Origin: Alphaproteobacteria bacterium
GTDB taxonomy: Bacteria > Pseudomonadota > Alphaproteobacteria > Micavibrionales > Micavibrionaceae
Direction: 5' to 3'
NCBI GenBank assembly: GCA_024275825.1
Contig: JAJRYK010000023.1
Span: forward strand, 1 to 64,000
Length of the DNA stretch: 64,000 bases
Shown here: piece after piece, positions 1 through 64,000 of the stretch
Layout: each line of letters opens with the position of its first letter
Numbering within the stretch: the stretch's first letter is position 1
The notes under the pieces: generated by a model
The model's database searches: none
What the model saw: the letters and a program-made list of their open reading frames with translations, nothing else
What the model was told of the DNA's origin: nothing
Program-made: the position numbers and the translations under genes

Positions 1-100
1 CCATCAAATCAGCCGCTGTGCGTGCCGTGACTTCGGCCACGAAAAACTCCAGCAACTTCCGCTGAACTCTATCCCTTAATCTGCAACGCTTTAAACCCAT
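1..100 (-). CDS. IS1595-type transposase, N-terminal fragment
   Basis: Thirty-three codons are visible from an ATG at 100-98 before the window ends. The peptide starts MGLKRCRLRDRV and continues LLEFFVAEVTARTAADLM. The 'FVA..TARTAADL' helix is typical of the N-terminus of IS1595-family DDE transposases, just before their zinc-ribbon region. The catalytic domain lies outside the window, so intactness cannot be judged. The 64-bp leader up to base 165 carries no gene. Recognition rests on a short stretch, so the family is likely but not certain. Confidence 0.6.
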   Translation of the reverse strand, partial: MGLKRCRLRDRVQRKLLEFFVAEVTARTAADLM

Positions 101-139
101 AAACTATCCTAAATAATTTTACTTATCTACGACAGCCCC
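1..139 (-). mobile_element. End of an IS1595-type insertion sequence (runs off the left edge)
   Basis: The left edge holds the start of a minus-strand transposase and, outside its start codon, a short A+T-rich leader ending in GACAGCCCC at 131-139. On the minus strand this reads GGGGCTGTC, which resembles the terminal inverted repeat of IS1595/IS1016-type elements as I remember it. The other end and the target duplication cannot be seen, so the boundary at 139 is inferred. Confidence 0.55.
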
Positions 140-165
140 AAATAATTATACCATTATATTTCCCT

Positions 166-258
166 CGTCATTGCACGGCCTTGTCCGTGCAATCCATCTA
201 AACCTTGCTGAATTCTTTGTAGAAAGAGTGGATCACACGGATAAACCGTGTGATGACG
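166..258. repeat. Palindromic intergenic repeat, family A, copy 1
   Basis: The element starts CGTCATTGCACGG and ends GTGTGATGACG. Each half is itself a small hairpin (TTGCACGG/CCGTGCAA and TCACACGG/CCGTGTGA), so the whole is a mirrored pair of hairpins bounded by CGTCA/TGACG. Related copies lie at 15560-15629, 50689-50758 and 50803-50874. It lies between the insertion sequence end and the FliL-like gene; no coding potential is seen. Confidence 0.85.
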
Positions 259-416
259 AAAAAAAGGGGGGGGGGATTATTTGGGGTGATATCTTGATTT
301 CTTAAGCAGGGGTAAACACACAAAATCTTACCATAACATAATGCCTTGTTAATGTTTATGTCTTATAATTAGAGGATGTAGGGTTCATTAATCTTCTTAT
401 TAGGGTATGACATAAA

Positions 417-857
417 ATGAAAAAATCAATCTTGAGCGCTTTTGCGTTTCTTATGCTTGTTGGCGCGGCTGCGGGCTTAAATCTTTCTTTTGTTGGGACA
501 GCGCAGGCGGCTAGTAGCGCTGAAGAGGAGGGCGATGGACCGTCTTTTTTCGAGCTTGACCCTCTCGTCCTCCCCATTTTGGACAATAATGGCGTTAATC
601 AGACGGTTAGTCTGGTGATTGCGCTGGAGGTTTTGGATGCGGCGGCCTTGGCAAAGGTCCAGCGGTTGCAACCTAGACTCAAAGATGCCTATATTCAGGA
701 TATGTACGGCATGCTCGGCCGTCATGCGGCAATGAAGGGCGGGGTTTTACAGGTCGGTATGATCAAAAAGCGCCTGAATAAAATTAGCACCAAGGTTCTG
801 GGCGAGGATGTTGTTGAAGATGTGTTGCTTCAAGTGGTGCAGCAGCGCGCGATTTAA
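417..857 (+). CDS. FliL-like protein (flagellar basal-body-associated family), exported or membrane-anchored
   Basis: The 146-residue product begins with a hydrophobic segment (residues 5-32) ending in an AQAA-type signal cleavage site. The rest reads like the periplasmic domain of FliL: 'FFELDPLVLPI' near residue 45, a beta segment 'QTVSLVIALEV', the 'PRLKDAYIQDMYGML' helix and a C-terminal 'VVEDVLLQVVQQR'. FliL sits beside the flagellar stator and modulates torque. No other basal-body gene is adjacent, so this may be a stand-alone homologue; a flagellin gene lies about 43 kb away. A terminator-like hairpin follows, indicating a single-gene unit. The family call is from sequence pattern only. 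Confidence 0.6.
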   Translation: MKKSILSAFAFLMLVGAAAGLNLSFVGTAQAASSAEEEGDGPSFFELDPLVLPILDNNGVNQTVSLVIALEVLDAAALAKVQRLQPRLKDAYIQDMYGMLGRHAAMKGGVLQVGMIKKRLNKISTKVLGEDVVEDVLLQVVQQRAI

Positions 858-886
858 GCGCTCTCATTATATATTAAATTGAGTTG

Positions 887-913
887 AGCCCGGCATTATG
901 CTGGGCTTTTTCT
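887..913 (+). terminator. Rho-independent terminator after the FliL-like gene
   Basis: A GAGCCCGGC/GCTGGGCTTTTTC hairpin followed by a T run lies 30 bases after the stop codon. It separates the FliL-like gene from hppA. Confidence 0.75.
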
Positions 914-1064
914 TGTGCTCGCTACTCTAATTTATGCCGTACTCCTAAAGTTGTTGATAAAAGCATTTTTCTTTTTGCATACAGGCCTGTATAGCTGCCA
1001 CGCTCATGGTTGGAGAGATTCTACTCAGGTTTAATTCAAGTAAAACAAAACTTAAGGACAAAAA

Positions 1065-3164
1065 ATGACCACCATTTATCTGATCATTGCGTGTTGTGGC
1101 GTGCTGGCGCTTATTTACAGCACACTCGCATCGCGGCAAATTATGGCACTGGATGCCGGAAGTAAGAAGATGCAAGAGATTGCGGGCGCTATTCAAGAGG
1201 GGGCGAAGGCCTATCTGGATCGTCAATATAAAACAATTTTTAAAGTTGGTGTTGTGGTGGCCATTGGGCTTCATTTGCTGCTTGGCTGGCATGTCTCGCT
1301 TGGTTTTGTTATTGGCGCGGTGCTGTCCGGTCTTGCGGGCTATAACGGTATGCTGGTGTCTGTGCAGGCGAATGTGCGCACAACGCAAGCGGCGATTAAG
1401 AGCCTTGAAGGCGCGCTGAATGTTGCGTTTAAAGCGGGCGCGGTCACGGGCATGCTGGTGATTGGCTTGGGCTTGCTCGGCGTTGCTGGTTATTACTATT
1501 TCCTGAGCGAATATATGGGCATGGATTTGCGCATGGCCATTGAAGGGCTTGTCGCGCTTGGCTTTGGGTCTTCATTGATTTCGATCTTTGCGCGTTTGGG
1601 CGGCGGTATCTTTACCAAGGGCGCCGATGTTGGCGCGGACCTTGTGGGTAAGGTTGAGGCCGGCATCCCGGAAGATGACCCCCGCAACCCGGCGGTGATT
1701 GCCGATAATGTTGGTGATAATGTTGGCGATTGTGCGGGCATGGCTGCGGATTTGTTTGAGACGTTTGCCGTGACAATTGTGGCGACGATGCTGATTGCGT
1801 TTAGCAGCTTTAACGCCGACGTTGCGCCGCAAATGATGATCCTGCCGCTTTTGATCGGGGGCTTTGGTATTCTGGCCTCTGTGCTCGGCACGTTCTTTGT
1901 TAAGCTGGATAAAAGCGAAAACATCATGCGGGCGCTTTATAAGGGCTTCCTGGCGAGCGCGATTTTCGCCGGTATCTTTATGGCGCTGATCATGGCTAAG
2001 GTTGGCCTTGATACAGAGTTTGCTCTGGCCGCAGGCGGCAGCATTACGGCGCTGGCGATTTTCCAGTGTGTGATGGTTGGGCTTGTTGTGACGGGTTTGT
2101 TGATCTGGGTTACAGAATATTACACCTCTACTGAATATCGCCCTGTGCGCTCTATTGCGAAAGCATCAGAAACCGGGCATGGCACGAATGTTATTCAGGG
2201 GCTGGCGATCTCGCTTGAATCAACGGCCATTCCTGTGCTGGTTATTTGTGGCGGGATCTGGGGCGCGTTTATGCTTGCCGGTCTGTTCGGCATTGCGATC
2301 GCGGCAACGGCCATGCTGTCATTGGCGGGCATGGTTGTGGCGCTTGATGCGTATGGTCCGGTGACGGATAATGCGGGCGGCATTGCCGAAATGGCTGATC
2401 TGCCGGCGAAGGTGCGTAAAACAACGGATGCGCTTGATGCGGTGGGGAACACGACCAAGGCGGTGACGAAGGGCTATGCGATTGGCTCTGCCGGTCTTGC
2501 GGCGCTTGTGCTGTTTGCAGGCTTTACCGAGGAGATTAAGCATTACCTGCCGGAGCTGGCGGATATTACATTCCCGCTTCAGGACCCGTATGTGGTGATT
2601 GGCCTGTTCGTTGGGGGCATGTTGCCCTATCTGTTCAGCGCGATGTCTATGACGGCCGTTGGCCGGGCCGCGGCCTCTGTCGTGATTGAGGTCCGTCGTC
2701 AGTTCAAGGAAATCAAGGGCATCATGACCGGTAAAGGCAAGCCGGAATATGGCACGCTGGTTGATATCCTGACCAAGGCTGCGATTAAGGAGATGGTTGT
2801 GCCGTCTTTGCTGCCTGTGGTGGCGCCGGTGGCGCTGTTTGGGGTGATCTACGCTTTGAGCGGCAATTTGACCAATGCGTTCCAGTCTCTGGGCGGTATG
2901 CTGCTGGGCACGATTGTGACCGGGATCTTTGTGGCGATTTCCATGACCGCTGGCGGCGGCGCGTGGGATAATGCCAAGAAATATATCGAGGACGGCCATC
3001 ATGGGGGCAAAAACTCAGACGCTCACCACGCTGCCGTAACCGGAGATACCGTCGGCGACCCATACAAAGACACAGCCGGCCCAGCCGTAAACCCACTCAT
3101 CAAGATTGTGAATATCGTCGCGATCTTGCTGGTGGCTGTTGTGGCGAAGTTTACTGTCGGTTAA
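1065..3164 (+). CDS. hppA: K+-independent membrane-bound proton-translocating pyrophosphatase
   Basis: The 699-residue polytopic protein hydrolyses pyrophosphate and pumps H+ across the inner membrane. The pyrophosphate-binding signature [18 protein letters not shown] lies near residues 187-205 and [19 protein letters not shown] near 213. A third acidic cluster appears before the C-terminus ([18 protein letters not shown]). The determinant of cation dependence, [10 protein letters not shown], has Lys at about residue 465; K+-dependent enzymes have Ala there, so this should be a K+-independent H+ pump. Length is normal. AAGGAC lies eight bases before the ATG. It is monocistronic, followed by a palindrome and a strong bidirectional terminator. 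Confidence 0.97.
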
Positions 3165-3174
3165 TTACAATAAT

Positions 3175-3201
3175 GGGGACACATTAAACTAATGTGTCCC
3201 C
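3175..3201. repeat. Short GGGGACAC palindrome
   Basis: GGGGACACATTA/TAATGTGTCCCC is a near-perfect inverted repeat starting ten bases after the hppA stop codon. It belongs with other GGGGAC-bounded palindromes at 6101-6150 and inside purL at 60093-60166. At 3228-3256 a further fragment (GATTGCTTCGC...CGCAATGACG) resembles a half of family A. Confidence 0.7.
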
Positions 3202-3265
3202 GCTTTCACCCGCTTTCAAGAGCACTGGATTGCTTCGCTTCGCTCGCAATGACGATGAAAAGAAC

Positions 3266-3297
3266 AAAAAGCCCCGTTCGTTTGAGCGGGGCTTTTA
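3266..3297. terminator. Bidirectional terminator between hppA and the convergent unknown gene
   Basis: AAAAAGCCCCGTTCG/TGAGCGGGGCTTTT forms a G+C-rich hairpin with A and T runs on both sides. It can end transcription of hppA from the left and of the minus-strand gene that ends at 3300. Confidence 0.85.
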
Positions 3298-3299
3298 CA

Positions 3300-3833
3300 T
3301 TAGCTTAAATCTGTTGGTCGATTATCTGCTGTTTCTAGTTTTGGTAGGTCATATATTTTTATATTCTGTTGTTGCTGCTTTATTGCCTTTTCTAAAACAG
3401 GGCTCATTTGTTCTGTGTAGAGGATGTATTGCCCTATTTTTTGAAGAGCCTCGCTTTCTGTTCCGCAAGGGCCTTCTAGGTATTCCTGGCCAGGCGCTTC
3501 TTTGATTTCTATCTCGCCTGATGGGCAAGTAACATGAAGAAGAAGTTCAACATAGTCTCGGCTTGTTTCCGGTACAAATTCACCATCTTCAAACTCTACT
3601 TCTGTTTCTCTGGAAACGCGCACGATGACACCTTGCACAGATGAATCCCAATGGCTTAGGCTCTCAGGGTTAAAGCTGCAAGCGGACTTTATCTTTGGAT
3701 CGTTAACTATGTTGAGAAATAGGTCGTCTATTTTGCTCTCTAGTTTTTCAAGAAAAAGGGCGCCATGGTCTATGTCTTTGCTCAAGGCTGCTTTGCCAAA
3801 TTGGTTTACGCCAGTATTTTCGTTATTGTTCAT
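3300..3833 (-). CDS. Unrecognised protein; possible paralogue of the gene at 56331-57035
   Basis: I chose the ATG at 3833 (MNNNENTG) because a possible -10 box (TATACT) lies just in front of the upstream in-frame ATG at 3878, which would place the transcript start there. The 177-residue product is acidic, soluble and without signal peptide. It has an 'FNPESLSHWDSSV' block in the first half, then 'VTCPSGEIEI' and 'GTESEALQKIGQYI', and a Gln-rich helix near the C-terminus. The same order of blocks occurs in the protein at 56331-57035, suggesting distant paralogy. The gene is visibly richer in A+T than its neighbours. Function unknown. Confidence 0.7.
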   Translation of the reverse strand: MNNNENTGVNQFGKAALSKDIDHGALFLEKLESKIDDLFLNIVNDPKIKSACSFNPESLSHWDSSVQGVIVRVSRETEVEFEDGEFVPETSRDYVELLLHVTCPSGEIEIKEAPGQEYLEGPCGTESEALQKIGQYILYTEQMSPVLEKAIKQQQQNIKIYDLPKLETADNRPTDLS

Positions 3834-3899
3834 AGTTTTCACCACTAGTTTTAATTTACCATTGATGTAGTATAGCACACAGTTATGAAAAAGAAAAAC

Positions 3900-4352
3900 T
3901 TAATTCTCCGCCGCCGTATTAAACTTCCCTAAATTCCCCAGCATTTGCTGTATCACCGTCATTTCGTTGCCATGTGTTGGGGTTTTGTCGCGCTCAATAG
4001 GGATGGCGATGCGCTCGCCGCCCGGTTCGGTGATGCTCTGGACCACGCCGTCTTCGTTGAAGGCGACGATGACGATGCGCTCTTCGATGACTTTGGCATC
4101 CAAAATGCCGCGCTTTTCCTTTTCCTGACCGATATAATACCAGATATTATCATCAAACGGTGCCTGTGTGGTGGGCGAGCCGAGAATGCGCAGCACATCA
4201 GAGCGGGTATGAATACCGGTCACGACCTGCTCAACTTGAAAATCCTCCAGCTTGTTCCCGCGCTGGGTCACTGTGGGGGTGCATGCGGAAATTGCGATAC
4301 AAACACTAGCCAGCAGCAGTGTTTTTCTTATATGTTTTGTTTGAATGGTCAT
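3900..4352 (-). CDS. bamE: BamE/SmpA/OmlA-type outer-membrane assembly lipoprotein
   Basis: The 150-residue product has a lipoprotein signal ending in the lipobox ISAC. The mature part contains 'VTGIHTRSDVLRILGSPT', 'NIWYYIGQEKEK' and 'VIVAFNEDGVVQSI', the hallmark order of the SmpA/OmlA fold. BamE stabilises the BamA-BamD complex that inserts beta-barrel proteins. AAAGGGG precedes two adjacent ATGs; the inner one (4352) has the better spacing and is used here. It is divergent from the CBP3-type gene with only 38 bases between starts, an arrangement common in alphaproteobacteria. Confidence 0.9.
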   Translation of the reverse strand: MTIQTKHIRKTLLLASVCIAISACTPTVTQRGNKLEDFQVEQVVTGIHTRSDVLRILGSPTTQAPFDDNIWYYIGQEKEKRGILDAKVIEERIVIVAFNEDGVVQSITEPGGERIAIPIERDKTPTHGNEMTVIQQMLGNLGKFNTAAEN

Positions 4353-4390
4353 CATGGCCCCTTTGTATAACGATAGATGAGTATGAATCA

Positions 4391-4930
4391 ATGTTTGGTG
4401 TATTAAAACAAAAAAATCCTCCGGAGAGAAAAATGCAGGCGCAGGCTGGGCGGAATGCCTATGCGGTTGTGCTAGAGCAAGCGCGCAATCCTCGCTTTTA
4501 TACTGACTTTGGTGTGCCCGACACGTTTGATGGTCGGTTTGAGGTTTTAGTGGCGCATTTATTCATCATCATGCATGTGACGGGTGAACAGGGGGAAGAG
4601 GCGCGCGGCTTTAACCAGGCGCTGTTTGATGCAGCCTTTGCCGATATGGATCAAACACTGCGCAATATGGGCATTGGCGATATGGGCGTGCCCAAACATA
4701 TGCGCCGAATGATGACTGGCTTTAACGGGCGTATGCATGCCTATGAAGAGGCTTTGGACGATTAAGCGGGTTTTGAAGCCGCGCTGGCGCGTAACCTCTA
4801 TGGCACGCTTGAGGTGCCTGGTGTAGGGTACCTGAAGGCGATGCGGGGCTATATACAAGCGCAGATTAAAGCGCTAAAAATGCAGCCGGTGGTGGCTGTT
4901 TTGGCGGGGGATGTGGTTTTTCAGGATTAG
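4391..4930 (+). pseudogene. Ubiquinol-cytochrome c chaperone (CBP3-type) interrupted by an in-frame TAA
   Basis: From ATG 4391 the frame encodes MFGVLKQKN, then 'ARNPRFYTDFGVPDTFDGRFE' and 'RRMMTGFNGRMHAYEEAL', typical of the CBP3/ubiquinol-cytochrome c chaperone domain that helps assemble the bc1 complex. A TAA at 4763-4765 stops it. The same frame then runs on for 54 codons to TAG at 4930 and encodes the expected family C-terminus ('ALARNLYGTLEVPGVGYL' onwards). Restoring one sense codon gives a normal length of about 179 residues. The lesion could be real, a sequence error, or read through. The CAA-to-TAA change is the simplest explanation. Confidence 0.8.
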
Positions 4931-4946
4931 AGTGAAAGATATTTTA

Positions 4947-5033
4947 ACCGCAACGCACGCTACGATCACTACGAAATTTGCGCAAGCGTTAATCTTGCAG
5001 AGTAATCGTTGCGGTCGTAGCGTGCGTTGCGGT
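4947..5033. repeat. Long imperfect palindrome
   Basis: ACCGCAACGCACGCTACGA at the left end is matched by TCGTAGCGTGCGTTGCGGT at the right end, with CTTGCG-type internal complementarity. It fills the gap between the CBP3-type gene and the DUF177 gene. No other copy of this sequence is seen in the window. Confidence 0.75.
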
Positions 5034-5078
5034 ATATTTTTTATTTTCAACTATCAGGCATTTTAGGCATTTAAAGAC

Positions 5079-5675
5079 ATGGCAGAGCAAAAAGCGGACA
5101 TTGTAGAGAGCGAGTGGTCGCATGTGGTGAAGGCTGATGAGGTCGGCAGCGCGTCGCTTAACCTAACGCTATCCCCGGACGAGGCGCAGCGCACGCGGCT
5201 GATCCGTCGTTTGGGCCTGCTCGCCCTGGATGATTGTGAGGCGCAGGTCAAGCTGAAGCGTCAGTCTGGCCATATGATTCATGTTACGGGCGAGGTGCGT
5301 GCGCGCATTCGTCATGCCTGCGTTGTGACGATGGAGCCGGTGAAGGGGCAGGTAAAGGAGAGCTTTGATGCCTGGTATGCCGATACAGCGCAGGCGATAT
5401 CACTGAGCAAGGTCAAGCGCGATAAGGAATTGCTGGCGACTAAGGGTGAAATCGAAATGCCGTCTGAGAAGGATGATCCAGAGGCGATTATTGATGGGAA
5501 GATCGATGTGGGCGAGCTGATCACGCAATATCTCTCGCTGGGCATCGATCCATACCCCCGTGCGCCGGGCGTAGAGCCTGCGGATGGTGAGGAGGGACGC
5601 AGCGTCTATGAAGACGAATCTGTGATCAAAAACCCCTTTGCAGCGCTGAAGGACTGGAAAGATAAGTTGAAATGA
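5079..5675 (+). CDS. DUF177/YceD family protein encoded upstream of rpmF
   Basis: The 198-residue product shows the YceD/DUF177 pattern: an N-terminal strand region, 'GHMIHVTGEVRARIRHACVVTMEPV' and a late 'DGKIDVGELITQYLSLGIDPYPRAPG', followed by 'KNPFAALKDWKDKLK' at the end. Family members are encoded immediately before rpmF in many bacteria and the plant homologue is tied to 23S rRNA maturation; the exact bacterial role is not settled. Here rpmF also follows, 224 bases downstream, the space being filled by a palindromic repeat. Start ATG 5079 gives a normal length. Confidence 0.88.
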   Translation: MAEQKADIVESEWSHVVKADEVGSASLNLTLSPDEAQRTRLIRRLGLLALDDCEAQVKLKRQSGHMIHVTGEVRARIRHACVVTMEPVKGQVKESFDAWYADTAQAISLSKVKRDKELLATKGEIEMPSEKDDPEAIIDGKIDVGELITQYLSLGIDPYPRAPGVEPADGEEGRSVYEDESVIKNPFAALKDWKDKLK

Positions 5676-5684
5676 TGCTTATGG

Positions 5685-5820
5685 CGCCATCCTCGCGGCG
5701 ATACGAAGTATCGCTTAAACGGCGGGGATCCAGGAGAGGGCAGCGGCTTTGTCGCTGACATTATGGACCTCCGCCGTCTTAGCCCTGCTATGCAGGGCCG
5801 CTTGGGTGACAAAAGTGTCA
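5685..5820. repeat. Palindromic repeat between the DUF177 gene and rpmF
   Basis: CGCCATCCTCGCGGCGATACGAAGTATCG is followed by ACGGCGGGGATCC and later GACCTCCGCCGTC, then a GCCCTGC/GCAGGGC hairpin. The arms resemble the 'gatCCCCGC...GCGGGGatc' repeat family seen elsewhere in the window (13496-13624). It separates two genes that are normally co-transcribed. Confidence 0.6.
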
Positions 5821-5899
5821 GTTTTTTCTTGCCTTTCACGCAGAATTTGGGTATCTAGGCCCTTCGATTGAACAAAGAATTTAAATAAGGACGAGAGCT

Positions 5900-6079
5900 A
5901 TGGCTGTTCCAAAGAGAAAAACATCAAAATCCAAGCGTAACATGCGCCGTGCGCATGACCGCTTAACGGTTGAAAACTGGGTTGAGGACGGTAATACGGG
6001 CGAGCCTGTGCGTCGTCACCACATTGACCTGAAGACTGGCATGTATAAGGGCCAGCAGGTTATTGACGGTAAAGAATAG
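5900..6079 (+). CDS. rpmF: Large-subunit ribosomal protein L32
   Basis: ATG 5900 to TAG 6079 encodes 59 residues: [20 protein letters not shown], then a basic central part and '[19 protein letters not shown]' near the end. The opening [15 protein letters not shown] is diagnostic for L32. The four-Cys zinc site found in some L32 forms is absent, as in many proteobacteria. TAAGGACGAGAG precedes the start. A GGGGACG palindrome with a T run follows, then plsX. Confidence 0.97.
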
Positions 6080-6100
6080 ATTATTTGATTTAGGTTTTGT

Positions 6101-6150
6101 ACGATGGGGACGTTAGGTGATTCACCTTCCGTCCCCATTGTCGTTTTTGT
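6101..6150 (+). terminator. Terminator-like palindrome after rpmF
   Basis: ACGATGGGGACG...CGTCCCCATTGTCG with an inner TAGGTGA/TTCACCT pair is followed by TTTTTG. It can act as a terminator for rpmF and also belongs to the GGGGAC palindromes found at 3175 and inside purL. Confidence 0.65.
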
Positions 6151-6178
6151 GCGGCGCTTAAAATTGAATAGAGGTTAA

Positions 6179-7218
6179 ATGTCTGATACATCACCAATTA
6201 CAATCGCGTTTGATGCTATGGGTGGCGATTACGGCCCGCAGAGCACGATTCCCGGCGCGCATATGGTGCATAAGAAGAATCCGAATATCCGCTTCATGAT
6301 CTTTGGGGATCAGAACAAAATTTACCCGTTGCTTAGCCGTTACAAGTCGTTGGAAGCCGTGTCTAAGGTTATCCATACCGACAAGATGATCTATAGCGAT
6401 GATCGCCCCTCCGCCGCGCTGCGAGCCAGCAAGGGGACCAGCATGCGTATGGCGATTGAGGCGGTGCAGAATGGAGAGGCGCGCGCCGTTGTGTCCTCTG
6501 GCAATACTGGCGCGTTGATGGCGATGGCCAAAATGATCCTCAAGCCCTTGCCCGGCATTCACCGTCCGGCGATCGCAAGTGTGTTTCCGGGCACGAAGGG
6601 CGATACAATTATGCTTGATTTAGGGGCAAATGTGCTGGTTGATGCTGAAAATCTCGTGCAATTTGCTGTTTTGGGCGCTGTTTTTGCAAAAGCGCATAAG
6701 AACATTGCTAATCCGAGCGTTGGGTTGCTCAATGTTGGTTCAGAAGACACGAAAGGCCCTGATCATGTGCGCGGGGCGGCTGAAATTCTGTCCAAGGTTG
6801 ATTTTCCTGGTCATTACCATGGCTTTGTGGAGGGCAATGATATCATGGAGAGCGTTGTGGATGTGATTGTCACAGATGGTTATGCGGGGAATATCGCGCT
6901 GAAAACCGCTGAGGGCGTGGGGAGGGTCACAACAGGCTTTTCAAGGATGCGATGAAGTCTGACCCGCTGGCGATGATCGGCGGGATGTTTGCTTACTTTG
7001 CTTTCAAACGTTTCAAAAAGCGCGTGGACCCCCGGCTTTATAATGGGGGGGTGTTTTTGGGGTTAAACGGCCTATGTATTAAAAGTCACGGCGGCAGTGA
7101 TGATGTCGGCTTTGCCAGTGCGCTTAATTTGGCCGCAGAGCTGACGCAGCATGGCTATGTGCAAAGTGTCGTTGATGATATAAACCATTTAATGAGTCAG
7201 GAAACATTCTTGTCTTAA
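6179..7218 (+). pseudogene. plsX: Phosphate acyltransferase PlsX with a single -1 frameshift
   Basis: PlsX converts acyl-ACP to acyl-phosphate for phospholipid synthesis. The first part (258 codons) contains 'IAFDAMGGDYGP', 'SSGNTGALMAMA', 'DLGANV' and 'GFVEGNDIMESVVDVIVTDGYAGN', then ends early at TGA 6953. The rest of PlsX continues one base back (LFKDAMKSDPLAMIGG...) to TAA 7218. The join is at GGCTTTTCAAG near 6937: one extra T would give GFFKDAMKS and a normal protein of about 345 residues. PlsX is normally essential, so a sequencing deletion in the T run, frameshifting, or a second acyltransferase route must be considered. It precedes fabH by 42 bases. Confidence 0.88.
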
Positions 7219-7260
7219 TAACAATAATATAACGATAATTTTAACCAATAAGATTTACCC

Positions 7261-8238
7261 ATGACCATCCGTTCCATCATTCGCGCAACCGGCGCATATT
7301 TGCCTAAAAAAATCCTTACGAACAAGGACTTGGAGGGCATTGTTGATACATCAGATGAATGGATAACCCAGCGCAGCGGGATTAAAGAACGCCGCATTGC
7401 TGCCGATGATCAGGCCACGAGCGATCTGGCGATTGAGGCGGGGCGGCAAGCCATTGAGAATGCGGGCATAGACCCGTCCGAGATTGACGGTGTTATTGTT
7501 GCAACGACCACGCCGGACAAAACATTCCCGGCTGTGGCCGTGAAGGTGCAGGCGGAGCTTGGTATTCCTGTGGGGCTAGCCTTCGATGTGCAGGCGGTGT
7601 GTACGGGCTTTGTTTATGCGCTTAGCACCGCTGATGCGTTTATTCAAACCGCTAAAGCACGCCGCATTCTCGTGATTGGGGCAGAAAAAATGTCCTCTAT
7701 CCTGAATTGGGAAGACCGCACGACCTGCGTTCTGTTCGGTGACGGCGCGGGCGCTGTGATTTTAGAAGTTGATGAGAACGGGCAGGGTGATTTGAGTGAT
7801 CGCGGCGTGCTCTCCACCCATCTTTACGCCAATGGCGCGCAGCGTGACCTGCTCTATACAGATGGCGGGCCGTCTACAACGGGCGATAGCGGTCATATCA
7901 TCATGCATGGGCGCGAAATTTTTAAATATGCGGTGCGCTATATGGCTGATGTCGTGAAGGAAACGCTGGAGGCTAATGATATTACGGCGGCTGATATCGA
8001 CTGGCTTGTCCCGCACCAGGCCAATAAACGTATCATTGAGGCCACAGCGAAGAAGCTTGATCTGCCCATGGATAAGGTCGTGCTGACCGTTGAAAAGCAC
8101 GGCAACACGTCTGCCGCCTCTATCCCCCTCGCGCTGCATGAAGCTGTGGCGGACGGGCGGATAAAGCAAGGCGACCTGCTGCTGCTCGAAGCCATGGGCG
8201 GCGGGCTTACATGGGGCGCGGCGCTTGTGCGGTTCTAG
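7261..8238 (+). CDS. fabH: Beta-ketoacyl-ACP synthase III
   Basis: The 325-residue enzyme starts fatty-acid elongation by condensing acetyl-CoA with malonyl-ACP. The catalytic triad is visible: Cys114 in 'DVQAVCTGF', His252 in 'VPHQANKR' and Asn282 in 'HGNTSAAS'. The C-terminal '[15 protein letters not shown]' is the family ending. Length is normal. It follows plsX in the usual plsX-fabH order and precedes ihfA, which has its own promoter. Confidence 0.97.
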
Positions 8239-8308
8239 AGCGCTTAAAGAACGCAGTCTTACCCTTTGAAGCAACGTCACTTTTCTGTGATTAACCTGCC
8301 TCATTTTA

Positions 8309-8337
8309 TTGACGTGCTTGCTTCTGTGCGCTACTCT
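8309..8337 (+). promoter_or_regulatory. Sigma-70-type promoter for ihfA
   Basis: TTGACG at 8309-8314 and TACTCT at 8332-8337 are separated by 17 bases, about 28 bases before the ihfA start codon. The match to the consensus spacing is exact. Confidence 0.65.
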
Positions 8338-8365
8338 GTGGATATTCAAAAGAATTGGAGGTGCC

Positions 8366-8716
8366 ATGGACAATCAAACCGTAACCAGAGCAGATCTGGC
8401 AGAGGCCGTGTATGAACAGGTCGGTCTGTCACGCAACGAATCGACAGATTTGGTTGAGGCGATTTTAGACGAAATTTCAAATACGTTGGTAAAGGGTGAG
8501 AATGTGAAGCTCTCATCTTTCGGTAGTTTCTCGATCCGTGAGAAAGGCGAGCGCATTGGCCGTAACCCAAAAACGGGCGTCGAAGTGCCGATCAAGCCGC
8601 GTAAGGTTATTGTGTTCCGTGCCTCGCACGTGCTGAAAGACCGCGTCAATAGCAAGAGTGTAGCCGCACCGGCCGAAAATACCAGTTTTGGTGGCTTCAG
8701 TGACGACGAACTTTAG
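8366..8716 (+). CDS. ihfA: Integration host factor subunit alpha
   Basis: The 116-residue DNA-bending protein begins at ATG 8366 behind a GGAGG at 8357-8361. '[20 protein letters not shown]' is the IHF-alpha N-terminus, and '[20 protein letters not shown]' with '[12 protein letters not shown]' is the DNA-binding beta-arm region with the RNPKTG turn. A roughly 20-residue Ala/Ser-rich tail extends past the usual end. IHF binds as an alpha-beta heterodimer; the beta gene is not in the window. The ihfA-merR-tRNA-Pro order is common in alphaproteobacteria. Confidence 0.95.
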
Positions 8717-8763
8717 GTCTTAAGCGCAAACAAAGCGAAGGCCATAATTAAGGGAGAGACCCA

Positions 8764-9294
8764 ATGAATACGCAATCACCACACACATCAGCGTCAAGCG
8801 AAGGCGCAGCGCAGGATGAAACGCAGCAGCAAGAGCAGCCTGCCGCAGCGCCGCGAAAGGTCAAGAAAGCACCATCCGCCTTCCGCACGATCAGCGAAGT
8901 GGCCGATGGCCTGAATGTACAGCAACATGTTTTGCGCTTTTGGGAAACCAAGTTCTCGCAAGTTCGTCCGCTGAAGCGCGGTGGTGGTCGCCGGTATTAC
9001 CGCCCGGAAGATGTCGCGTTGCTCAAAAGCATCCATCACTTGCTCTATACAGAAGGCTACACGATCAAAGGTGTACAGAAGCTGTTAAAGGAGCAGGGTA
9101 AAAATAAGGTTGTGCAGAATAACAAGCCCTTGGCTGCACAAGCACAGAACGCAGGGCAGGCGGCGGTGACTAATGCTGCAGCCCCACAAACAACTGCGCC
9201 AGCTGTTGGGCAGCCGGGCCTCAGTACGCGCAACAAAGCGATTCTCCAATCTACGCTGAATGATCTCAAAGAGATGAAAAAGCTGGTTGGGTAA
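8764..9294 (+). CDS. MerR-family transcriptional regulator next to ihfA
   Basis: The 176-residue protein has a low-complexity Gln/Ala-rich N-terminus (1-35), then a MerR winged helix-turn-helix at about residues 39-110 ('[25 protein letters not shown]', '[22 protein letters not shown]', '[15 protein letters not shown]'). An Ala/Gln linker and a short '[11 protein letters not shown]' coiled-coil tail follow. No metal-binding Cys are present, so it is not a classic MerR metal sensor. It is the regulator commonly found between ihfA and tRNA-Pro in alphaproteobacteria; its targets are unknown to me. Confidence 0.88.
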
Positions 9295-9361
9295 ATTTGA
9301 CTGGGGCGATGTTCGTTTTCATTTGCCAGAGTGGCTAAAATCCTCTAAGACACATCTGTAT

Positions 9362-9439
9362 CGGGGCGTGGCGCAGTCTGGTTAGCGCGTACGGCTGGGG
9401 GCCGTAAGGTCGGAGGTTCGAGTCCTCTCGCCCCGACCA
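9362..9439 (+). tRNA. tRNA-Pro (anticodon GGG)
   Basis: The cloverleaf is complete: acceptor CGGGGCG/CGCCCCG, D stem GCGC/GCGC, anticodon stem TACGG/CCGTA with loop CTGGGGG (anticodon GGG), T arm GGAGG-TTCGAGT-CCTCT, discriminator A and encoded CCA. Confidence 0.96.
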
Positions 9440-9471
9440 TCACTTCAAGTAATTTATCGGTAAAATGGTCC

Positions 9472-9553
9472 GGCTGGGCTGGCAGAGGGACACCCCCTCT
9501 TTTCATAGAGGCGCAACGTAGTTGTGCGGGCTTGAGTCTTCTTGTCCTGGCCA
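9472..9553 (+). other. Degenerate tRNA-like sequence with a long variable arm
   Basis: Thirty-two bases after tRNA-Pro a stretch folds partly like a class II tRNA: acceptor GGCTGGG/CCTGGCC (two wobble pairs), an anticodon-like stem CCTCT/AGAGG enclosing TTTCAT, and a 6-bp variable arm CGCAAC/GTTGTG. The anticodon loop is one base short (or eight bases if one pair opens), the T stem does not pair, and no CCA follows. It may be a decayed tRNA or an unusual one. Low confidence. Confidence 0.3.
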
Positions 9554-9574
9554 CTTCTGTATCAATGTTTTTAT

Positions 9575-11905
9575 TTACCGATCGCTGCCAGTCGCATCGC
9601 CAACATTAGTTTCGACTTGGCTCATATCAAACCCTGCGCGGATATAGTTTAGAATGGCAAGGCTATTCAGATCTGGGTTCGGTGTGAAACGGTTTTTGGA
9701 AGACTTGAGCAGGCTCATGAAGTCATCAAACATATCATCATCATGCATAAGCGCACAGTTGTCGTTGTCTAGATTACCGAGCACCACATCATCATAATAT
9801 GTGGCCAATGTACGGCATGGATCTGTGAATGAGCTTTCAGTAAAGCCTTGTGCATTGTCTTCAAAGACGTTCAACCATTCACTGTAATTGACTGGGTCTT
9901 CACCGCCGCCCAGGGCAAATTGCGCGCCAGTTGCTTGGTAGTTATCAGCATCTCCAGTGAAAATATCAGAGTGGATGTAACTGTTATTAGAGAAGCGAAC
10001 GCGGTTTCCAGCATCATAGATGGAATCGCGGTTTCCTTTGAATCCGACCATGGATGAGCCGGAGTGCCCCGCTCTTTTCTGAAAAGTGTTGTTTGATACT
10101 TTCATTCGATAGGGGCCGAAGTCTTGGTTGAGATTAAAGGAAAGAGCGCCGCCTCGACCATTTTCGCTGGACCAGTTATAAACAACATTATTGACAACTT
10201 TACCGGAGCACCCTTCGGGGGTGGAGTACTCGCCGCCGCCACACAAAACATCGATGGCTGAGTTGTTATATTGCCCTGATGTTGGGATCAGGTTAGCAAA
10301 AAGATTGCCGCCCATATGGTTGTTATAGGCGCCATTATGTGTAAAACCAAACCCACGATCCAAGCCTGTGTTAATATCATTGCCCTCTAGCACGACATTG
10401 TTAATCATGCTGCTGGCGCTATCAAGCGGCACTGGGTAGGCATTTAGAGGCGGATTTGTGTATGAGGGGTTAAGAGCGCCGCCTGCGACAAAGGCTGCCA
10501 GTGGATTGCGTGCGTAGATGTTACGCTCTATGCGTCCACCAGAGCGCGCTTGCGTGCCGTGAGAAGCCGCGCGGGTGATTATATTCTCAACAACCAAGGC
10601 AGGAAAGCCGCCTGCTTGAAGATATAAATTATGATTAAAAATGGTGGCGCTTTCTGTACCGGCAAATACTGGGTTTGATTCAGCAGGGCATGCATCGATA
10701 TAGCCGACATCATTGTGGTCAACGGTTACTCTATTTCCCTCATTATCATTGCATCGTACGATTAATGTAGGGTCTAGGCCGTTATCTCTGCTGCCTGCCC
10801 ATCCGCCATGGTCAATGATGTTGTTTCTGATAATCAGACTTTTTGTGCCGGAAATGAAAGCATTTTGAGAATGTCCCCCTGGTCCTGGAGAGGACGCGGT
10901 ATCAGCTATAACATTGTTTTGAATTAATACCTTATCAAAGAAAGCATTTGGATTATCTGTCAGATTTCCACCCTGAGAAATGATACCTACGCCAAATCCT
11001 CTGATTTCATTATCTTCTATAACAATATCCTTGACGTACCCATAAAGGAGTCGGAACCCTGTGCCGCCTGTGCCCGGCGCTGTTGACATTTTAAGACCGG
11101 AAACTGTTAAGTAGCCAGCATCCGGTGCATCTGCATTATTCCATAGATTTAAAATAGTGCGCCCATCACCACGCAAATGCGGGCGCAGGCCTTCCGTTGC
11201 GCCATCACCATAGGCGGTTATTACAAGGCGATCTGTTTTGGATTGCCCAACTTCGGCTCTGTCTGGTCTAATAATTCCTAATGGAGCATCATCACCGCGC
11301 CATTCGTCGCCGCGCTTGAGCACGACCCAATCCTTTGTCCCTGCCTGACCGTTACGAATGCTTACAGCAAGATCTACGGCTTTTTTAGGCGTGAAAAAGG
11401 CCGTTTCGGGGCTAAGCCCGTCATTATCATCGCTACCACTGGTGGAGACATAGAGCATTCTGGTGTCATCTGATGGGCAGACATTTGTGCCGTCAAAAGC
11501 GCTGACGGGGTAAATTTTTTCGACCTCAAAGTTAGGGCAAGCGAGGATATCTTCGCCAACCACGCTTTGTTGTTCTTCGCCACTTGCGTTGTTCTCTCTG
11601 CCTTCGGCATATGCGTTCATAAGATCTTTAATGTGCTCAACTTGTGATTTATTCTGGACAGCGCTGCCTGCATGTTCCAGACGCTTAGAAAGCGCGCGAA
11701 TATCATTTTGATTAACGACTGGCTGGGTTTGTGTTTTTTGCTGTGCTGTATTTGCGCGTTTTGAGGTACTGCTTTTATGAGAGATGGAAGAGGAGGTCGC
11801 TTGGCCTGCGGGATCTGCTGAGGTTTTTTTAATTGAAGACTTGGCTTGTACGTTGTGTCCCATAACTAGGCTAGCTAAAGCCATAAGCAAGATGCGGTTA
11901 ATCAT
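9575..11905 (-). CDS. Secreted right-handed parallel beta-helix protein
   Basis: ATG 11905 follows AGGGG and opens a signal peptide (MINRILLMALASLVMGHNVQA), giving 776 residues. After a Ser/Thr/Lys/Gln-rich linker (to about residue 110), 'DDTRMLYVSTSGSDDNDGLSPETAFFTPKKA' is the typical entry to a pectate-lyase-like beta-helix. Many short Asn-rich turns follow ('NNVIADTASS', 'RNNIIDHGG', 'NNVVLEGNDI', 'NNVVYNWSS'), each about one coil apart. Such proteins act on or bind extracellular polysaccharide. No enzyme family could be assigned. It is monocistronic, and its 3' end abuts the tRNA-like sequence. Confidence 0.8.
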   Translation of the reverse strand: MINRILLMALASLVMGHNVQAKSSIKKTSADPAGQATSSSISHKSSTSKRANTAQQKTQTQPVVNQNDIRALSKRLEHAGSAVQNKSQVEHIKDLMNAYAEGRENNASGEEQQSVVGEDILACPNFEVEKIYPVSAFDGTNVCPSDDTRMLYVSTSGSDDNDGLSPETAFFTPKKAVDLAVSIRNGQAGTKDWVVLKRGDEWRGDDAPLGIIRPDRAEVGQSKTDRLVITAYGDGATEGLRPHLRGDGRTILNLWNNADAPDAGYLTVSGLKMSTAPGTGGTGFRLLYGYVKDIVIEDNEIRGFGVGIISQGGNLTDNPNAFFDKVLIQNNVIADTASSPGPGGHSQNAFISGTKSLIIRNNIIDHGGWAGSRDNGLDPTLIVRCNDNEGNRVTVDHNDVGYIDACPAESNPVFAGTESATIFNHNLYLQAGGFPALVVENIITRAASHGTQARSGGRIERNIYARNPLAAFVAGGALNPSYTNPPLNAYPVPLDSASSMINNVVLEGNDINTGLDRGFGFTHNGAYNNHMGGNLFANLIPTSGQYNNSAIDVLCGGGEYSTPEGCSGKVVNNVVYNWSSENGRGGALSFNLNQDFGPYRMKVSNNTFQKRAGHSGSSMVGFKGNRDSIYDAGNRVRFSNNSYIHSDIFTGDADNYQATGAQFALGGGEDPVNYSEWLNVFEDNAQGFTESSFTDPCRTLATYYDDVVLGNLDNDNCALMHDDDMFDDFMSLLKSSKNRFTPNPDLNSLAILNYIRAGFDMSQVETNVGDATGSDR

Positions 11906-12052
11906 TTTTATTACCCCTAAGTCATATTTTTTATCGCTATAGTTATTATAGCAACACAAAGAGTTAAGGGCACGTTAATATGAAAAAAAACCACTCGCTC
12001 GTATCGCTTAAGCTCGATGAAAAAGAGAGATGGCGTGCCCGTTGCTGGTGTT

Positions 12053-12979
12053 TTAAGCCGCGTCAGACTGGCCTTCTATGCCGATATCATCGAGGGAGCC
12101 GTTCAGGCGCGTTGCAATGCTCTGCGCCAATTCAACGAGTTTGTCATGAAACCCATACATATGGCGATATTGCATCGTTTGTTTGGCGATGAGGGCTAGG
12201 CGCTGCTCAAAGCTCGGCATTTTCACCGGGTCGAGCAAGGGGGTGTTCCATGCGGGCACGTCCATGCGCTGATACTCAAATGCAATACTCATACGCGGTG
12301 GTAAATCATGGTCATCAGCAGCGTGAGAGCCCCAGTGGAAGACATGCTGCGTCCAGACAAAGACATCACCCGGATCGGCGGGCAGGGCGCGAATATTTGG
12401 AATAGCGCCTCTGAAACCTTGAGCGCCCTGCACACCATATTGGGGGTCGCGGTCAGCGGGCTGGATATACATACAGCCATTGAGCGGGTGCGCTTGCGTT
12501 AGCGGAATCCAAACTGTCAGCGATTTCGGTGTTTTATCAGAAAACAGGCTTTCCGCGCCCTTATCACGGTGCGGTGTCCAGCCGGATTCGCCGGGCATCA
12601 CGCGCCAGCCCCAAAAATCAGGCAGCATTGCATAGCCTTCATGCAGCGTTTTGCCCATGATCGAGCGCAGCTGAGAGTTTAATGTCCAGAACTCATCGAA
12701 AACAAAGGCAAAAACGGGCGGTAAGCCATTTTCCATCAGCTTGTCAAACAGCTTGGCCATCTCCGGGATTGGGCTGTTCAAACCGGGCTGAACGATCTGA
12801 ATATAGCCTTCGCGGACAAGTTTTTCATTGAGCTTGTCTTTCTCCTCATCCGAAAACTCAAGCTGATAGTCATCAAAATCGCCACCTAAGGTGAATTCTG
12901 GCGCAAATTTCTCCCAAAACTTGGGATCAAAAACATCCTCCATCATATTATCTGGAATGTCATAAGGTGTCTCAGCCAT
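12053..12979 (-). CDS. Phytanoyl-CoA dioxygenase (PhyH)-type Fe(II)/2-oxoglutarate enzyme
   Basis: The 308-residue protein carries the double-stranded beta-helix iron site: 'TPHRDKG' gives the His-X-Asp pair and 'HVFHWGSHAADD' the distal His. 'PRMSIAFEYQR' supplies the Arg for 2-oxoglutarate. 'LTVWIPLTQAHPLNGCMYIQP' and 'ALPADPGDVFVWTQH' are family blocks. There is no signal peptide. The substrate is unknown; PhyH enzymes hydroxylate lipids, secondary metabolites or small acids. It stands alone, with an A+T-rich gap of about 150 bases to the divergent cutA and roughly 150 bases to the beta-helix gene. Confidence 0.85.
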   Translation of the reverse strand: MAETPYDIPDNMMEDVFDPKFWEKFAPEFTLGGDFDDYQLEFSDEEKDKLNEKLVREGYIQIVQPGLNSPIPEMAKLFDKLMENGLPPVFAFVFDEFWTLNSQLRSIMGKTLHEGYAMLPDFWGWRVMPGESGWTPHRDKGAESLFSDKTPKSLTVWIPLTQAHPLNGCMYIQPADRDPQYGVQGAQGFRGAIPNIRALPADPGDVFVWTQHVFHWGSHAADDHDLPPRMSIAFEYQRMDVPAWNTPLLDPVKMPSFEQRLALIAKQTMQYRHMYGFHDKLVELAQSIATRLNGSLDDIGIEGQSDAA

Positions 12980-13134
12980 AAAAATTACCTTTCTTGTGTA
13001 TTTCTGGGTTGCATTCTAGAGCACAACATCTTACCTATCAACTATCCAATAAGACTAAGTAGACCTATCCATAATTGTCTAAGGCACAGCCGCAATTTTC
13101 GTTGCAAAAGTTGGGCCAGAAGGGGAAAGACAGC

Positions 13135-13479
13135 ATGAAAAATCTATTTGTGTACGCCACATTCGGCGACCGTGAAAACGCCTATGACGTGGTTAATGCC
13201 ATGGTGGAGCAGCGTTTGGTCTCTTGCGCCAATATTTTCCCACCAATCGAGAGCGTTTATCATTGGGAAGGTGAGATTCAGCAGGCCGAAGAGGTCGTGG
13301 TGATCTTCAAAACCCGCGCTGAGCTGTTTGAGCAGGCCCGCGCCGCGATTTGCGAGCTTCATGATTATGAGTGCCCGTGCGTTGTGGCCCTGCCTATTGA
13401 TCGCGGTCACAGCCCCTTTATGAAGTGGATACAGGCCGAGACGACGGTCGAGACTGCGAAGGATACGGTTAAGTCCTAA
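13135..13479 (+). CDS. cutA: CutA1 divalent-cation-tolerance protein
   Basis: I place the start at ATG 13135, which follows AAGGGGAAAGAC; the longer frame needs a TTG at 13075 without a ribosome site. The 114 residues contain the CutA1 core: 'YATFGDRENAYDVVNAMVEQ', 'LVSCANIFPPIESVYHWEGE', 'EEVVVIFKT' and 'YECPCVVALPI'. CutA1 is a very stable trimer with a ferredoxin-like fold; its link to copper tolerance is debated. It stands alone and is followed by a palindromic repeat. Confidence 0.95.
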   Translation: MKNLFVYATFGDRENAYDVVNAMVEQRLVSCANIFPPIESVYHWEGEIQQAEEVVVIFKTRAELFEQARAAICELHDYECPCVVALPIDRGHSPFMKWIQAETTVETAKDTVKS

Positions 13480-13495
13480 GAATATTCCCATCAAC

Positions 13496-13624
13496 CGTCA
13501 CCCCCGCGGCTCTGCGTAGCAGAGCTTAGACGGCGGGGGGCTATGATGTGAGCCGCTTTCGGCGGCTCTTCTTTTCTAGATCCCCGCTGTTTTCGCATTT
13601 CTGACGAAATACCGCGGGGATGAC
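13496..13624. repeat. Palindromic repeat of the GTCA-CCCCGC family
   Basis: It begins CGTCACCCCCGCGGC and ends GCCGCGGGGATGACAG, with inner hairpins TCTGCGTAGCAGA and GAGCCGC/GCGGCTC and a central GATCCCCGC. The ends match those of the repeats inside purL and purQ (GTCAT.CC...GGGATGAC). It fills the space between cutA and the rplM promoter. Confidence 0.8.
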
Positions 13625-13682
13625 AGTTGATGCGGTACTTAAATACCGCGCATTCAATCCTCTGAAATCCTTCGCTTTTTTG

Positions 13683-13711
13683 TTGACAGGCTCGCGTAAT
13701 TGCGGCATAAA
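13683..13711 (+). promoter_or_regulatory. Promoter of the rplM-rpsI operon
   Basis: A perfect TTGACA at 13683-13688 is followed after 17 bases by CATAAA at 13706-13711, placing transcription start about 25 bases before the rplM ATG. Confidence 0.65.
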
Positions 13712-13744
13712 GCACCCACTTTTAAACGATGAAGGAATAACCCG

Positions 13745-14206
13745 ATGAAAACATATTCAGCAAAACCGGCTGATATCCAGAAAAACTGGATCATTGTTGA
13801 CGCCGAAGACGTGGTTTTGGGCCGTTTGGCCAGCATTATCGCGCTTCGTTTGCGTGGCAAGCACAAGCCGTCATTCACGCCCCATATGGATTGCGGCGAT
13901 AATGTAATCGTAATCAACGCGGAAAAGGTCAAATTGACCGGTAAAAAGCGCGATGGCGATATCTTTTATTGGCACACAGGCTTCCCCGGCGGAATTAAAG
14001 GTCGCTCCAAGGGCCAGATCCTTGATGGTAAGCACCCGCAGCGCGTGGTTGAGAAGGCTGTGGAGCGTATGCTGCCTAAAGGTCCCCTTGGCTTTAAAGT
14101 CTTCGGAAACTTGCGCGTTTACGCGGGCACCGAGCATCCCCATGAAGCGCAAAACCCAGAAGTTCTGGATGTTGCTGGCATGAACCCAAAGAATAAGAGA
14201 GGCTAA
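13745..14206 (+). CDS. rplM: Large-subunit ribosomal protein L13
   Basis: The 153-residue product starts [20 protein letters not shown] and contains '[18 protein letters not shown]', '[18 protein letters not shown]' and '[21 protein letters not shown]', all diagnostic of L13. GAAGGAATAACCCG precedes the start. rpsI begins five bases after the stop, so the two are one operon, as in most bacteria. Confidence 0.98.
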
Positions 14207-14211
14207 ATCAC

Positions 14212-14760
14212 ATGGCTGATAAGAAAGACGAAAAGACAACTGAGGTCAAAGACCTTAAGGATCTGGGTGAAGCGGTGAAAGCTGATGCACCTGAGGCAAA
14301 AGCTGAAGTTGCAGAAGCTCCAAAGGTAGAAGCGGAAGCTGCGCCAGAGAAAAAAGAACCTAAGCTAGATGCGCAGGGCCGCGCCTATGCGACCGGTCGT
14401 CGTAAGGACGCAGCGGCTCGCGTATGGATCAAGCCGGGCTCCGGCAAGGTGATTGTGAATGGTCGTGAGCAAGAGATATATTTTGCGCGCCACACACACC
14501 GCCTGATTTTAAACCAGCCGTTTTTGGTTGTCGATAATGTCGGTAAGTTTGATGTGATGGCCACCGTTAAAGGCGGCGGCCTGTCTGGTCAAGCGGGCGC
14601 TGTGCGTCACGGCATTTCCCGCGCGCTGGAAAATTTCGAGCCGGGCCTGCGCCCAGCGCTGAAAAAAGCCGGTATGCTAACGCGTGATGCACGTATCGTC
14701 GAACGTAAGAAGGTCGGTAAGCACAAAGCTCGTCGTACGAAGCAGTGGGCGAAGCGTTAA
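14212..14760 (+). CDS. rpsI: Small-subunit ribosomal protein S9 with an acidic/Ala-rich N-terminal extension
   Basis: The core from about residue 55 ('[21 protein letters not shown]') to the C-terminal '[18 protein letters not shown]' is S9; the basic tail reaches the ribosomal P site. The first 50 residues are an Ala/Glu/Lys-rich extension (repeated [16 protein letters not shown]-type segments), making 182 residues against about 130 in E. coli. Extensions of this kind occur in alphaproteobacterial S9 but this one is long. It is co-transcribed with rplM and ends at a strong terminator. Confidence 0.97.
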
Positions 14761-14789
14761 TTTATCGCTGGCACTTATACAAAAATTAC

Positions 14790-14820
14790 AAAAGGCGTTT
14801 CTTCGGAGGCGCCTTTTTTG
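14790..14820 (+). terminator. Rho-independent terminator of rplM-rpsI
   Basis: AAAAGGCGTTTCTTCGGAGGCGCCTTTTTTG forms a stable tetraloop-type hairpin with a T run, 30 bases after the rpsI stop codon. Confidence 0.9.
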
Positions 14821-14835
14821 TTGTATTCTCCCAGT

Positions 14836-14920
14836 GTCATCCCGACCGAAGCGTCAGCGTAGTGAAGAGATCTGATCCAATGTTGATAGGTTCAAATTTC
14901 TCGGCTACGCTCGGGATGAC
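14836..14920. repeat. GTCATCCCGA...TCGGGATGAC palindromic repeat
   Basis: The element starts GTCATCCCGACCGAAGCG and ends CGCTCGGGATGAC, the same end sequences as the copy inside purQ. It is followed at about 14931-14966 by half of a 'tccGTGTTCATCTGCGTTCATCTG' repeat related to the one at 18557-18713. Confidence 0.8.
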
Positions 14921-14967
14921 AGAGTATAAAAAATCCGTGTTCATCTGCGTTCATCTGTGGTTTCTTA

Positions 14968-15471
14968 ATGAACATGACAAACCTCATCCTCTCCTACAAA
15001 AACCTTACGCCCACCATCCACAAAACCGCGTTCATCGCGCCGAATGCCTCAATCATTGGTGAGGTGGAGGTTGGAGAGGACAGCTCGATATGGTTTGGCT
15101 GCGTGCTGCGGGGGGATGTGTATGACATTAAAATCGGCGCGCGGAGCAATATTCAGGATGGGACGATTATTCATACGACTTCGGATCTGCAAGGTACATA
15201 TGTTGGGGATGATGTGACGGTGGGGCATGCGTGCGTGCTTCATGCTTGCACGGTGGAAAGCGGCGGATTCGTTGGGATGGGCAGTATTATTCTTGACGAG
15301 GCTGTAGTGGAGGGCGGGGCAATGCTCGCCGCCGGATCAATGCTCACTCCCGGCAAGCGCGTCCCCAAAGGGCAGCTCTGGGCCGGCCGCCCAGCGAAAT
15401 TCATGCGGGATTTGGCGGAGGAGGATTACACGCAGATGAAGTGGAATGCGGCGCATTATGTGGAGCTATAG
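14968..15471 (+). CDS. Gamma-carbonic-anhydrase-like left-handed beta-helix protein
   Basis: The 167-residue product has hexapeptide repeats throughout: 'IIGEVEVGEDSSIWFGCVLRG', 'IGARSNIQDGTIIHTT', 'VGDDVTVGHACVLHACTV', 'GFVGMGSIILDEAVV', 'LAAGSMLTPGKRVP'. It ends with the 'WAGRPAKFMRDL' motif of the YrdA/PaaY/gamma-CA group. The three zinc His candidates are in IIHTT, VGHA and VLHA. Such trimers may hydrate CO2 or act on acyl groups; activity cannot be read from sequence. It is flanked by palindromic repeats on both sides. ATG 14968 gives the normal length. Confidence 0.88.
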   Translation: MNMTNLILSYKNLTPTIHKTAFIAPNASIIGEVEVGEDSSIWFGCVLRGDVYDIKIGARSNIQDGTIIHTTSDLQGTYVGDDVTVGHACVLHACTVESGGFVGMGSIILDEAVVEGGAMLAAGSMLTPGKRVPKGQLWAGRPAKFMRDLAEEDYTQMKWNAAHYVEL

Positions 15472-15493
15472 CGGGATTATTTTTAGTTTCAAT

Positions 15494-15724
15494 GTCATCC
15501 CCGCGGCAGCGCGTGAGCACTGCTGTAGTAATTTCGATTAAAAAATACCTCACAGATACCGTCATTACACGGCCTGTCCGTGTAATCCATCGTCTAACAT
15601 GGATTGCACGAATAAATCGTGCAATGACGAGTATGAAAAAATGTTCAATTTTTAATTGAAATTACTATAAAATGGCGGGGGTTCCGGATGTATAAGCGAG
15701 GCGTTGCCTCGCCTCCGGGATGAC
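15494..15724. repeat. Nested composite palindrome: GTCATCC-type repeat enclosing a family A copy
   Basis: The outer ends are GTCATCCCCGCGG at 15494 and CCTCCGGGATGAC at 15724. Inside lies a second inverted pair, TAGTAATTTCGATTAAAAA near 15535 and TTTTTAATTGAAATTACTA near 15648. At the centre is family A copy 2. The order looks like one repeat inserted into another. Confidence 0.75.
15560..15629. repeat. Palindromic intergenic repeat, family A, copy 2
   Basis: Seventy bases running CGTCATTACACGG...CGTGCAATGACG, made of two hairpins (TTACACGG/CCGTGTAA and TTGCACGA/TCGTGCAA) joined by ATCCAT...ATGGAT. The right half is almost identical to that of copy 3 at 50689-50758. Confidence 0.9.
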
Positions 15725-15738
15725 GGACGAGTTAAAAA

Positions 15739-17589
15739 TCAGGCGTTGCTCACCTTCACATAGCTTCCCGGCGCCGCTTCAATGCCCTTCTTAACTTTTC
15801 GCGCTGTGACTTTAGTCCCTGCATAGCGCTTGATCCATGTCTGCCAGTGCGGCCACCATGATCCTTCGTGCTCGGTTGCGCTTTCGAGCCACTCATCTGG
15901 ATCGGCGGGCGTGTCTTTGGCTACCCAATAGCAATATTTGTTCTTTGCTGGTGGGTTCACAACCCCCGCAATATGCCCGGAGGCGGCGAGGGTGAAGGTG
16001 ATGTCTTTGCTGCCCAGCAGCTGCGTGCCCGCATAGGTGGCCTTCCACGGCGCGATATGATCTTCGCGGGTGGAGAGGAAATAGGCGGGGGTTTTGATGG
16101 TCGAGACATCGATCGGCACGCCATGCATCTCAAGCCCGCCTGCTTTCGTTAGCAAATTATCACGATACATTTTGCGCAGGTAAAAGCTGTGCATTGCTGC
16201 GGGCATGTTGGTGGAATCATCATTCCAATAGAGCAGATCGAACGGAAATGGCTCCTTTCCCAGCAGGTAATTATTCACCACAAAGGACCAGATCAGATCG
16301 TTAGAGCGCAGCAGGCTAAAGGTTTGTTGCAGTCTTTTGGCCTGCAGCACGCCCTTTTCGGCCAGCTCTTTATTCATCAGCTCCAGCTGATCATCATCCA
16401 TGAACATCTTCAGATCGCCGGCCTCTTCGAAATCTATCAAGGTGGTCAGGAAAGTGGCGGAGGTAACGCGGCTCTCTTTCCCTTGTGTTTTCAGATATGC
16501 CATCGCATTGGTCAGCAGCGTCCCGCCGAGACAGTATCCGATGACGTTGCAATCTGGCTCTTTTGTAATGCGCTTAATGTCATCCAGCGCGGCGATGATG
16601 CCTTCGCTCATATAATCCTCAAACTGCTTTTTTGCGAGTCTGATGTCGGGGTTCACCCAAGACACTGCAAACACCGTGTGCCCCTGATCCACCGCCCATT
16701 TGATTAGTGAGTTTTCGGCGCGTAAATCGAGAATATAGAATTTATTGATCCAGGGCGGCACGATGAGAAGCGGGCGTTTGAACACCTTGTCCGTGCTCGG
16801 CGCATATTGGATCAGCTGCATCAGATCATTCTGATAGACAACGCGGCCAGGCGTTGTTGCGATATTCTCGCCCAAGGTAAATGCTTCATAATCCGTCGTG
16901 CTGATCTTTAGCTCACCCTTGCCGCGCTCTAGATCATCCAGCAAATTATCCAGCCCGCGGAGCAAGTTATCCCCGCCGCTCGCCATTGTTTCGCGCAGCA
17001 CTTCCGGGTTGGTCATCACGAAGTTTGACGGGGAGAGTGCATTGGCAAAAAGCTGCGTGGCGAAGGCTAGCTTCTCGCGTTGATGCGGGTCCATATCTTC
17101 GGCGCTGCGCACCGTATTTTCCATCCATTGACTGGTCAGCAGGTAGGATTGTTTGAGGAAGTCAAAAACGGCATTTTCTTGCCATTCATCATCCTTAAAG
17201 CGCCGGTCACCTTTGTCGGGTTCAATCGTCGCCGTGACCTCCTCCCCCATCATTTTGCGGGCGCTGTCTTGCCAGAGCTGCATATATTTACTCCAGTAAT
17301 CTTGCTGTTCCTCCCAGAATTTCTCCGGGTTTTTTAGGTAGCCCTGCATGAAGTTTTGATAGGCTTCGGCGATGTTAAAGGGGTCGAAATTATGATCGCC
17401 TACATCATCGCTATAGCGTTTGAACGCCTCCTCAAAAATCGGGCCAGCGCGTTCATAAACATCCATAAGCGTGCGGCCCATCGCAATGGGATCAGCGGCG
17501 CTTCTCCCTTCATTATCGTTGGGGGGCTGGTTAGCGGTCTGTTTTTTTGAGCTTTTTTTATCGGTCATGTGAATATGTGGCTGAACCAT
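15739..17589 (-). CDS. phaC: Class I poly(3-hydroxyalkanoate) synthase
   Basis: PhaC polymerises 3-hydroxyacyl-CoA into storage polyester. The lipase-like box 'GYCLGG' supplies the catalytic Cys at about residue 353; Asp in 'REDHIAPW' and His in 'SGHIAGVVNPP' complete the triad. 'PPWINKFYILDLRAENSLIKW' and 'FAVSWVNPD' are family blocks, and 616 residues is the class I length. The start is uncertain: ATG 17589 and ATG 17568 are both in frame and neither has a clear ribosome site. No phaA, phaB or phasin gene is adjacent. Confidence 0.95.
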   Translation of the reverse strand: MVQPHIHMTDKKSSKKQTANQPPNDNEGRSAADPIAMGRTLMDVYERAGPIFEEAFKRYSDDVGDHNFDPFNIAEAYQNFMQGYLKNPEKFWEEQQDYWSKYMQLWQDSARKMMGEEVTATIEPDKGDRRFKDDEWQENAVFDFLKQSYLLTSQWMENTVRSAEDMDPHQREKLAFATQLFANALSPSNFVMTNPEVLRETMASGGDNLLRGLDNLLDDLERGKGELKISTTDYEAFTLGENIATTPGRVVYQNDLMQLIQYAPSTDKVFKRPLLIVPPWINKFYILDLRAENSLIKWAVDQGHTVFAVSWVNPDIRLAKKQFEDYMSEGIIAALDDIKRITKEPDCNVIGYCLGGTLLTNAMAYLKTQGKESRVTSATFLTTLIDFEEAGDLKMFMDDDQLELMNKELAEKGVLQAKRLQQTFSLLRSNDLIWSFVVNNYLLGKEPFPFDLLYWNDDSTNMPAAMHSFYLRKMYRDNLLTKAGGLEMHGVPIDVSTIKTPAYFLSTREDHIAPWKATYAGTQLLGSKDITFTLAASGHIAGVVNPPAKNKYCYWVAKDTPADPDEWLESATEHEGSWWPHWQTWIKRYAGTKVTARKVKKGIEAAPGSYVKVSNA

Positions 17590-17694
17590 TTTATACGCTT
17601 TCAATTATAACACCATAGAAACGCAACAAAAATCAGAGCTAGTCATACACGAAATGCAGCAAAAACTAAAGCGGTATATCTTTTGCGCATACCC

Positions 17695-17724
17695 TTGAAC
17701 CTATAAAAGAATCTTCGCTATCAT
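17695..17724 (+). promoter_or_regulatory. Possible promoter of the OmpA-like lipoprotein gene
   Basis: TTGAAC at 17695-17700 and TATCAT at 17719-17724 are separated by 18 bases, some 26 bases before the start codon. Confidence 0.45.
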
Positions 17725-17750
17725 CTATACATCCAAAACGTAAAACATGA

Positions 17751-18545
17751 ATGGTTGCGAAGCGTATGCCCAAAAGAGTCTCCCTGAAATTTCTATGCAT
17801 TTTATGTGCCACTCTTGTGTTGAGTGCGTGTTCCTATTTTGACAAGGCCGAAACGGTTGATGTCGAGAAGCCGTATATTCCAACCAAGATTGATTTGACC
17901 GTTGGCCGTGCGCAGGATCAAGCCACGGCAGCCCAGATTTACGGGCAAAGAGACGGCAGTGTGCAGGTCTTTGATTTTGGTATAGAGGGATATCAATTGT
18001 CTGAGAGGCAATTCAGAACGGTGAGCAGTAGTGACCCCAGTGTACAAATTTTTGCGCTTGATGATGAGATGTTCAAGTTGACGCCGCCGCGCAACCGCAG
18101 TGTGCTCGGGGCGATCCCTGTCGCGCCTGTTGAGGCAGTATTCGTGGATGACGGGCAGGTTGTAGCCGATCTAGTCCCCGATGTTTCAATCAATCCGGCG
18201 CAGGCCGTGAATAAAGAAGTGCTGTATTTCGACCACGCATCCTCGAATATTAATGGCTCCGGCAATGCTATGCTCGATTCTGTGGCGCGCAGTCTCAAAA
18301 ACGCGCCTGCGACATTGCTCAGCGTAGAGGGGCATGCCAATAGTGAAGCGCCGGTTGATGATCCGGTTAAACGCAAGATGGTTAATCTCAAAATGTCCAT
18401 GGATCGTGCCTATAGCGTTGTGCGCGGGCTTGTTGATCGCGGTGTGCGGCCAGAGGCTATTCGTACAGTGGCCTGGGGCGAAACTCGTCCGCAGGGCGCA
18501 GCTGATGCAGAAACAAATCGCCGCGTCGAAATTATCCCACAATAG
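17751..18545 (+). CDS. OmpA-family lipoprotein with a C-terminal peptidoglycan-binding domain
   Basis: The 264-residue precursor has a lipoprotein signal ending LVLSAC (Cys near residue 27). The middle (30-150) is unrecognised. The C-terminal domain (about 160-264) is OmpA-like: 'VLYFDHASSNINGSGNAMLDSVA', 'LLSVEGHANSE', 'DRAYSVVRGLVDRGV', 'VAWGETRP' and 'ETNRRVEI', with the usual NRRV ending. It probably anchors a membrane to peptidoglycan, as Pal-type proteins do. Two starts are possible (17751 and 17766). No tol genes are adjacent. Confidence 0.85.
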   Translation: MVAKRMPKRVSLKFLCILCATLVLSACSYFDKAETVDVEKPYIPTKIDLTVGRAQDQATAAQIYGQRDGSVQVFDFGIEGYQLSERQFRTVSSSDPSVQIFALDDEMFKLTPPRNRSVLGAIPVAPVEAVFVDDGQVVADLVPDVSINPAQAVNKEVLYFDHASSNINGSGNAMLDSVARSLKNAPATLLSVEGHANSEAPVDDPVKRKMVNLKMSMDRAYSVVRGLVDRGVRPEAIRTVAWGETRPQGAADAETNRRVEIIPQ

Positions 18546-18556
18546 CTGTTTTTCTT

Positions 18557-18713
18557 TTAACCGCGGATGGACGCAGATAAACGCGGATAATAAAAATTAA
18601 ACTACAGGGCGCGCAGAGTTCGCAGAGTTTTATATATATGCTTCTCTGTCTATCTCTGCGCGCCCTGTAGTGAAATAAAAATCCGCGCTTATCTGCGTCC
18701 ATCCGCGGTTTCT
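18557..18713. repeat. Nested long palindrome (AACCGCGGATGG... type)
   Basis: Outer arms AACCGCGGATGGACGCAGAT and ATCTGCGTCCATCCGCGGTT enclose a second inverted pair, ACTACAGGGCGCGCAGAG at 18601 and CTCTGCGCGCCCTGTAGT ending at 18672. It fills the gap between the lipoprotein gene and hom. A relict of the outer type lies at about 14931-14966. Confidence 0.85.
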
Positions 18714-18743
18714 TTTAAAAACAAACGATAAGGTTTTAAAGCA

Positions 18744-20036
18744 ATGACAGGTTCGTTTCGCATAGGCATCGCCGGGTTAGGTACAGTCGGCGTTGGCGTT
18801 GTCCGCATTGTGCAGGATAATGCTGCGCTTCTCGCTGATCGCGCCGGGCGGGCAATAGAGATTGTTGCGGTTTCTTCGCGTGATAAAAGTAAAGATCGCG
18901 GCATTGATTGCTCTACTTATCAGTGGGTAGATAGCGCGCAAGACCTAGCGGGCATGGATCTGGACGTGGTGGTGGAGTTGATTGGCGGGCCTGAAGGGCT
19001 TGCACATGATCTTGTCACAGCTAGTCTTAAAAACAAAAAGCATGTTGTGACGGCGAATAAGGCGCTTTTGGCGCATCATGGTTATGCGCTGGCTGGCTTA
19101 GCGGAGCAGCATAACGTGACGTTCTCCTATGAGGCCGCGGTTGCGGGCGGTATTCCCATTATCAAGGCAATACGTGAGGGGCTTGCGGCGAACGAGATCC
19201 AGAGTGTTTGCGGTATTCTCAACGGGACCTGTAACTATATTTTGAGCAACATGCGCGAAACCGGACGAGACTTTGCTGACGTTTTGCAAGAGGCGCAGGA
19301 TTTGGGCTATGCGGAGGCTGACCCGGCTTTTGATGTCGGCGGCACCGATACGGCGCATAAGCTGGCTATTCTCGCATCCTTAGCCTTTGGGATTAAGCCC
19401 AGTTTTGATCACGTGCATTTACGTGGCATTCGGGCGCTCACCAGTGTTGACATCACTTTTGCGACAGAGCTTGGTTATCGGATCAAGTTGCTCGGCATGG
19501 CGCAGCAGATCGATGGACAAATTTTGCAAATTGTGGCACCTTGTTTAGTACCTGTTGATAGCGCTCTTGGCGGCGTTGAGGATGTTTTGAACGCGGTGCA
19601 GGTTAAGGGTGACTTCGTCGATGCACCGGTCTTTATTGGGCGCGGGGCAGGGCAGGAGCCCACAGCTTCAGCCGTTGTTGCTGATATTGTTGATCTGGCG
19701 CGCGGTATACAGATCCCCTCCTTGGCAATCCCAGCAAACAAACTAAAGGATTTAGACTTTTTTGATGTAAATCAACGTGTTGGGCGTTATTATATCCGCA
19801 TGAATGTCTCCGATAAACCTGGCGTTTTGGCTGATGTTTCTGCCATTTTGCGTGATCATAATGTCTCGATTGAGGAGCTGATCCAGCGTGCGCGTGATGC
19901 GGATAAGCCTGTTCCGGTGATGATGATCACGCATGAGGCTAAATATGGCGATATTGCCAAATCGGTTGCACTGATTGAGGCGCTTGAGAGCTGTGCAGGA
20001 AAGCCGTGCGTTATGCGTATTGAAGACGCGCTCTAA
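18744..20036 (+). CDS. hom: Homoserine dehydrogenase
   Basis: The 430-residue enzyme reduces aspartate semialdehyde to homoserine for threonine and methionine synthesis. The N-terminus has the NAD(P) loop 'GIAGLGTVGVGVV'; 'VVTANKALLAHHG', 'YEAAVAGGIPIIKAIREGL', 'GILNGTCNYILSNM' and 'YAEADPAFDVGGTDTAHKLAIL' are the catalytic blocks, with the Lys of HKLAIL. A C-terminal ACT domain ('YYIRMNVSDKPGVLADVSAIL') implies allosteric control, usually by threonine. glpX begins 18 bases downstream, so the two are probably co-transcribed. Confidence 0.97.
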   Translation: MTGSFRIGIAGLGTVGVGVVRIVQDNAALLADRAGRAIEIVAVSSRDKSKDRGIDCSTYQWVDSAQDLAGMDLDVVVELIGGPEGLAHDLVTASLKNKKHVVTANKALLAHHGYALAGLAEQHNVTFSYEAAVAGGIPIIKAIREGLAANEIQSVCGILNGTCNYILSNMRETGRDFADVLQEAQDLGYAEADPAFDVGGTDTAHKLAILASLAFGIKPSFDHVHLRGIRALTSVDITFATELGYRIKLLGMAQQIDGQILQIVAPCLVPVDSALGGVEDVLNAVQVKGDFVDAPVFIGRGAGQEPTASAVVADIVDLARGIQIPSLAIPANKLKDLDFFDVNQRVGRYYIRMNVSDKPGVLADVSAILRDHNVSIEELIQRARDADKPVPVMMITHEAKYGDIAKSVALIEALESCAGKPCVMRIEDAL

Positions 20037-20054
20037 GCCTGTTATGGTGCGCGG

Positions 20055-21092
20055 ATGACAGCAGAAACAAAGATAGACAATATGACTGACCCAATGACCG
20101 AAGAGCAACCACAATCCGGAATAATGGACCGCAATGTCGCGCTCGAAGTTGTGCGGGTAACCGAAGCCGCAGCGCTCGCAGCCTCAAAGCTCGTCGGGAT
20201 GGGCGATAAGGAAGCCGCTGATCAGGCCGCTGTGGACGCGATGCGTCATGCCTTTAATACGCTCCATATGCGCGGCCGTGTTGTGATTGGCGAGGGGGAG
20301 CGCGACGAAGCGCCGATGCTTTATATCGGTGAAGAAGTCGGCGACGGTAAAGGCCCAAAGATCGACATCGCGCTCGATCCGCTTGAGGGCACAGAGATTA
20401 CAGCGAAGGGCGGGAATAACGCGATGGCCGTTGTTGCGCTGACGGATGAGGGTGGATTTCTCAATGCGCCTGATACCTACATGGACAAAATTGCCATTGG
20501 TCCTGGCGTTGATCCAAACATTCTGGATCTGGATGCGCCGATTGGTGATGTGCTGGCAAAGCTGGCCAAGGAAAAGGGCGGGCGCGTGGACGAGTTGATG
20601 GTCTGTATCCTCGATCGACCGCGTCATGAGCATATTATGAAGGCTGTGCGCGAAGCTGGTGCGCGCATCACGCTGATTGGCGATGGCGATGTCAGTGCGG
20701 TGATTGCGACAACTGATCCCGAAACCGGTATTGATCTCTATGTCGGTCAAGGCGGCGCGCCAGAGGGCGTTTTGGCCGCTGCTGCGCTGCAATGTACGGG
20801 CGGTGCGATGCTGGGGCGTTTGGTGTTTCGGAATGATGAAGAAAAAGCGCGGGCAGAGAAATGGGGCATTACCGATCTCGATATGATCTATAAAACTGAT
20901 GATCTGGCCAAGGGTGATAACGTGATGTTTGCGGCCACGGGCGTTACAGACGGCACGATGCTGCGCGGTGTGCGGCGCTTTGCTGGCGGCGCGAAAACCT
21001 CATCGCTTGTCATGCGCTCCAAATCCGGCACAATCCGCCGTATTGAAGCAACCCACGATTTTACCCGCAAAACGTGGATCAAGAGCATTTAA
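20055..21092 (+). CDS. glpX: Class II fructose-1,6-bisphosphatase
   Basis: The 345-residue product has the GlpX signature: 'GRVVIGEGERDEAPMLYIGE', 'DIALDPLEGTEITAKGGNNAMAV', 'YMDKIAIGP', 'GDGDVSAVIA' and 'GQGGAPEGVLAAAALQCTGG'. It removes a phosphate from fructose-1,6-bisphosphate (some also act on sedoheptulose bisphosphate) with Mg or Mn. The first 20 residues are variable and the start could be a later in-frame ATG. hom-glpX-recJ is a known alphaproteobacterial order. Confidence 0.96.
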   Translation: MTAETKIDNMTDPMTEEQPQSGIMDRNVALEVVRVTEAAALAASKLVGMGDKEAADQAAVDAMRHAFNTLHMRGRVVIGEGERDEAPMLYIGEEVGDGKGPKIDIALDPLEGTEITAKGGNNAMAVVALTDEGGFLNAPDTYMDKIAIGPGVDPNILDLDAPIGDVLAKLAKEKGGRVDELMVCILDRPRHEHIMKAVREAGARITLIGDGDVSAVIATTDPETGIDLYVGQGGAPEGVLAAAALQCTGGAMLGRLVFRNDEEKARAEKWGITDLDMIYKTDDLAKGDNVMFAATGVTDGTMLRGVRRFAGGAKTSSLVMRSKSGTIRRIEATHDFTRKTWIKSI

Positions 21093-21143
21093 TTAGCCTG
21101 CCATCCCTCGACTTCGTTCAGGGCGGCAGTGTAGGGTGTGGGT

Positions 21144-22967
21144 ATGTCTGATTCATCTCTAAACATCGAAAAATCCCTCAATAAAGCGCGCTGGGTGATG
21201 CCTGATGTGCCCTTAGACGCGGTGGAGCGTTTGGCGCGGCAATATGATTTGCCGGAGCCTGTGGCACGGCTGCTTTGTGCGCGCAGTGTGCCGGAGGGCG
21301 ATGTGATGGGGTTTCTTAATCCCACGCTGAAGGATCATTTTCCTGATCCATTTTCGTTGCAGGGGATGGAGGACGCGGCAAATTACTTGGCGCAGGCTAT
21401 TCAGGATAAACGCTCTATCGCAATTTTCGGAGATTTCGACGTTGATGGTGCGACGTCATCGGCGGTGCTTTATCGGTTCTTGAAGGCCTGCGGAATTGAT
21501 GCGCCGATTTATATTCCGGGTCGTTTGACCGAAGGCTATGGCCCGAATGATGAGGCGTTTAAGAGCCTGAAGGCGCAGGGAGCGGAGATTGTCATCCTGC
21601 TCGATTGCGGCACGACGGCGTTCGAGACGATCGCGGCGGGTAAGGCGATGGGGCTTGAAATTGTCGTGGTGGATCATCATGAGGCTGAGGAGCGTCTGCC
21701 AGACGCGGTGCATGTGATTAACCCGAAGCGCCGTGATGACACGTCAGACCTGAAAATGCTTGCGGCTGTTGGTGTGACGTTCTTGCTGTGCGTTGCGGTG
21801 AATAGCAAGCTGCGCGCGGCGGGGTTTTATGAGGGCGATGAACCGCCGTTGAAACAGTGGCTGGATATTGTGGCGCTTGGTACGGTTTGCGATATGGTGC
21901 CGCTGACCGGCGCGAACCGTTTATTTGTGCGTCATGGCTTTGCGATGATGGAGCGCACGAATAACGTGGGGCTGAAGGCTCTGATTGATGTTGCGGGGAT
22001 TGATGGCGCGCTTGACACGTATCATGCGGGGTTCATTCTAGGGCCGCGGATCAATGCCGGGTCACGGGTGCACCAATCTGACCTTGGTGCGAAACTGCTT
22101 TCAACTGACGATACGGAGGAAGCCAAGAACATCGCCTGGACGCTGAACGATTGTAATGACAAGCGCAAAGCTATTCAGGCCACGATGGAGCGCGAAGCGC
22201 TGGCGAAGGTTGAAGCGCTTGGGCTGGATCAGCATCCAGTAATTATTGTGGATGATGAGGGTTGGCATCAGGGTTTGAGCGGCCTTGTTGCCGGGCGGCT
22301 GAAGGATAAATATGGCAAGCCGGCCTGCGTGATCGCCTATAAGGATGATGAGGGCGGGATGCCTCTGGGCACCGGTTCAGGGCGTTCCATTCCCGGCATT
22401 CATATCGCCCGCGCCTTTATGGATGCGCGCAATGCGGGATTGCTGGAGAAGGGCGGCGGGCACGCGATGGCGGCGGGCTTTACGATTGATCCGGTTAAGC
22501 TGGAGGAGTTTAACAGCTTTATGCATGAGCATATTCGGGCGCAGTTGGAGAGCGCTGACACGCAAGTTGAAACCGTTATTGATGGCGTTTTATCGCTGCG
22601 CGGCACGCGGGTAGAGTTTGTGCGCATGTTGCAGGATTATGTTGGCCCGTTCGGGCAGGAAAATCCGGAGCCAATGTTTTTGTTCAGCAATGTGCGGGTG
22701 CAAAAGGCCGATGTGGTGGGCCAGAGCCATATCCGCCTGCAAATCAGCGATTGGGAGGGCGGCGGCTGGATGAAGGCGATGGCCTTCCGCACTGTTGGCA
22801 CGCCGCTCGGTGATGCGTTGCTCAAGAGTAAAACGCGCGGCATTCACTTGCTCGGTCAGATTAAAATCAATGAATGGAACGGGCAGGAAAGCGCAGAGAT
22901 GCATGTGAAGGACGCGGCGTTTGTGATTGATGATGCGCAGGCGCAAGACTCTGCGGTAGAGGGCTAG
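21144..22967 (+). CDS. recJ: Single-stranded-DNA-specific exonuclease RecJ
   Basis: RecJ degrades single-stranded DNA 5' to 3' in recombination and repair. The DHH domain carries 'FGDFDVDGATSSAVL', 'LLDCGTTAFE' and 'VVDHHEAEE'; later come 'GPRINAGSRV', the DHHA1 motif 'GGGHAMAAGF' and a C-terminal OB domain. Using ATG 21144 behind AGGGTGTGG gives 607 residues; a GTG at 21138 is also in frame. It follows glpX by 51 bases. The downstream transporter gene starts five bases after its stop, which suggests co-transcription. Confidence 0.97.
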   Translation: MSDSSLNIEKSLNKARWVMPDVPLDAVERLARQYDLPEPVARLLCARSVPEGDVMGFLNPTLKDHFPDPFSLQGMEDAANYLAQAIQDKRSIAIFGDFDVDGATSSAVLYRFLKACGIDAPIYIPGRLTEGYGPNDEAFKSLKAQGAEIVILLDCGTTAFETIAAGKAMGLEIVVVDHHEAEERLPDAVHVINPKRRDDTSDLKMLAAVGVTFLLCVAVNSKLRAAGFYEGDEPPLKQWLDIVALGTVCDMVPLTGANRLFVRHGFAMMERTNNVGLKALIDVAGIDGALDTYHAGFILGPRINAGSRVHQSDLGAKLLSTDDTEEAKNIAWTLNDCNDKRKAIQATMEREALAKVEALGLDQHPVIIVDDEGWHQGLSGLVAGRLKDKYGKPACVIAYKDDEGGMPLGTGSGRSIPGIHIARAFMDARNAGLLEKGGGHAMAAGFTIDPVKLEEFNSFMHEHIRAQLESADTQVETVIDGVLSLRGTRVEFVRMLQDYVGPFGQENPEPMFLFSNVRVQKADVVGQSHIRLQISDWEGGGWMKAMAFRTVGTPLGDALLKSKTRGIHLLGQIKINEWNGQESAEMHVKDAAFVIDDAQAQDSAVEG

Positions 22968-22972
22968 GTATA

Positions 22973-23890
22973 GTGCTCACGCCGTTCCGTCAGTTTTGTG
23001 AAAATCATTTTTCTATTGTGATGCTTATTTCCCTGGTGATTGGGCTGTTATTTCCAGTTTTGGGGAGCGGGCCTGATATTCTGCCGCCAATGATACTCGC
23101 CGTTATGATGGGGTTTTCTTGTGCGACGATTACATTGGATGAGTTGAAGAAAATCAGAGTTGCGGAAATTTCGTTATTCTATGTGTTGCGTTTCTTTGTG
23201 CTGCCCTTGGCTTTGTTCGGGCTGTGTGCACTGTTTTTACCGGAATATCGTTACGTGATTTTGCTGCTCGGGCTTTTGCCTGTTGCGGTTTCGGCGGCGT
23301 ATTTGTCGATTATCCTGGGCGGGAATTCTTCGTTGGGGCTGGCGGCGACTGTGCTTTCTAGTATTATTGCGCCGTTCATGATCCCAGCTGTTTTTGCGTT
23401 TACGGATTTGGATATTGAGGTTGATGTGCTGGGCATGTTCATGACGCTCGCGGGGATCGTGTTTTTACCAGCGTTTCTTTATTACTTGTTTATTCGGCGC
23501 ATTGCGCCATTGAGAGATTTTGCGCGCGGGAATGCAGGATTTGTGAATGTGCTGATGTTTAGCGCCTTTATCATTGTCGTGATTGCGAAGTTGCAGGCGC
23601 AAATTTTGGCGGATATAGGCGTAATTATTAGCGCAGCAGGCGTTTTGTCATTTGTATTTTTGCTATTTTACGCACTTGGCTGGATGACATTTTCGCAGAA
23701 AAATATGGCCGATCGTGTTTCTTTCACATTGTTTTCCGGCTGCATTAATATGGGGCTGGGCATTAGTTTGGGGCTTTTATATTTCCCGGAGAAGGAAAAG
23801 CTCTATTTGATTGTTTGTGAGTTTTTATGGGTATTTTCGCTTTCAGTCTTTCAGTATTTTTTGAAATTTAAGCAAAGAGAGCAATCTTAG
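22973..23890 (+). CDS. Bile acid:sodium symporter (BASS/SBF)-like transporter
   Basis: The 305-residue protein is almost wholly hydrophobic with nine to ten predicted membrane segments. It resembles the SBF fold: the loop 'ILAVMMGFSCATITLDELKK' after segment two, 'LLPVAVSAAYLSIILGGNSSLG' and a late 'FSGCINMGLGISLGLLYFP'. These are the two crossover regions that bind substrate and sodium in BASS carriers. The substrate is unknown. It starts with GTG five bases after recJ. An unrelated MerC-like membrane protein follows within 60 bases. Confidence 0.65.
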   Translation: MLTPFRQFCENHFSIVMLISLVIGLLFPVLGSGPDILPPMILAVMMGFSCATITLDELKKIRVAEISLFYVLRFFVLPLALFGLCALFLPEYRYVILLLGLLPVAVSAAYLSIILGGNSSLGLAATVLSSIIAPFMIPAVFAFTDLDIEVDVLGMFMTLAGIVFLPAFLYYLFIRRIAPLRDFARGNAGFVNVLMFSAFIIVVIAKLQAQILADIGVIISAAGVLSFVFLLFYALGWMTFSQKNMADRVSFTLFSGCINMGLGISLGLLYFPEKEKLYLIVCEFLWVFSLSVFQYFLKFKQREQS

Positions 23891-23951
23891 TTGCTTGGCC
23901 CCGAGTGTATTTCCTTGCCTTCTGGCTCTAAAATTGCTTAAAACTCTGCAG

Positions 23952-24413
23952 ATGGAGACGAACGCCAATATGAAAAAATTTCAAAACACATTGAATATCG
24001 CGGTTATTCTTTCGGAGACAAGCCATGTTTTCTGTTGCGTTTTGCCGACGGTTTTTAGTGTGATTAGTGTGCTGGCGGGCATTGGAATCGTTAGCGCTGT
24101 GCCCTTTTGGCTACAGGGCTTACACGCGGTAATGCATGGGTGGGAAGTGCCGGTTATTCTATTTTCCGGCTTTGTTGTGGGGCTTGGCTGGGCGCTGTAC
24201 TTCTACAGCAAAAAGATCGATTGTCATGATACGGGCTGTCATCATGGGCCGTGCGAGCCGACGAAAAAGAACACGAATAAAATGCTAAAAATCGCGACAT
24301 TTTTGTTCGTTGTGAATATTAGTGTTTATGTGGTGTTCCATCGTGGGATGGATGTTCTTATGCCGATGGATCAAGCTGTTCAGCATGCAGAGCATAGCGA
24401 GCACGATCATTAA
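23952..24413 (+). CDS. Small membrane protein with Cys-Cys motif and His-rich tail (MerC-like)
   Basis: About 153 residues from ATG 23952 (an inner ATG at 23970 is also possible). Four hydrophobic segments are seen. The first carries 'HVFCCVLPTVFSVIS', a Cys pair in the membrane as in MerC-type mercury or metal transporters. A central loop 'CHDTGCHHGPC' and a tail 'HAEHSEHDH' could bind metal. The layout supports a metal-handling role, but no specific ion can be named. It follows the BASS-like transporter in the same direction. Confidence 0.6.
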   Translation: METNANMKKFQNTLNIAVILSETSHVFCCVLPTVFSVISVLAGIGIVSAVPFWLQGLHAVMHGWEVPVILFSGFVVGLGWALYFYSKKIDCHDTGCHHGPCEPTKKNTNKMLKIATFLFVVNISVYVVFHRGMDVLMPMDQAVQHAEHSEHDH

Positions 24414-24833
24414 TCACCGTTTGGTTCTGGTGCGTTCCACCCAGCCTTGGGTCCCATAATCAAAGAAATAGTGGATAGACGCGTTTCTGGGGTCTTTAAA
24501 GCTGCAGTAAAGCTCGTTATTGGCGTTTGAGTGTTTGTATCCGGTGTGAAGGAATATAATTTTAGGATATTTGACGTGTTTGAGGATCACCTGGCGGCCC
24601 TGAACCGGGATGTGGCGTAGATCGTTATTATCGAGCTTGAGGCGATCCATGTTGTTTTCGATCCATTGAACCGAGTTCTCACAGATTTTGCGGGCTAGCG
24701 CGACTTCGATTTCGGACTCAACATAGAAAGTATTATCGCGAGGGTTGTAGAGCACTAAATAGATGATCAGCCCCATGATCGCGGCGGCGATGATAAGTTT
24801 TCCTTTTGAGTGTCTATCGATAAGCTTGCGCAT
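24414..24833 (-). CDS. Unrecognised single-pass membrane protein
   Basis: The 139 residues begin with a short basic N-terminus and one membrane helix (about residues 12-29, 'LIIAAAIMGLIIYLVLY'), followed by a soluble domain outside the cytoplasm. That domain has 'ALARKICENSVQWIENNMDRL', 'GYKHSNANNELYCSF' and two Cys that could pair. The stop codon touches that of the convergent gene. I do not recognise the family. Confidence 0.65.
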   Translation of the reverse strand: MRKLIDRHSKGKLIIAAAIMGLIIYLVLYNPRDNTFYVESEIEVALARKICENSVQWIENNMDRLKLDNNDLRHIPVQGRQVILKHVKYPKIIFLHTGYKHSNANNELYCSFKDPRNASIHYFFDYGTQGWVERTRTKR

Positions 24834-24923
24834 GTTTTTTTACTGATAATGAGAGAATCTCTTGCGTTCCATAGGGTTTTATAATAGCTCTTAACGCGAA
24901 ATAGAAATTAAAAATTGGAACAT

Positions 24924-26306
24924 ATGTCTTTTAAAGAACTAGGCCTTAGCGAAAATATTCTCAAAGCCATTGCAGATTGTGGCTATGATACGCCTACACC
25001 CATTAAGGAACAAGCCATTCCCGCCGTGCTGATGATGCGCGATGTGGTTGGTTTGGCGCAGACGGGTACAGGGAAAACGGCGGGCTTTACGCTGCCGATG
25101 ATTGAAATTTTGGCTGGTGGCCGGGCGAAGGCGCGCATGCCGCGCTCGCTGATCCTGACGCCCACGCGCGAACTTGCGGCGCAGATCTCTGAGAATTTTG
25201 ACACCTATGGTAAATATTGCAAGCTGGATATGGCTTTGCTGGTGGGCGGGGTGTCTATGGCTGAGCAGATTAAGAAGCTCGATCGCGGCGTTGATGTGCT
25301 GATTGCCACGCCTGGGCGCTTGATGGATTTGTTTGAGCGCGGGCAAATCTTGCTGACCGACATTAAAATTCTGGTGATTGATGAGGCCGACCGGATGCTG
25401 GATATGGGCTTTATCCCGGATATTGAGAAAATTATTGGATTTTTGCCCTTCACGCGCCAGACCCTGTTGTTTTCAGCGACTATGCCGCCGGAGATTAAAA
25501 AGCTGACGCAAAAATTTCAAAGTAATCCGAAAGAAATTGCCGTCGCTGCGACCTCTTCTACGGCGGAAAACGTTTCTCAGTTCCTCGTCTGGACGCCGCG
25601 CAAGAATAAGATGGAGGTGCTGGACCAAATCATTCGTGATGAGAAGGTGCAAAACGCCTTTATCTTCTGTAATCGCAAGCGCGATATTGGTGATCTGGTG
25701 AAGTTTTTGAACCGTAAAGGGCATAAAGCTGGCGAGATGCATGGCGATATGGCGCAGTCGCAGCGCGTTGTGACGCTTAACCAGTTTAAGAATAATGAGA
25801 TCACTTTGATGGTCTGTAGTGATGTGGTTGCGCGCGGGATTGATGTGAGTAATGTCTCGCATGTATTTAATTACGACGTGCCGATGAGCGCGGAAGATTA
25901 TGTGCACCGCATTGGCCGGACAGGTCGCGCAGGGAAAGAAGGCCGCGCCTGGACACTGGCCGCGCCGAAGGCTGATAATGAAAATGTGGAGGCGATTGAG
26001 AAGCTGATCAAGAAGGCGATCGAAGTCGTTGATGTTAAGGGCGGATCAAAATCTCAAGGCGGCGGTGAGCGCTCATCCTCAAGGTCGCATGATCGCAAGC
26101 CTAAAGAGGCACGCCCAAAAGATTCTAAAGAAAAGAGTGACCGTAAAGAGCACTCACCCAAGCCGAAGCCACAATCGGAAGAGCGTGCTCTCGTGAAAGA
26201 GTCGCGCGCTAAAGATGCGCCTAAAAAGGTTCCGCAAAAGACTTCACAAAACACGGATGAGGATGTGACAGGTTTTGGCGAAAATGTACCAAGCTTTTTT
26301 CGGTAG
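24924..26306 (+). CDS. DEAD-box RNA helicase (RhlE-like)
   Basis: ATG 24924 (MSFKELGLSENIL) gives 460 residues. All motifs are present: Q motif 'TPTPIKEQAIP', Walker A 'AQTGTGKT', 'PTRELAAQ', 'DEADRMLDMGF', 'FSATMPPEI', 'IFCNRKRDI', 'VARGIDVSNVSHVFNYD' and 'HRIGRTGRAG'. The last 90 residues form a Lys/Ser/Glu-rich basic tail that probably binds RNA. Such helicases remodel RNA in ribosome assembly or decay. It is a single-gene unit. Confidence 0.95.
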   Translation: MSFKELGLSENILKAIADCGYDTPTPIKEQAIPAVLMMRDVVGLAQTGTGKTAGFTLPMIEILAGGRAKARMPRSLILTPTRELAAQISENFDTYGKYCKLDMALLVGGVSMAEQIKKLDRGVDVLIATPGRLMDLFERGQILLTDIKILVIDEADRMLDMGFIPDIEKIIGFLPFTRQTLLFSATMPPEIKKLTQKFQSNPKEIAVAATSSTAENVSQFLVWTPRKNKMEVLDQIIRDEKVQNAFIFCNRKRDIGDLVKFLNRKGHKAGEMHGDMAQSQRVVTLNQFKNNEITLMVCSDVVARGIDVSNVSHVFNYDVPMSAEDYVHRIGRTGRAGKEGRAWTLAAPKADNENVEAIEKLIKKAIEVVDVKGGSKSQGGGERSSSRSHDRKPKEARPKDSKEKSDRKEHSPKPKPQSEERALVKESRAKDAPKKVPQKTSQNTDEDVTGFGENVPSFFR

Positions 26307-26387
26307 GTTTTAGGCCGTATCCTTGCTTTATGCCGGCGCGGCTGGCACAATTTTTCTAGTGTTTGACCCTATTGACCTGCTGTGTTT

Positions 26388-28832
26388 ATGCCCAAATTTT
26401 ATTATCATCATTGTAAATACGTCCTGGCCTTTGTTGGCTTGTTGCTCGCAATGTTTTCAGCATCGGCGCAGGCGCAGGTTTTGACGGGGTATTATGATGA
26501 GCAGCCAGAGGTTGTCACCACAGATTTTGATCCACCATTTGCTCAACCGACCGAGATCTATGTTGAAACACAGCAGGCATCCAATGCCTTGACGGATTAT
26601 GATTGGCGCGATGATGGCGGCGCGCCTTTGTGGTTAACTGAACCGGCGGTATCGCCGCCAGCACCATCGACACCGGTGGTGGCAGAGCTCACGCCACCGC
26701 CACCGCCACAGGGCGCAGAGCCGGTTGATTTGGATGCTGATAGTTTGGTTCATGACGAAGATAACCAAATTATTACAGCTTCTGGTGATGTATTTCTGAC
26801 GCAAACGGGCCGTATCTTGCGCGCTGATAAGATTGTTTATGATTTACGGACGGATAAAGTTGAGGCTTCGGGGCATGTGGTAATTAATGAGCCCAATGGC
26901 GATATTCATTACGCTGATTATATCGAGGTAAAGGACAAAATGAAGGACGGGTTTGTGCGGCAATTACAAACCACGCTGAATGACGGCTCTCGTTTTTTTG
27001 CTGATGAAGGAGAACGCATCGATGGCAATAAAACAAAAATGTATGACGCGACCTATACACCGTGTGAGCCGTGTGAGAGCGATCCAGATAAAGCGCCAAC
27101 ATGGCAAATCCGCGCTGCCGAAGTTACGCATGATGAAGAGAGCCAAACCATTTCATATAAGCACGCACGGCTTGAGGCTTTTGGCGTGCCGGTGGCCTAC
27201 ACGCCTTATTTTTCGCACCCCGATGGTACGGTTGAGCGCAAAAGCGGGTTTTTAGCGCCGTCCTTTGGGTTTAGCAGTAGTTTGGGTAATTTTATTGGTA
27301 GCCAATATTACTGGAATATCGCGCCGGATCAGGATACGACATTTGGTTTGACGGCCTACACAAAGAAAAACCCTCTTGGCACGCTTGCGTATCGTAAACG
27401 TTGGGAGAGTGCCTCTTTGGTATTTGAAGGAAGCGGTACGTCATCTAAGCGCAGAGGGAAAGGTGAGGAGAGTGCGCGGGGGCATATTTTTGCGAAGGCG
27501 CTGTGGGATATCAATGATAAATGGCGCTCTGGCCTTGATGTTGAATGGTCTTCGGATGATCGGTATTTGCGTCAGTATAACTTCAGAAGTAAAAACGTGC
27601 TGGAAAGCCAGCTGTATGCCGAGCGCTTTTCCGGCAGGGATTACTTCGTCGCGCGTTTGGTCGATTTTCAGGATACGCGGGTTCGAGATGAGCAAGAAGA
27701 CCAGCCTGAAATTCTGCCGGAGATTGTGGCTAGCTTTGTCGGTGAACCGAACTCTGTGCCGGTTATCAAAGGGCGCTGGCGCTTTGAAGGCTCCGCGCTT
27801 GGCCTGCGCCGTAATAGTGAAGGCGGGCAGGATGTTAACCGTGTGAGCGCAAAAGGTGGATGGGATCGCCGCTTGGTGTCCGATTATGGCCTGTTGACGG
27901 ATGTTAGCGCCAATGCACGGTGGGATTTTTATAATGTGCGCGACCGGGATGTATCAACGCCAGGGTCAGGAATTAGTGATAATGCCACTGATTCCCGCTT
28001 TTTCCCAAGCCTTCATGTCGAAAGCAGTTACCCGATGGCTAAAGAATTCGAGCGCATGCAAGTTTCGATTGAACCCGTTGTGTCTTTGACGTTGGCGCAA
28101 AACATTGATGTGAATGATGATATCCCCAATGAGGATAGTCAGGATGTTCAGATTGATACCAGCAATCTTTTTGAGCCCAATCGTTTCCCCGGCTTTGACC
28201 GAATAGAGGATAAATCACATCTGACATACGGCGTGCGGACGGGGCTCTATGGATATGAAGGCAGCCGCGGTGAAGTTTTTCTTGGGCAAAGCTTGCGTTT
28301 TGAGGATGATGATAATCCATTTCCCGAAGGCTCCGGCCTTTCTGACCAGCAGTCAGATATTGTGGGGCAGGTGTCTGGTCGCTACACCGATATGTATTCA
28401 CTCGATTACAGGTTTCAGCTAGATGGCAGGCGTTTATCGTCCCGCCGTCATGAACTTGACGCTTCTGCTGATTGGAACAGGTTTCGTTTAAATACGAGAT
28501 ATCTCTATGCGAATGCTTTGGAAGGCACAGACATTAGTGAGAGCAGAGAGCAAGTCCAGGCAAATGCGGCCTATTATCTGACGAAAGAATGGCGGGTGCG
28601 CGGCGGTGGAACGCAGGATTTTGGAGATAATCCAGGTCTTAGAAAAAGCTACGTTGGGGTGGATTATTTGGGGCAATGTTTGTTCTGGTCTCTAACTGGC
28701 CAAAGAAATCTAACAGATGATGATGCAGGGGAAAGTGACACGGAAGTTATTTTTCGTATTGCCCTTAAAAATCTTGGAAATTTTGTAACCTCGGACTTGC
28801 GTCGTGAGCAGGGTGCATCGTACTCTCAATAG
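26388..28832 (+). CDS. lptD: LPS-assembly outer-membrane protein LptD
   Basis: About 814 residues with a signal peptide ending 'ASAQAQ'. A Pro-rich linker (about 85-115) is followed by the OstA/LptA-like beta-jellyroll ('ADSLVHDEDNQIITASGDVFLTQ', 'ADKIVYDLRTDKVEASGHV'). The large C-terminal beta-barrel begins near residue 210 with 'YTPCEPCESDPDKAPTWQI', a Cys pair, and ends with a further Cys in 'YLGQCLFW'; these are likely the disulfides known in LptD. It inserts lipopolysaccharide into the outer leaflet with LptE. The surA, pdxA and ksgA genes that often follow are not here. Confidence 0.94.
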   Translation: MPKFYYHHCKYVLAFVGLLLAMFSASAQAQVLTGYYDEQPEVVTTDFDPPFAQPTEIYVETQQASNALTDYDWRDDGGAPLWLTEPAVSPPAPSTPVVAELTPPPPPQGAEPVDLDADSLVHDEDNQIITASGDVFLTQTGRILRADKIVYDLRTDKVEASGHVVINEPNGDIHYADYIEVKDKMKDGFVRQLQTTLNDGSRFFADEGERIDGNKTKMYDATYTPCEPCESDPDKAPTWQIRAAEVTHDEESQTISYKHARLEAFGVPVAYTPYFSHPDGTVERKSGFLAPSFGFSSSLGNFIGSQYYWNIAPDQDTTFGLTAYTKKNPLGTLAYRKRWESASLVFEGSGTSSKRRGKGEESARGHIFAKALWDINDKWRSGLDVEWSSDDRYLRQYNFRSKNVLESQLYAERFSGRDYFVARLVDFQDTRVRDEQEDQPEILPEIVASFVGEPNSVPVIKGRWRFEGSALGLRRNSEGGQDVNRVSAKGGWDRRLVSDYGLLTDVSANARWDFYNVRDRDVSTPGSGISDNATDSRFFPSLHVESSYPMAKEFERMQVSIEPVVSLTLAQNIDVNDDIPNEDSQDVQIDTSNLFEPNRFPGFDRIEDKSHLTYGVRTGLYGYEGSRGEVFLGQSLRFEDDDNPFPEGSGLSDQQSDIVGQVSGRYTDMYSLDYRFQLDGRRLSSRRHELDASADWNRFRLNTRYLYANALEGTDISESREQVQANAAYYLTKEWRVRGGGTQDFGDNPGLRKSYVGVDYLGQCLFWSLTGQRNLTDDDAGESDTEVIFRIALKNLGNFVTSDLRREQGASYSQ

Positions 28833-28890
28833 CAGTGACGCTGAATGTTCCGTTTGGCACCTTGAGTAATGTATAGGATATTGTAAACGC

Positions 28891-30774
28891 GTGGATTTTG
28901 CTCTCGCCTCCAGCTCTCATATGTGGTTTGTGCTCGCTTTGGCGGGCATTGTCATTGTGCTGTTTATACGAGAGCGTATTCCGTTAGAGATCACGAGCGT
29001 ATTGATGTTGACCAGTCTTTTGCTGTTTGGTCAGTTTTTTCCTTTGCTTGACGCGAATGGCGCTAATCAGATGGATGCGACTGCGCTGCTTAGCGGTTTT
29101 GCCAATCCGTCTCTGATTGCCGTTCTTGCGCTTCTTGTGATGGGGCAGGCGATGATTCACACCGATGCACTTCGCGCGGTGACCAGTATGTTTGTCAATT
29201 CTGGGCAAAAAATGGCGTGGCTCTCTATCGCCGGGATTTTAGTCTTTGTGATGGTGTGTAGTGCATTTTTGAATAATACACCGCTCGTAATTATTGCGAT
29301 TCCGTTGATGCAGAGCTTGGCACATTCGATCGGTTTGTCAGATAGTCGGGTGATGATGCCGCTCAGCTATGTTGCGATTTTGGGCGGCATGATGACGCTT
29401 ATTGGGTCCTCAACCAACCTTCTTGTCTCTTCGACCATGACGGAGCTTGGATATGCCCCGCTTGGGTTTTTTGACTTTGTGGTGCCTGGCATGATTATGG
29501 CGGCGATTGGGTTTGTCTATGTTTTGGCGGTTGTGCCAAGGCTTTTGCCTGACCGCTCGACCATGGCGCGGGCGCTTAGGGGTGATCAGAAAGAGTTTGT
29601 GGCGGAGCTGGATATCAGTAGGGACAGCAAGTTGATTGGTATGGAATGTGAAGAAGGACATTTTCCAGAGCTCGGAGATCTCAATATCAAGCTGATCCAG
29701 CGCGGTGGTCATTTGCTGTTACCGCCGTTTGAGTGCTACGCTATTGAAGCTGGTGATAATTTGATCGTTGCGGCCACGCGCGAGACATTGACAGAGCTGT
29801 TGTCAAAATATCCCGGATTCTTGCTGTCTGAGGAAGAGGCCGAAGTCATGGGCAGCGTTTCTGAAAACGAAGAAGAGGGTGAGGTTAGCCGCGCTGACAC
29901 AGGGATTTTGGCTGAAATTATGATATCGCCAGCATCGCGGATGATTGATATGTCGCTCGAGCATGTTGGCTTTCACAAGCAATATGGTGCGATTGTTTTG
30001 GGTATTCAGCGCCGTGCAAAGGTTGTGCGTCGCCGTTTAGGGCGGATCAGGCTGGAGGCTGGTGACGTGTTGCTGGTGGCTGGCCAGCGCGCTGTGATTG
30101 ATTCTTTGCGCGAAAGCTCTGATTTTATGATGCTGTCAGGTTCTAAAAAGGATTTACCACTACCTAAAAAAGCACCGATTGCGGGCGGTATTTTTCTGAG
30201 CGTTATCGCTCTTGCTGCGCTTTGGTTTTTGTCTATTCCGGTGGCGGCGATTACGGGCGCTGTACTGATGGTGGTGACGGGGTGCCTGAATGTCCGCCAG
30301 GCCACGCGGGCGATTGATCGTAAGATTTTCTTTCTTGTGGGTTCGATGCTCGCGCTTGGCACGGCGCTGCAGGCCAGCGGCGGCGCGCGCTATATTGCGG
30401 ATGTGATGCTCTCGCTGCCCTTTGTTGACTCGCCGCTTTCTATGCTCGCGACGCTGTTTATTCTCGTGGCTGTTTGTACCAATTTGCTCACGAATAATGC
30501 CTGCGCTATTTTGTTCACACCAATTGCGATGAATTTGGCGGGCACCATCGATGTAGGGCCGGGGTTGAACGGTGACATTGCCTTTATCTTTGCGCTAACG
30601 GTCTTGTTTGCGGCGAATTGTTCTTTCGCTTCACCCATTGGTTATCAGACGAATTTGCTGGTGATGGGGCCGGGGCACTATCGGTTCCGAGATTTTTTGA
30701 AGGGGGGAATCCCTCTTGTGCTCTTGCTCTGGTGTGTGTTTGTGCTGATTGCTAAATATTATTTTGGAGTCTAG
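28891..30774 (+). CDS. SLC13/DASS-type permease with two RCK_C (TrkA-C) domains
   Basis: The 627-residue protein starts with GTG. Membrane segments at both ends flank a soluble middle. The N-terminal half has 'SAFLNNTPLVIIAIPLM' and 'GSSTNLLVSS' (the sodium-binding SNT-type motif); the C-terminal half has 'TNLLTNNACAILFTPIA' and 'ASPIGYQTNLLVMGPG'. Two TrkA-C-like domains lie at about residues 230-310 and 345-410. This is the layout of the SLC13 permeases with regulatory domains, which move sulfate, dicarboxylates or similar anions. Specific substrate unknown. Convergent with the next gene. Confidence 0.88.
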   Translation: MDFALASSSHMWFVLALAGIVIVLFIRERIPLEITSVLMLTSLLLFGQFFPLLDANGANQMDATALLSGFANPSLIAVLALLVMGQAMIHTDALRAVTSMFVNSGQKMAWLSIAGILVFVMVCSAFLNNTPLVIIAIPLMQSLAHSIGLSDSRVMMPLSYVAILGGMMTLIGSSTNLLVSSTMTELGYAPLGFFDFVVPGMIMAAIGFVYVLAVVPRLLPDRSTMARALRGDQKEFVAELDISRDSKLIGMECEEGHFPELGDLNIKLIQRGGHLLLPPFECYAIEAGDNLIVAATRETLTELLSKYPGFLLSEEEAEVMGSVSENEEEGEVSRADTGILAEIMISPASRMIDMSLEHVGFHKQYGAIVLGIQRRAKVVRRRLGRIRLEAGDVLLVAGQRAVIDSLRESSDFMMLSGSKKDLPLPKKAPIAGGIFLSVIALAALWFLSIPVAAITGAVLMVVTGCLNVRQATRAIDRKIFFLVGSMLALGTALQASGGARYIADVMLSLPFVDSPLSMLATLFILVAVCTNLLTNNACAILFTPIAMNLAGTIDVGPGLNGDIAFIFALTVLFAANCSFASPIGYQTNLLVMGPGHYRFRDFLKGGIPLVLLLWCVFVLIAKYYFGV

Positions 30775-30777
30775 CGG

Positions 30778-31893
30778 TTAGTCTTTTAGAATTTCTAATG
30801 TTTCGATTTCATTATCGCGGAAGATGAAGTGGCCGCGCTCAAGAGGTTTCCCCTCTTCATTTTTAAGCAAAAATCCAAGTTTATTATTTTTAAAGTCTTC
30901 CAGCACTATTGCGGTGTTTGCTTCATTTTTAAAGCGTTGAAGCGGCGCGGTATCTAAGCTCGCACTGCTAAATTGCTCTAGATAGGCCAATGCATCATCG
31001 ATGTTTTCTGCGTGCACAGCGCCAGATAGGGAGAGAGCGCCACGTTGATTCTCTAGCGTTAACCCTAGCTCCAAACTTTCATGGCCCAGCGATTTCATGT
31101 CAGCAGAGATTATATAGTCCTGAAGATCACTCTGAAGACTGCCTGTGGCGTTCTGCCATGGCATGCCATAGAGATTGAGACCACCGGCCTGAAATTGTCC
31201 GCTGATCTGCGGCGCTGTATTTGGCGCGATGGTCAGGCGCACTTGGCCGTTAACGCGGGTGGCCTTGATGGGTGCGATGTCGAGTTTGCCGCGCTCAAGC
31301 CCTGCATTTATCTGCAGCAGACCATCTGCATTGATAAAGCCTGTGAGGTCGGCGATGGCACTGATGTGTTTTTGTTGGCTGCGCAAGCGGCCTGTGAGGG
31401 TTAGCTCGCTGCCTTTCTTACGCGCTTGGAGATCAAAATCTAGAGTGATGCCGCCGATTGTGTCAGTAAGAAGCGCAATGCGCCCTTTTTCGATGGATAG
31501 GGTTTGCGGTGTGTTTTGAGGGGTGATGGTGCGCACATGATTTCGATCCCAGCCTGCTATGGAGATGAGCCCGTCATCAGAAAACTCACCGATTAAGCTG
31601 AGGCCTTGAATTGCAATACTGCGAGGCTGTTTGTGGAGCAGTAGGTTGAGGGGGGAATATGAGAGTTCTAGGCGCTTTATGGTGCTTAGCGCTTCGTCAT
31701 CGAGCGCGATATTTTTAAAGCGCGCCGCGCTTATGCGGATGTCGCTTTTCTCAATCGTCGCGCTTGTGAACCCCATCTGGCGAAGAGTTTGGAGGGCTTT
31801 TGTCTGGACAAGATCAGGGAGCTGAACGGTTGTGAAATATGCGCTATAGATGATTAAGCATAAAACAACAACAATCGCGACATACTTTTTCAT
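30778..31893 (-). CDS. AsmA/YdbH-like envelope protein (tentative)
   Basis: From ATG 31893, 371 residues with one N-terminal membrane helix (residues 3-20) and a long beta-rich periplasmic part. Repeating amphipathic strands such as 'RSIAIQGLSLIGEFSDDG', 'LSIEKGRIALLTDTIGGITLDF', 'GSELTLTGRLRSQQKHISA' and 'GALSLSGAVHAEN' resemble AsmA-like or YdbH-type proteins that bridge the two membranes and carry lipid. It is shorter than most of these. No neighbour supports a specific role. The call rests on strand pattern only. Confidence 0.5.
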   Translation of the reverse strand: MKKYVAIVVVLCLIIYSAYFTTVQLPDLVQTKALQTLRQMGFTSATIEKSDIRISAARFKNIALDDEALSTIKRLELSYSPLNLLLHKQPRSIAIQGLSLIGEFSDDGLISIAGWDRNHVRTITPQNTPQTLSIEKGRIALLTDTIGGITLDFDLQARKKGSELTLTGRLRSQQKHISAIADLTGFINADGLLQINAGLERGKLDIAPIKATRVNGQVRLTIAPNTAPQISGQFQAGGLNLYGMPWQNATGSLQSDLQDYIISADMKSLGHESLELGLTLENQRGALSLSGAVHAENIDDALAYLEQFSSASLDTAPLQRFKNEANTAIVLEDFKNNKLGFLLKNEEGKPLERGHFIFRDNEIETLEILKD

Positions 31894-31929
31894 AATACAT
31901 AAATCTTTAATATTAACCAATAAGAGCTT

Positions 31930-32029
31930 CCTCCCCTTGAGGGGGAGGATTGAGGTGGGGGTTTACGGTGTTTAGATTGGTTGACCGTTCGTAACCCCTC
32001 CCCCTAACCCCCTCCCTCTGGGAGGGGGA
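31930..32029. repeat. CTCCCCCT/AGGGGGAG intergenic palindrome
   Basis: TTCCTCCCCTTGAGGGGGAGGATTGAGGTGGGG-type left part mirrors the right part CCCCTCCCCCTAACCCCCTCCC...GGGAGGGGGAA. It lies between parE and the AsmA-like gene. Only this copy is seen. Confidence 0.7.
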
Positions 32030-32038
32030 ATAACAGGA

Positions 32039-34066
32039 TTAGACGTCTATATCCTGCGCAAATTCAGCATTATCCTGAATAAACCGAAAGCGCGGTTCGG
32101 CATTTTTGCCCATCAGGCGCTCCACCAGATCATCAATTTCAGCCTGTCCACCTACGGTTTCCCGCACATCATCATCTGCGATTTCGGAGGTGAGGCCGAG
32201 TACGGCGATAGCATCGGGTAGAGTGACGCGCAAGAGCGTACGGGTTTTGGGGTTCATTGTGGTTTCTTTCAGCTGCGCGGCGGGCATTTCGCCCAGTCCC
32301 TTAAAGCGGCTCATTGTGACGTTCTTTTTGCCCTTAAAGACAGTCTCCATCAGCTCGTCTTTATGCTCGTCATCCTTCGCATAGGCGCTTTCATTGCCGC
32401 TGACGAGGCGGTAGAGCGGCGGTTGCGCGATGAATAGATGCCCAGCTTCGATCATGGGTTTCATCTGCGTGTAGAAGAAGGTGATGAGCAGGGCGGCAAT
32501 ATGCGCGCCGTCAACATCTGCATCCGTCATGACAATGATGCGTTCATAGCGGAGCTTTTCGAGGTCAAAATCTTTACCTGTGCCGCAGCCCAAGGCTTGT
32601 ATCAGGTCCTGAATTTCACGATTGGCGCGGATTTTGTCGCTTGTCGCGCTGACAACGTTCAGGATTTTCCCGCGCAGAGGAAGGATGGCTTGCGTTTCTC
32701 GTGCACGGCCTTGCTTGGCGCTGCCGCCCGCACTATCGCCCTCAACGATGAACAGCTCTGTGCCTTCAGCGTTGCGGCGGGAGCAATCTGCAAGTTTACC
32801 GGGCAGGCTGAGCTTGCGCGTTGCGCTTTTGCGCGCTTGGTCTTTGTCGTTCTTGCGGCGCTGACGCTCTTCGGCGCGCTCGATAATGGCCTGGAGGAGG
32901 GTGTTGCTTGATTCAGGATCGCTTGAAAGCCAGTGATCGAAATGGTCCTTGATCGCATTATCAACCCAGCGTGTCACGGATGTGTTGACTAGTTTTTCTT
33001 TGGTCTGTCCCTGAAATTGTGGGTCCTTGATGAAGACGGAGAGCAGGATAGCCGCGCCATTCATAATGTCATCAGCGGTGATGATGGAGGCTTTTTTCTG
33101 GCCCGTCATTTCGCCATAGGCGCGTAAGGATCGTGATAGTGCAGTGCGCAGGCCGCTTTCATGCGTGCCGCCATTTATGGTCGGAATGGTGTTGCAATAG
33201 GAGTGCGAGAAGCCTTCGCCGCCTGTGGGCCAGGCCACGGCAAACTCCACGCGGCCTTCATTGTCTGCCAGCTTTGCTTTTCCATGAAAGGGTTTTTCGA
33301 TGATGGTTTTTCGATCATGAAGTGATGCTTCAAGAAAGTCCATCAAACCATTGGGGAATTTAAAAATCTCTTTTGCCTTAATTTTAGCATCATCAGGAAT
33401 AAGCGCTGGGTCACATTTCCAGCGGATTTCAACGCCGGAATAGAGATAGGCCTTTGAGCGGGCCATTTGGTACAGCCAGCTGGGCTTAAACCTCGCCTTG
33501 GAGCCAAAAATATCGGCATCAGGATGGAAGTAAACAGTTGTGCCGCGGCGGTTGTTCGTCGCACCGAGTTTCTCGAGTTTTGTTGTTGGCAAACCGCGAG
33601 AGAAGCTTTGTTTATAAAGCTTTTTATCGCGCGCAACCTCGATCCACATATCATCAGACAGTGCGTTCACAACGGAGATCCCTACGCCATGTAGGCCGCC
33701 AGAGGTTTGATAGGATTTATTGCTGAATTTACCGCCGGAATGGAGCATGGTGAGAATGACCTCCAGCGCTGATTTTCCGGGATATTTGGGGTGTTCGTCG
33801 ACGGGAATGCCACGACCATTATCCTTGATCGTGATCGCGTTATTCGCATCGAGCGAGATTTCAATCCAGTCTGCATGACCGGCTACGGCTTCATCCATCG
33901 AATTATCGAGCACTTCACCAACCAGATGGTGCATCGCACGATCATCCGTGCCGCCAATATACATACCGGGGCGTTTGCGAACGGGCTCCAGCCCCTCCAG
34001 CACTTCAATATCTGAGGCGCTGTAGCTGTTGTCTTTGGAAGGCTTTGAGGCGAAAAGGTCGGGCAT
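32039..34066 (-). CDS. parE: DNA topoisomerase IV subunit B
   Basis: The start at ATG 34066 (MPDLFASKP) matches alphaproteobacterial ParE; the longer frame has an A+T-rich unrelated leader. The 675 residues include the GHKL ATPase ('GEVLDNSMDEAVAG', 'KDNGRGIPVD', 'TSGGLHGVGISVVNAL'), the transducer and the Toprim domain ('VEGDSAGGSAKQGR', 'MTDADVDGAHIAALL'). 'FKGLGEMPAAQLKETTMNP' near the end is shared by GyrB and ParE. The short length, without the GyrB insertion, points to ParE. ParE separates replicated chromosomes with ParC, which is not in the window. Confidence 0.95.
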   Translation of the reverse strand: MPDLFASKPSKDNSYSASDIEVLEGLEPVRKRPGMYIGGTDDRAMHHLVGEVLDNSMDEAVAGHADWIEISLDANNAITIKDNGRGIPVDEHPKYPGKSALEVILTMLHSGGKFSNKSYQTSGGLHGVGISVVNALSDDMWIEVARDKKLYKQSFSRGLPTTKLEKLGATNNRRGTTVYFHPDADIFGSKARFKPSWLYQMARSKAYLYSGVEIRWKCDPALIPDDAKIKAKEIFKFPNGLMDFLEASLHDRKTIIEKPFHGKAKLADNEGRVEFAVAWPTGGEGFSHSYCNTIPTINGGTHESGLRTALSRSLRAYGEMTGQKKASIITADDIMNGAAILLSVFIKDPQFQGQTKEKLVNTSVTRWVDNAIKDHFDHWLSSDPESSNTLLQAIIERAEERQRRKNDKDQARKSATRKLSLPGKLADCSRRNAEGTELFIVEGDSAGGSAKQGRARETQAILPLRGKILNVVSATSDKIRANREIQDLIQALGCGTGKDFDLEKLRYERIIVMTDADVDGAHIAALLITFFYTQMKPMIEAGHLFIAQPPLYRLVSGNESAYAKDDEHKDELMETVFKGKKNVTMSRFKGLGEMPAAQLKETTMNPKTRTLLRVTLPDAIAVLGLTSEIADDDVRETVGGQAEIDDLVERLMGKNAEPRFRFIQDNAEFAQDIDV

Positions 34067-34260
34067 ATTTAAGGTTTTACTCGCGTGATAAAATATTGTC
34101 TTTAAAATTGAATAGCGCTGCAGAATAGAGAAATCAACAGCTTTCAGCCATTTGGCGTAAATTACGCAGAACAAAAGCATGTGTGGCTACGTTATCGTGG
34201 CGGTGCCCCTGCAAATTGTGTTAAAATGAAGGTTCAATGTTTAACCAACTGAAATTAAAT

Positions 34261-35460
34261 ATGAATTTATCAATATTAAAGATTGGCCGTGCGGCTTTTG
34301 CTGTGATGATTATCTGTGGTGCTTTAGCAACGAACACCACGGCGCAGGCGCAATCGCTAGACGCATCGCCGCAAGAAAGCTTTGAGAGCTTTAAAAAGCC
34401 GATGCCCGAGATTGATGGCGTGGAGCAGGCGCGGTGGGAAGCAGATTCAACGCTGCATGAGGTGAGCGAAGATGACTCTGCGCTTGCATACAAGGTACGC
34501 CTGCCGAAATCATGGACGCCGTATGGTGATTACAAGGTTGAAGAGTCGATGATCCAGCCAAGAATATTCACTGAGATCGCGCAATATGTAAGCCCGCCGG
34601 ACATTTTGAGCCCGCGCAGTCGCTTTTCTGTGAACGTTATGGCCCTTGAATATAAGCTGTCGGCGGAGCAGTGGTTTTTACAATATTTACTGGCGCAGAA
34701 TTACAAAATTGAGGGATTTAAAACCATCGACGAAGATACGACCGAGGCGCTTTATGTGTTAATGGAGCGCGATGATACCTATATCGTGCGTGCGGTGGCG
34801 AAGATCGCGGGCGATAAAGCTATTTTAGCCGCCTATCATATGCCGATTGAAAAATGGGGACAGGGCAAGCCTGCGCAGGTCAGTGTGATGTCATCATTCG
34901 CGCTTTTGGGGAAAGTGTATGAGCCTATCGAAGAGATGAAAACATATGCGTTTCTGGATTTAGCAGAAATGTCTTATCCGGAATCGTGGACGCTGCGTAG
35001 CCGCCCTCTTAAATCGCTTGATCGTTTGGCGGCACAAATTTTAAGGTACTACCAACCTAATGAGCGTAAACCCGCTATTTTGAATGGACGAATTGATGTG
35101 AGTTTAGTGTCTGTGTTTGATGCTGGAACGATTGAGGAAGAGCTTGAGTTGCTGAAGGCTGAAATGAAGCAGCAGGGCTTTATATTTGGTGAAGCGCTTG
35201 ATCCACCGGGCGGGTTTGAGTTCGATGAAGGGTTCGATGATCCGCGTGTTAAGGTTTTTAAACTGAAGCGCGCAGGCTATGACGCTGTCGCCTATGAGTT
35301 TTGGATCACGCAAATGATGGCTGGAGATTACCACTATTTTCTAACGCTGCTGACGTCTTCACGCGAAAATGACTATGATCTGTGGGCGCGAAATTCCCAG
35401 ACTTTTAAACTGGTGAATGAAAATTTCACGTTAATTGGCGAAGAAGAATTTTTTGAATAA
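34261..35460 (+). CDS. Unrecognised exported protein
   Basis: From ATG 34261 the 399-residue product has a signal peptide ending 'NTTAQAQS'. The mature protein is acidic, without membrane segments, and has two similar halves: 'YKVRLPKSWTPYG' near residue 80 and 'FLDLAEMSYPESWTLRS' near 235, each followed by a strand-rich part. The 'PxSWT' element recurs at both places, suggesting a duplicated domain. The family is unknown to me. It is divergent from parE (195 bases between starts) and convergent with glnA. Confidence 0.7.
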   Translation: MNLSILKIGRAAFAVMIICGALATNTTAQAQSLDASPQESFESFKKPMPEIDGVEQARWEADSTLHEVSEDDSALAYKVRLPKSWTPYGDYKVEESMIQPRIFTEIAQYVSPPDILSPRSRFSVNVMALEYKLSAEQWFLQYLLAQNYKIEGFKTIDEDTTEALYVLMERDDTYIVRAVAKIAGDKAILAAYHMPIEKWGQGKPAQVSVMSSFALLGKVYEPIEEMKTYAFLDLAEMSYPESWTLRSRPLKSLDRLAAQILRYYQPNERKPAILNGRIDVSLVSVFDAGTIEEELELLKAEMKQQGFIFGEALDPPGGFEFDEGFDDPRVKVFKLKRAGYDAVAYEFWITQMMAGDYHYFLTLLTSSRENDYDLWARNSQTFKLVNENFTLIGEEEFFE

Positions 35461-35465
35461 GCCCC

Positions 35466-36896
35466 TTACGATGAGTAGTACATATAAAACTCAGCCGGGT
35501 GCGGCATGGTTTCGTATAGCTCGACCTCTTTCATTTTAAGCCCGATATAGGATTCGATCATATCGGCGCTGAACACGTCGCCCTTCAGCAAAAACGCATG
35601 GTCAGCCTTGAGCGATTCGAGCGCCTCGCGCAGCGATCTGCAAACGGTTGGAATTTGTGCCAGCTCATCCGCGGGCAGGGCGTATAGATCCTTGTCCATG
35701 GCTTCACCAGGATGAATTTTGTTCTCAATCCCGTCAATGCCGGCCATCAGCATGGCGGCAAAAGCGAGATATGGATTGGCGCAGGCATCAGGAAAACGCA
35801 CTTCAACGCGTTTGCCTTTATCAGAGGTGCTGTGCGGGATGCGGCAAGAGGCGCTGCGGTTGCGAGCGGAGTAAGCGAGCAGCACAGGCGCTTCATAGCC
35901 GGGCACCAGGCGCTTATAGCTGTTTGTCGCCGGATTGGTGAAGGCATTGAGGGCTTTCGCGTGCTTGATAATACCGCCGATATAGAACAAGGCTGTGTCA
36001 GACAGGCCCGCATAGCTATCCCCGGCAAAAAGCGGCTTGCCGCCCTTCCAGATCGATTGATGCACATGCATGCCGGAACCATTATCGCCAAAAACAGGCT
36101 TAGGCATAAAGGTCGCGGTCTTGCCATAGCTGTTGGCCACATTATGCACGACATGCTTATAGATCTGAATGTCATCTGCGCCGTTGGTCAGGGTGGAATA
36201 GACGATTCCCAGCTCGCACTGGCTTGGCGCGACCTCGTGATGGTGCTTTTCAACGGATAGCCCCATATCCTGCATCACGGTCAGCATTTCGCCGCGAATA
36301 TCGGAGAGGCTGTCTATCGGGGCTTCTGGGAAGTAGCCGCCCTTAGGCTTTGGACGGTGCCCCATATTGCCGGTGTCATAGGTGCGGCCGCTATTATACG
36401 GACCTTCTTCGCTATCGATTTGAAAGCCTACATGGTTTTGATCCATATTGATCTTTACATCATCGAAGATAAAGAACTCAGCTTCCGGCCCGAAATAAGC
36501 GGTATCGCCAACGCCGGAGGTTTTGATATAGCTCTCTGCGGCCTTTGCAATAGAGCGGGGATCACGATTATAGGGCTCATCGGTTTCTGGATCATAGACG
36601 TCACAGAAAATTTTCACGGTCTTTTGCGCGGCAAAGGGATCAAGCGCGACCTTTGTGATATCAGGGCGCAGGACCATGTCGGAGTTATCAACGTCTCGCC
36701 AGCCCGCAATGGATGAGCCATCAAAAAATACGCCGCGCTTTAACTTATAATCATCAAGCGTGCTCGCATGCTCGGTCGTATGCTGCCATTTCCCCAGCAA
36801 ATCCGTGAAGTTCATATCAATGAACTGGATCTCTTGATCAGCAATAAATTTGAGAGACTCAGTTTCATTCTTGAATTTTAGGATATTGGCAGACAC
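35466..36896 (-). CDS. glnA: Type I glutamine synthetase (GS-I)
   Basis: The 476-residue enzyme makes glutamine from glutamate and ammonia. It starts with GTG 36896 behind AAAGGAG. The N-terminal 'QFIDMNFTDLLGKWQH', 'GSSIAGWRDVDNSDMVLRPD', metal-binding 'GPEAEFFIFDDV', 'HHHEVAPSQCELGI', 'NGSGMHVHQSIWKGGKPLFAG' and 'NRSASCRIPH' are all present. Tyr405 in 'DKDLYALP' matches the adenylylated Tyr, so control by GlnE is likely. glnB, which often precedes glnA, is not adjacent; tRNA-His lies upstream. Confidence 0.97.
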   Translation of the reverse strand: MSANILKFKNETESLKFIADQEIQFIDMNFTDLLGKWQHTTEHASTLDDYKLKRGVFFDGSSIAGWRDVDNSDMVLRPDITKVALDPFAAQKTVKIFCDVYDPETDEPYNRDPRSIAKAAESYIKTSGVGDTAYFGPEAEFFIFDDVKINMDQNHVGFQIDSEEGPYNSGRTYDTGNMGHRPKPKGGYFPEAPIDSLSDIRGEMLTVMQDMGLSVEKHHHEVAPSQCELGIVYSTLTNGADDIQIYKHVVHNVANSYGKTATFMPKPVFGDNGSGMHVHQSIWKGGKPLFAGDSYAGLSDTALFYIGGIIKHAKALNAFTNPATNSYKRLVPGYEAPVLLAYSARNRSASCRIPHSTSDKGKRVEVRFPDACANPYLAFAAMLMAGIDGIENKIHPGEAMDKDLYALPADELAQIPTVCRSLREALESLKADHAFLLKGDVFSADMIESYIGLKMKEVELYETMPHPAEFYMYYSS

Positions 36897-37015
36897 GGAT
36901 GGTGGCTCCTTTAGAAAAAAGTGAAATTAAAATCCACATTGAGGTCCCGTTCTTGCTTCGCTCGATCAGGACATGGTATTTTCTGTAGCTCGCACTGCTC
37001 GCTGAGAAAACTTAA

Positions 37016-37091
37016 TGGGGCGGCTGACGGGGTTCGAACCCGCGACCACTCGGACCACAACCGAGGGCTCTACCACTGAGCTACAGCCGCC
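37016..37091 (-). tRNA. tRNA-His (anticodon GTG)
   Basis: On the minus strand the acceptor GCGGCTG pairs with CAGCCGC; the anticodon stem CTCGG/CCGAG encloses TTGTGGT. The additional 5' G needed for histidyl-tRNA (position -1) is encoded and faces C73, and CCA is encoded. Confidence 0.96.
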
Positions 37092-37162
37092 ATAGTAAAT
37101 CTAAAGCTGCTTTGATGTATATGTCTATAGTGGCTTTGGTCAAGTTTTTTGGTAAAATTTTT

Positions 37163-37921
37163 ATGATGATTCATGAAAATAACCCAAATTTATGGCGTGA
37201 TAGCCTCCCTAGAGCGCAAACCGAGCAGCATAAATATATGCGAGGTCATGCCGTAATCTATGGTGCGCCTGCCTTAACCGGCGCAACAAGGCTGGCCGCA
37301 GAGAGTTGTGCGCGGATGGGCGCGGGACTGGTCACGGTTCTCGCCTCCGCAAAAATCGCCAATATCTACCGCGAAACTTTAAAGCCCCATATTCTGGTGC
37401 GTGATGATCTGGGTTGGGATGATGATCGCGTAACGGCGAAGCTCTATGGCTCTGGTGGGATGAGCAGGGCGGTGGACTATACCGATACACGTCCTACGGT
37501 GCTGGACGCTGATGCGCTCAATGATTTACCGGCATTAGGGGGGCATTTCATCCTCACTCCCCATGAAGGCGAATTCGCGCGCATCTTCCCGGATATTGAG
37601 GGAAGCAGAGAAGAGCGCGCTGAAGCCGCAGCCAAACGCTCCGGCGCGATTATTGTGCTCAAGGGGCCAGAAACCATCATCGCCGCGCCAAACGGCGATA
37701 TCGTGCTCAACACCCACGCCAGCCCAGCCCTCGCCACAGCGGGCACTGGCGATGTGCTAGCGGGCATGATCACCGGGCTTTTAGCGCAAGGAATGAGACC
37801 TTTCGATGCGGCTTGTGCCGCGGTCTGGATGCATGGTGAAGCGGCCCTCAAATTCGGCGTAGGGCTGGTCGCGAGCGACTTGCCGGATATGATTCCTGAA
37901 ATAGTGCAGAATTTAGCTTGA
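37163..37921 (+). CDS. ADP-dependent NAD(P)H-hydrate dehydratase (NnrD-type domain only)
   Basis: The 252-residue product from ATG 37163 repairs hydrated NAD(P)H. 'HAVIYGAPALTGATRLAAESCARMGAGLVTV' is the N-terminal ribokinase-like part; 'VLDADALNDL', 'ILTPHEGEFARIF', 'IIVLKGPETIIAAPNG' and 'ATAGTGDVLAGMITGLLAQG' are the catalytic blocks, with the Asp of AGTGDVLAG. The epimerase (NnrE) domain, fused in many bacterial forms, is missing here. A TTG start further upstream is possible but lacks support. Confidence 0.92.
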   Translation: MMIHENNPNLWRDSLPRAQTEQHKYMRGHAVIYGAPALTGATRLAAESCARMGAGLVTVLASAKIANIYRETLKPHILVRDDLGWDDDRVTAKLYGSGGMSRAVDYTDTRPTVLDADALNDLPALGGHFILTPHEGEFARIFPDIEGSREERAEAAAKRSGAIIVLKGPETIIAAPNGDIVLNTHASPALATAGTGDVLAGMITGLLAQGMRPFDAACAAVWMHGEAALKFGVGLVASDLPDMIPEIVQNLA

Positions 37922-37966
37922 ATTCTGTCAGATAAGTCTTTAGAGATACCCGCACACTATAGGTTT

Positions 37967-38051
37967 GCGGCTGTGGTGAAATTGGTAGACACGCTAGATT
38001 TAGGTTCTAGTGCTTTCGGGCGTGGGGGTTCAAGTCCCTCCAGCCGCACCA
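37967..38051 (+). tRNA. tRNA-Leu (anticodon TAG)
   Basis: Acceptor GCGGCTG/CAGCCGC, anticodon stem CTAGA/TCTAG around TTTAGGT (anticodon TAG), a long variable arm (TGCTTTCGGGCG), T arm GGGGG-TTCAAGT-CCCTC, and encoded CCA. Confidence 0.96.
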
Positions 38052-38125
38052 TCCATCCCCCTTGCGGGCCTCTGGTGGCTTATGCCATTCGAGGATTTAA
38101 CATCTATTATAAGTAAGAAAAATAA

Positions 38126-39562
38126 ATGCAAGTAAAAGAGATCAAACAAGACGGCTTAACTCACGAGATGGAAATCACCATTCCGGCGAATGATATTGAT
38201 AAGCGCGTGGATGAGCGCTTGGTAGAGGTTGGTAAGACGATCAAGATGCCAGGTTTCCGTCCAGGTAAGGTGCCTATGGCGATGCTGAAGCAGCGCTACG
38301 GCAAGTCTGTGATGGGTGAGGTGCTTGAGGCGGCAGTGAATGAAACATCTGCTAAAGCGATCGAAGATAAAAAGCTGCGCCCCGCGATCCAACCAAAGAT
38401 TGAAGTGAAAGAATTCGATGATGGCAAGGATCTTGTGTATTCTCTGGCTGTTGAAGTTCTGCCGACATTCGAGATCACTGATTTGAAAAAAGCTAAGGTT
38501 GAGAAGCCTGTTGCGAAGCCGGATAAAAAGGCTGTGACAGAGGCGCTTGAGAATATTGCGAAGAATAACACATCCACCAAACTCGTTGAAACCAAACGCG
38601 GCGCAAAAGACGGCGATACCGTTGTGATCAGCTTTGATGGCCGCACGGCGGATGATGATGTGCATCACGATGGTATGCAATCTGATGAACATCGCCTGAT
38701 GCTTGGCTCTGGCCAGTTTATTCCTGGGTTTGAGGGACAATTGGTTGGCGCAAAGGCCGGTGAGAAAAAAGATGTTAAAGTCTCGTTCCCTGCAGATTAT
38801 GGCGCGACTGAACTTGCCGGTCGTGATGCGATCTTTGAGGTTGAGGTCAAGGAATTGCTTGAGCCTGCCGACGCGAAAATCGATGATGAGTTTGCAAAAT
38901 CACTTGGCATGGATGACGTTGCGGCGCTTGAGGTGGCTGTGGAAGAGCAGCTCGCCCAAGAGCTGGACCAGCATAGCCGCATGAATATGAAGAAGGCGCT
39001 GCTCGATTTCCTCGATGACGCACACACATTCGAAATCCCGCCGACAATGCTAGAGATGGAGCATAAGAATATCCTTGATCAACTAGAGCTGGAGCGCCAG
39101 CGCAACGGTGAGGAAAAGGCCGGTCTGAGCAAGGCCGAGGAAAAGGAATATAAAGACATTGCCGCGCGCCGCGTGCGTTTGGGGCTTATTTTGGCCGAAA
39201 TTGGTAATCAGAACAAGATCACCGTTGCTGATCAAGAGCTTCAGCGCTCCGTCATCATGGAAGCGCAGAAATACCCTGGACAGGAAAAAGAGGTTTTCGA
39301 ATATTATTCCAAAAACCCACAAGCTCTAGAAAGTATGCGCGCACCGCTGTTTGAAGAAAAGGTCGTAGACTTTATTCTTGAGCTGGCCGATGTGACCGAG
39401 AAAGAGGTCACAGCCGATGAGTTGATGAAGATGCTTGATGATGACGAGGAAGAGGCGCCGAAGAAAAAGGCATCAACTGCGAAGAAGGCCGTCGCCAAAA
39501 AAGACGGTGATGATAAGCCAGCGGCGAAAAAGAAAGCCCCGGTTAAGAAAAAAGCCGACTAA
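38126..39562 (+). CDS. tig: Trigger factor
   Basis: The 478-residue ribosome-bound chaperone has the N-terminal ribosome-binding domain with 'FRPGKVPMAMLKQRYG' (the signature GFRxGKxP loop), a central FKBP-type prolyl isomerase domain (about 150-245, 'DTVVISFDGR', 'FIPGFEGQLVGAKAGEKKDVKVSFPADYG') and the C-terminal helical substrate cradle. A Lys/Ala-rich tail of about 40 residues ends the protein, longer than in E. coli. It heads the tig-clpP-lon-hupB segment. Confidence 0.97.
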   Translation: MQVKEIKQDGLTHEMEITIPANDIDKRVDERLVEVGKTIKMPGFRPGKVPMAMLKQRYGKSVMGEVLEAAVNETSAKAIEDKKLRPAIQPKIEVKEFDDGKDLVYSLAVEVLPTFEITDLKKAKVEKPVAKPDKKAVTEALENIAKNNTSTKLVETKRGAKDGDTVVISFDGRTADDDVHHDGMQSDEHRLMLGSGQFIPGFEGQLVGAKAGEKKDVKVSFPADYGATELAGRDAIFEVEVKELLEPADAKIDDEFAKSLGMDDVAALEVAVEEQLAQELDQHSRMNMKKALLDFLDDAHTFEIPPTMLEMEHKNILDQLELERQRNGEEKAGLSKAEEKEYKDIAARRVRLGLILAEIGNQNKITVADQELQRSVIMEAQKYPGQEKEVFEYYSKNPQALESMRAPLFEEKVVDFILELADVTEKEVTADELMKMLDDDEEEAPKKKASTAKKAVAKKDGDDKPAAKKKAPVKKKAD

Positions 39563-39681
39563 TACTCTTAATTCTTTTACTTACCCACTTGAACAAACCG
39601 CGGCCGGACGCTACGGTTTGTTTTGACTCTTGGCTTAAGAGTTTTATCTGATTTCCATCACTGTAACCAAAAAGAGATATC

Positions 39682-40326
39682 ATGACAGAGCGCGATCCCA
39701 TCGAGACCTATATGAACCACCTCGTCCCCACCGTTATTGAGCAAACAAACCGCGGAGAGCGGGCGTTTGACATTTATTCTCGGCTGCTTAAGGAGCGGAT
39801 TATCTTTCTAACCGGAGAGGTGAATGATCACGTGTCCAGCCTGGTTTGTTCACAGCTTTTATTCCTGGAATCAGAAAATCCGAAGAAGGATATTTCCTTC
39901 TACATCAATTCCCCCGGCGGCGTTGTGACATCCGGCATGGCGATGTATGACACGATGCAATATATCAAGCCGGATGTGTCCACCGTGTGTATCGGGCAGG
40001 CGGCCTCTATGGGGTCGCTCTTGCTGGCGGGCGGCGCGGCGGGTAAGCGCTTTTCGCTGCCGCATTCGCGCATTATGATTCACCAGCCCTCCGGCGGTGC
40101 GCGCGGGCAGGCCTCTGATATCGAGATTCAGGCGCAGGAAATCCTTCGCTTGAGAAGTATTTTGAACGGTATTTATGTGACGCATACCGGGCAAAAGCTC
40201 TCCACCATTGAAAAAGCGATGGATCGCGATAACTTCATGAGTGCGGAACAGGCAAAAACGTTCGGTCTTGTAGATCATGTTGTTGAAAAAAGCGATGTTT
40301 CTACTGACAATGATAACAAAAAATAA
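39682..40326 (+). CDS. clpP: ATP-dependent Clp protease proteolytic subunit
   Basis: The 214-residue serine protease shows '[22 protein letters not shown]', '[20 protein letters not shown]', catalytic Ser109 in 'GQAASMGS' and His134 in 'IMIHQPSGG'; the third residue is the Asp of the '[12 protein letters not shown]' region. It forms the 14-mer chamber used by ClpX or ClpA. clpX, which normally follows directly, is absent; a terminator stands in its place, followed by lon. Confidence 0.97.
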
Positions 40327-40406
40327 ACGTTTTCGCAGTAATCTTAACTAGATACGCTTGATTTATGGGGGTCGTGACGCCATTTATCTAGAATACAGAG
40401 TAAATG

Positions 40407-40439
40407 CGCCGATTATTTCCTTCTATATCGGCGTTTTTT
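40407..40439 (+). terminator. Rho-independent terminator after clpP
   Basis: CGCCGATTATTTCC...ATATCGGCGTTTTTTG is a hairpin with a T run that separates clpP from lon. Confidence 0.8.
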
Positions 40440-40482
40440 GACGCATAATGGACAATATACGCAATAAATAAGGTGATATTCT

Positions 40483-42897
40483 ATGCTCGGTGGCCCTAAA
40501 ACTTCCTCTTACGCCGTTCTGCCCCTTCGTGACATCGTGGTGTTTCCCCATATGGTGGTGCCGCTGTTTGTTGGACGTGAAAAATCGGTCAAGGCGCTCG
40601 AGCATGTGATGCAGGAAGACAAACAAATCCTGCTCGTAACGCAGAAATCGCCAGCGGATGATGATCCGAAGCAGGAAGATCTCTACGATGTCGGCACAAT
40701 TGGCACGATTTTGCAGCTATTGAAGCTGCCGGACGGCACGGTGAAGGTGTTGGTCGAAGGCGGTGATCGCGCAAAAGTCACGAAATACGGCGATAATAGC
40801 GATTTTTTCGAAGCTGAGATTGAGGTTATTGCTGATGATATGGCCGAAAATGATGAGCTGGAGGCGTTGAGCCGCGCGGCGATTACGCAGTTCGAACAAT
40901 ATGTGAAGCTGAACAAGAAGATACCGCCAGAAGTCATTGTTTCCGTTAATCAAATTGAAGAGCCGTCAAAGATGGCGGACACGATTGCTTCGCACCTTGC
41001 GCTGAAGATTGATCAAAAGCAGGAATTGCTGGAAATTCCGACCGCGATGGAGCGCTTGGAGAAGATTTTTGGTTTTATGGAGGGTGAAATTGGCGTTCTT
41101 CAGGTCGAAAAGCGCATTCGTGGTCGCGTTAAACGCCAAATGGAGAAGACTCAGCGCGAATATTACCTCAACGAGCAAATGAAGGCGATCCAGAAGGAGC
41201 TCGGCGATGGCGATGGCGGATTTGATGAGTTAAGCGAATTGGCCAAGAAAATCGAAGAGGCCAAGCTGAGCAAGCCCGCACATGAACGGGCAATCCAAGA
41301 GCTGAAGAAGCTCAAGCAAATGAGTCCGATGTCGGCTGAGGCGACGGTTGTTCGTAATTATCTGGATTGGCTCGTCAATGTGCCATGGAAAAAGCGTAGT
41401 CGCGTGAAGAAAGATATCAAGGTCGCGAAAAAGGTGCTGGATAAAGATCATTATGGTCTGGATAAGGTGAAGGAGCGTATTCTTGAATACCTCGCCGTGC
41501 AGCAGCGAACCAATAAGGTGAAGGGGCCGATTTTGTGTTTGATTGGGCCGCCGGGGGTTGGTAAAACCTCGCTCGGAAAATCGATCGCACGGGCGACGAA
41601 CCGTAATTTTGTACGCATGTCGCTGGGCGGTGTGCGGGATGAGAGCGAAATTCGTGGCCATCGCCGCACTTATATAGGTGCGATGCCGGGTAAGGTCGTG
41701 CAGGGCATGAAAAAAGCCAAAACGATTAATCCACTATTTCTGTTTGATGAAGTTGACAAGCTCGGCTCTGATTGGCGCGGCGACCCAAGCTCTGCATTGC
41801 TTGAGGTGCTGGACCCGGAGCAAAATTCAACGTTCCAGGATCATTATCTGGAGCTGGATTATGATCTGTCTGATGTGATGTTTGTGTGTACGGCCAATTC
41901 GCTGCAAACCATGCCGCGCCCGCTTTTGGACCGGATGGAGCTGATTTACATCTCTGGCTATACCGAAGATGAAAAAATCGAAATTGTGAAGCGCCACTTG
42001 CTGAACAAGCAAATAAAAGCCGCAGGCCTGCGTGCTGGTGAGTTTTCGATCAGCGATACGGCCATTCGTGATCTGGTGCGCTATTACACGCGTGAGGCGG
42101 GTGTTCGCAGTTTGGAGCGGGAGCTGGCCAATCTGTGCCGTAAGGCGATTAAGGATATTTTGATGAAGGGGAAAGAGAAAATCTCCATCACCCCGCGCAG
42201 CCTTAAGAAATATGCAGGTATTCCGAAATATCGTACGCGCGAGATTGATGATGAAAACGGTGTTGGCGTGGTTAGCGGCCTGTCTTACTCTGATGTTGGC
42301 GGCTCTATTCTTCAAATTGAGGCGGTTACGCTACAGGGCAAGGATGGCAAGGTCTCTATGACCGGGAACCTTAAAGACGTCATGAAGGAATCCATTACGG
42401 TGGCGGAGATGCTGGTTAAATCGCGCGCGCCGCAATATGGGATTGATTATGAGGTGCTGAAAAAGCAGCAAGTGCACGTGCACGTACCAGAGGGCGCAGT
42501 GCCAAAGGATGGCCCATCTGCGGGCGCGGCGATGGTCACGGCGATCATCTCCAGCTTGAGCGGTATCCCGGTGTATAATGAGGTCGCAATGACCGGAGAG
42601 GTGAATTTGCGTGGTAAAGTCACGGCGATTGGCGGGCTTAAGGAGAAGCTTCTCGGTGCCATGCGCGGCGGCATTACCAAGGTTTTGATCCCGGAAGATA
42701 ACGTCAAGGATCTGGAAGATATCCCGACAAACGTCAAGAAAGGTCTGGAAATCGTGTCTGTGTCCACGATTGATGAGGTGCTTGCGCACGCGCTGACGGA
42801 GCTTCCAAAGCCTTTGAAAAGTGATTCTGGTAAAGAAATAGCCGAAATTTCGCCAGAAACAGCAGAAAATAAGGAAGATGGCGTAATTCGTCATTGA
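40483..42897 (+). CDS. lon: ATP-dependent protease Lon (LonA)
   Basis: The 804-residue protease has the N-terminal substrate domain ('VLPLRDIVVFPHMVVPLFVGR'), a coiled-coil, the AAA+ module (Walker A 'GPPGVGKTSLGKS' near residue 355, Walker B 'FLFDEVDKLG') and the protease domain. The catalytic dyad falls at Ser679 ('KDGPSAGAAM') and Lys722 ('GGLKEKLLGA'), the same numbers as in E. coli Lon. It degrades misfolded and regulatory proteins. Its own promoter is implied by the terminator after clpP; hupB follows. Confidence 0.98.
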   Translation: MLGGPKTSSYAVLPLRDIVVFPHMVVPLFVGREKSVKALEHVMQEDKQILLVTQKSPADDDPKQEDLYDVGTIGTILQLLKLPDGTVKVLVEGGDRAKVTKYGDNSDFFEAEIEVIADDMAENDELEALSRAAITQFEQYVKLNKKIPPEVIVSVNQIEEPSKMADTIASHLALKIDQKQELLEIPTAMERLEKIFGFMEGEIGVLQVEKRIRGRVKRQMEKTQREYYLNEQMKAIQKELGDGDGGFDELSELAKKIEEAKLSKPAHERAIQELKKLKQMSPMSAEATVVRNYLDWLVNVPWKKRSRVKKDIKVAKKVLDKDHYGLDKVKERILEYLAVQQRTNKVKGPILCLIGPPGVGKTSLGKSIARATNRNFVRMSLGGVRDESEIRGHRRTYIGAMPGKVVQGMKKAKTINPLFLFDEVDKLGSDWRGDPSSALLEVLDPEQNSTFQDHYLELDYDLSDVMFVCTANSLQTMPRPLLDRMELIYISGYTEDEKIEIVKRHLLNKQIKAAGLRAGEFSISDTAIRDLVRYYTREAGVRSLERELANLCRKAIKDILMKGKEKISITPRSLKKYAGIPKYRTREIDDENGVGVVSGLSYSDVGGSILQIEAVTLQGKDGKVSMTGNLKDVMKESITVAEMLVKSRAPQYGIDYEVLKKQQVHVHVPEGAVPKDGPSAGAAMVTAIISSLSGIPVYNEVAMTGEVNLRGKVTAIGGLKEKLLGAMRGGITKVLIPEDNVKDLEDIPTNVKKGLEIVSVSTIDEVLAHALTELPKPLKSDSGKEIAEISPETAENKEDGVIRH

Positions 42898-43054
42898 CAC
42901 ACCCCCTGAAAACGGCCTAGGCTTTTCCCTACAAACCGCAGGAAACCCTTGCACAGCTTTGCTTTGCGAAGGATTTTCAGCACAACCGGTCTGTGAGGAA
43001 ATAATTTTGATCAGGCCATCTATTTAACGTCTTAACCGAAAAGGGGAGTTCATC

Positions 43055-43336
43055 ATGAACAAACAAGACCTCGTAGCAACTGTTGCTAAAAATGCTGACA
43101 TTTCAAAAACAAAAGCAGCGGAAGCTGTTGATGCCGTTATTGATGCAATCAAAGCGTCTTTGAAAAAAGGCGATGACGTTCGTCTCGTAGGATTTGGTAC
43201 ATTCTCAGTTGCTAACCGCGCTGCGACAACTGGCCGCAATCCACGTACTGGTGAGCCAATCAAGATTCCAGCGTCCAAGCAGCCTAAGTTCAAGGCTGGT
43301 AAAGACTTGAAAGAGTCCGTAAACGGCAAGAAGTAA
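43055..43336 (+). CDS. hupB: DNA-binding protein HU
   Basis: The 93-residue product starts [20 protein letters not shown] and contains '[28 protein letters not shown]', the beta-arm with the RNPRTG turn, and ends '[17 protein letters not shown]'. It is a homodimeric nucleoid protein. AAAGGGGAG precedes ATG 43055. A large hairpin and then a clear terminator follow. lon-hupB-tRNA-Val is standard in alphaproteobacteria. Confidence 0.97.
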
Positions 43337-43420
43337 AAACTGAGAGGTTTTTATCCCGTTGATGTGCGAAGGCGCATTTAAGAAAACGGGATCTAGTAAG
43401 CCTCTTCATTAAAGAATTAA

Positions 43421-43451
43421 AAAGCCCTGCCAATATGGTGGGGCTTTTTTA
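43421..43451 (+). terminator. Rho-independent terminator after hupB
   Basis: AAAGCCCTGCCAATATGGTGGGGCTTTTTT has a hairpin and T run. In front of it (43341-43408) GAGAGG...CCTCTT and ATCCCGTT...AACGGGAT form a further long stem. Confidence 0.85.
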
Positions 43452-43523
43452 TTGACAGGGATTGCTTTTATAGGAATATATTCTCCAGTGTTTGCCGCCA
43501 TTGTCTTTAAATTTTACAGCGAC

Positions 43524-43618
43524 GGGTTTTTAGCAGCGCAGGGCGGGGAGTGCCTCTCTATCTGGTGTGAGAGGCTGACGTAGGTGAACGAGGGGCGCTG
43601 GATGGCGCTGCAAAACCC
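43524..43618 (+). other. Structured intergenic sequence, candidate small RNA or palindromic element
   Basis: GGGTTTTTAGCAGCGC at the left pairs with GCGCTGCAAAACCC at the right; inside, GCCTCTC/GAGAGGC forms a second stem. No open frame fits. It lies in the 274-base gap between the hupB terminator and tRNA-Val. It does not match 4.5S RNA by its tetraloop region. The strand shown is arbitrary. Confidence 0.35.
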
Positions 43619-43725
43619 TGCACATGATCCTGATTTTGTTATACATCAGTGATGTCGTGCTTATTGCGTGATTTAATGCTTGATTTATTTCGGCGAACTG
43701 ACTATTTCTAATCGCTCCACTGGAT

Positions 43726-43800
43726 GGGCGATTAGCTCAGTGGTAGAGCGCCTCGTTTACACCGAGGATGTCGGGAGTTCGACCCTCTCATCGCCCACCA
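43726..43800 (+). tRNA. tRNA-Val (anticodon TAC)
   Basis: Acceptor GGGCGAT/ATCGCCC, D stem GCTC/GAGC, anticodon stem CCTCG/CGAGG around TTTACAC (anticodon TAC), T loop TTCGACC and encoded CCA. Confidence 0.97.
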
Positions 43801-43824
43801 ATCATTCTCAATTTTTCTGTGTCT

Positions 43825-45510
43825 CTAAAACAACCTCAAAACGCTTTGCTGTGATTGTGTGGCAAGCGATAAAGCCGTTACGCCTAGCGCTTCGCGGGTT
43901 TGTAGGGCAAGTAAGTTTGCGCCCTCTTTATTTTGATCGGCAATAGTTAGGTCGCCGCTGCCAGCTCTTAATGTATTGATGGTCTCTTCTATAAATATTT
44001 GCCGCGCTTGAATAATCGCCAGGTTATTGGCAACGGAGCGTTGAAAGCTTCTAATTTCTGACAAAGAATTTTTTGCGATATCAAGGTCAGTTTGAGTGTT
44101 GGTGATGCTCCTGAAGCCAGCTTTAGTCCTAAATCCCAGGCCCTGCGCTGTAAAGTTCGCGCCTTCTGTGACCAGGCTGCTTGTGAGGCCCGAGTTAAAG
44201 AATGTTGTTAAGCTATCCCCGCCCAGCAGATTTATGCCTAAATATTTGGCATCTTCGGAAATGCCGTCTATCTGTTCAGTCAGGGAATCATAATCGTCCT
44301 CAAGGCGGTTTATCTGCGTGAGGGTTGGGGTGATTCCCTGTCCAAGAATGATTTTCTTTTCTGCCGGTACGCCACCAACGAAACTGAGGTGTAAGCCTAC
44401 AGAAAAGCCAAAATTGGCAAGCATAATCCCATCTCCAACAACGCCAAACTCCAGTGTTTCAATAGTATCATCAATCGCACTGATCCTAATTTGCCCCGTT
44501 TCATCATCAAATTCTGCAAAAATCCTGCCTTGTAAGGCGCTTATATTATTAATTCCGTTCACAAACCCTTGAACGGTTTGTGTGTTATCGAGCAAAACAT
44601 CGTATTGGGCGTCACCATTAACGCCAATCCTGAATTGATCCGCTGCATTGTCTAAACCAATGAAGGTGAAGGAACCATCGGGCGTTGTTAGGTTGGTAAG
44701 CAGATCGGAGCCTTTTGCATTTTCTCCAGCAGCGTTAACAAATCTATGGCTTATCACAGTTCGTGTTCCGGCGAGGTCAAAACCGGCTTCGTTTCCAAAA
44801 AGAGAGTTCCTTATGAGCGTTATTGCTTGTTCACCAAAGCCCAGCGCATCGGCTAAAATTAAATTATTAGCATCTGATATGGCGGCGGCGCGAAAATTAA
44901 TGCTCAGTATGAAGTCATTTTTCCCTTCAATTTGAAGCGTGCCGTTGCTTAAGAGCTCTACTTGAACCAGCTGTTCACCATCGGTTGTTCTAAGGGCGCT
45001 GAGCTGGGCTGCGAGCTCTCCTGCTGTCGTGGTTGCCTCAATATTAACGGCAACGGATGATGTACCGAAAAGCGCTGTTTCATCCTTTTTCCTAAAGCGA
45101 ATAATAACATCATCATTAACATTAATGTCAGGAGAGTTAACCAGCGGCCCGCCAGTGATATCTTTAGTGCCGACTGTGATGGGTTTGGGGGGGGCTTGAT
45201 TGTAGAGCTCAAGCGCTTGCTGCGCAACCGTTTCGGCTTGCCTTGTGAGGGCGGTGAGGGTGTTTAGGCCCACATCGGCCTCTTTGATTGTTTGTATCCC
45301 CTGATTAACACCATCAAGGAGGCGAGAGAGGTCGTTGGCTTCGTTGCTCAGGCCGCGCGCGGTGAAAAAGCTGGAGGGATTATCCAGCGCAGAGTTCACT
45401 TTTAAGCCCGTAGCAAGACGCAACACGGTGCGGTCCAAAACCCGCGCCGTATTCTGAAGACTGAGAAGATTCTGCCTCAGCGCACTGCTAATAACCACAT
45501 CCTGTGTCAT
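43825..45510 (-). CDS. Flagellin with a large central variable domain
   Basis: The 561-residue product has the conserved ends that form the filament core. N-terminal: 'SALRQNLLSLQNTARVLDRTVLRLATGLKVNSALDNPSSFF' pattern at residues 9-49, then 'TIKEADVGLNTLTALTRQAETVAQQALELYNQAPP'. C-terminal: 'SLSEIRSFQRSVANNLAIIQARQIFIEETINTLRAG' pattern, then 'NLLALQTREALGVTALSLA'. Residues about 110-470 are a variable surface domain rich in Thr, Asp and Asn. No flaF, flbT or cap gene is adjacent. It lies between tRNA-Val and ispG on the opposite strand. Confidence 0.9.
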   Translation of the reverse strand: MTQDVVISSALRQNLLSLQNTARVLDRTVLRLATGLKVNSALDNPSSFFTARGLSNEANDLSRLLDGVNQGIQTIKEADVGLNTLTALTRQAETVAQQALELYNQAPPKPITVGTKDITGGPLVNSPDINVNDDVIIRFRKKDETALFGTSSVAVNIEATTTAGELAAQLSALRTTDGEQLVQVELLSNGTLQIEGKNDFILSINFRAAAISDANNLILADALGFGEQAITLIRNSLFGNEAGFDLAGTRTVISHRFVNAAGENAKGSDLLTNLTTPDGSFTFIGLDNAADQFRIGVNGDAQYDVLLDNTQTVQGFVNGINNISALQGRIFAEFDDETGQIRISAIDDTIETLEFGVVGDGIMLANFGFSVGLHLSFVGGVPAEKKIILGQGITPTLTQINRLEDDYDSLTEQIDGISEDAKYLGINLLGGDSLTTFFNSGLTSSLVTEGANFTAQGLGFRTKAGFRSITNTQTDLDIAKNSLSEIRSFQRSVANNLAIIQARQIFIEETINTLRAGSGDLTIADQNKEGANLLALQTREALGVTALSLATQSQQSVLRLF

Positions 45511-45639
45511 CTACTGTAATTTTACGTGTTTTAGGTTACGTATGTATTAATGTTCCCGCGAAGACTCCCTATAAGTTAAATTGACTAAACCCTTGAACCA
45601 CATTAAGTATAGACCAGATTTTAACGCACAGGAAATGGC

Positions 45640-46880
<1,241 letters not shown>

Positions 46881-46884
<4 letters not shown>

Positions 46885-47813
46885 CTGTTTCCGTATTCAG
46901 GCGGCAGCCATTTTGCATGTACATGATTTGAAGAACCTTGCTTGCTTTGCGTTTGAGCTCGAACATCTTGTGATGCAAAATCTATATGTTGTCCAATTGT
47001 GCCTATATAAGCATTCAAAAAAACGTCTTGAATATAGTCAACTTCACTTTCCAATGTCCCGCAATCGCCAGGGTTAAAGAGCTTCATTGGATGGCCATAG
47101 GCTTTTTCACATTGTGTAACAATCACAAGGCTTCCAGCTTGTACGGCTTGCATTGTTGCTTTAACAATTTCCGTTCCGGTTGATGAGTTGGAGTCTATGC
47201 AAATAACGTCAGATCCATGATCTATCGCGCTGCGCGCTGCATCTGATAGCGTCAGCGCGTCATTCCCAATTTGGGAGTCCAAAAATGTACTTTTCTTTGG
47301 AGAATGATAGTGTTCCAGGGCATCGCTAATCATAGAGATTTGTTTTTTGGCTTTGTCGTTAATATCATCAACCAAGGTATTTAGAATGCTCGTTCGTCCT
47401 TGCCCTGCCGCTGTTTTTATAAGGATAAGCCCGGATTGTGCGGATGCCATTTTATGAACGACCTGTGGTAACTCAAGCTCTTTGAGCGTCTTGAGTGGAG
47501 GAACAAGTTTGAGGGTCATCGAAATATCACCACGATTTCGGCTAATGTTTGCAACAAGTTTGCCCTTAGCCCCATACGCAAAGGCAAATCTAGCACCGCC
47601 AGTTTCTTGGAGGTTTTGCTGATCTCTTTCTGGTGTGACTGCTCTCATTAAGGAGATGGCATCATCTGATGTTATAACACGATCATCCAGTGGAGATAAT
47701 TCACCATTAATCAAAAACTGAATTGGTTGCCCAACAATAGTTCGTATGTGGTGTGCATTTTAATTGAAGGCTTGGTCTAGTACTTTATCTATTTGAATTG
47801 GCTCAGTGCTCAT
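46881..47813 (-). pseudogene. PilT/GspE-type secretion ATPase homologue, broken by an early TAA and with a degenerate Walker A
   Basis: A strong ribosome site (AAGGAG) stands seven bases before ATG 47813. The frame reads MSTEPIQIDKVLDQAFN, then TAA at 47762-47760, then continues without interruption for 292 codons: 'AHHIRTIVGQPIQFLINGELSPLD' aligns with the PilT N-domain, 'ARFAFAYGAKGKLVANISRNRG' and 'SGLILIKTAAGQGRTSIL' with the ATPase core. The P-loop has Arg where the nucleotide-binding Lys should be (GQGRTS for GSGKST). 'DVICIDSNSS' stands at Walker B, without the usual Glu. It is thus a non-canonical paralogue and probably a pseudogene. No pilus genes are nearby. Confidence 0.7.
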
Positions 47814-47948
47814 TGGGGTACTCCTTAAGTTTTATAGAAAGACGATTAAACATATCAGCAAAAAAGGCTTTTTCAAGTCATTTTTTTGTTTTTTTTGTAA
47901 TTATATTTCTCTAGTCAATGTGCGGTTACTTACAGTATAAAAACACCC

Positions 47949-49406
47949 ATGACCTCAAATCTCAAAAATGAAGACCTTCTGAAAGACAAAGCTTATATCG
48001 ACGGCCAATGGATTGGTGCGGAGCATAGTTTTGATGTGCTCAACCCCGCTGATGGTTCGGTGATTGGGGCGGTGCCGGATATGAAGGGGGCGGAGACGAT
48101 TAAGGCGATCGCGGCGGCGGAGAAGGCTTTGCCGGAATGGTCTGCGCGCACGTCGAAGGATCGTGCGAAGATCTTGAGGAAATGGGCGGATCTGATGATG
48201 GTGCATCAGGACGGCTTGGCAATGCTGATGACGTTGGAGCAGGGCAAGCCGCTCGCTGAATCTAAAGGCGAGATCGCCTATGGCGCGAGCTTTTTTGAAT
48301 GGTTCGCGGAGGAAGGCAAGCGCGCCTATGGCGATGTGATCCCCAGCCCGATTGATGGTACGCGGATTTTGGTGACGAAGCAGCCTGTGGGCGTGTGCGC
48401 TGTGATCACGCCGTGGAATTTCCCTAGCGCGATGATCGCGCGCAAGGTTGGCCCTGCGCTGGCTGCGGGCTGCACTGTGGTGTGTAAACCCGCCAGCGAA
48501 ACGCCGCTTTCCGCGCTGGCGCTGGCTGTTCTGGGCGAGGCGGCGGGCGTGCCACCCGGCGTGATGAATATCGTGACGGGGCGCGAAGCTGTGCCGATCT
48601 CGCGCGAGCTGTGTGAGAGTAAAGTCGTGCGCAAGCTGTCCTTCACCGGCTCGACCGAGGTTGGCAAGATTCTGATGCGCCAATGTTCAAAGACCTTAAA
48701 GAAGCTCTCGCTAGAGCTGGGCGGTAATGCGCCATTCATTGTGTTTGAAGATGCGGATATCGACGCGGCCGTTGAGGGCGCGATCATCTGTAAGTACCGC
48801 AATGCCGGGCAAACCTGTGTGTGCGCCAACCGGATTTATGTGCATGAAGCGGTGCATGATGAGTTCGTCGAGAAATTCATCGCCGCTGTGAAGGATATGG
48901 ATGTCGGGCCAGGGATTGAGGGTAATGACATTGGTCCGTTGATCAATGCGGGCGCGTTTGAAAAGGTGCAAGAGCATATTAAAGACGCGGTCGATAAGGG
49001 CGGTAAGATTGTGCTCGGCGGTAAACCCCATGAAAAAGGCGCCGCATTCTTTGAGCCTACAATCGTGACCGGTGTGACTGCCGAGATGCGTGTGGCCACG
49101 GAAGAAACCTTCGGCCCGCTTGCCCCGATTTTTAAGTTTGGCAGTGAGGAGGAGGTCATTCAGCTGGCGAACGCGACGGATTACGGGCTTGCCGCGTATT
49201 TCTTTGCCCGTGATATGGGGCGCGTTTGGCGCGTGTCGGAGGCTCTGGAATACGGCATGGTCGCGGTCAACACGGGTGTGCTCTCTACCGAAGTCGCGCC
49301 TTTTGGCGGGATTAAAGAGTCTGGTGTGGGCCGCGAAGGCTCCCGCTATGGCCTGGATGAATATATGGAGATGAAATATATTTTAATGGCTGGCCTAAAT
49401 ACGTAA
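47949..49406 (+). CDS. gabD: NAD(P)-dependent succinate-semialdehyde dehydrogenase
   Basis: The 485-residue aldehyde dehydrogenase has the Rossmann motif 'FTGSTEVGKILM', the general base Glu in 'LELGGNAPFIVFEDAD' and the catalytic Cys in 'GQTCVCANRIYV' (near residue 290). The CVCANR pattern is typical of the GabD subfamily, which oxidises succinate semialdehyde to succinate at the end of the GABA shunt. 'ATDYGLAAYFFARDMGRVWRV' and 'GGIKESGVGREG' support the assignment. It stands alone; no gabT is nearby. Confidence 0.93.
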   Translation: MTSNLKNEDLLKDKAYIDGQWIGAEHSFDVLNPADGSVIGAVPDMKGAETIKAIAAAEKALPEWSARTSKDRAKILRKWADLMMVHQDGLAMLMTLEQGKPLAESKGEIAYGASFFEWFAEEGKRAYGDVIPSPIDGTRILVTKQPVGVCAVITPWNFPSAMIARKVGPALAAGCTVVCKPASETPLSALALAVLGEAAGVPPGVMNIVTGREAVPISRELCESKVVRKLSFTGSTEVGKILMRQCSKTLKKLSLELGGNAPFIVFEDADIDAAVEGAIICKYRNAGQTCVCANRIYVHEAVHDEFVEKFIAAVKDMDVGPGIEGNDIGPLINAGAFEKVQEHIKDAVDKGGKIVLGGKPHEKGAAFFEPTIVTGVTAEMRVATEETFGPLAPIFKFGSEEEVIQLANATDYGLAAYFFARDMGRVWRVSEALEYGMVAVNTGVLSTEVAPFGGIKESGVGREGSRYGLDEYMEMKYILMAGLNT

Positions 49407-49510
49407 TAAAATTTGCTGTATTTTGCTGCGCTGCACCTTGCTTCATTGAGCCTTTCTCGGCATATTATTTTCAAAATTTTTGTAATAATATTTCAGAGTT
49501 AGGTGAAAGC

Positions 49511-50632
49511 ATGTTGATTGGTGTTCCAAAGGAAATTAAAACACTTGAGTATCGCGTAGGCCTTGTTCCGTCTTCGGTGAAAGAATTCGTGGCTAATGGT
49601 CATGAGGTGCTGGTCGAGACGGATGCCGGGGTAGGCATTAACTTTATGGATGCTCACTATGAAAAAGTTGGTGCAAAAATTGTTGGCTCTGCTGCTGAAA
49701 TATTTGAGAAAGCCGATATGATCATTAAGGTTAAGGAGCCGCAGGCGAATGAGTGCAAGATGCTGCGTGAAGGCCAGGTTTTGTTTACCTACCTTCATTT
49801 AGCTGCGGATGCGGAGCAGGCTAAGGGCTTGATGGAGTCCGGTTCTGTGGCGATTGCCTATGAAACAGTGACGGGACACAATGGACGCGGCTTGCCTCTG
49901 TTAGAGCCAATGAGCGAGATTGCTGGGCGTTTGTCTGTGCAGGTCGGCGCATATAACCTCCAGAAACATATGGGTGGTAATGGTCGTTTAATTGGTGGCG
50001 TTCCAGGGGTTAAGCCCGCTAAGGTTCTGATTATTGGTGGCGGCGTTTCTGGCTTCCATGCGGCACAAATGGCCACTGGGTTGGGCGCAAATGTTACTAT
50101 TCTAGAGCGTAATAACGAGCGGATGCGTTTTTTGGATGAATATTTCCATGGAAGGGCGAATATCGTTTATTCGAATATTGAGACACTGGAGCGATTCGCG
50201 CAAAGCTCAGACCTTATTATCGGCGCAGTTTTAATTCCTGGTGCCTCCGCGCCAAGGCTAATCAGTAAATCAATGCTTTCTGACATGCAGCCCGGCACGG
50301 TCATGGTCGATATTGCTATTGACCAGGGCGGATGTTTTGAGACGAGCAAGCCCACAACGCATGCTGATCCAACCTATATCGTGGACGGCGTTGTGCATTA
50401 TTGCGTAGCTAACATGCCGGGCGCGGTGCCGCTGACCTCCGCTCTGGCGCTTAATCACTCGGTCTTGCCATATGCGCTTGATCTGGCGAATAAGGGCTGG
50501 AAAGAGGCGCTTTCAGGCAGCGAAGCCTTCCGTCTCGGCCTGAATGTCTGTCACGGCGAAATTACGCATGAAGCGGTTGCAGAAGCGCTCGATCTCGACT
50601 TTAATCCGCAGCCAGCGGCGCTGGCGGCATAA
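49511..50632 (+). CDS. ald: Alanine dehydrogenase
   Basis: The 373-residue enzyme interconverts alanine and pyruvate plus ammonia with NAD. It starts MLIGVPKEIKTLEYRVGLVP, with the substrate Arg. 'KVKEPQANEC', 'YLHLAADAEQAKGL', the NAD loop 'VLIIGGGVSGFHAAQMATGLGA' and the late 'YIVDGVVHYCVANMPGAVP' are all as in Ald. Length is normal. It follows gabD by about 100 bases in the same direction. Two family A repeats follow. Confidence 0.97.
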   Translation: MLIGVPKEIKTLEYRVGLVPSSVKEFVANGHEVLVETDAGVGINFMDAHYEKVGAKIVGSAAEIFEKADMIIKVKEPQANECKMLREGQVLFTYLHLAADAEQAKGLMESGSVAIAYETVTGHNGRGLPLLEPMSEIAGRLSVQVGAYNLQKHMGGNGRLIGGVPGVKPAKVLIIGGGVSGFHAAQMATGLGANVTILERNNERMRFLDEYFHGRANIVYSNIETLERFAQSSDLIIGAVLIPGASAPRLISKSMLSDMQPGTVMVDIAIDQGGCFETSKPTTHADPTYIVDGVVHYCVANMPGAVPLTSALALNHSVLPYALDLANKGWKEALSGSEAFRLGLNVCHGEITHEAVAEALDLDFNPQPAALAA

Positions 50633-50688
50633 TCTGTCCCAGATAATTATAGTCATTCCAATTATAGAATGTAATATCTAACAAGCAC

Positions 50689-50758
50689 CGTCATTACACG
50701 GCTCGTCCGTGTAATCTACGTTCAGCCGTGGATTGCACGAATAAATCGTGCAATGACG
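50689..50758. repeat. Palindromic intergenic repeat, family A, copy 3
   Basis: Seventy bases CGTCATTACACGG...CGTGCAATGACG. The right 30 bases are the same as in copy 2 at 15560-15629; the left half differs by a few bases. Confidence 0.9.
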
Positions 50759-50802
50759 AGTTTGGGATGTTGTGCGGCTCTTATTTGAAATGATTATATT
50801 CA

Positions 50803-50874
50803 CGTCATCACACGCTTTATGCATGTGGTCTACGTGGTGTTTCATGGATTACACGGACGAGCCGTGTAATGACG
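50803..50874. repeat. Palindromic intergenic repeat, family A, copy 4 (opposite orientation)
   Basis: CGTCATCACACGC...GCCGTGTAATGACG. Its right half (ATTACACGGACGAGCCGTGTAAT) is the reverse complement of the left half of copy 3, so copies 3 and 4 form a larger inverted pair 44 bases apart. Confidence 0.85.
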
Positions 50875-50902
50875 TTATTTTATGATTATTAGAAAATTCA
50901 AA

Positions 50903-50979
50903 TGGCGCGAGTGACGAGACTTGAACTCGCGGCCTCCGCCGTGACAGGGCGGCGCTCTAACCAACTGAGCTACACCCGC
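50903..50979 (-). tRNA. tRNA-Asp (anticodon GTC)
   Basis: On the minus strand acceptor GCGGGTG/CACTCGC (one wobble), D stem GCTC/GAGC, anticodon stem CCGCC/GGCGG around CTGTCAC, T loop TTCAAGT, discriminator G as expected for Asp, and encoded CCA. Confidence 0.96.
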
Positions 50980-51171
50980 GCATTTGAGGAGTGATTTTTA
51001 ACAGCAAAAACATTCGTCTGTCAACGGTATTAAAGCTTAGCTTTGTTAAAAATATTTATGACGTTAAAATTCGTCCCATTATTGTATGATAACTCTCTAA
51101 TTCTTATTCCCTTTTAAAGCCCGGAGTGGTAAAAGATTTAAGGTGTAATTTTCAAAGATTCCTTAAATACC

Positions 51172-51543
51172 ATGGCCTCTGAAGAACTCTTAATTCAATA
51201 TCTGCCTATTCTGCTGTTCATGTTTATTGCGTGTGCGATATCTGTGGCGATGGTATTTGGCTCTATTCTCGTGGCAAAACAAAAGCCGGATTCGGAGAAA
51301 AATTCGGCCTATGAGTGCGGGTTTGAGGCCTTCACAGATGCGCGCAACAAATTCGATGTGCGGTTTTACCTGGTATGTTTGCTATTCATTATTTTTGATT
51401 TAGAGATCGCATTTCTATTTCCCTGGGCCGTATCGCTCAAGGAAATCGGCATGTTCGGATTCTGGTCGATGATGAGCTTCCTCGGCATTCTGACGGTTGG
51501 GTTTGTGTATGAGTGGAAGAAGGGGGCCCTTGATTGGGAATAA
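51172..51543 (+). CDS. nuoA: NADH-quinone oxidoreductase subunit A
   Basis: The 123-residue membrane subunit of complex I has three membrane helices and the conserved '[13 protein letters not shown]' loop with '[26 protein letters not shown]'. The loop Cys is present. nuoB starts eight bases downstream. It heads the nuo cluster; the 190-base region before it, after tRNA-Asp, is A+T rich and probably carries the promoter, though no clear boxes are seen. Confidence 0.97.
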
Positions 51544-51551
51544 GCATATAA

Positions 51552-52127
51552 ATGGGCCACGATAAAAAAGTTATAGCTGCGCCGAATTATGATTTGCGCA
51601 CGCATGTTCCGCCGCCACCGCCGCAAGAGCAGGATGTTGTGCCTGCTGCGATTTCAAAGACGTTGGATGAGAAGGGTTTCATCCTGACGCAGGCGGATAA
51701 TTTGTTTGACTGGGCGCGTACGGGCTCTATGTGGCCGATGACGTTTGGGCTGGCGTGCTGCGCGGTGGAGATGATTCATGCCTATATGAGCCGGTATGAT
51801 CTCGATCGTTTCGGCATGATTCCGCGCCCCAGCCCGCGTCAATCTGATGTGATGATTGTGGCGGGCACGCTGACCAATAAAATGGCCCCGGCCTTGCGCA
51901 AGGTCTATGACCAAATGCCAGAGCCGCGCTGGGTTATCTCAATGGGGAGCTGCGCCAATGGCGGCGGGTATTACCATTACAGCTATTCCGTCGTGCGCGG
52001 CTGTGACCGCATTGTGCCCGTCGATATTTACGTGCCGGGCTGTCCACCCACGGCCGAAGCGCTCGTCTATGGATTGCTCCAGCTCCAAAAGAAAATTCAG
52101 CGGGAGGATACACGCATTGCCCGGTAA
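51552..52127 (+). CDS. nuoB: NADH-quinone oxidoreductase subunit B
   Basis: The 191-residue subunit carries cluster N2, the last electron carrier before quinone. Ligands are the adjacent Cys pair in 'GLACCAVEM' and single Cys in '[21 protein letters not shown]' and '[12 protein letters not shown]'. The first 45 residues are a variable Pro-rich extension. The last codons overlap the start of a small frame that itself carries on to nuoC. Confidence 0.97.
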
Positions 52128-52299
52128 TCTGGAACAAAATGGTTTGTCGTCACAAGATCGTGATAGCGAGATCAGGCGGGTTTTAAGCGAGCTTGCTGAA
52201 CATGGAAAGACACGTGAGAAAAATAAGGGCGGCCCGCCAGGTGAAACCCTTGATGAGATTGAGGCGCAACGTGAATCAGCGTCGCCGGAGTGTGAGTAA
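52117..52299 (+). CDS. Small unrecognised protein encoded between nuoB and nuoC
   Basis: A TTG at 52117 lies nine bases after a perfect GGAGG at 52103-52107, inside the end of nuoB. The frame runs 60 codons to a TAA whose last base is the A of the nuoC ATG. The product ([20 protein letters not shown]... to ...[12 protein letters not shown]) is very hydrophilic, highly charged, with a short helix '[18 protein letters not shown]'. The ribosome site and both junctions suggest it is really translated and couples nuoB to nuoC. No function can be assigned. Confidence 0.6.
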
Positions 52300-52949
52300 T
52301 GCCAAACGAAGCCCTCACAGACCTTGCCGATTACATCACCGAAAAGCTCAGCGCTTCCGTCACGAACTATACATTCATTAAGGATGAGCTTGTCGTCTGG
52401 GTGAAAACCAAAGACATCGAAAAAATGCTCGATTTCCTGCGCGATGATAAGGAATGTACGTTCCAGACTTTCATCGACGTTACAGCTGTAGACTTTCCGG
52501 AGCGTGAAAAACGTTTTGAGGTCGTCTATAATTTGCTATCCATGCGCCATAATCACCGGATTCGTGTGAAACTTGATATATCTGAAAACGAGCTGGTGCC
52601 CAGCGTGATCGGCGTTTACAGCGCCGCGGGCTGGTTCGAGCGCGAAGTTTGGGATATGTACGGCATCATGTTTAATGGACATCCAGATCTGCGCCGTATC
52701 CTCACCGATTATGGCTTCGAAGGCCATCCGCAACGCAAAGATTTCCCGCTGAGCGGTCATGTGGAGCTGCGCTATTGTGAAGAGCTAAAGCGCGTGGTTT
52801 ACGAGCCTGTGAAGCTCACGCAAGATTTCCGCAGTTTCGATTACCTCAGCCCGTGGGAGGGTCTGACGGATGTCCAACTCCCCGGCGATGAAAAAGCGGC
52901 GGTGCCGGATCATGGCTATGTGCCAACAGAAAAGAAAGTGGGCGGATGA
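52299..52949 (+). CDS. nuoC: NADH-quinone oxidoreductase subunit C
   Basis: The 216-residue peripheral subunit contains '[27 protein letters not shown]', '[42 protein letters not shown]' (as separate blocks around residues 105-145) and '[18 protein letters not shown]'. The ERE.WDMYGI signature is diagnostic. The ATG overlaps the stop codon of the small upstream frame and its own stop overlaps the nuoD start (ATGA), indicating translational coupling. Confidence 0.97.
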
Positions 52950-54157
52950 GAGCGAAGACAGCAGAAAATCTCGATATCGCCGAAGAGACTCGAATCAAGC
53001 CTATGACCATGAATTTTGGGCCGCAGCACCCTGCGGCGCACGGTGTTTTGCGTCTTGTGCTGGAGATGGAGGGCGAGATTGTGGAGCGCGCTGATCCGCA
53101 TATTGGCCTGCTGCATCGCGGCACGGAAAAGCTGATTGAGCATAAAACCTATACGCAAGCTTTGCCATATTTTGATCGGCTGGATTATGTTTGCCCGATG
53201 AATCAGGAGCATGCTTTTGCGCTGGCGGTGGAAAAGCTGCTGGGCATTACTGTGCCAAAGCGCGGGCAATATATTCGCGTGCTGTTTTGTGAGGTTGGGC
53301 GCGTGCTTAACCACTTGCTCAGCCTGACGACGTTTGCGCTTGATGTAGGCGCAATCACGCCGTCGCTTTGGGGCTTTGAAGAGCGCGAGAAGGGCATGGA
53401 GATTTATGAGCGCGTGAGCGGCGCGCGCATGCATGCCAATTACTTCCGCCCTGGCGGTGTGGCGCGGGATATGCCCGCGGGGTTGACGGATGATATTTTA
53501 GAGTGGTGCGACAGCGTTGAGGGTTATATGAACGACCTCAACACACTCTTCACGGGCAACCGGATTTTCAAACAGCGCACGGTTGATATCGGCGTGGTGA
53601 GTAAGGATGAGGCGCTCGATTGGGGCTTTAGCGGTCCGATGCTGCGGGGTAGCGGCGTGGCGTGGGATCTGCGTAAAAGCCAGCCCTATGACAGTTATGA
53701 GGATTTCGATTTCGACATTCCCATCGGTAAAACCGGCGATTGTTACGCGCGCTATCTGGTGCGTGTGGCGGAAGTGTTTGAATCCATCAAGATCATGAAA
53801 CAAGCCATCGAGAACATGCCGGACGGCCCGGTAAAGACCGATGATCGCAAGGTTTGCCCGCCGCCGCGCGCGGAGATGAAATCCTCAATGGAGGCGATGA
53901 TCCACCACTTTAAGCTCTATACAGAGGGCTTCCACGTTCCGGCGGGCGAGACCTACACCGCCGTTGAAGCGCCAAAGGGTGAGTTCGGTGTATATCTGGT
54001 GAGCGACGGTACGAACAAGCCCTATCGCTGCCGCATCCGCGCCCCGGGATTTGCGCATTTGCAAGCCTTTGATTTCATGAGCAAGGGTCATCAACTGGCC
54101 GATGCGGTGTCGATTATCGGCTCATTGGATATTGTGTTTGGAGAGATTGATCGATGA
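52946..54157 (+). CDS. nuoD: NADH-quinone oxidoreductase subunit D
   Basis: The 403-residue 49-kDa-type subunit forms the quinone site with NuoB. '[23 protein letters not shown]' near residue 27 has the quinone-contact His; '[25 protein letters not shown]', '[13 protein letters not shown]' and the C-terminal '[36 protein letters not shown]' end are family features. The start overlaps nuoC by four bases. A palindromic repeat separates it from nuoE. Confidence 0.98.
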
Positions 54158-54168
54158 ATAATTTTTTA

Positions 54169-54264
54169 ACCACAGAGCGCACAAAGACCACAGAGAAAAC
54201 ACAGAGTGATTTTTATTCATTCTTCTCTGTGAAAACCCCTGTGACCCCTGTGACCTCTGTGGTG
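54169..54264. repeat. ACCACAGAG...CTCTGTGGT palindrome between nuoD and nuoE
   Basis: ACCACAGAGCGCACAAAGACCACAGAGAA mirrors TTCTCTGTGAAAACCCC...GACCTCTGTGGT. A similar design, with different bases, occurs at 54942-55030 and 58036-58131. It fills the whole nuoD-nuoE gap, so a nuo transcript would carry a long hairpin here. Confidence 0.8.
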
Positions 54265-54272
54265 ATTGAATA

Positions 54273-54932
54273 ATGAAAAAACTTTTTGAAATAAATGCCG
54301 ATTACCAGCCTGAAAGCTTTGAGTTTACTAAAGCCAGCCAAAAGAAGGCTGCAGACATTATCGCGCTCTACCCCAAGGGCCGCCAGCAAAGCGCTGTGAT
54401 GCCATTGCTCGATCTGGCGCAGCGGCAAATGGGTGAGGAGGGGGCGAAGGCTGAGCCGCCGCATGGAGGCTGGATTCCACGCGCAGCGATGGATCACATC
54501 GGCGATATGCTGGGCATGCCGCACATCAAGGTATATGAGGTTGCGACATTTTACTCCATGTATAATCTCGCGCCGGTCGGCAAGCATTTGGTGCAAATAT
54601 GCACGACCACGCCGTGCTGGCTTTGCGGCTCGGATGAAATTGTGCAGGCGAGCAAAAAGCATCTCGGCATCGGCATGGGTGAAACGACGAAGGACGGTAA
54701 ATTCACGCTGGTGGAGGTCGAGTGCCTCGGTGCGTGCGTCAATGCGCCAATGGTGCAGATCAATGATGACTACTACGAAGACCTCACATCCGAAAGTATG
54801 AAAGAGTTGCTGGGCACTTTGGCTGAAGATATGAAGCCAACCATAGGCAGCCAAAAGGGCCGCAAAGCCTCCATGGCGCTGTCCGGTCCAACGACGCTGG
54901 AAAAGCAAGCCAAGAAGGCTGGGGTGGCGTAA
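54273..54932 (+). CDS. nuoE: NADH-quinone oxidoreductase subunit E
   Basis: The 219-residue 24-kDa-type subunit carries a 2Fe-2S cluster; the four ligands are in 'CTTTPCWLCGS' and 'VECLGACVNAP' (thioredoxin-like domain at about 90-180). 'GGWIPRAAMDHIGDMLGMP' and 'EVATFYSMYNLAPVGKHLVQIC' are family blocks. The last 40 residues are a Lys/Ala-rich tail, longer than in E. coli but usual in alphaproteobacteria. Confidence 0.97.
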   Translation: MKKLFEINADYQPESFEFTKASQKKAADIIALYPKGRQQSAVMPLLDLAQRQMGEEGAKAEPPHGGWIPRAAMDHIGDMLGMPHIKVYEVATFYSMYNLAPVGKHLVQICTTTPCWLCGSDEIVQASKKHLGIGMGETTKDGKFTLVEVECLGACVNAPMVQINDDYYEDLTSESMKELLGTLAEDMKPTIGSQKGRKASMALSGPTTLEKQAKKAGVA

Positions 54933-54941
54933 ATGTTTATT

Positions 54942-55030
54942 ACCACAAAGCCTCAAAGCACACAAAAAATCACAAAGAAAAAGGATTCAAAAAACTTTGT
55001 GATTCTTAGAGATCTTTGTGCCTTTGTGGT
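54942..55030. repeat. ACCACAAAG...CTTTGTGGT palindrome between nuoE and nuoF
   Basis: ACCACAAAGCCTCAAAGCACACAAA pairs with TTTGTGCCTTTGTGGT and inner TCACAAAG/CTTTGTGA arms. It occupies the gap between nuoE and nuoF and is close in sequence to the copy between purQ and purL. Confidence 0.8.
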
Positions 55031-55053
55031 GAATAGAAAAAGGATTTAATTAA

Positions 55054-56334
55054 ATGCTCCGTGATGAAGACCGTATATTTACCAATATTTATGGCTGGGA
55101 AGAATTTGGCTTGAAGGCTGCGCAGAAGCGTGGCGATTGGGATAAAACGGCCAGCCTGATTAAAAAGGGTCGGGACTGGATCATTGAGGAAATGAAGGCT
55201 TCTGGCCTGCGCGGCCGCGGTGGGGCGGGGTTTCCGACGGGGCTGAAATGGTCGTTCATGCCTAAGGAGCCAAGCGAGAGGCCGCATTATCTGGTGGTGA
55301 ATGCCGATGAATCTGAACCCGGCACGTGCAAGGATCGCGATATTTTGCGCAACGAGCCGCATAAATTGCTCGAAGGCTGCTTGCTTGCGGGCTTTGCGAT
55401 GGGCGCGCATGCGGCCTATATCTATATTCGCGGCGAGTTTTTTAACGAGGGGTCGGCAGTGATTACCGCGATTGAGGAGGCCTATGATAAGGGCTTGCTG
55501 GGCAAGAACGCCGCGGGCAGTGGCTGGGATTTTGATGTTATCCTGCATCGCGGTGCGGGCGCGTATATTTGCGGAGAGGAAACCGCGCTGATTGAATCGA
55601 TTGAGGGTAAAAAGGGCCAGCCGCGTAACAAGCCGCCATTTCCCGCTATGGCCGGGCTTTATAGCTGTCCAACCACGGTGAATAATGTGGAAACCATCGC
55701 CGTTGCGCCAACGATCTTGCGCCGGGGCGGGAGCTGGTTTGCCGGGCTGGGCCGTGATGAAAAGAATGCGGGCACGAAGCTATTTTGCATTTCCGGTCAT
55801 GTGAACCAGCCCTGTAATGTCGAGGAAGAAATGGGCATTTCGCTGAAGGAATTGATTGAAAAGCATGCGGGCGGGGTGCGCGGCGGCTGGGATAATCTAA
55901 AGGCGATCATCCCCGGCGGCTCTTCCACACCGATGCTGCCAAAGGATATTTGCGATCATGTCCATATGGATTTTGATAGTCTGCGCGAGGTGAATAGCGG
56001 CCTTGGCACAGCCGGGGTGATTGTCATGGATAAAAGCACCGATCTGATTTACGCGATTGCGCGGCTATCCTATTTCTACAAACATGAAAGCTGCGGCCAA
56101 TGCACGCCCTGCCGCGAGGGCACAGGCTGGATCTGGCGCATCATGACCCGCATGGTGAAGGGCAACGCAACCGTGGATGAAATCGACATGCTCTGGGATG
56201 TGACCAAAGAAATCGAAGGCAACACAATCTGCGCGTTGGGTGATGCGGCGGCCTGGCCGGTGCAAGGGTTGATTAGGCATTTCAGGCCGGAGCTGGAGCA
56301 TAGGATAATGGAGTACCGGAAGATGGTGGCTTAG
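55054..56334 (+). CDS. nuoF: NADH-quinone oxidoreductase subunit F
   Basis: The 426-residue subunit binds NADH, FMN and cluster N3. '[17 protein letters not shown]' near residue 55 is the NADH loop, '[15 protein letters not shown]' binds FMN, '[17 protein letters not shown]' follows, and '[12 protein letters not shown]' with the Cys of '[13 protein letters not shown]' ligates the 4Fe-4S cluster. After this gene the nuo order is interrupted: nuoG begins only at 62101, with purQ, purL and two unknown genes between. Confidence 0.98.
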
Positions 56335-57035
56335 AGATATTCTGGTTTCAAAATTGGCGCGCCGCTTTCATATAGATTGATAGCCGTTTCAATTTGGCTT
56401 TTTCTTTCTTGTAGCTCCCAAACAAAGAACTGAACAATAGTTTGTAGCGCTTTTTCTAATGATTCTCCTGTATATAGCTCCGTATAAACATGGCTATAGC
56501 TAAGGCCAAATTCTTCGCTGTGGCTAGAGCGCTTAGCATTTATGTTGCCATAGATCTCAATGGTTCCATCTGGGTATGTTGTAACTTTTATTTCGGGTAT
56601 TATGCGTTTAAGTTCAGGGTATTGGGGGATGTAATTTTTTCTTTCAGGGCCCCAGCTTGGGCGTCTCTCATGGACAGTATAATCCCAAGCGGAGAATTTC
56701 ATAGATAGGGTGCTAATGGCCTTTGGATTAAGGTGTTCCGGGCCGCCTTCACTGTAATCCTCACAATAAAAGTTACCATTTTCGGGGGGAGCGTTATTTT
56801 CTGTCTCACAGCAAAGTGCGTAGATAAATTCCCGGATAGGGGCGGCAAAGTTTTGGCTGCGTTCTAATCTATCATTATGTTCTTGCGAGCGTTGCGTCAT
56901 GGCGGCGTGTTTTTGCTGCTGTAGGCACCTCAGCTCTTTTTCATATGCAAGCAAGTCTATATTAAATTGCTCTCGTAGCCTTTCAGGCCCTTTGATGTCC
57001 TTGCTTGCACTTTCAATTATTGATAGTAAATTCAT
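56331..57035 (-). CDS. Unrecognised protein; possible paralogue of the gene at 3300-3833
   Basis: The 234-residue product starts with a charged helical part (residues 1-75, Gln/Glu/Arg rich, possible coiled coil). The second half has '[20 protein letters not shown]', '[16 protein letters not shown]' and '[19 protein letters not shown]', in the same order as the equivalent blocks at 3300-3833. It has no signal or membrane segment. Its composition is clearly more A+T rich than the nuo genes beside it. Its stop codon overlaps that of nuoF by four bases. Function unknown. Confidence 0.7.
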
Positions 57036-57122
57036 ACTCTACTCCATTTGAAAGGTTATGGTTATAGAGATGTTGTGTCTATGTCAAGAGAATGCGGGCT
57101 AGGCTGCTTTAATTTTTGGCAT

Positions 57123-57998
57123 CTATCCAAAATACCGCGCTGCATTCTTAAACAGTGCCATGCCATCCGCTATTTCCGGTAAATCTTTGCCTTCGCGCTG
57201 GGCTTTGTCTTTCAGCTCGTGATAATCGTCGCGTTGCCAGGGGAACATGCCGCGTTCGGGGTGGGGCATTATGGCTAGGATTCGGCCGGTTTTGTCGGTT
57301 ATGGCGGCGATGTCGGAGAGGGAGCCGTTGGGGTTATAGGGGAATTGCCCGTTCGCCAACACCATTTTTTTGTCATCCCGTTGTAAAACGGGATCGGGGT
57401 GGTTTATGTCTCCCCGGTCCCGGCTTTCATCGGGATGACATTTAACGTACTGAAGCGCGATCTGGCCGTTTTTCTTTAGTGATTTCAGGGTTTTATCATC
57501 CATCATGAAGCGGCCTTCGCCGTGGGCTACGGGGATGTGCATGGATTTGATGCCGGCAAGCCATGGGGAATTGGTTTTGCTATTGGCCTTTACATCAACC
57601 CACCGGCATTGATAGCGCGCGGTTAGATTGTGCGTGACGGCGATTTTGCGCACGCCGAACGCTTTGTCAGAGCCGGGGATCAGGCCGAGATTGGCCATGA
57701 TCTGGCAGCCATTACAAACGCCGAGCATCAGCATGTCGCGCTCAAGAAACGTCCGCAGATCATCCCAGAGTGAGAGCTTCATTTTCTGCGCAAACGCATT
57801 GCCGGAGCCGGTATCATCGCCGTATGAGAACCCGCCGGGAATGACGAGGGTTTGATAATCGTTCAGCTCTGCCGGGTTTTCGATTATATCGTTAATATGG
57901 CGAATCACGCCATCCATGCCGACATGGTTAAAGGCGTGAAGCGTTTCCTCTTCACAGTTTAATCCGTATCCGGCGAGTATCAGGGCTTTTGCTGTCAT
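57123..57998 (-). CDS. purQ: Phosphoribosylformylglycinamidine synthase glutaminase subunit, with an in-frame repeat insertion
   Basis: PurQ releases ammonia from glutamine for the fourth step of purine synthesis. The class I amidotransferase triad is seen: Cys95 in 'MLGVCNGCQIM', and His and Glu in 'MPHPERGMFPW'. At 291 residues it belongs to the longer PurQ type. Residues about 187-209 ('CHPDESRDRGDINHPDPVLQ' region) are encoded by a palindromic repeat at 57372-57439, between 'QIALQYV' and 'MVLANGQFPYNPNGS', which are contiguous blocks in relatives. It precedes purL on the same strand direction (purL is transcribed first). Confidence 0.93.
   Translation of the reverse strand: MTAKALILAGYGLNCEEETLHAFNHVGMDGVIRHINDIIENPAELNDYQTLVIPGGFSYGDDTGSGNAFAQKMKLSLWDDLRTFLERDMLMLGVCNGCQIMANLGLIPGSDKAFGVRKIAVTHNLTARYQCRWVDVKANSKTNSPWLAGIKSMHIPVAHGEGRFMMDDKTLKSLKKNGQIALQYVKCHPDESRDRGDINHPDPVLQRDDKKMVLANGQFPYNPNGSLSDIAAITDKTGRILAIMPHPERGMFPWQRDDYHELKDKAQREGKDLPEIADGMALFKNAARYFG
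57372..57439. repeat. Palindromic repeat inside purQ, in frame
   Basis: GTCATCCCGTTG...TCATCGGGATGAC, with inner CCCGTT/AACGGG and CCCCGG-type arms. The ends match the intergenic copy at 14836-14920. The purQ frame passes through without a stop. Confidence 0.88.
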
Positions 57999-58035
57999 AA
58001 TTTACCGTTTTTATTTTTGAAGCACGAAGGTTTTT

Positions 58036-58131
58036 TTCACCACAAAGGCTCAAAGGACACAAAGGTTCTCAAAGAAAAAGAATTTAAAAACCTTTGTGAT
58101 TCTTTGTGTCCTTTGAGCCTTTGTGGTGAAA
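58036..58131. repeat. TTCACCACAAAGG...CCTTTGTGGTGAA palindrome between purL and purQ
   Basis: TTCACCACAAAGGCTCAAAG at the left matches CTTTGAGCCTTTGTGGTGAA at the right almost perfectly, continuing with GACACAAAG/CTTTGTGTC. It fills the gap between the purL stop and the purQ start. Confidence 0.9.
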
Positions 58132-58136
58132 TCATT

Positions 58137-61100
58137 TTAATAGTCTCTCAATGGCGCTTTGTAGGCCTCTTCTAATGCTTTAAGTTTTACGTCGAGTGTA
58201 TTGTTAATTATCAGTTTATCCTCTTCCGTAACCGTACCAATGCGGTAATAGCTGCCGAAGCTTTCCAGGCTTTGTTCGAAGGGCTCTTTGTGGGCTGGGG
58301 CGACGGTAACGAGGATGCGGCCGTTGCTTTCGGAGAAGAGGAGTTTGTCGGCGCGCAGGTCGCTGTTCAAACACTCCAGATCAATCTCCATCCCCATTTG
58401 CCCGGCAATGGCTTTTTTCGCTAGCGCAACGCCTAGCCCGCCAAAGCCAACGCCGATGGCCGAAGCGATGTAGCGCTCTCTCGCGATTTTGCTATAGAGC
58501 GCGTAAAGCTGCGCATTCTTTTCGCCGTCGACTTGTGGAACGTTTTGCCCCAAATGTCCGTGATGATCGTAATATTCGCTGCCGCCCAGCTCGTCCCTGG
58601 TTTCGCCCAGAAGATAGATGAAATCGCCGGCCGCCTTGGGCGCGGGCGATATCGATTGCTCCACATTCGGGATAACGCCGATGGAGGATATGAGAAGGGT
58701 GGGCGGGGCGGAGATTTTCACCGGCTGCCCGTCTGCATCAAAGCCTTTAAAGTCGTTGAACATGCTGTCCTTGCCAGAGATAAAGGGCGCTTTATAAAGC
58801 ACGGCAAGCTCATAAATAGCCTCGGCTGCGCGTTTTAGCTGATAAAGACGCTCCGGCTCATCCGAGGAGCACCAACAGAAATTATCCAGCAGGGCGAGGT
58901 GGTTGTAATCCACCCCTGCCGCCACCGCGTTGCGCACCGCCATATCCAGCGCGCTTGCCGCCATGTGGTAGCAATCAATATCGCCATAGCGCGGGGCAAG
59001 GCCTTGAGACAGCACAACGCCCTTGGGCGAGGTGAGCAGCGGGCGGGAAATGCTGGTCTCGCCATAGAGCCGCCCCGGCCCCTGAATAGGGCCAAGAACG
59101 GCGGAGCCTTGCACATTATGGTCGTATTGGGTTGCAATAAATTCCTTGGAGCAGATATTGAGGCGGGAAAGCATTTGCAGGAGCATAGTATCTAGAAAGC
59201 TGTCTTCCCCGCGAAAGCGGGGACCTTTCTTCAGTGCACTCAGGTCCCCGCTTTCGCGGGGAACGCACAATATATCAGGCTCCGGCTCACCGCCCTTAAT
59301 GGGTACAGTTTTCAGCGGCGTTTCGGGCAATCCGTCATGCAGGAAATCCATCTCCATATCCATGATGGTTTGGCCGTTATAGGTAATGTGCGAGCGGCCT
59401 GTGTCGGTGTAGGTGCCGATCACTGTGGCTTCAACGCCGCGCCGTGCCATAAGCTCTATTATTTTATCGGTATTTTTCGGCGGTACGGAGAGCGTCATGC
59501 GCTCCTGACTTTCGGAAATCCAGATTTCCCACGGCGCCATGCCGGGGTATTTCAGCGGCACTTTTTCCAGCTCCAGATGAAAGCCGCCAGACTGTTCTGC
59601 CATTTCGCCAACTGAAGATGACAGGCCGCCTGCGCCGTTATCGGTGATGGCGCTATACCAGCTATCGCCATTGGAATCGGACTTGCCGCGTAGCTCTTTG
59701 ATAATCGCATCGCTGAATTTCTTTTGCGTGATCGGGTCGCCGATTTGTACGGCGGTGGCGGGGGAGCCTTCATCAAGCGCGACAGAGCTAAACGTCGCGC
59801 CGTGAATGCCATCGCGGCCAACGCGCCCGCCAATCATCATGATTTTATCGCCGGGGTTGGCGCATTTCTCATGGCTGAGCTTGTCATTAATCATGCGCGG
59901 CATCAGGCCGATTGTGCCGACAAAGACTAGTGGCTTGCCGACATAGCGATCATCGAAATAGGCAAAGCCCTGCGGCGTTGGGATGCCGGATTGATTGCCG
60001 CCTGCCTCAACGCCAGCTACCACGCCGTTCATGATGGTTTCCGGGGAAAGGATGGGCGTTGTGAGATTTTTATCGCGGTAATACTCGAATCTGGGGACAG
60101 TTACTTTTTCAATGTCGCTATGCTGGTTATTTTCAGAGTCTTTGCCCTGAAAAAGTAACTGTCCCCGGCTTGCAGGGACAGGCGCGAGGCAATAGCCATA
60201 GCGGTTTATCACAGGTTTTGCGCCCATGCCAAAGCCCATGCAATCGCGATTTACGCCGACGATGCCGGTGATCGAACCGCCGAACGGATCGAGCGCAGAA
60301 GGGGAGTTGTGAGTCTCTACCTTGTCGGTAATCAGCCAGTCTTCGTCAAACACAATCCCGCCTGCATTATCGGAAAAGACAGAGAGGCAGAAATCCCCGT
60401 CAATTTCATCATTCCATCCATTTTTGCTTTCTCCACCCTTGCTTTCCCCGTGCAAACGGGGATCTTCCGCTGGTGAGGAAACAGGTCCCCGTTTGCACGG
60501 GGAAAGCAGCCTGGCTTGACGCGCCGCACGAATGTCCTGCGTGGCGCGCTTGATGTAATGCTTGTAAATCCCGTCCTTGATCTCATCAATGGAGGAGGCG
60601 AAAATGGTGTGTTTGCAATGCTCCGACCATGTTTGCGCGATGGTTTCCAGCTCAATATCCTTTGGCGCGCGGCCTTCGGTTTTAGCAAAATATTCTTGAA
60701 CAGCTTTCATATAGAGCAGGGACATGCCCAGCGGCCCGCGGCGAGAGCCATCGGCATTTGCGATTCCCTTATCGCCAATTTCGATCAGTGCCTCGTCAGA
60801 GATGTTTAGATCAACATCATCCGCCGCCGTTGTGCCTTCATGTTCTAGCGTGACGTTTGGCACAATAACGTCCATGCCGCCATCGGCCTCGAATTCATCG
60901 CGGGTTTTGATCGAAGCGCGCTGGATCAGGCTGTTTGATAGCTGCGCCGCCAGTAATTCGATATCGCTGCGCTCTAAATCTCCCGTGATCAGATAGAGGC
61001 GGGAGGAATAAACTTTATTGCTTTCCCCGCGAAAGCGGGGATCTTCTTGCGGCTTCAGGCTTCCGTTCTCACGAGGAAAGCAGGAAGAGGAGAGTTCGAG

Positions 61101-61406
61101 AAGTTCCTCCACCGTATGTCCTATATTATCCGTCACGCCGGGTAAGAAGCCAATTTCCAGCGCCCAATCGAATTTTAAATCTATGGTGTCATTCCCGCTT
61201 TCGCAGGGATGACGTATGAATGAAGACTGCGTCACCGGGTTGGTCACACTGCCGATTAAAACCGGGTCCATAATGGCCGCATTATCAGATGTATAAACAT
61301 CCACAACCCGCACGCTGGCGGGCTTATCCAGCGCGCTAAGCGCCCCCTCAATAATTTTCGCCCGACCATCGTCTTCGTGGGCTAGGATTTCTATTCTGTA
61401 TGACAT
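58137..61406 (-). CDS. purL: Phosphoribosylformylglycinamidine synthase, PurS-PurL fused form, with five in-frame repeat insertions
   Basis: PurL makes FGAM from FGAR using ATP and ammonia from PurQ. Residues 1-110 resemble PurS ('MSYRIEILAHEDDGRAKIIEG', 'LPGVTDNIGHTVEELL'); the rest is PurL: 'IAQTWSEHCKHTIF', 'VETHNSPSALDPFGGSITGIVGVNRD', 'DRYVGKPLVFVGTIG', 'ITDNGAGGLSSSVGEMA', 'HYYRI'-type end. The 1089 residues exceed the expected size by about 100. The excess maps to repeat-encoded peptides at residues about 65-73, 109-130, 300-322, 414-438 and 715-735, at junctions between conserved blocks. The frame is open throughout, so the protein is probably made and active. Confidence 0.93.
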   Translation of the reverse strand: MSYRIEILAHEDDGRAKIIEGALSALDKPASVRVVDVYTSDNAAIMDPVLIGSVTNPVTQSSFIRHPCESGNDTIDLKFDWALEIGFLPGVTDNIGHTVEELLELSSSCFPRENGSLKPQEDPRFRGESNKVYSSRLYLITGDLERSDIELLAAQLSNSLIQRASIKTRDEFEADGGMDVIVPNVTLEHEGTTAADDVDLNISDEALIEIGDKGIANADGSRRGPLGMSLLYMKAVQEYFAKTEGRAPKDIELETIAQTWSEHCKHTIFASSIDEIKDGIYKHYIKRATQDIRAARQARLLSPCKRGPVSSPAEDPRLHGESKGGESKNGWNDEIDGDFCLSVFSDNAGGIVFDEDWLITDKVETHNSPSALDPFGGSITGIVGVNRDCMGFGMGAKPVINRYGYCLAPVPASRGQLLFQGKDSENNQHSDIEKVTVPRFEYYRDKNLTTPILSPETIMNGVVAGVEAGGNQSGIPTPQGFAYFDDRYVGKPLVFVGTIGLMPRMINDKLSHEKCANPGDKIMMIGGRVGRDGIHGATFSSVALDEGSPATAVQIGDPITQKKFSDAIIKELRGKSDSNGDSWYSAITDNGAGGLSSSVGEMAEQSGGFHLELEKVPLKYPGMAPWEIWISESQERMTLSVPPKNTDKIIELMARRGVEATVIGTYTDTGRSHITYNGQTIMDMEMDFLHDGLPETPLKTVPIKGGEPEPDILCVPRESGDLSALKKGPRFRGEDSFLDTMLLQMLSRLNICSKEFIATQYDHNVQGSAVLGPIQGPGRLYGETSISRPLLTSPKGVVLSQGLAPRYGDIDCYHMAASALDMAVRNAVAAGVDYNHLALLDNFCWCSSDEPERLYQLKRAAEAIYELAVLYKAPFISGKDSMFNDFKGFDADGQPVKISAPPTLLISSIGVIPNVEQSISPAPKAAGDFIYLLGETRDELGGSEYYDHHGHLGQNVPQVDGEKNAQLYALYSKIARERYIASAIGVGFGGLGVALAKKAIAGQMGMEIDLECLNSDLRADKLLFSESNGRILVTVAPAHKEPFEQSLESFGSYYRIGTVTEEDKLIINNTLDVKLKALEEAYKAPLRDY
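59203..59264. repeat. Palindromic repeat inside purL, copy near residue 725
   Basis: CTTCCCCGCGAAAGCGGGGACC and GGTCCCCGCTTTCGCGGGGAAC are inverted around a short centre. Read in the purL frame it gives 'VPRESGDLSALKKGPRFRGE'. Confidence 0.93.
60093..60166. repeat. GGGGACAGTTAC palindrome inside purL (19-bp perfect arms)
   Basis: GGGGACAGTTACTTTTTCA and TGAAAAAGTAACTGTCCCC are exact reverse complements separated by 36 bases. This is a different family from the other purL insertions. Read in frame it gives 'GQLLFQGKDSENNQHSDIEK' and a few more residues. Confidence 0.95.
60441..60507. repeat. Palindromic repeat inside purL, copy near residue 310
   Basis: GCTTTCCCCGTGCAAACGGGGATC and GGTCCCCGTTTGCACGGGGAAAGC are inverted. 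In frame it reads 'SPCKRGPVSSPAEDPRLHGE'. Confidence 0.93.
61019..61082. repeat. Palindromic repeat inside purL, copy near residue 120
   Basis: GCTTTCCCCGCGAAAGCGGGGATC at the left; the right arm has diverged (TTCCGTTCTCACGAGGAAAGC). In frame it reads 'CFPRENGSLKPQEDPRFRGE'. Confidence 0.88.
61188..61213. repeat. Short palindromic repeat half inside purL, near residue 69
   Basis: GTCATTCCCGCTTTCGCAGGGATGAC is a single imperfect hairpin with the family's GTCAT...ATGAC ends. In frame it reads 'RHPCESGNDT'. Confidence 0.8.
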
Positions 61407-61486
61407 AATTTTCTTGACAGCTCACCTGTAATTGTCTAGAAACAGCGTTATACGAAATTTATTGAGTAATGCAAAGGAGTATTGGG

Positions 61487-61972
61487 ATGAAAGAAATTTT
61501 TAAGTTATCAGTTACAGGTGTGCCAGAGGGCATTAAGCTTTTTATACTAAAAAAACACCCGATTGGTGTCACGGAAGATGTGGTTTATCGACAAGAACAG
61601 GGTACTGATTACGGCTCTAGTTCATGTGTTAAAGAATCTACGGGGCAAAAATATGTTCGAAATTATGTTTCGACAAAGAAGGGGTTAAAATTTTCTATCG
61701 ACAATCTACCATTTGACCCTACGAAGGGAAAGAATGATCCTAATTTAAGAATGCCAATGACATTTAAGGTCGATAGGTACCCAGGGCTTCGTGATTACTT
61801 TAAGGTCGATGAAAATTGCTTAGCTTTTTTTTCTAAGCAAGCTTTAACAGCCTACCTAAAGGAAGGAGTCAATATGAAAATGGAAAAAGTTCAAGATGCA
61901 GAGAATTGCGCTGCAGAAGAGACAGCACCTTTTCGAAAATTATTGGTAACTCTTGAATCAGCCCCTGCATAA
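61487..61972 (+). CDS. Unrecognised soluble protein upstream of nuoG
   Basis: ATG 61487 is preceded by AAAGGAG with eight bases spacing, giving 161 residues. The sequence opens MKEIFKLSVTGVPEGIKLFI and has 'GLKFSIDNLPFDP', 'PMTFKVDRYPGLRDYF' and a Glu/Ala-rich tail. There is no signal peptide or membrane segment. It is A+T rich relative to nuoF and nuoG and sits in the region that splits the nuo cluster. It is divergent from purL (80 bases). A palindromic repeat separates it from nuoG. No family is recognised. Confidence 0.7.
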   Translation: MKEIFKLSVTGVPEGIKLFILKKHPIGVTEDVVYRQEQGTDYGSSSCVKESTGQKYVRNYVSTKKGLKFSIDNLPFDPTKGKNDPNLRMPMTFKVDRYPGLRDYFKVDENCLAFFSKQALTAYLKEGVNMKMEKVQDAENCAAEETAPFRKLLVTLESAPA

Positions 61973-62020
61973 ATTCCCTTTCCCTCTGTACTCTCTGCAT
62001 TACGTAGTTTAAACTTTTAT

Positions 62021-62092
62021 CTGCTTTCCCTGCGCAGGTGGGGTTCTCGTTATATTCAGATCAACAGGTCCCTGCTTTCGCAGGGAATGCAG
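62021..62092. repeat. Palindromic repeat in front of nuoG
   Basis: CTGCTTTCCCTGCGCAGG at the left and CCTGCTTTCGCAGGGAATGCAG at the right, the same family as the insertions inside purL. It ends nine bases before the nuoG ATG, so it covers the usual place of the promoter and reaches the ribosome site. Confidence 0.85.
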
Positions 62093-62100
62093 GTTTATAA

Positions 62101-64000
62101 ATGCCTAAACTAACAATCAACGACATGGAAATTGAGGTCGAGCAGGGGACGAGTATCCTTCAGGCGGCGCAGGCGCTGGGGATTGAGGTGCCGCATTTTT
62201 GTTATCATGATCGGCTGACTGTGCCGGCGAATTGCCGCATGTGTCTGGTGGAGGTTGAGGGCGGCCCGCCCAAGCCCGCGGCGAGCTGCGCTATGGCTTG
62301 CGGTGAGGGGATGGTTGTTCGCACCGATTCGGAAATGGTGACAGATGCGCGCAAGGGCGTGATGGAAATGATGTTGATCAATCACCCGCTGGATTGCCCG
62401 GTTTGCGACCAGGGCGGTGAGTGTGATTTGCAGGATCAGGCCGTGGGCTATGGCTTTGACCGTTCGCGCTTTGCCGAGAATAAACGCGCTGTGCCAGATA
62501 AAGAGCTGGGGCCGCTGATTAAAACGGTGATGAGCCGCTGCATCAATTGCACGCGCTGCATAAGATTTGCCGAAGAAATTGCCGGAACGCCCGTGCTGGG
62601 CCAAATGAACAGGGGCGAAGATTCGGAAGTCGGCACATTCATTGGAGAAATTTTGCGCACTGAGCTATCGGGAAATTTGGTTGATATTTGCCCGGTTGGC
62701 GCGCTGACCTCCAAACCCTATGCGTTTAAGGCGCGGAGTTGGGAGTTGAAGAAAACCCAGAGCATTGATGTGCATGACGCTTTGGGCGCAAATATTCGCA
62801 TTGATGTGCGCGGGCGTGAGGTGATGCGAATCCTGCCGCGTTTGCATGAGGATATCAACGAAGAATGGATTGATGATCGTACGCGTTTTTCTTGTGACGG
62901 GCTGAATAAGGCGCGCCTTGATCGCCCCTATATCCGGGATGAGGATAGCGGGAAGCTGGTGGAAGCCAGCTGGGATGAGGCGTTTGCGTTTATTGCGGGC
63001 AAATTGAAGGGCGTTAAGGGCGCGGAGATGGCCGCGCTGGTTGGTGATCTGGCTGCCGTAGAGGACATTGTCGCGCTGAAGGATTTGATGGGCGCTTATG
63101 GTTCGCCGAATATGGATTGCCGTACGGATGGCGCGGTGTTTAGCGCAGCAAGCCGTGCGGATTATTTGTTTAATTCAACCATCGCGGGGATTGATGAGGC
63201 GGATGCGATTTTGCTGATCGGCACCAACCCGCGTTATGAGGCTGCCGTGCTGAATGCGCGCATCCGCAAGGCTCATTTCGAGCGTGATGTATCGATTGGC
63301 TTGGTGGGGGAGCGCTGCGATCTGACCTATCCTTATCATTATGTCGGGCCGGGGATGGCTGATGTGGAAAAGATGGTGAAGGATTATAAGGGTAAGATGA
63401 AGGCCAAGCGCCCGGTGTGGATCATCGGCTCCGGCGTGTTTGCCCGCCCCGATGGTGCGGCGATTCACAAGGCATTGTATGAGGCCGCGAAAGAACTCGG
63501 CGTAATTACAAAGGATTGGAACGGTTTCAACATTCTCCACCGCGCAGCCAGCAGGGTTGGCGCTTTGGATGTTGGATTTGTGCCGCAGGGTAAAGGCGGG
63601 CGCGGTTTTGCTTCTATCCTTGAGGGCACAAAAGATGGCTCGATCAAGGCGCTTTATATGCTGGGCGCGGATGAATTTGATGCGCGTGCCGAGATTGGCT
63701 GGAAATGCTTTGTGATTTATCAGGGGCATCATGGTGATTACGGTGCGGCGCGTGCCGATGTGGTTCTGCCCGGCGCGGCCTATACGGAGAAGGACGGCAT
63801 CTACGTCAATACCGAAGGCCGCCCGCAGCAGGGCAAGCGCGCATCCTTCCCGCCCGGTGATGCGAAGGAGGATTGGGCAATCCTGCGCGCGTTGTCGGAG
63901 GCGCTGGGCAAGACTTTGCCCTATGATACGCCTGTGCAATTACGCACGCGCATTGTCGAAGAATGGCCTCATTTGGGCGAGTTTGACCTGATCCAGCCGG
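62101..64000 (+). CDS. nuoG: NADH-quinone oxidoreductase subunit G (runs off the right edge)
   Basis: From ATG 62101 the frame is open to the window end (633 codons). The N-terminal 2Fe-2S domain has 'HFCYHDRLTVPANCRMCLVEV', then the His-coordinated cluster 'HPLDCPVCDQGGECDLQD' and the 4Fe-4S ligands 'SRCINCTRCIRF' with 'DICPVGAL'. The later part is the molybdopterin-like fold without cofactor ('LLIGTNPRYEAAVLNARIRK', 'YQGHHGDYGAARADVVLPG'). The visible length is close to complete for an alphaproteobacterial NuoG of about 690 residues. No clear ribosome site stands before the ATG, where a repeat has settled. Confidence 0.97.
   Translation, partial: MPKLTINDMEIEVEQGTSILQAAQALGIEVPHFCYHDRLTVPANCRMCLVEVEGGPPKPAASCAMACGEGMVVRTDSEMVTDARKGVMEMMLINHPLDCPVCDQGGECDLQDQAVGYGFDRSRFAENKRAVPDKELGPLIKTVMSRCINCTRCIRFAEEIAGTPVLGQMNRGEDSEVGTFIGEILRTELSGNLVDICPVGALTSKPYAFKARSWELKKTQSIDVHDALGANIRIDVRGREVMRILPRLHEDINEEWIDDRTRFSCDGLNKARLDRPYIRDEDSGKLVEASWDEAFAFIAGKLKGVKGAEMAALVGDLAAVEDIVALKDLMGAYGSPNMDCRTDGAVFSAASRADYLFNSTIAGIDEADAILLIGTNPRYEAAVLNARIRKAHFERDVSIGLVGERCDLTYPYHYVGPGMADVEKMVKDYKGKMKAKRPVWIIGSGVFARPDGAAIHKALYEAAKELGVITKDWNGFNILHRAASRVGALDVGFVPQGKGGRGFASILEGTKDGSIKALYMLGADEFDARAEIGWKCFVIYQGHHGDYGAARADVVLPGAAYTEKDGIYVNTEGRPQQGKRASFPPGDAKEDWAILRALSEALGKTLPYDTPVQLRTRIVEEWPHLGEFDLIQP

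Follow-up and report, generated by a model that had tools for sequence, protein, structure and literature searches.

It has long been asked whether palindromes inside genes are chance debris or show a preference for certain genes. The question is raised again by a 64,000-nt stretch of contig JAJRYK010000023.1 (the window) from a Micavibrio-type alphaproteobacterium, whose named relatives are Micavibrio sp. and related alphaproteobacterial MAGs. Here the genes for both subunits of FGAM synthase, purQ and purL, appear to carry palindromic repeats in frame (Table 1). Are these repeats insertions, and why would both subunits of one enzyme carry them?

An earlier note on this DNA had placed a palindromic repeat in frame inside purQ at 57372-57439, and we found it there; with its TGTC tags it is 70 nt long and spans 57371-57440. 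On the coding strand it reads TGTCATCCCGATGAAAGCCGGGACCGGGGAGACATAAACCACCCCGATCCCGTTTTACAACGGGATGACA, two facing hairpin units each starting with TGTC, with TGTCATCCCG...CGGGATGACA as outer ends. Translation of the ORF runs through the element without a stop, as had been claimed, although it yields 23 residues and not about 22. Folded as single-stranded RNA, the element reaches -39 kcal/mol (z=-7.2), which none of 200 shuffles equalled, and GTCATCCCG has five occurrences in the window where 0.5 would be expected (0 of 100 shuffles reached five). The ends indeed match intergenic elements (window 14835-14921; L084, L115 and L118), but the genome holds no second full-length copy, the best partners being half-units of 21 nt. 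A phage-database search with the element gave no match. The element is very probably a mobile palindrome of the REP (repetitive extragenic palindrome) kind, non-autonomous and with CGTC/TGTC tags, in the form of a head-to-head dimer. Other palindromes lie nearby. A longer, near-perfect one (CACCACAAAGGCTCAAAGGACACAAAG...), different from the purQ element, is found between purL and purQ (58033-58130) and again two genes on (54936-55033, 84% identical), with more copies in L115 and L133. Another palindromic family is represented at 18559-18710 by an inverted pair of CCGCGGATGGACGCAGATAAACGCGGAT, with 30-nt arms that are 97% complementary and 92 nt apart.

The 23 residues are not conserved in PurQ of genomes lacking the repeat. 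In alignments these proteins, spirochaete outgroups included, instead have a short, ungapped and conserved KPDG turn at the site (consensus Y-x-K-P-D-G-x-x-A-x-G-E-F), so the possibility that the segment is an ordinary part of PurQ, which the earlier note had left standing, falls away. Judged from these alignments, 57371-57440 is an insertion, and the view that a palindromic repeat is translated as an extra PurQ loop is supported. The catalytic motifs of PurQ, GVCNGCQ (C95) and MPHPE (H246, E248), are intact. In an AlphaFold2 model built from 43 sequences (mean pLDDT 87) the insert is predicted to form a loop that stays under a pLDDT of 60; nowhere but within residues 193-205 does the model drop below 50, and the flanking strands are formed by residues 180-187 and 212-214. 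The best PDB matches of the model are FGAM synthases, among them 1T3T and 3D54_D. In Salmonella PurL the place of the insert corresponds to a loop of seven residues, between about 1230 and 1238. The loop is probably surface-exposed and neutral.

PurL was also said to carry repeat-encoded loops, and four REP-type inserts are present in it (sites A to D, Table 1); the protein is 1089 aa long in the window versus about 970-1000 aa in genomes without PurQ inserts. Three of the four PurL inserts bear a GCTT tag, and the PurQ, site C and site D inserts form coding-strand hairpins of -39 to -50 kcal/mol. Just four half-units of the GCTTTCCCC type occur in the whole genome of the window (G000), three of them in purL. 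In the predicted structure of PurL (mean pLDDT 65) the segments with the site B, C and D inserts score below 50, which says little on them, since conserved parts of PurL do so too. PurL has about 27 further extra residues at about 413-440 (~60087-60170), RGQLLFQGKDSENNQHSDIEKVTVPRF versus QKHLPFKKENNKETEKVTIP, which are common only to the same-genus genome G001 and are not obviously REP. A further PurL insert, LKGEGSASAQGEGQ, is seen in L201 (G028) at the equivalent of residue ~739; it derives from another dispersed repeat, CCCTCTCCCT...AGGGAGAGGG, of which dimers also occur in G000 (L112, L127).

Table 1. Genes and palindromic elements of the purL-purQ locus (positions in the window)
Feature	Position	Strand	Description	Remark
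purQ	57123..57998	-	FGAM synthase glutaminase subunit, 291 aa	Pfam GATase_5, E=2.5e-76
REP head-to-head dimer inside purQ	57371..57440	-	PurQ residues 187-209, CHPDESRDRGDINHPDPVLQRDD	absent from non-carrier PurQs
purL	58137..61406	-	FGAM synthase synthetase subunit, 1089 aa	
PurL site D insert	59201..59267	-	CVPRESGDLSALKKGPRFRGED	GCTTTCCCC-type REP dimer; similar G117 insert at same site
PurL site C insert	60440..60508	-	LSPCKRGPVSSPAEDPRLHGESK	GCTTTCCCC-type REP dimer
PurL site B insert	61020..61082	-	CFPRENGSLKPQEDPRFRGES	partly decayed GCTTTCCCC-type REP dimer; half-unit 61024-61045
PurL site A insert	61188..61214	-	RHPCESGND	single CGTC REP unit CGTCATCCCTGCGAAAGCGGGAATGAC
Intergenic REP dimer	62022..62091	.	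GCTTTCCC type	about 0.6 kb upstream of purL

We surveyed 104 genomes of the family, about 55 of which have PurQ of the window type. The family holds two PurQ types, one of ~265 aa, as in the window, and one of ~230 aa in other genera, which are about 35% identical; the nearest outgroups of the ~265-aa type are Spirochaetota and a Peregrinibacterium, and the patchy distribution of the two types suggests an old replacement by horizontal transfer. Among the window-type proteins seven carry inserts (G000, G010, G028, G058, G087, G116 and G117), all in the same loop. They comprise at least three element types (TGTCATCCCG..., TGTCATCCTGAG... and GCTTCCCCCG...) and others, and the encoded peptides differ among carriers. 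On a PurQ tree computed without the insert columns, the trait requires six changes, each forced by well-supported branches (a smaller tree gave four, and six once G087 and G118 were added). These changes are likely to be mainly gains, because non-carriers keep the ancestral turn; so counted from the tree, at least five gains would have occurred, in the four isolated carriers and at least once in genus g10.

The inserts of the two subunits go together. In a comparison of 38 PurLs, all seven genomes with a PurQ insert had REP inserts in PurL, versus none of the 31 others (Fisher 8e-8, with relatedness ignored), and all six phylogenetically independent pairs were concordant (sign test p=0.031, the minimum that six pairs can give). 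The PurL inserts occupy five recurrent sites, near residues 60-75, 107, 298, 712 and 1013 of the window protein. Close relatives can differ completely: G010 has three inserts in purLQ and G118 none. The earlier note had considered repeats in both subunits hard to explain by chance if insertions are rare, and such inserts do prove rare in other coding DNA of the same genomes. Given the coupling of PurQ with PurL and the excess in purL-purQ over other coding DNA, chance does not explain the inserts in both subunits.

That excess comes from a census of elements of all types, which sampled half of G000 and about a fifth each of G010, G117 and the non-carrier G088, with genes called as the longest non-overlapping ORFs (891 genes). 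Elements were detected as tag pairs with complementary arms; a finder that demanded stable hairpins missed GAGCGAAGC-type elements. Decayed copies escape detection by tag pairs, which shows two of the four PurL inserts of the window. The G000 sample (965 kb) contained 24 palindromic dimers, compared with 0.2 from a Markov control: 17 intergenic, two at gene edges and five inside ORFs (one in purQ, two in purL, one in CobT and one near the start of an unassigned ORF). Most intergenic units of this genome have the form GTC-AT....-loop-....AT-CCA. In the 1.6 Mb of coding DNA sampled from the three carriers, eight in-ORF elements fell in purL-purQ and five elsewhere. G010 had one each in purL and purQ and no other in its sample, and G117 had one in purQ, two in purL and one each in the genes for PepN, RNase HII and Dus; the single in-ORF dimer of G088 is in PriA. 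PurQ was then left out, because the genomes had been chosen by their PurQ insert: five of the remaining ten in-ORF dimers lie in purL, which makes up 0.6% of coding bases (p about 2e-9, or about 1e-5 without G000, both assuming independent placement and therefore indicative only). Similarly to the GCTTTCCCC-type half-units of G000, three of the four CCTGAG-type units in the G010 genome are in purLQ, and the same finder detected no in-ORF elements in the neighbouring genes that the retrieved purLQ loci of the carriers include. The in-ORF counts together with these genome-wide counts indicate that the elements are concentrated in purLQ, though not exclusive to FGAM synthase. The inserts outside purLQ are likewise in frame: in CobT (G000, L105:8388-10325), a PepN-type M1 peptidase (G117, L257:4543-7233), RNase HII (G117, L257:7196-7948), dihydrouridine synthase (Dus; G117, L262:13045-14118) and PriA (G088, L231:12621-14912). 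Two further sequences, GGGGCTGTCGTAGATAAGT (window about 121-139, and within the first or last ~120 bases of many G000 contigs) and CAATTAATAATTGC, recur about 100-200 nt from contig ends and probably mark the ends of multi-copy insertion sequences that interrupted the assembly.

REPs inside genes have been described before, in Rickettsia, Xanthomonas and others. The closest likeness is to the CGTC-tagged REPs, whose hosts include Micavibrio aeruginosavorus (CGTC-1 family): short GC-rich hairpin units, also as head-to-head dimers, that are mostly intergenic, sometimes lie inside ORFs and encode 20-30 residues, and were reported without a dedicated transposase (Di Nocera et al. 2013, PMC3733652). 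Their units have an unpaired CGTC (or TGTC, CCTC) tag at one end, a stem of 8-9 bp beginning with AT pairs, a loop of 4-5 nt and a three-base tail that is mostly CCA, a common feature and not a strict criterion (PMC3733652). The purQ element has a TGTC tag at both ends, and one of its units, ATCCCGTT-GTAA-AACGGGAT, has a stem of 8 bp and a loop of 4 nt; the other is degenerate (ATCCCGATGAAAGCCGGGAC, two mismatch positions). Its tail is CGG, unlike the CCA of most intergenic units in the same genome, and the GCTT tag of the three PurL inserts also departs from the CGTC type. Like CGTC REPs, head-to-head dimers are dispersed in the genome, and related copies of the purQ element occur in other genera. 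Rickettsia palindromic elements (RPEs; Ogata et al. 2000, 2002), of which RPE-4 and RPE-6 are CGTC REPs (PMC3733652), are summarised in PMC10969869 as in-frame, translated elements of about 150 bp in many unrelated housekeeping genes. The purQ palindrome resembles them in lying, by its sequence, in frame within a conserved protein, but its host is a Micavibrio-type alphaproteobacterium, it is about 70 bp long, the peptides differ between carriers, and the inserts are concentrated in purL and purQ. With REPINs and RAYT-mobilised REPs the element shares the organisation of non-autonomous inverted REP pairs, while their tag is GTAG and not TGTC. For CGTC REPs, different elements were found at about the same site in recB of two Xanthomonas species, and it was considered hard to believe that DNA-repair genes were targets by chance (PMC3733652). 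The unexpected part here is the recurrence in PurQ-PurL: in this family one two-subunit enzyme is hit in at least five lineages, in the same PurQ loop and always in both subunits together.

Which process filled these loops? A single ancestral insertion, lost in most descendants, might account for the one PurQ loop shared by all inserts and for a few similar pairs of inserts. However, non-carriers and outgroups have an intact KPDG turn, so losses would have had to restore the turn exactly; moreover, G010 and G117, though members of one genus, have different element families there, and each carrier lineage has close non-carrier relatives, making this origin extremely unlikely. Decay of purLQ under relaxed selection in the carriers, which would let inserts accumulate in purL and purQ, is also highly improbable, since every insert found keeps the reading frame, the active-site residues are unaltered, carriers retain purF and purH, and PurL branches are mostly no longer than those of sister non-carriers (the exception being L044/G058, 0.19 versus 0.085). 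Pathway loss does not account for the hits on FGAM synthase. Whole-gene transfer of a decorated purLQ cassette was rejected on the trees and on flank identities. Short-range recombination moving just the insert-bearing loops between Micavibrio genera would fit two pairs: the PurQ inserts of G000 and G087 are 90% identical at the same site, whereas copies elsewhere are 72-77% identical, and at PurL site D the inserts of G000 and G117 have even the adjacent codons, SFLDT, in common. Yet the DNA around these inserts, in purQ as in purL, is no more than about 70% identical and shows no block of higher identity next to the insert, neither the PurQ nor the PurL tree unites these carriers (joining G000 to G087 in the PurQ tree gives a borderline p-AU of 0.050), and most carriers bear different elements; we regard such transfer as rather unlikely.

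Two further possibilities address the joint occurrence of inserts in PurL and PurQ. A founder REP, lying in purLQ or close by, could have seeded copies within a few kb, as the unit counts of G000 and G010 and the related dimer 0.6 kb upstream of purL would suggest. Local copying agrees with G010 and with sites B to D of G000, but not with genomes whose inserts belong to several families (in G000, PurQ and PurL site A as opposed to sites B-D; also G117 and G116), and the neighbouring genes, in which the same finder saw no in-ORF elements, also speak against it, so that local spread as the explanation is possible but doubtful. Alternatively, the inserts may be selected: hairpins or disordered loops would lower or tune the synthesis or activity of FGAM synthase in a changed purine economy, with convergent acquisition in both subunits, for example in lineages taking nucleotides from prey. 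The all-or-none coupling in six independent pairs, the stable coding-strand hairpins, the difference between G010 and G118 and the strong excess over other genes would all be expected, but element families, reading frames and PurL sites vary between lineages, and other intragenic REPs occupy unrelated genes. On this evidence selection is unlikely, and a little less probable again is a selected or preferential targeting of FGAM synthase by palindromes whose mRNA hairpins or loops alter the amount or action of the enzyme, with lineages switching between decorated and undecorated states. The number of REP copies does not set carriage, as PurQ inserts are lacking in G036, G016, G011 and G029, which all have several to many related elements; G019 has the most related elements, yet bears the other, shorter PurQ type.

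The best explanation, which we consider highly likely, is selfish insertion filtered by loop tolerance. A palindromic REP dimer, arriving presumably by transposition or copying of REPs, would insert into the PurQ turn between two strands, its phase and length keeping the purQ frame open so that it is translated as a flexible extra loop. Insertions that break the frame or fall outside tolerant loops would be purged by selection, leaving the surviving copies clustered in a handful of recurrent loops of the two subunits; in at least five lineages of the family, different REP families would have done this on separate occasions. FGAM synthase with inserts presumably works, given the conserved catalytic residues and the purF and purH kept in carriers. 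Loop tolerance explains the recurrence of the same sites within PurQ and PurL. By itself it does not explain the sparing of other genes or the all-or-none close relatives, since other large enzymes should then carry comparable inserts, and five were found elsewhere against eight in the pair. We rank insertion with loop tolerance first and regard local spread or small-scale recombination as contributors; the alternatives are not mutually exclusive.

The PurQ-PurL enzyme is thus a real insertion hotspot for mobile palindromes in the Micavibrio (predatory-type) family. Since one loop has gained inserts independently at least five times, both subunits are affected and close undecorated relatives are at hand, the question of debris versus preference becomes testable, and the inserts provide a natural series of tolerated insertions of 20-30 residues in a well-studied amidotransferase.

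Follow-up and report, generated by a model that had tools for sequence, protein, structure and literature searches.

The purL gene in this alphaproteobacterial genome contains five palindromic inserts, all of which lie in frame inside a single open reading frame, and three of which appear to belong to a repeat family that also brackets a gene for a small GIY-YIG nuclease on another contig. We propose, with a probability of roughly 0.7 and on the basis of comparative sequence analysis, that these inserts are mobile palindromes of a short, non-autonomous kind, and that the REP-bracketed GIY-YIG gene is a mobile element, here termed a 'GIY-YIG REPtron'. The window (the whole 64,000 nt stretch analysed, G000:C16:1-64000) is part of a 1.92 Mb source genome, G000, assembled in 55 contigs; G, C and L followed by a number denote genomes, contigs and loci respectively, and f1 denotes the family. 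The features discussed are listed in Table 1.

Table 1. Genes and repeats discussed in the text. Positions are those of the window unless a contig or locus is named; columns are those of the core PurL alignment.
Feature	Position	Strand	Description
purL	58137..61406	minus	1089 aa ORF; carries five in-frame palindromic inserts
purQ	57123..57998	minus	291 aa
Insert a	61187..61214	minus	single CGTC-1-type REP, CGTC-ATCCCTGC-GAAA-GCGGGAAT-GACA; peptide RHPCESGND; adjacent columns 60 and 67 used in G010 and G117
Insert b	61019..61082	minus	inverted doublet, one arm degraded; peptide CFPRENGSLKPQEDPRFRGES; column 99, also used in G010, G028, G116 and G117
Insert c	60440..60508	minus	inverted doublet CTGCTTTCCCCGTGCAAACGGGGACCTGTTT...; peptide LLSPCKRGPVSSPAEDPRLHGESK; columns 266-269, also used in G028, G058 and G087
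Insert d	60093..60166	minus	GGGGACAGTTACTTTTTCA (GGGGACAG...) inverted repeat, in frame; peptide RGQLLFQGKDSENNQHSDIEKVTVP
Insert e	59203..59264	minus	inverted doublet of TTCCCCGCGAAAGCGGGGACCT unit; peptide VPRESGDLSALKKGPRFRGE; same column used in G117
purQ insert	57371..57440	minus	CGTC-type inverted doublet in frame; peptide CHPDESRDRGDINHPDPVLQRDDK
Intergenic CGTC-type doublet	50689..50758	.	ordinary, for comparison; tags outward
Further intergenic CGTC-type doublets	166-258; 15560-15629		
Long imperfect palindromes	58035-58131 and 54942-55030; L127 5608-5675; L139 9812-9906		one between purL and purQ
GIY-YIG nuclease gene	G000:C22:3874-4186		bracketed by purL-type unit, present at both sides
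Direct repeat	L246		34 nt, perfect
Direct repeat	L241		34 nt, four differences; start of nuoE-like gene
Direct repeat	L257		17 nt, perfect; right-hand element end approximate
Direct repeat	L247		20 nt, one difference; right-hand element end approximate

Three palindromes had been described in purL in the initial annotation, and these were found where it placed them; the gene in fact has five, and a sixth lies in frame in purQ. Inserts b, c and e do share a family, as had been claimed, whilst the five together represent three repeat classes. Insert a has the layout that defines CGTC-1 repeats when read on the coding strand (a CGTC or TGTC tag, an 8 bp stem starting AT and a 4 nt loop), with one mismatch in the stem; the CGTC-1 tail is short, unpaired and mostly CCA, and that of insert a reads GACACCA, with the CCA coming only four bases further on. 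No CGTC, TGTC or CCTC tag was found in inserts b, c and e, the outer ends of which are TGCTTTCC or GTTCCCC, and the stem and loop of which resemble those of CGTC-1. The palindrome of insert e (59205-59263) has perfect 22 bp arms around a 15 nt spacer, and that of insert c has perfect 23 bp arms around a 23 nt spacer; the arms of insert b, read by eye, are imperfect, and its ends are approximate. Insert d fits the GGGGWSAS motif that is given for RAYT-like TIRs in PMC3733652, and its palindrome-less form is shared with G001, a genome of the same genus. The one reading frame claimed for the three copies holds for the right arm in all of them (GPRFRGE, DPRLHGE and DPRFRGE), but for the left arm in only two, that of the middle copy (insert c) being one base out of frame and reading SPCKRGP. 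No recognisable stretch of nuclease gene was found in the spacers of the purL inserts, nor were direct repeats evident by eye around them, their exact insertion ends not being definable.

In a 391 kb sample, 26 inverted repeats reached the detection threshold, compared with none in one 3-mer-block shuffle, and 11 of the 26 fell inside ORFs of at least 100 aa, some of which may be spurious. Peptides encoded by in-frame palindromes were also observed in a CobT-like ORF (SSRAKPRDLSPQTESEDPSTSLRFGRDD; L133 8387-10325; 645 aa), a DXS-like ORF (N-terminal RGEGWGEG..LPHPSPLPKGRG; L138 10128-12057; 642 aa) and a BamB-like lipoprotein ORF (N-terminal RHPRRFSSLSFAAGMT; L125 16025-17381); the names cobT, dxs and bamB are our own reading, made without a family search, and in the N-terminal cases the true start may be downstream. 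Palindromes of another family, long and imperfect, recur between genes (CCACAAAG...CTTTGTGG and variants with CCACAGAG or CCACTAAG).

The purL product matches Pfam AIRS_C above the cut-off, and its best matches are the NCBIfam PurL models, yet these fall under their own cut-offs. Its nearest PurL sequences come from Micavibrio-like alphaproteobacterial MAGs. Proteins of this type are around 965 aa long, with a separate PurQ (window 58137-61406; L025-L076), and the next-closest relatives of the type are mostly from MAGs of Patescibacteria and DPANN archaea, at 44-51% in the best segment, which suggests either horizontal transfer of the purine enzyme or mis-binned contigs. At 1089 aa, as against 961-1007 aa in 16 named relatives, the protein has an excess of approximately 120 residues; the core alignment assigns 110 non-core residues to the five inserts, rather than the 65 or so first estimated.

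This PurL type was detected at an E value of 1e-100 or better in 55 of 104 genomes of the family, and 54 of the proteins were aligned, a fragment in G106 being left out; 53 of these were used to construct a tree. Counting only those of at least 8 aa, 29 inserts interrupt the 967 core columns. Ten of these, all 8 aa long and at column 67, were considered as repeats and rejected as native variation lacking palindromes. The other 19 are distributed across eight genomes at columns 60-67, 99, 266-269, 345, 612-619 and 893, amounting to six or seven sites, while 46 of the 54 proteins have no non-native insert at all. The possibility, raised beforehand, that the extra residues are conserved sequence in relatives was not borne out. 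G001 lacks inserts at four of the five sites. When palindrome scores were compared with those of stretches of matching length from the same gene, 16 of the 19 non-native inserts had a score attained by no more than 3% of the stretches (the exceptions being those at column 62 in G000, column 67 in G117 and column 345 in G001), as against none of the ten native ones. As regards assembly error, separate assemblies of other species have different palindromes at these purL sites. The likeness to the Rickettsia RPEs that had been pointed out is upheld, with palindromes present in the open frame of a conserved housekeeping gene and missing from most homologues.

Palindromes with no relation to one another occupy the same loops in different genera; the peptides at column 99, for instance, are FPRENGSLKPQEDPRFRG in G000, ERSEGSHAIKPGDPSVAPLPQD in G010, PDESQDLKIPDQVRDA in G028 and SGEGRNLPDQKQEDPGLHRD in G117. 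Since unrelated repeat families re-use the same loops, coding regions appear to tolerate these repeats, which was one half of the suggestion in the initial annotation that a mobile repeat 'tolerates or exploits' them; nothing indicates the other half, exploitation or a function for the peptides. When the inserts were grouped by hand into 15 family-distinct events, look-alikes being counted once, 14 pairs lay within seven columns of one another, against 1.6 expected; one of 100,000 simulations reached 14, each column being given an equal chance, such that loop tolerance alone could explain the excess. In the tree, G000 and G001 adjoin G010, G116, G117 and G118, and because these are neighbours, the inserts that look alike in G000 and G116 (column 99), and likewise those in G000 and G117 (column 612), may each have been inherited from a common ancestor. 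The column 269 insert is common to G028 and G087, which are not neighbours, suggesting transfer or losses.

Two other proteins served as controls. No repeat-type insert of at least 8 aa was found among 31 aligned Lon proteins, out of 100 genomes with a match: a large apparent insert in G116 was rejected as a run of N, and an 11 aa N-terminal insert in L206 was not repeat-like by eye. In ParE, differences from the query amounted to eight codons at most (about 15 rows, judged by eye). An AlphaFold2 model of PurL based on 61 sequences had a mean pLDDT of 82 and a pTM of 0.85. Values below 50 occurred in all five inserts (residues 68-72, 109-113, 115-117, 119-126, 301-335, 413-438, 715-722 and 724-734), and outside them at 536-544 and 546-549; the predicted secondary structure of the inserts is mostly coil. 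These segments of the model fit the earlier suggestion that the peptides are located in surface loops, as all five probably are.

When the genome was searched with insert e, two copies of its unit were detected on contig C22, with a small GIY-YIG ORF in between. Allowing at most one mismatch, the purL unit (TTTCCCCGNGNRNNCGGGGA) has eight copies in the genome: five in purL, two on C22 and one on C43, the last of these belonging to a doublet that lies upstream of a uvrA-like ORF. No matching GIY-YIG element was found in this genome for inserts a and d. The product of the bracketed gene belongs to the GIY-YIG family PF01541, scoring above the cut-off, and the conserved Tyr, Tyr, Arg, Glu and Asn of the motif, which have a catalytic role, are present; the consensus of 64 such proteins is VYila...ngtlY.GvT.dl..R..eH......GFt.ky....LV..E.......Ai.REk..K.W.R.wK..lie..NP.W.Dl. 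We take this mobile-type nuclease to be COG2827-like, and the housekeeping type to be YhbQ. There were 5.25 PF01541 matches per genome where PurL has inserts and 3.2 where it does not (Mann-Whitney p 0.049), and six or more matches in 5 of 8 and 5 of 46 such genomes respectively (Fisher p 0.003), both uncorrected for kinship; these counts take in housekeeping and UvrC-type matches, and the link to PurL inserts is weak.

At the family loci that were read, a REP is found just upstream of the nuclease start codon and its inverted partner just past the stop, with the REPs themselves varying between loci. Bracketing was scored by locally aligning the upstream flank with the downstream one taken in reverse complement, using a cut-off of 12. 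Within f1, this was reached by 15 of 22 mobile-type loci, which were hand-picked, many of them from genomes with PurL inserts, but by none of 29 YhbQ-type loci, and bracketing as a property of all GIY-YIG genes was therefore rejected. Three loci do not enter the f1 scores: L219 because of its odd length, L214 because of a short flank and L250 because of a run of N. L240 and L245, YhbQ-like by regular expression, were relabelled as mobile-type by eye. Such a GIY-YIG protein is encoded, at an E value of 1e-12 or better, by 82 of 289 genomes from across the class. The best match from each of 30 of the 82, a non-random choice, was combined with 12 named plasmid-collection records chosen from 33; the resulting 42 loci include L300, which coincides with L138b of G000. 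The cut-off was reached by 32 of the 42, as against 10 of 600 when mock genes were positioned elsewhere within the class loci, and in 22 of the 42 the element's own partner outscored all 41 swapped ones. A CGTC/TGTC-type tag upstream with its complement downstream was seen at 34 of 47 bracketed loci, L250 included.

Named loci scoring at least 12 include those of Azospirillum lipoferum, where the element lies between sufB and sufC, Sinorhizobium meliloti, Novosphingobium aromaticivorans, Sphingobium, Shinella, Rhizobium CIAT894 and Aeromonas caviae. For Neisseria gonorrhoeae the score is 17, which four swapped flanks equal, and the REP tags point inward; Planktothrix reaches 12, Photobacterium 8 and Rhizobium K1/93 7. 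Scores under 12 were obtained for 10 of the 42 class-wide and named loci and for 7 of the 22 in f1; by eye, several of these seven have sequence resembling a REP on at least one side. ORFs of 226-498 aa extending over GIY-YIG genes were considered as in-frame fusions and rejected, as the extra residues look like GC-rich read-through. In L255, L257 and L247 the nuclease stop codon lies beyond the right-hand REP, which is translated as a C-terminal tail (APAFAGVT, PIPACAGMT and LIPASAGMT).

Several observations bear on whether these units move. Over 46 bracketed loci, from which L300 was left out, the similarity of the REPs co-varies with that of the nucleases (Mantel r 0.25, 0 of 2000 permutations), weakly so among distant nucleases (r 0.12, 45 of 1000 permutations). 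Direct repeats outside the element scored at least 14 at 8 of 56 loci, compared with 0.04 expected from swapped flanks; four of the eight (L259, L261, L269 and L270) are apparent nested repeats or neighbouring copies, and the others (L241, L246, L247 and L257) have repeats of 17-34 nt resembling target duplications. At the junction of nuoD and nuoE, names that are our own reading of the ORF ends, the two genes directly overlap in L309 and L310, the site being empty, whereas a REP-GIY-YIG-REP unit separates them in L308, L313 and L314. GIY-YIG elements with different REPs lie between nuoD-like and nuoE-like genes, on the nuo strand, in L308, L313, L314 and L312 (G010, G124, G087 and G030), with the nuoE side alone recognised in L312; elements may have landed here repeatedly, or the element may be old and its REPs quick to change. 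Up to ten matches were found per genome. In S. meliloti L261, positions 255-415 comprise a left REP and 116 nt derived from the element's right-hand end, and 111 of these 116 nt are identical to the adjacent full copy at 538-912; this internally deleted copy shows how gene-less doublets can originate. Sinorhizobium K101 (L317) has REP-like sequence without a nuclease gene at both places, and because such sequence stays behind it is best regarded as a reduced site rather than a clean empty one.

Free-standing GIY-YIG homing nucleases are known, which lends some weight to separate origins for the two components: the nuclease may home into existing REP doublets, an event that would also yield matched brackets, or the REPs may be terminators or hairpins of the nuclease mRNA. 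REPs are common between genes (17 of 23 CGTC-type units in the 391 kb sample), and at the S. meliloti place K101 retains REP sequence but no nuclease gene. This explanation nevertheless seems unlikely, given that housekeeping GIY-YIG genes are unbracketed, that the empty nuoD-nuoE junction is without the entire REP-gene-REP unit and that the direct repeats lie outside the REPs. Another candidate is a RAYT-type (Y1) tyrosine transposase, which would mobilise the palindromes as it does the GTAG REPs, leaving the GIY-YIG genes as passengers in REP pairs. RAYT and REP form the established model, insert d fits the RAYT-like motif given in PMC3733652 and the source genome has one Y1_Tnp match. This sole match is partial, however, covering positions 45-121 of the 121-position profile near a contig end (L139 141-431, G000:C33), and the adjacent hairpin (CTACCGGCC..GGCCGGTAG) differs in kind from both the purL and the CGTC repeats; nor did Di Nocera 2013 (PMC3733652) find any RAYT with CGTC flanks. 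Passenger genes would account neither for the co-variation of REP and nuclease nor for matched brackets with direct repeats outside them. RAYT was rejected as the mover of inserts b, c and e on these grounds, and we regard its involvement overall as quite improbable.

The peptides themselves might instead have been selected for PurL function, for example in regulation or in assembly with PurQ, with the repeats recruited to that end. The inserts are concentrated in PurL and not Lon, the loops are re-used, and another insert is present in purQ, which encodes the partner subunit. However, the same loops hold unrelated peptides, most PurL proteins in the family are insert-free, as is that of G001 at all but one site, and the insert segments are of low confidence in the model, making this reading very improbable indeed.

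Under the proposal that the palindromes derive from GIY-YIG elements, the full unit would consist of a single-domain, non-YhbQ nuclease gene between cognate inverted REPs, mostly CGTC-tagged. The nuclease may nick or cut its cognate REPs or the target DNA and so mobilise the unit, whether by copying it or by moving it, a long stretch of target being duplicated in the process; we infer such mobilisation, the bracketing being what was observed. Loss of the gene would give rise to REP doublets and solo REPs, and the internally deleted doublets could be moved in trans. Such doublets, and a single REP, would have landed in purL, inserts b, c and e coming from the family that brackets the gene on C22. 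They would survive where their length and frame keep the gene open and the loops tolerate extra residues, in-frame survival presumably being a matter of purifying selection and not of any function of the peptide.

REPINs are REP doublets, and the units described here are like REPtrons and REPINs in having a single gene flanked by inverted REPs, along with doublets of matching sequence that lack the gene. They differ in that the tags are mostly CGTC, that direct repeats of 17-34 nt occur at four places and that the bracketed gene encodes a GIY-YIG nuclease (PF01541), whereas the REPs of a RAYT-type REPtron flank a Y1 tyrosine transposase. Free-standing GIY-YIG homing endonucleases likewise have a lone nuclease gene per mobile unit, but here there are matched REP brackets, several copies at separate places in one genome and a gene-deleted derivative. 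The Rickettsia RPEs are similarly palindromes in frame in housekeeping genes, and insert a has the CGTC-1 layout of tag, 8 bp stem and 4 nt loop; going by the description of RPEs, purL is unlike them in having five inserts of three classes, three from an untagged unit, in loops re-used by unrelated families across genera, and in that the unit brackets a GIY-YIG gene.

According to PMC3733652 (Di Nocera, De Gregorio and Rocco 2013), which defines the CGTC-tagged REP super-family, the hosts include Micavibrio aeruginosavorus, RPE-4 corresponds to CGTC-4 and both RPE-6 and dRS3 to CGTC-1, intragenic REPs occur, and those in recB of two Xanthomonas lie at roughly the same site. The tag, the stem, the loop lengths, the inverted dimers, the alphaproteobacterial range and the intragenic copies all agree with the present repeats. 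That same text pairs a RAYT transposase with GTAG REPs in REPtrons, whereas CGTC REPs 'seem lacking a dedicated transposase', their REPtrons having been suggested to be lost early; here, by contrast, such repeats bracket a GIY-YIG nuclease gene. No published link between GIY-YIG and REP was found in the titles, term counts and abstract openings of the open-access papers listed, and earlier work elsewhere is possible; PMC9465073, the one listed paper with both terms, mentions them, in the passages concerned, as separate genes and a reference. In-frame REPs were already known; their source in GIY-YIG elements may be new.

A broader reading, which we hold to be evenly balanced, is that CGTC-type REPs, perhaps including the Rickettsia RPEs and Neisseria dRS3, are the termini and deletion derivatives of tiny, widespread mobile elements that encode only a matched GIY-YIG nuclease, duplicate 17-34 nt of target and seed in-frame loop peptides, as in PurL; our confidence in it is reduced because the bracket in Neisseria is weak. 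A GIY-YIG gene that matches and co-varies with the REP pairs around it in many alphaproteobacteria would provide a concrete candidate for the mover of CGTC REPs, a published open question, and these elements are a possible source of RPE-like in-frame peptides. PurL, with its six or seven re-used loops, would then constitute a natural record of repeats creating protein insertions.
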